Part shown: in pieces, positions 1 through 5,712 of the stretch
How the letters are laid out: every line of letters starts with the position of its first letter
Numbering within the stretch: the first letter of the stretch is position 1
Assembly: GCA_040757115.1 (NCBI GenBank)
Contig: JBFLYA010000239.1
Span: 1 to 5,712, forward strand
Length of the DNA stretch: 5,712 nt
From: a bacterium
Lineage (GTDB): Bacteria; UBA9089; CG2-30-40-21; SBAY01
Direction of reading: 5' to 3'
Position numbers and translations under genes: made by a program
The notes under the pieces: generated by a model
What the model was told of the DNA's origin: nothing
The model's database searches: none
The model's input: the letters and a program-made list of their open reading frames with translations, nothing else

Positions 1-22
1 GAAATTGATTGTGGAAAACAAC

Positions 23-52
23 AAATTTCCATAAATTTCTATTAATTTCAAT
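23..52. repeat. 10-bp degenerate tandem repeat, 3 units
   Basis: Three consecutive 10-bp units (AAATTTCCAT, AAATTTCTAT, TAATTTCAAT) lie upstream of the first gene and run into a T-rich tract. The 10-bp period is close to one DNA helical turn, so the A/T tracts would be in phase and could bend the DNA. That effect is inferred. No open reading frame covers the stretch. Confidence 0.6.
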
Positions 53-64
53 TTTTTTAATAAT

Positions 65-95
65 ATCTCCCTATCTCCTTAATCTCCACATCTCC
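65..95. repeat. ATCTCC short tandem repeat, 4 copies
   Basis: ATCTCC occurs at 65-70, 73-78, 82-87 and 90-95, spaced 8, 9 and 8 bp apart, giving a pyrimidine-rich + strand. On the reverse strand it reads as a GGAGAT ladder. It does not act as a ribosome binding site for the downstream gene, because it is on the wrong strand and too far from the start. Its function is unknown. Confidence 0.6.
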
Positions 96-104
96 TTTTG
101 TTAC

Positions 105-121
105 ACCACCTGAACGCTTAC
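105..121. repeat. Right-end-like sequence of the 2488-2734 element
   Basis: ACCACCTGAACGCTTAC matches the right end of the miniature element at 2718-2734 at 16 of 17 positions. The outer 11 bp, TGAACGCTTAC, differ from the element terminus TGAACGGTTAC by one base. It sits 9 bp before the purine-rich ribosome binding site of the gene at 139. It is either the right boundary of a related element whose left part lies before the window, or a solo relic. Confidence 0.5.
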
Positions 122-138
122 TAAAAATCAGAGGGAAA

Positions 139-2433
139 ATGAATAAATCACTTATAATCCTTACAATAATATTACTTTCCAGTTTCACCTGGGCTAAAGA
201 GATTGAGCAACAAAGAACGAGTTTCGACCCATTAGAAGTAATGGCTAATGAATACCTGAAACAGGCATTTACCCTGTATAACCAATTAGAGTTTGAAAAG
301 GCAATTACCTTGTATAAAAAGGCATTAGATTTGACCCCTGATTCTGCTCAAGTCTGGTATTGGTTGGGCAGAAGCTATTATCGGACAGGGCAAATGCCTC
401 AATTTTTCTCTGCCTGGGAGAGGTTTTTAAAATTAAGCAAAGAAGATACCTCAGAAATAAAACGAAAAATGCTGGTCTATTCAGAAAACCATATTAAGTC
501 AAATACATACAGATATTTTGACACCATTAAAGGAAAAGATGATTTTGCTATTTATAATCCTGCGGGAATAGTTATAGATTCCGAAGATAATTTTTACATC
601 AGTAGTTTTGGGAATAATGCTATTTTAAAATTTTCACCAATTGGGAAACCTTTATTACGATTTGGGCAAAAGGGTAAAGATAAAGGAAAACTAAATAAAC
701 CTGCGGGTATTGTCCTTGATAAAGAAGGGAATGTTTATGTAACTGATTTTGGTAACCATCGCATTCAAAAATTTACCTCTGAAGGCAAATTTTTAATGGC
801 GTTTGGCAAAGAGGGTAAAAAATCAGGTGAATTTATCAACCCGGAAGGGATAGCATTAGATAGTAAAGAATATATTTATGTTGTGGATAACGGTAATCAC
901 AGGATTCAAATCTTTTCCCCGGAAGGTAAATTCGTAGGGAAAATTGATGAAATGCTTTTATCTCCGATAGGAGTAGTTGTGGATAAAAGGGAAAGAATTT
1001 GGGTAATTGAGCGAGGCGGTAACTATCTTAAACAATTTGCTACCTCAGGCAGACTTCAAAACAATTTTCCATTTCCACAAAAAGGATTAATTCCCAAAGG
1101 TATAACTTATGCCCTGGATGGAAAACTATATCTTAGTTTTTCACAAGGCAGTATCTTTAAATTTGATATAGAAAATCAAAAGTGGGAAAGGTTAAATCTA
1201 CCTTCAAAATTTCCTGCTCCTTTGACACTGGCTGTCAACAAATATGGATTGCTGTATGTTATTGGTTTTGAGAATAATTCCATATTGGTGTTTATTCCAG
1301 AGGAGGCTAAAGATACACAATTTGATGTTCTGGTCAATCGTATAGATACAAGTGGTTATCCAACAATTATAATGCCCGTGATGGTGACATCTAAACACAA
1401 AACCCCGATTTTAGGTTTAACTTCTAATAATTTTAAAGTAGAAGAAAACGGTCGACAGATGCAACCTATAGCACTGGGCACACCGGTATATGAAAATGAG
1501 TATTTAGTTACAACCTTTATCATTGATACATCTAAAAAGATGGTCAAATATCGAAATGATGTCCAAGAACTATTAAACAAATTTGTTTCGGAGATTAAAG
1601 GAGGAATTCAAGGGGTATCAATAATTGGTTTTTCTGAAAAGGCAGAATATATCCAGTCAATTACTCGAAATAAAACAGCCTTGCGAGATAAAATTGAGAG
1701 ATTAATGCCGGGTAAAAATTCCAGAGACAAAGATGCTATCTTTTCGGCAATTAAACTTGGAGTTAGCGAGATGAATTATTTAATCTGTAAAAAGGCGATT
1801 TGTTTAATTACCTATGGTGATGAGGTGGAAGAAGAAACATTATTTAGAGAATGCAGTGATTATGCTAAAAATAATCATATTCCGATATTTGTGGTTGATT
1901 TTCGGGGACAGGGCGAAACTAAATCACTAAAAAATTTAGCCGCAAATTATTTCCTGGCATATCAATCCCAAAAGGCTCAAAAACTCTACGAAACCATTTC
2001 AACTCAAATCAAAAACCAAAATATCTACCTTATTTCTTACCAGACACCTCAAGAGCAATGGGCTTTAAAATGGGTAGATGTTAGTGTTTCTGCCGGGCAT
2101 AGGCATCTTTGTGCTTATGATAAAATAAATTATGTTGTGCCACCAGGTAAAGGAATAGATAAGGAGATTATTGCAAAAATAGAGAAACGTATCCAGAAGA
2201 AAAGAAAAGAACTATATGAAGAAAAGATGAAGAAATTGGAAGAAAAGAAGAAAGGGAAAGCGGGTCATAAAGCTGAAGGAGGACATGGCGAAAAGGGCAA
2301 ACCAGAAGGATTTCCTCCCCCAAAAACATGGGAAGAAGATATTCAACCAGATATTGGTAGCCCTGTTCGTGAAAAATTTGTTCCAGATGAAAAAACTAAG
2401 CCTGGCGGTGGAGGACATGGAGGAGGACATTGA
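139..2433 (+). CDS. Exported TPR - NHL beta-propeller - VWA-like protein
   Basis: 764 residues; cellular role unknown. The start is ATG 139, preceded by GAGGG at 131-135. Residues 1-19 look like a Sec signal peptide (hydrophobic 5-17, likely cut after Ala19), with no lipobox Cys. Residues 36-103 resemble two TPR helical pairs. Residues 138-386 hold about six NHL-type blades, the clearest at 187-216 and 234-263 (NPEGIALD, GNHRIQIF), enough for a closed propeller. Residues 395-636 resemble the VWFA-related domains known from Acidobacteria: a lead-in (GLTSNNFKVEENG), then a Rossmann-like VWA fold. Its MIDAS is degenerate: Asp463-Thr-Ser465-Lys-Lys467 replaces DxSxS, and Tyr559 sits where TDG has Asp. 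Residues 672-705 are a charged, possibly coiled-coil helix, followed by a Gly/His/Pro tail ending GGGGHGGGH. TPR, NHL and VWA modules all suggest protein binding; a periplasmic or surface scaffold is inferred. Domain calls are by eye. Confidence 0.85.
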   Translation: MNKSLIILTIILLSSFTWAKEIEQQRTSFDPLEVMANEYLKQAFTLYNQLEFEKAITLYKKALDLTPDSAQVWYWLGRSYYRTGQMPQFFSAWERFLKLSKEDTSEIKRKMLVYSENHIKSNTYRYFDTIKGKDDFAIYNPAGIVIDSEDNFYISSFGNNAILKFSPIGKPLLRFGQKGKDKGKLNKPAGIVLDKEGNVYVTDFGNHRIQKFTSEGKFLMAFGKEGKKSGEFINPEGIALDSKEYIYVVDNGNHRIQIFSPEGKFVGKIDEMLLSPIGVVVDKRERIWVIERGGNYLKQFATSGRLQNNFPFPQKGLIPKGITYALDGKLYLSFSQGSIFKFDIENQKWERLNLPSKFPAPLTLAVNKYGLLYVIGFENNSILVFIPEEAKDTQFDVLVNRIDTSGYPTIIMPVMVTSKHKTPILGLTSNNFKVEENGRQMQPIALGTPVYENEYLVTTFIIDTSKKMVKYRNDVQELLNKFVSEIKGGIQGVSIIGFSEKAEYIQSITRNKTALRDKIERLMPGKNSRDKDAIFSAIKLGVSEMNYLICKKAICLITYGDEVEEETLFRECSDYAKNNHIPIFVVDFRGQGETKSLKNLAANYFLAYQSQKAQKLYETISTQIKNQNIYLISYQTPQEQWALKWVDVSVSAGHRHLCAYDKINYVVPPGKGIDKEIIAKIEKRIQKKRKELYEEKMKKLEEKKKGKAGHKAEGGHGEKGKPEGFPPPKTWEEDIQPDIGSPVREKFVPDEKTKPGGGGHGGGH

Positions 2434-2445
2434 GATAGGATAAGG

Positions 2446-2462
2446 GTAACTGTTCAGCCACT
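2446..2462. repeat. Left-end-like sequence related to the 2488-2734 element
   Basis: GTAACTGTTCAGCCACT begins 13 bp after the stop codon of the first gene. Its first 11 bp differ from the element terminus GTAACCGTTCA by one base, and the similarity runs on, with one gap, through CAC and GAT. The same 17 bp recur at 3567-3583 with one mismatch. It looks like the left end of a related element whose remainder is absent or decayed. Confidence 0.5.
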
Positions 2463-2478
2463 GATTTCATCTGTGGCT
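2456..2478 (+). other. Short stem-loop after the first gene
   Basis: AGCCAC (2456-2461) and GTGGCT (2473-2478) form a perfect 6-bp stem around an 11-nt loop. No T-run follows, so it is not a convincing intrinsic terminator. It overlaps the element-like sequence at 2446-2462 and may be part of that relic. Confidence 0.4.
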
Positions 2479-2479
2479 A

Positions 2480-2487
2480 AATATGTG
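2480..2487. repeat. Left target-site duplication AATATGTG
   Basis: AATATGTG directly abuts the left terminal inverted repeat of the element and is repeated exactly at 2735-2742. The match runs one base further (G at 2488 and 2743), but that G is also the first base of the inverted repeat. An 8-bp duplication is therefore the simplest reading. Confidence 0.8.
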
Positions 2488-2734
2488 GTAACCGTTCACC
2501 GCACAGATACAGAGACGCAGAGAAAAACAGACCCCTAATCCCTCTCAAGAGGGGAAAATCAAAAATTAAATATTAAAATGCAAAATGACATATCAAATAT
2601 CAAAAATCTTGACTTCGTGTTTAATTTATTGCCTTACAAGTACTTTTGCATTTTACTTTGTCATTTTGCTTTTTACATTTTGATATTTGCATTAAACTCT
2701 GCGTCTCTGCGGAAATTACCACCTGAACGGTTAC
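2488..2734. mobile_element. 247-bp miniature inverted-repeat element (MITE), IS66-like ends
   Basis: The ends are perfect 11-bp inverted repeats: GTAACCGTTCA at 2488-2498 and TGAACGGTTAC at 2724-2734. An exact 8-bp direct repeat flanks them. Three further inverted pairs nest inside in register: 2510-2522 with 2697-2709 (13 of 13), 2568-2580 with 2676-2688 (12 of 13), and 2580-2590 with 2659-2669 (11 of 11). The whole element can therefore fold as one long imperfect hairpin. There is no significant ORF, so any movement would need a transposase in trans. Known IS66-family elements have ends starting GTAA and make 8-bp duplications, which fits; the family assignment is inferred from those two traits alone. 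It lies between the first gene and pcm, ending 32 bp before the preferred pcm start. Confidence 0.8.
2540..2553 (+). other. Small GC hairpin inside the miniature element
   Basis: CCCTC (2540-2544) pairs with GAGGG (2549-2553) across a TCAA tetraloop. It belongs to a stretch of about 45 bp in the left arm (2523-2567) with no counterpart in the right arm, so it would project as a side hairpin from the element's main stem. A-rich sequence follows, not T, so it is not a terminator on the + strand. Confidence 0.45.
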
Positions 2735-2742
2735 AATATGTG
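2735..2742. repeat. Right target-site duplication AATATGTG
   Basis: This is an exact copy of 2480-2487, directly outside the right terminal inverted repeat. Removing 2488-2742 restores one continuous intergenic sequence, CTAAATATGTGGATTAA, leading into the pcm ribosome binding site. Confidence 0.8.
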
Positions 2743-2753
2743 GATTAAATTTT

Positions 2754-2763
2754 GGAGGGGGAG
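2754..2763 (+). promoter_or_regulatory. Strong Shine-Dalgarno that sets the pcm start
   Basis: GGAGGGGGAG lies 3 nt before TTG at 2767. Its GGAGG core (2754-2758) is 8 nt from that codon. The TTG at 2752 overlaps this purine run and cannot use it, so 2767 is the better start. Confidence 0.7.
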
Positions 2764-2766
2764 ACA

Positions 2767-3426
2767 TTGAATCAACGATATGATATTGAAAGAAGAAAAA
2801 TGGTTGATGAACAAATTATAAGACGGGGAATTGTGGATGAAAGAGTGGTAGAGGCAATGCTGAAAATTCCACGAGAGCTATTTGTCGAAGAGGCACTTCG
2901 GGAAAAGGCTTACGGTGACCATCCCCTTCCAATTGGTTGTGGACAGACTATCTCACAGCCATTTATGGTTGCTTTAATGAGTCAATCTTTACAACTATCT
3001 GGCTCAGAAAAGGTTCTGGAAATAGGAACAGGTTCAGGCTATCAAGCGGCTGTTTTAGCTGAATTAGCTCAAAAGGTTTATACTGTTGAACGGGTAAAAA
3101 TCTTATACGAAAAGGCACAAAGGATACTTTTAACCGAATTAAAATATAAAAACATTGCAACCATTTTAGCCGATGGTAGTTTGGGATTACCTAATCTTGC
3201 TCCTTTTGACCGTATTATTGTGACGGCAGCCGCACCGGATATCCCGAAACCATTAATCGACCAACTGACAGATAACGGTATTCTGGTCATCCCAAAAGGA
3301 GATAAATTCTTTCAATCATTGATAATCGTAACAAAGAAAAATGGTGAATTATTCACTAAAGATATAGGTGGGTGTGTCTTTGTGCCATTAATTGGCAGGT
3401 ATGGCTGGAAAAATAATGGGGCGTAA
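2767..3426 (+). CDS. pcm: Protein-L-isoaspartate O-methyltransferase
   Basis: 219 residues, cytosolic. It uses S-adenosylmethionine to methylate L-isoaspartyl (and D-aspartyl) residues in damaged proteins, starting their conversion back to aspartate. Family hallmarks: RKMVDEQI near the N-terminus, PLPIGCGQTISQPFMVALM (about 53-71), the SAM-binding motif VLEIGTGSGYQAAVLAEL (83-100), an acidic residue after the second strand (YTVE, Glu108), DRIIVTAAAP (148-157) and the C-terminal VPLIGRYGW (206-214). The length is normal for bacterial PCMT. TTG 2767 is chosen for its Shine-Dalgarno; the alternatives are TTG 2752 (five residues longer) and ATG 2800 (MVDEQ, shorter). The miniature element lies just upstream and could alter its transcription or mRNA folding. 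tRNA-Pro follows 53 bp after the stop. Function is confident; the exact start is moderately so. Confidence 0.96.
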   Translation: MNQRYDIERRKMVDEQIIRRGIVDERVVEAMLKIPRELFVEEALREKAYGDHPLPIGCGQTISQPFMVALMSQSLQLSGSEKVLEIGTGSGYQAAVLAELAQKVYTVERVKILYEKAQRILLTELKYKNIATILADGSLGLPNLAPFDRIIVTAAAPDIPKPLIDQLTDNGILVIPKGDKFFQSLIIVTKKNGELFTKDIGGCVFVPLIGRYGWKNNGA

Positions 3427-3427
3427 T

Positions 3428-3473
3428 TAGAGATTGAGATTAGAGATTGAACTTTTACTAATTCACTAATTCA
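3428..3473. repeat. Two short direct repeats between pcm and tRNA-Pro
   Basis: TAGAGATTGA occurs at 3428-3437 and 3441-3450 (13-bp period). CTAATTCA occurs twice in tandem at 3458-3465 and 3466-3473 (8-bp period), ending 6 bp before the tRNA. TTGAAC at 3447 might be read as a -35 box, but no good -10 lies at normal spacing. Confidence 0.5.
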
Positions 3474-3479
3474 CTACAA

Positions 3480-3557
3480 CGGGGCATAGCTCAGCTTGGT
3501 TAGAGCGCCTGGTTCGGGACCAGGAGGTCGGAGGTTCAAATCCTCTTGCCCCGACCA
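3480..3557 (+). tRNA. tRNA-Pro, anticodon CGG
   Basis: A complete 78-nt cloverleaf with encoded CCA. The acceptor stem CGGGGCA (3480-3486) pairs with TGCCCCG (3547-3553), followed by discriminator A3554 and CCA 3555-3557; C1-G72 is typical of bacterial tRNA-Pro. The D stem is GCTC/GAGC. The anticodon stem CCTGG/CCAGG encloses loop TTCGGGA, giving anticodon CGG (3515-3517) with G37, which reads CCG proline codons. The T stem GGAGG/CCTCT (one G-T pair) encloses TTCAAAT. Every stem pairs, so it should be functional. It lies between pcm and argS on the same strand; co-transcription is not shown. Confidence 0.97.
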
Positions 3558-3566
3558 AAAATTGGC

Positions 3567-3583
3567 GTCACTGTTCAGCCACT
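3567..3583. repeat. Second copy of the left-end-like element sequence
   Basis: GTCACTGTTCAGCCACT matches 2446-2462 at 16 of 17 positions and resembles the terminus of the 2488-2734 element. It starts 10 bp after the tRNA. No matching right end is evident; CAGGTGG at 3694-3700 resembles the inner part of an inverted right end, but only over 7 bp. Confidence 0.45.
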
Positions 3584-3632
3584 AAAATATAGCAGTTATT
3601 AGTCAAAATTTTACTCAGGGTGGATAAGTAAA

Positions 3633-3671
3633 AAATCCCAAATCCCAAGCACCAAATCCCAAATAAGCACC
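3633..3671. repeat. Heptamer tandem repeat (AAATCCC / AAGCACC)
   Basis: Successive 7-bp units read AAATCCC (3633), AAATCCC (3640), AAGCACC (3647) and AAATCCC (3654). A 4-bp partial unit AAAT follows, then AAGCACC (3665). Two heptamer variants thus alternate in register in non-coding DNA before argS. No ORF uses this stretch convincingly. Confidence 0.6.
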
Positions 3672-3706
3672 AAGATGAATTAGTCTAATCGCACAGGTGG
3701 AAAAAA

Positions 3707-3727
3707 TTGTGAATTGTGAATTGTGAA
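3707..3727. repeat. Heptamer tandem repeat TTGTGAA x3
   Basis: Three exact tandem copies of TTGTGAA at 3707, 3714 and 3721. This is a second, unrelated 7-bp repeat only 35 bp downstream of the first. With no coding potential and no symmetry, it is best described as a short tandem repeat of unknown role. Confidence 0.7.
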
Positions 3728-3747
3728 TGAATGCATAGTTAATAAAG

Positions 3748-3761
3748 TCCCCGTCGGGGGA
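3748..3761 (+). other. Small GC hairpin in the argS leader
   Basis: TCCCC (3748-3752) can pair with GGGGA (3757-3761) around the loop GTCG, about 30 nt before the argS ATG. It is too far upstream to cover the ribosome binding site and has no T-run for termination. It could stabilise the 5' leader, or be a fragment of a dispersed repeat. Confidence 0.35.
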
Positions 3762-3790
3762 ACAAGGTTAAATGAAGGACAAACAGGAAA

Positions 3791-5437
3791 ATGACCATAA
3801 ATAATGAGATAGTAGATATAATTGATAAGGCGATTGGGCGAGCAATGACAAATGGCAGAATCCCTGGAGTCGAGTTGGAATCTATTCAACTTGAGTCTCC
3901 TAAAAGACCTGAATATGGTCAATTAGCAACTAATATTGCCTTTGTCCTCGCTAAAAAGGCTAATCTTTCTCCGTATCCGATAGCTCAAACAATCGTTGAA
4001 TTTATGGAAAAACCAGAGGAGTTAATTTCGCAGGTAGAAATTGCTGGAGGTGGATTTATTAATTTCTGGATTGCAAAAGATAGATTATATAAGGTTTTGA
4101 AAGAGATTGAAGATAAAAATGAACGCTACGGAATGTCAGACATTGGTCAGGGGAAAAAGGTTTTAATTGACTTTGTTAGTGCAAATCCAACCGGGCCACT
4201 TCATATTGGTCATGGTCGGGGCGCCGCTTATGGAGATATTCTGGGTAATATTTTATCTTTTTGCGGCTATGAAGTAACTAAAGAATATTATATCAATGAT
4301 GTTGGCACACAAATGGAAACACTGGGAAAATCTTTAAAAGCACGATACTTACAACTATCAGGACAACCTGCACAACTCCCTGAAAATGGCTATCAGGGTC
4401 AATATTTAATAGAAATAGCCAGCACACTTTATCATCAAGAAAAAGATACTTATCAAAACAAAGATGTTGATTTTTTTACACAATTTGCCAAAGATGAGAT
4501 ATTGAAGGATATTAAAAAGACATTAATCGATTTTGGCGTCGAATATGATAATTGGTTTTCAGAGGGTAGGTTATATGAGTCTAATGAAGTAGAAGATGTG
4601 CTTAATACTCTACGAAAACTTGGGTTTGCTTACGAAACTGATGGAGCACTCTGGCTAAAGACGACCTCTTTTGGTGATGAAAAAGACCGTGTTTTAATTC
4701 GGCAAGATGGTAAACCAACATATTTTGCAGGTGATATTGCATATCATAAGAATAAATACACACGCGGATATGACCTGTTAATTGATGCCTGGGGCACTGA
4801 CCATCATGGTTATGTCAAACGGCTACAATCAGCAATGGAGGCTCTAAGTTATCCTGATGTCGTTGTTTTACTTTATCAATTGGTTAGTTTAGTCAAGGAT
4901 AAACAACCTGTTTCTATGTCAACCAGGTCAGGTGAATTCATTACCTTATCGGAGTTAATCAAAGAGGTTGGTAAGGATGTAGCGCGATTCTTTTTTATTA
5001 TGCGTAAGGCAAATAGCCATCTCGAATTTGACTTAAATCTGGCAAAACAATCCTCGAATGAAAATCCTGTTTATTACATTCAATATGTTCACGCCCGCAC
5101 CTGTAGTATTCTGGCTAAGGCAAAAAAAGAAGGCTTTCAAGAACCTTTCCAGGCAGACTTGAATTTATTAAAACTTTATGAAGAGAGGGCAATACTTTTC
5201 AAATTAGCCTCTTTGCCTGTGGAAATAATTAGTTGTGCAAAATTTTACGAGCCACAAAGTTTAACAACATATCTTATTGAACTGGCGGGGTTATTTCATA
5301 ATTATTATCAGCATCATCGAGTTATCTCGGCAAATAGAGACCTTTCAACTGCTCGTCTTGTCTTAGTTAATGCCATCCGTATAGTTATTCGTAATACTCT
5401 GCTTTTATTAGGCTTACAAGCCCCAGAGCGGATGTAA
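3791..5437 (+). CDS. argS: Arginyl-tRNA synthetase (class I)
   Basis: 548 residues, cytosolic; charges tRNA-Arg with arginine using ATP. The length is normal for bacterial ArgRS. The N-terminal tRNA-recognition domain spans about 3-88 (YGQLATNIAFVLAK at 42-55). The catalytic core carries SANPTGPLHIGHGRGAAYGD (130-149) with the class I HIGH motif at 138-141, then DAWGTDHHGYVKRL (332-345). The KMSKS equivalent is SMSTR (375-379), a relaxed form common in ArgRS. The DALR anticodon-binding domain fills about 430-548 and ends in the usual APERM. ATG 3791 is preceded by AGGA (3785-3788), 2 nt away, and GAAGGA (3774-3779), 11 nt away; both spacings are imperfect, so initiation may be modest. The protein's start aligns with family expectations, and no in-frame upstream start looks better. 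A repeat-built hairpin follows 7 bp after the stop. Confidence 0.97.
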   Translation: MTINNEIVDIIDKAIGRAMTNGRIPGVELESIQLESPKRPEYGQLATNIAFVLAKKANLSPYPIAQTIVEFMEKPEELISQVEIAGGGFINFWIAKDRLYKVLKEIEDKNERYGMSDIGQGKKVLIDFVSANPTGPLHIGHGRGAAYGDILGNILSFCGYEVTKEYYINDVGTQMETLGKSLKARYLQLSGQPAQLPENGYQGQYLIEIASTLYHQEKDTYQNKDVDFFTQFAKDEILKDIKKTLIDFGVEYDNWFSEGRLYESNEVEDVLNTLRKLGFAYETDGALWLKTTSFGDEKDRVLIRQDGKPTYFAGDIAYHKNKYTRGYDLLIDAWGTDHHGYVKRLQSAMEALSYPDVVVLLYQLVSLVKDKQPVSMSTRSGEFITLSELIKEVGKDVARFFFIMRKANSHLEFDLNLAKQSSNENPVYYIQYVHARTCSILAKAKKEGFQEPFQADLNLLKLYEERAILFKLASLPVEIISCAKFYEPQSLTTYLIELAGLFHNYYQHHRVISANRDLSTARLVLVNAIRIVIRNTLLLLGLQAPERM

Positions 5438-5444
5438 AAATAAA

Positions 5445-5517
5445 GGGACTCGGGACTCGGGATTCGGGACTCGGGAATAAAGGAATCCCCTAATCCCGAA
5501 CCCCGAACCCCGATTTT
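5445..5517 (+). terminator. Heptamer-built hairpin after argS, possible terminator
   Basis: The left arm is a heptamer tandem: GGGACTC (5445), GGGACTC (5452), GGGATTC (5459), GGGACTC (5466), then GGGAAT. The right arm carries CCCGAAC (5495), CCCGAAC (5502) and CCCGATT (5509). Pairing 5448-5478 with 5485-5515 gives 24 of 31 matches with no gaps and a 6-nt loop (5479-5484), followed by TTTT at 5514-5517. The position 7 bp after argS and the stable stem fit transcription termination, but the T-run is short. It may instead be a dispersed repeat. Confidence 0.45.
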
Positions 5518-5534
5518 CAGGAGAAAGGAAGTTT

Positions 5535-5570
5535 CACGCCAAGCACGCAAAGAACGCAAAGGAAAATAAG
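5535..5570. repeat. 9-bp tandem repeat CACGCAAAG
   Basis: Nonamers CACGCCAAG (5535), CACGCAAAG (5544) and AACGCAAAG (5553) follow one another, with a decayed fourth, GAAAATAAG (5562). The stretch is non-coding, downstream of argS. Confidence 0.55.
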
Positions 5571-5712
5571 GGAAAAAACTACCTTTAGGGCACAAAGTCT
5601 TATGGTGAAATGTCAAGTAAAAAATTAAGTTTTTTTAAAAATATTTTTCTTGACTTATATCCCTAAAAAGGCACAAAAATAGTATGTTCGGATACAAGTG
5701 AATTTTTTAAAT
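5571..5712. other. AT-rich end of window, no gene seen
   Basis: No start with a ribosome binding site and no ORF of substance is visible here. An inverted repeat pairs GTCAAG (5612-5617) with CTTGAC (5649-5654); after one mismatch, AAAA (5619-5622) pairs with TTTT (5644-5647), around an A/T-rich loop with a 7-T run. GGCACAAA occurs at 5589-5596 and 5670-5677. TTGACT at 5650-5655 resembles a -35 box, but no good -10 lies 16-18 bp downstream. It may lead to a gene beyond the window. Confidence 0.4.

Follow-up and report, generated by a model that had tools for sequence, protein, structure and literature searches.

ISDge4, a member of the ISBst12 group of the IS66 family, has a single open reading frame and the end GTAACTGCTCAGCA, and duplicates 8 bp of its target on transposition (PMC12898284); two IS66 elements of Paracoccus also make 8-bp duplications (PMC3281130). 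The literature we searched yielded no IS66 MITE of the type analyzed here and no work on GxxExxY cassettes, nor did it yield mobile insertion cassettes (MICs) with IS66 ends and GxxExxY or 23S-IVP passenger genes. The 247-bp element discussed below is of a kind (MITE) that is already known, and we found no description of its abundant family in that literature.

The window, the whole 5,712-bp stretch of DNA that was analyzed, is the entire contig G000:C239. The original prediction was that positions 2480–2742 contain a non-coding element of 247 bp (2488–2734) with perfect 11-bp inverted termini and an exact duplication on either side, and all of these features are indeed present there. The element lies between the gene for a TPR/NHL/VWA-domain protein and pcm, about 18 bp upstream of the likely pcm ribosome-binding site. 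The features of the region are as follows:

139–2433, gene for a TPR/NHL/VWA-domain protein
2447–2478, plus strand, remnant of an older element with a GTAACTGTTCAGCCAC end, recognized by comparison with the sister genome G001, where the remnant is longer
2480–2487, unstranded, left copy of the 8-bp target duplication AATATGTG, from the sequence; single copy in the sister's empty site
2488–2498, plus strand, left terminal inverted repeat GTAACCGTTCA, 11 bp, a motif that recurs at the 138 ends of 69 units
2488–2560, plus strand, left outer part (element bases 1–73), 94.5% identical to the C54 unit, of a type derived from a GxxExxY cassette
2510–2522, plus strand, left subterminal inverted repeat CAGAGACGCAGAG (repeat search pair I4, 100% complementary)
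2555–2699, plus strand, core (element bases 68–212), 92–97% identical to sequences on C289, C104, C155, C63 and C21, a separate intergenic repeat without these ends
2697–2709, minus strand, right subterminal inverted repeat CTCTGCGTCTCTG (repeat search pair I4)
2697–2734, plus strand, right outer part (element bases 210–247), 97% identical; matches C54-type units and the C26 GxxExxY unit
2724–2734, minus strand, right terminal inverted repeat TGAACGGTTAC, 11 bp, from the sequence and the repeat search
2735–2742, unstranded, right copy of AATATGTG, from the sequence; single copy in the sister's empty site
near 2767, start of pcm
about 3481–3556, tRNA gene, read from the sequence
3791–5437, argS

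The ends GTAACCGTTCA and TGAACGGTTAC are perfect inverted repeats over 11 bp, the subterminal pair spans 13 bp on each side, and the AATATGTG duplication is exact. Among random positions in sampled contigs of the genome, which is AT-rich, the fraction with an exact 8-mer repeat at the element's spacing is 5.3e-4, a figure that applies before perfect inverted ends are demanded exactly at the repeat's inner edges. The open reading frame listing shows no frame of at least 60 amino acids inside the element, and promoter-like and terminator-like matches within it are not above chance. It is thus short, non-coding and bounded by terminal inverted repeats, as MITEs are; it has no coding capacity for the transposase that an autonomous IS66 element encodes, and it is free of the passenger gene that defines a MIC. 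It is an ordinary kind of thing, and we claim it only as a non-autonomous user of IS66-type ends. Our overall reading, to which we give a probability of roughly 0.85, is that it is a non-autonomous MITE with ISBst12-group IS66 ends that was mobilized in trans, inserted after this species split from its sister, and is mosaic in origin.

The timing is given by the sister species G001 of the same genus, which has an empty site: a single AATATGTG and no element, in a region that reads ...CATCTGTGGCTAAATATGTGGATTAAATTTTGG..., with flanks 97–98% identical to those in this genome. It had been proposed that excision would leave one clean intergenic sequence and that the insertion is recent. Removal of the element and one AATATGTG does give a junction identical to the sister's at the same place, and the insertion is recent, having occurred after separation from the sister species. 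In two species of a neighboring genus the upstream gene runs directly into the start of pcm and the element is absent, so its absence is ancestral; together with the empty site in G001 this means that it was gained in the present lineage. The element would have entered at AATATGTG, duplicating those 8 bp. In the two outgroup species the stop of the upstream gene and the start of pcm overlap; in the genus studied here the two genes have come to be separated by inserted elements and the remnants of such elements (window 2430–2767). The sister carries a further element of about 175 bp at this locus (L184), absent from the window, just upstream of the old remnant that matches window position 2447; it has different inverted ends (CTGTGATTCAGACA and TGTCTGAATCACAG) and is flanked by the near-repeats GGATAAGGGT and GAATAAGGGT.

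Other family members show the same kind of history. The site of a second unit, 242 bp long, on C45 (duplication GATTTTAG) is likewise empty in G001, two other units (duplications CGTTACTT and AAATACTT) are common to both sister species, and just past the tRNA gene G001 carries a 244-bp unit flanked by an 8-bp duplication of its own, at a place where all that this genome shows is a decayed end (GTCACTGTTCAGCCAC, window 3566–3583). Since units are both shared and polymorphic between the two species, the family has moved both before and after their split. The precise empty sites reject conserved intergenic DNA as the identity of the element. They also bear on the idea that recombination or slippage, and not transposition, spread these units as intergenic repeats of the hairpin type; the predicted fold of the element is one long hairpin (z = -8.3) and the interiors of the family are mosaic, both of which such a history might produce, but it is contradicted by the exact 8-bp duplications at the element's edges and by precise empty sites in which the duplicated 8 bp occur just once, and we consider it very improbable.

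The element belongs to a large family. The motif GTAACYGTTCA occurs 652 times in the 4.32-Mb genome, versus 13 times for its reversed control, and inverted pairs of it 202–263 bp long number 46, versus none in the control. Complete units were counted in a sample of about 1.77 Mb from this genome and 0.4 Mb from the sister. In the 1.77 Mb of contigs, 41 of 221 end pairs (ends no more than 8 kb apart) are flanked by exact 8-bp repeats; exact flank repeats of 3, 4, 5, 6 and 7 bp were found in 5, 3, 2, 2 and 3 cases, respectively, and none is longer than 8 bp. When two mismatches per end are allowed and all loci taken from this genome are included, 69 units have exact 8-bp duplications, so that dispersed copies and a duplication of fixed length, with its peak at 8 bp, are found here as in other MITEs. 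Other copies with 8-bp direct repeats had been anticipated, and hundreds of same-end copies exist. The 138 ends of the 69 units are mostly of the form GTAA[C/G][C/T][G/A]TTCA[G/C], and their duplications are 75% AT (versus 63% in the sampled contigs). The units fall into several groups whose interiors are unrelated between groups; no full-length, near-identical copy of the 247 bp itself was found. Strong enrichment of GTAACCGTTCA extends to the sister (559 versus 3), to G008 (485 versus 1) and to several more genomes of the phylum, with hardly any outside it. A large, recently active miniature family with IS66 ends is thereby documented in a little-known bacterial lineage, together with a before/after insertion pair. 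The contig itself starts partway through a different miniature element that shares this end family, one of a 237-bp group (window 1–121, with the right end TGAACGCTTAC at 111–121), so the assembly broke within a miniature repeat, and the family may help explain why the assembly is fragmented.

Which transposase moves these units? GTAA-initial ends and 8-bp duplications, the features by which IS66 had been named, are those of the ISBst12-group element ISDge4 (PMC12898284) and recur in this family. The only full-length IS66-type transposase unit found in the genome, C277:3061–4623 (1563 bp, single open reading frame), has identical 11-bp GTAACCGTTCA ends, two in-frame stops and no target duplication. 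The suggestion that an IS66 transposase elsewhere in the genome may mobilize the element is supported by the existence of this same-ended unit, with the caveat that the unit's gene is broken. In G004, a genome of the same order that matches record JASEHA010000036.1 ("bacterium isolate Yes70-11"), a 1505-bp unit whose two ends are both GTAACCGTTCA encodes an intact 468-amino acid IS66 transposase (NF033517 match, 270 bits). Pieces with such ends are present in G002 and in G007, and a Spartobacteria MAG has a shortened unit. A contig search with the intact relative gave 8 loci, and one with the broken IS66 gene as query gave no match; the IS66-like matches L272, L281 and L288 in the phylum have no GTAACCGTTCA ends within two mismatches. 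IS66 thus has its transposase between the same ends both here (broken) and in G004 (intact), and there is good support for the view that an ISBst12-group transposase, acting in trans on the GTAACCGTTCA ends, moved the 247-bp element.

A transposase of another family, whose ends and 8-bp duplication resemble those of IS66 by chance, might instead have done so. Many such units are found in the sister even though a relative of the C277 gene is missing there, and no 8-bp duplication surrounds the IS66 units with these ends (C277, G004 or the shortened Spartobacteria unit). Such a mobilizer seems unlikely to us nonetheless: in several genomes the one transposase observed inside such ends is IS66, no unit above 859 bp that combines these ends with an exact 8-bp duplication turned up in the 1.77 Mb, and the published ISBst12-group ends and duplication length agree with those found here. 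Neither this genome nor the sister yielded an intact IS66 transposase with these ends, and because the sister still carries many units without a relative of the C277 gene, we infer that the active enzyme has been lost, was present only for a while, or sits in gaps of the assembly.

The interior of the element has another source. Similarity between the miniature elements and IS66 ends after about 11–13 bp, and beyond the ends the parts of the 247 bp match GxxExxY-cassette units and a separate repeat; an origin by internal deletion of IS66 is rejected on these grounds, and the element is a mosaic. The C54-type units that resemble its outer parts in turn match the 472-bp C26 unit, which has a broken GxxExxY gene, with the gene's middle part missing, while the repeat that matches bases 68–212 sits between genes elsewhere without these ends. 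These similarities show that the element was assembled with its outer parts from a GxxExxY-cassette-derived unit and its core from another repeat. Short shared sequences lie at the junctions (AAAATC at the left one and CTC at the right), which suggests that the parts may have been joined at microhomology.

In this genome 65 matches to the GxxExxY family (TIGR04256/PF13366, PD-(D/E)XK superfamily) were counted, and many of these are fragments. The C-terminal part of GxxExxY is carried by three 292-bp units, and four further units with these ends carry a gene:

C16:24650–25145 (L095:4650–5145), GxxExxY unit, exact 8-bp duplication TTATACAC
C7:14892–15402 (L079:14892–15402), GxxExxY unit with one in-frame stop, exact 8-bp duplication GATAGGTG
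C144 (L169:1395–2098), GxxExxY unit, exact 8-bp duplication AATTTTTT
C49 (L229:15465–15948), 23S-IVP (PF05635) unit, 484 bp, ends GTAACTATTCA, exact 8-bp duplication AATAATTC

These four units combine IS-type ends and a passenger gene with the lack of a transposase, and by their anatomy they are MICs; because they lie inside units with the same ends and 8-bp duplications, the GxxExxY and 23S-IVP genes seem, in this genome, to travel as cassettes. Elsewhere in the genome (L156, L159, L160, L161, L162 and L172) GxxExxY genes have entirely different flanks, several of which are inverted repeats, for example of the CGACCTGT...ACAGGTCG or CCGCAAAGAGCGCAAAGG types; these differently flanked genes hint at further cassette families. 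The presence of GxxExxY genes inside units with these ends and exact duplications, and the fact that the two genomes richest in the ends are also richest in GxxExxY matches (65 and 55), might point to the GxxExxY protein and not the IS66 transposase as the mover of the family. We find this scarcely credible, the least probable of the explanations considered: the same gene family lies between those unrelated inverted flanks, one unit carries the unrelated 23S-IVP gene instead, and IS66 already accounts for the GTAA ends and 8-bp duplication. In addition, these ends are missing from the GxxExxY genes of most other genomes in the phylum, so the link between the two is specific to this lineage.

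We think it rather probable that IS66-type ends are a general carrier in this lineage, which would have made MICs of GxxExxY and 23S-IVP genes, and that many of the high-copy miniature elements would be worn-down, recombined remains of such cassettes. If true, this would help explain the scattered multiple copies of both gene families here. The gene-carrying units are a concrete, testable route for the spread of these genes and are a more interesting by-product than the MITE itself.

Among the known systems, the IS982-derived MITE of Cardinium (PMC9769881) is similar in being short, non-coding, mostly intergenic and of high copy number with inverted ends, but the interiors here are leftovers of gene cassettes and other repeats and not of a parent IS, and this genome yielded no intact parent IS. 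The ISBst12 group, as represented by ISDge4 (PMC12898284), is like the present family in its ends of the form GTAACYRYTCA and its 8-bp target duplication, and single-ORF IS66 units with exact GTAACCGTTCA ends exist in this genome and its relatives; it differs in that the 247-bp element has no transposase gene and matches IS66 at its ends only. Finally, unlike the MICs (mentioned in PMC3281130) the 247-bp element itself carries no gene, whereas the GxxExxY and 23S-IVP units, with their IS-type ends, passenger gene and lack of a transposase, resemble them in plan.
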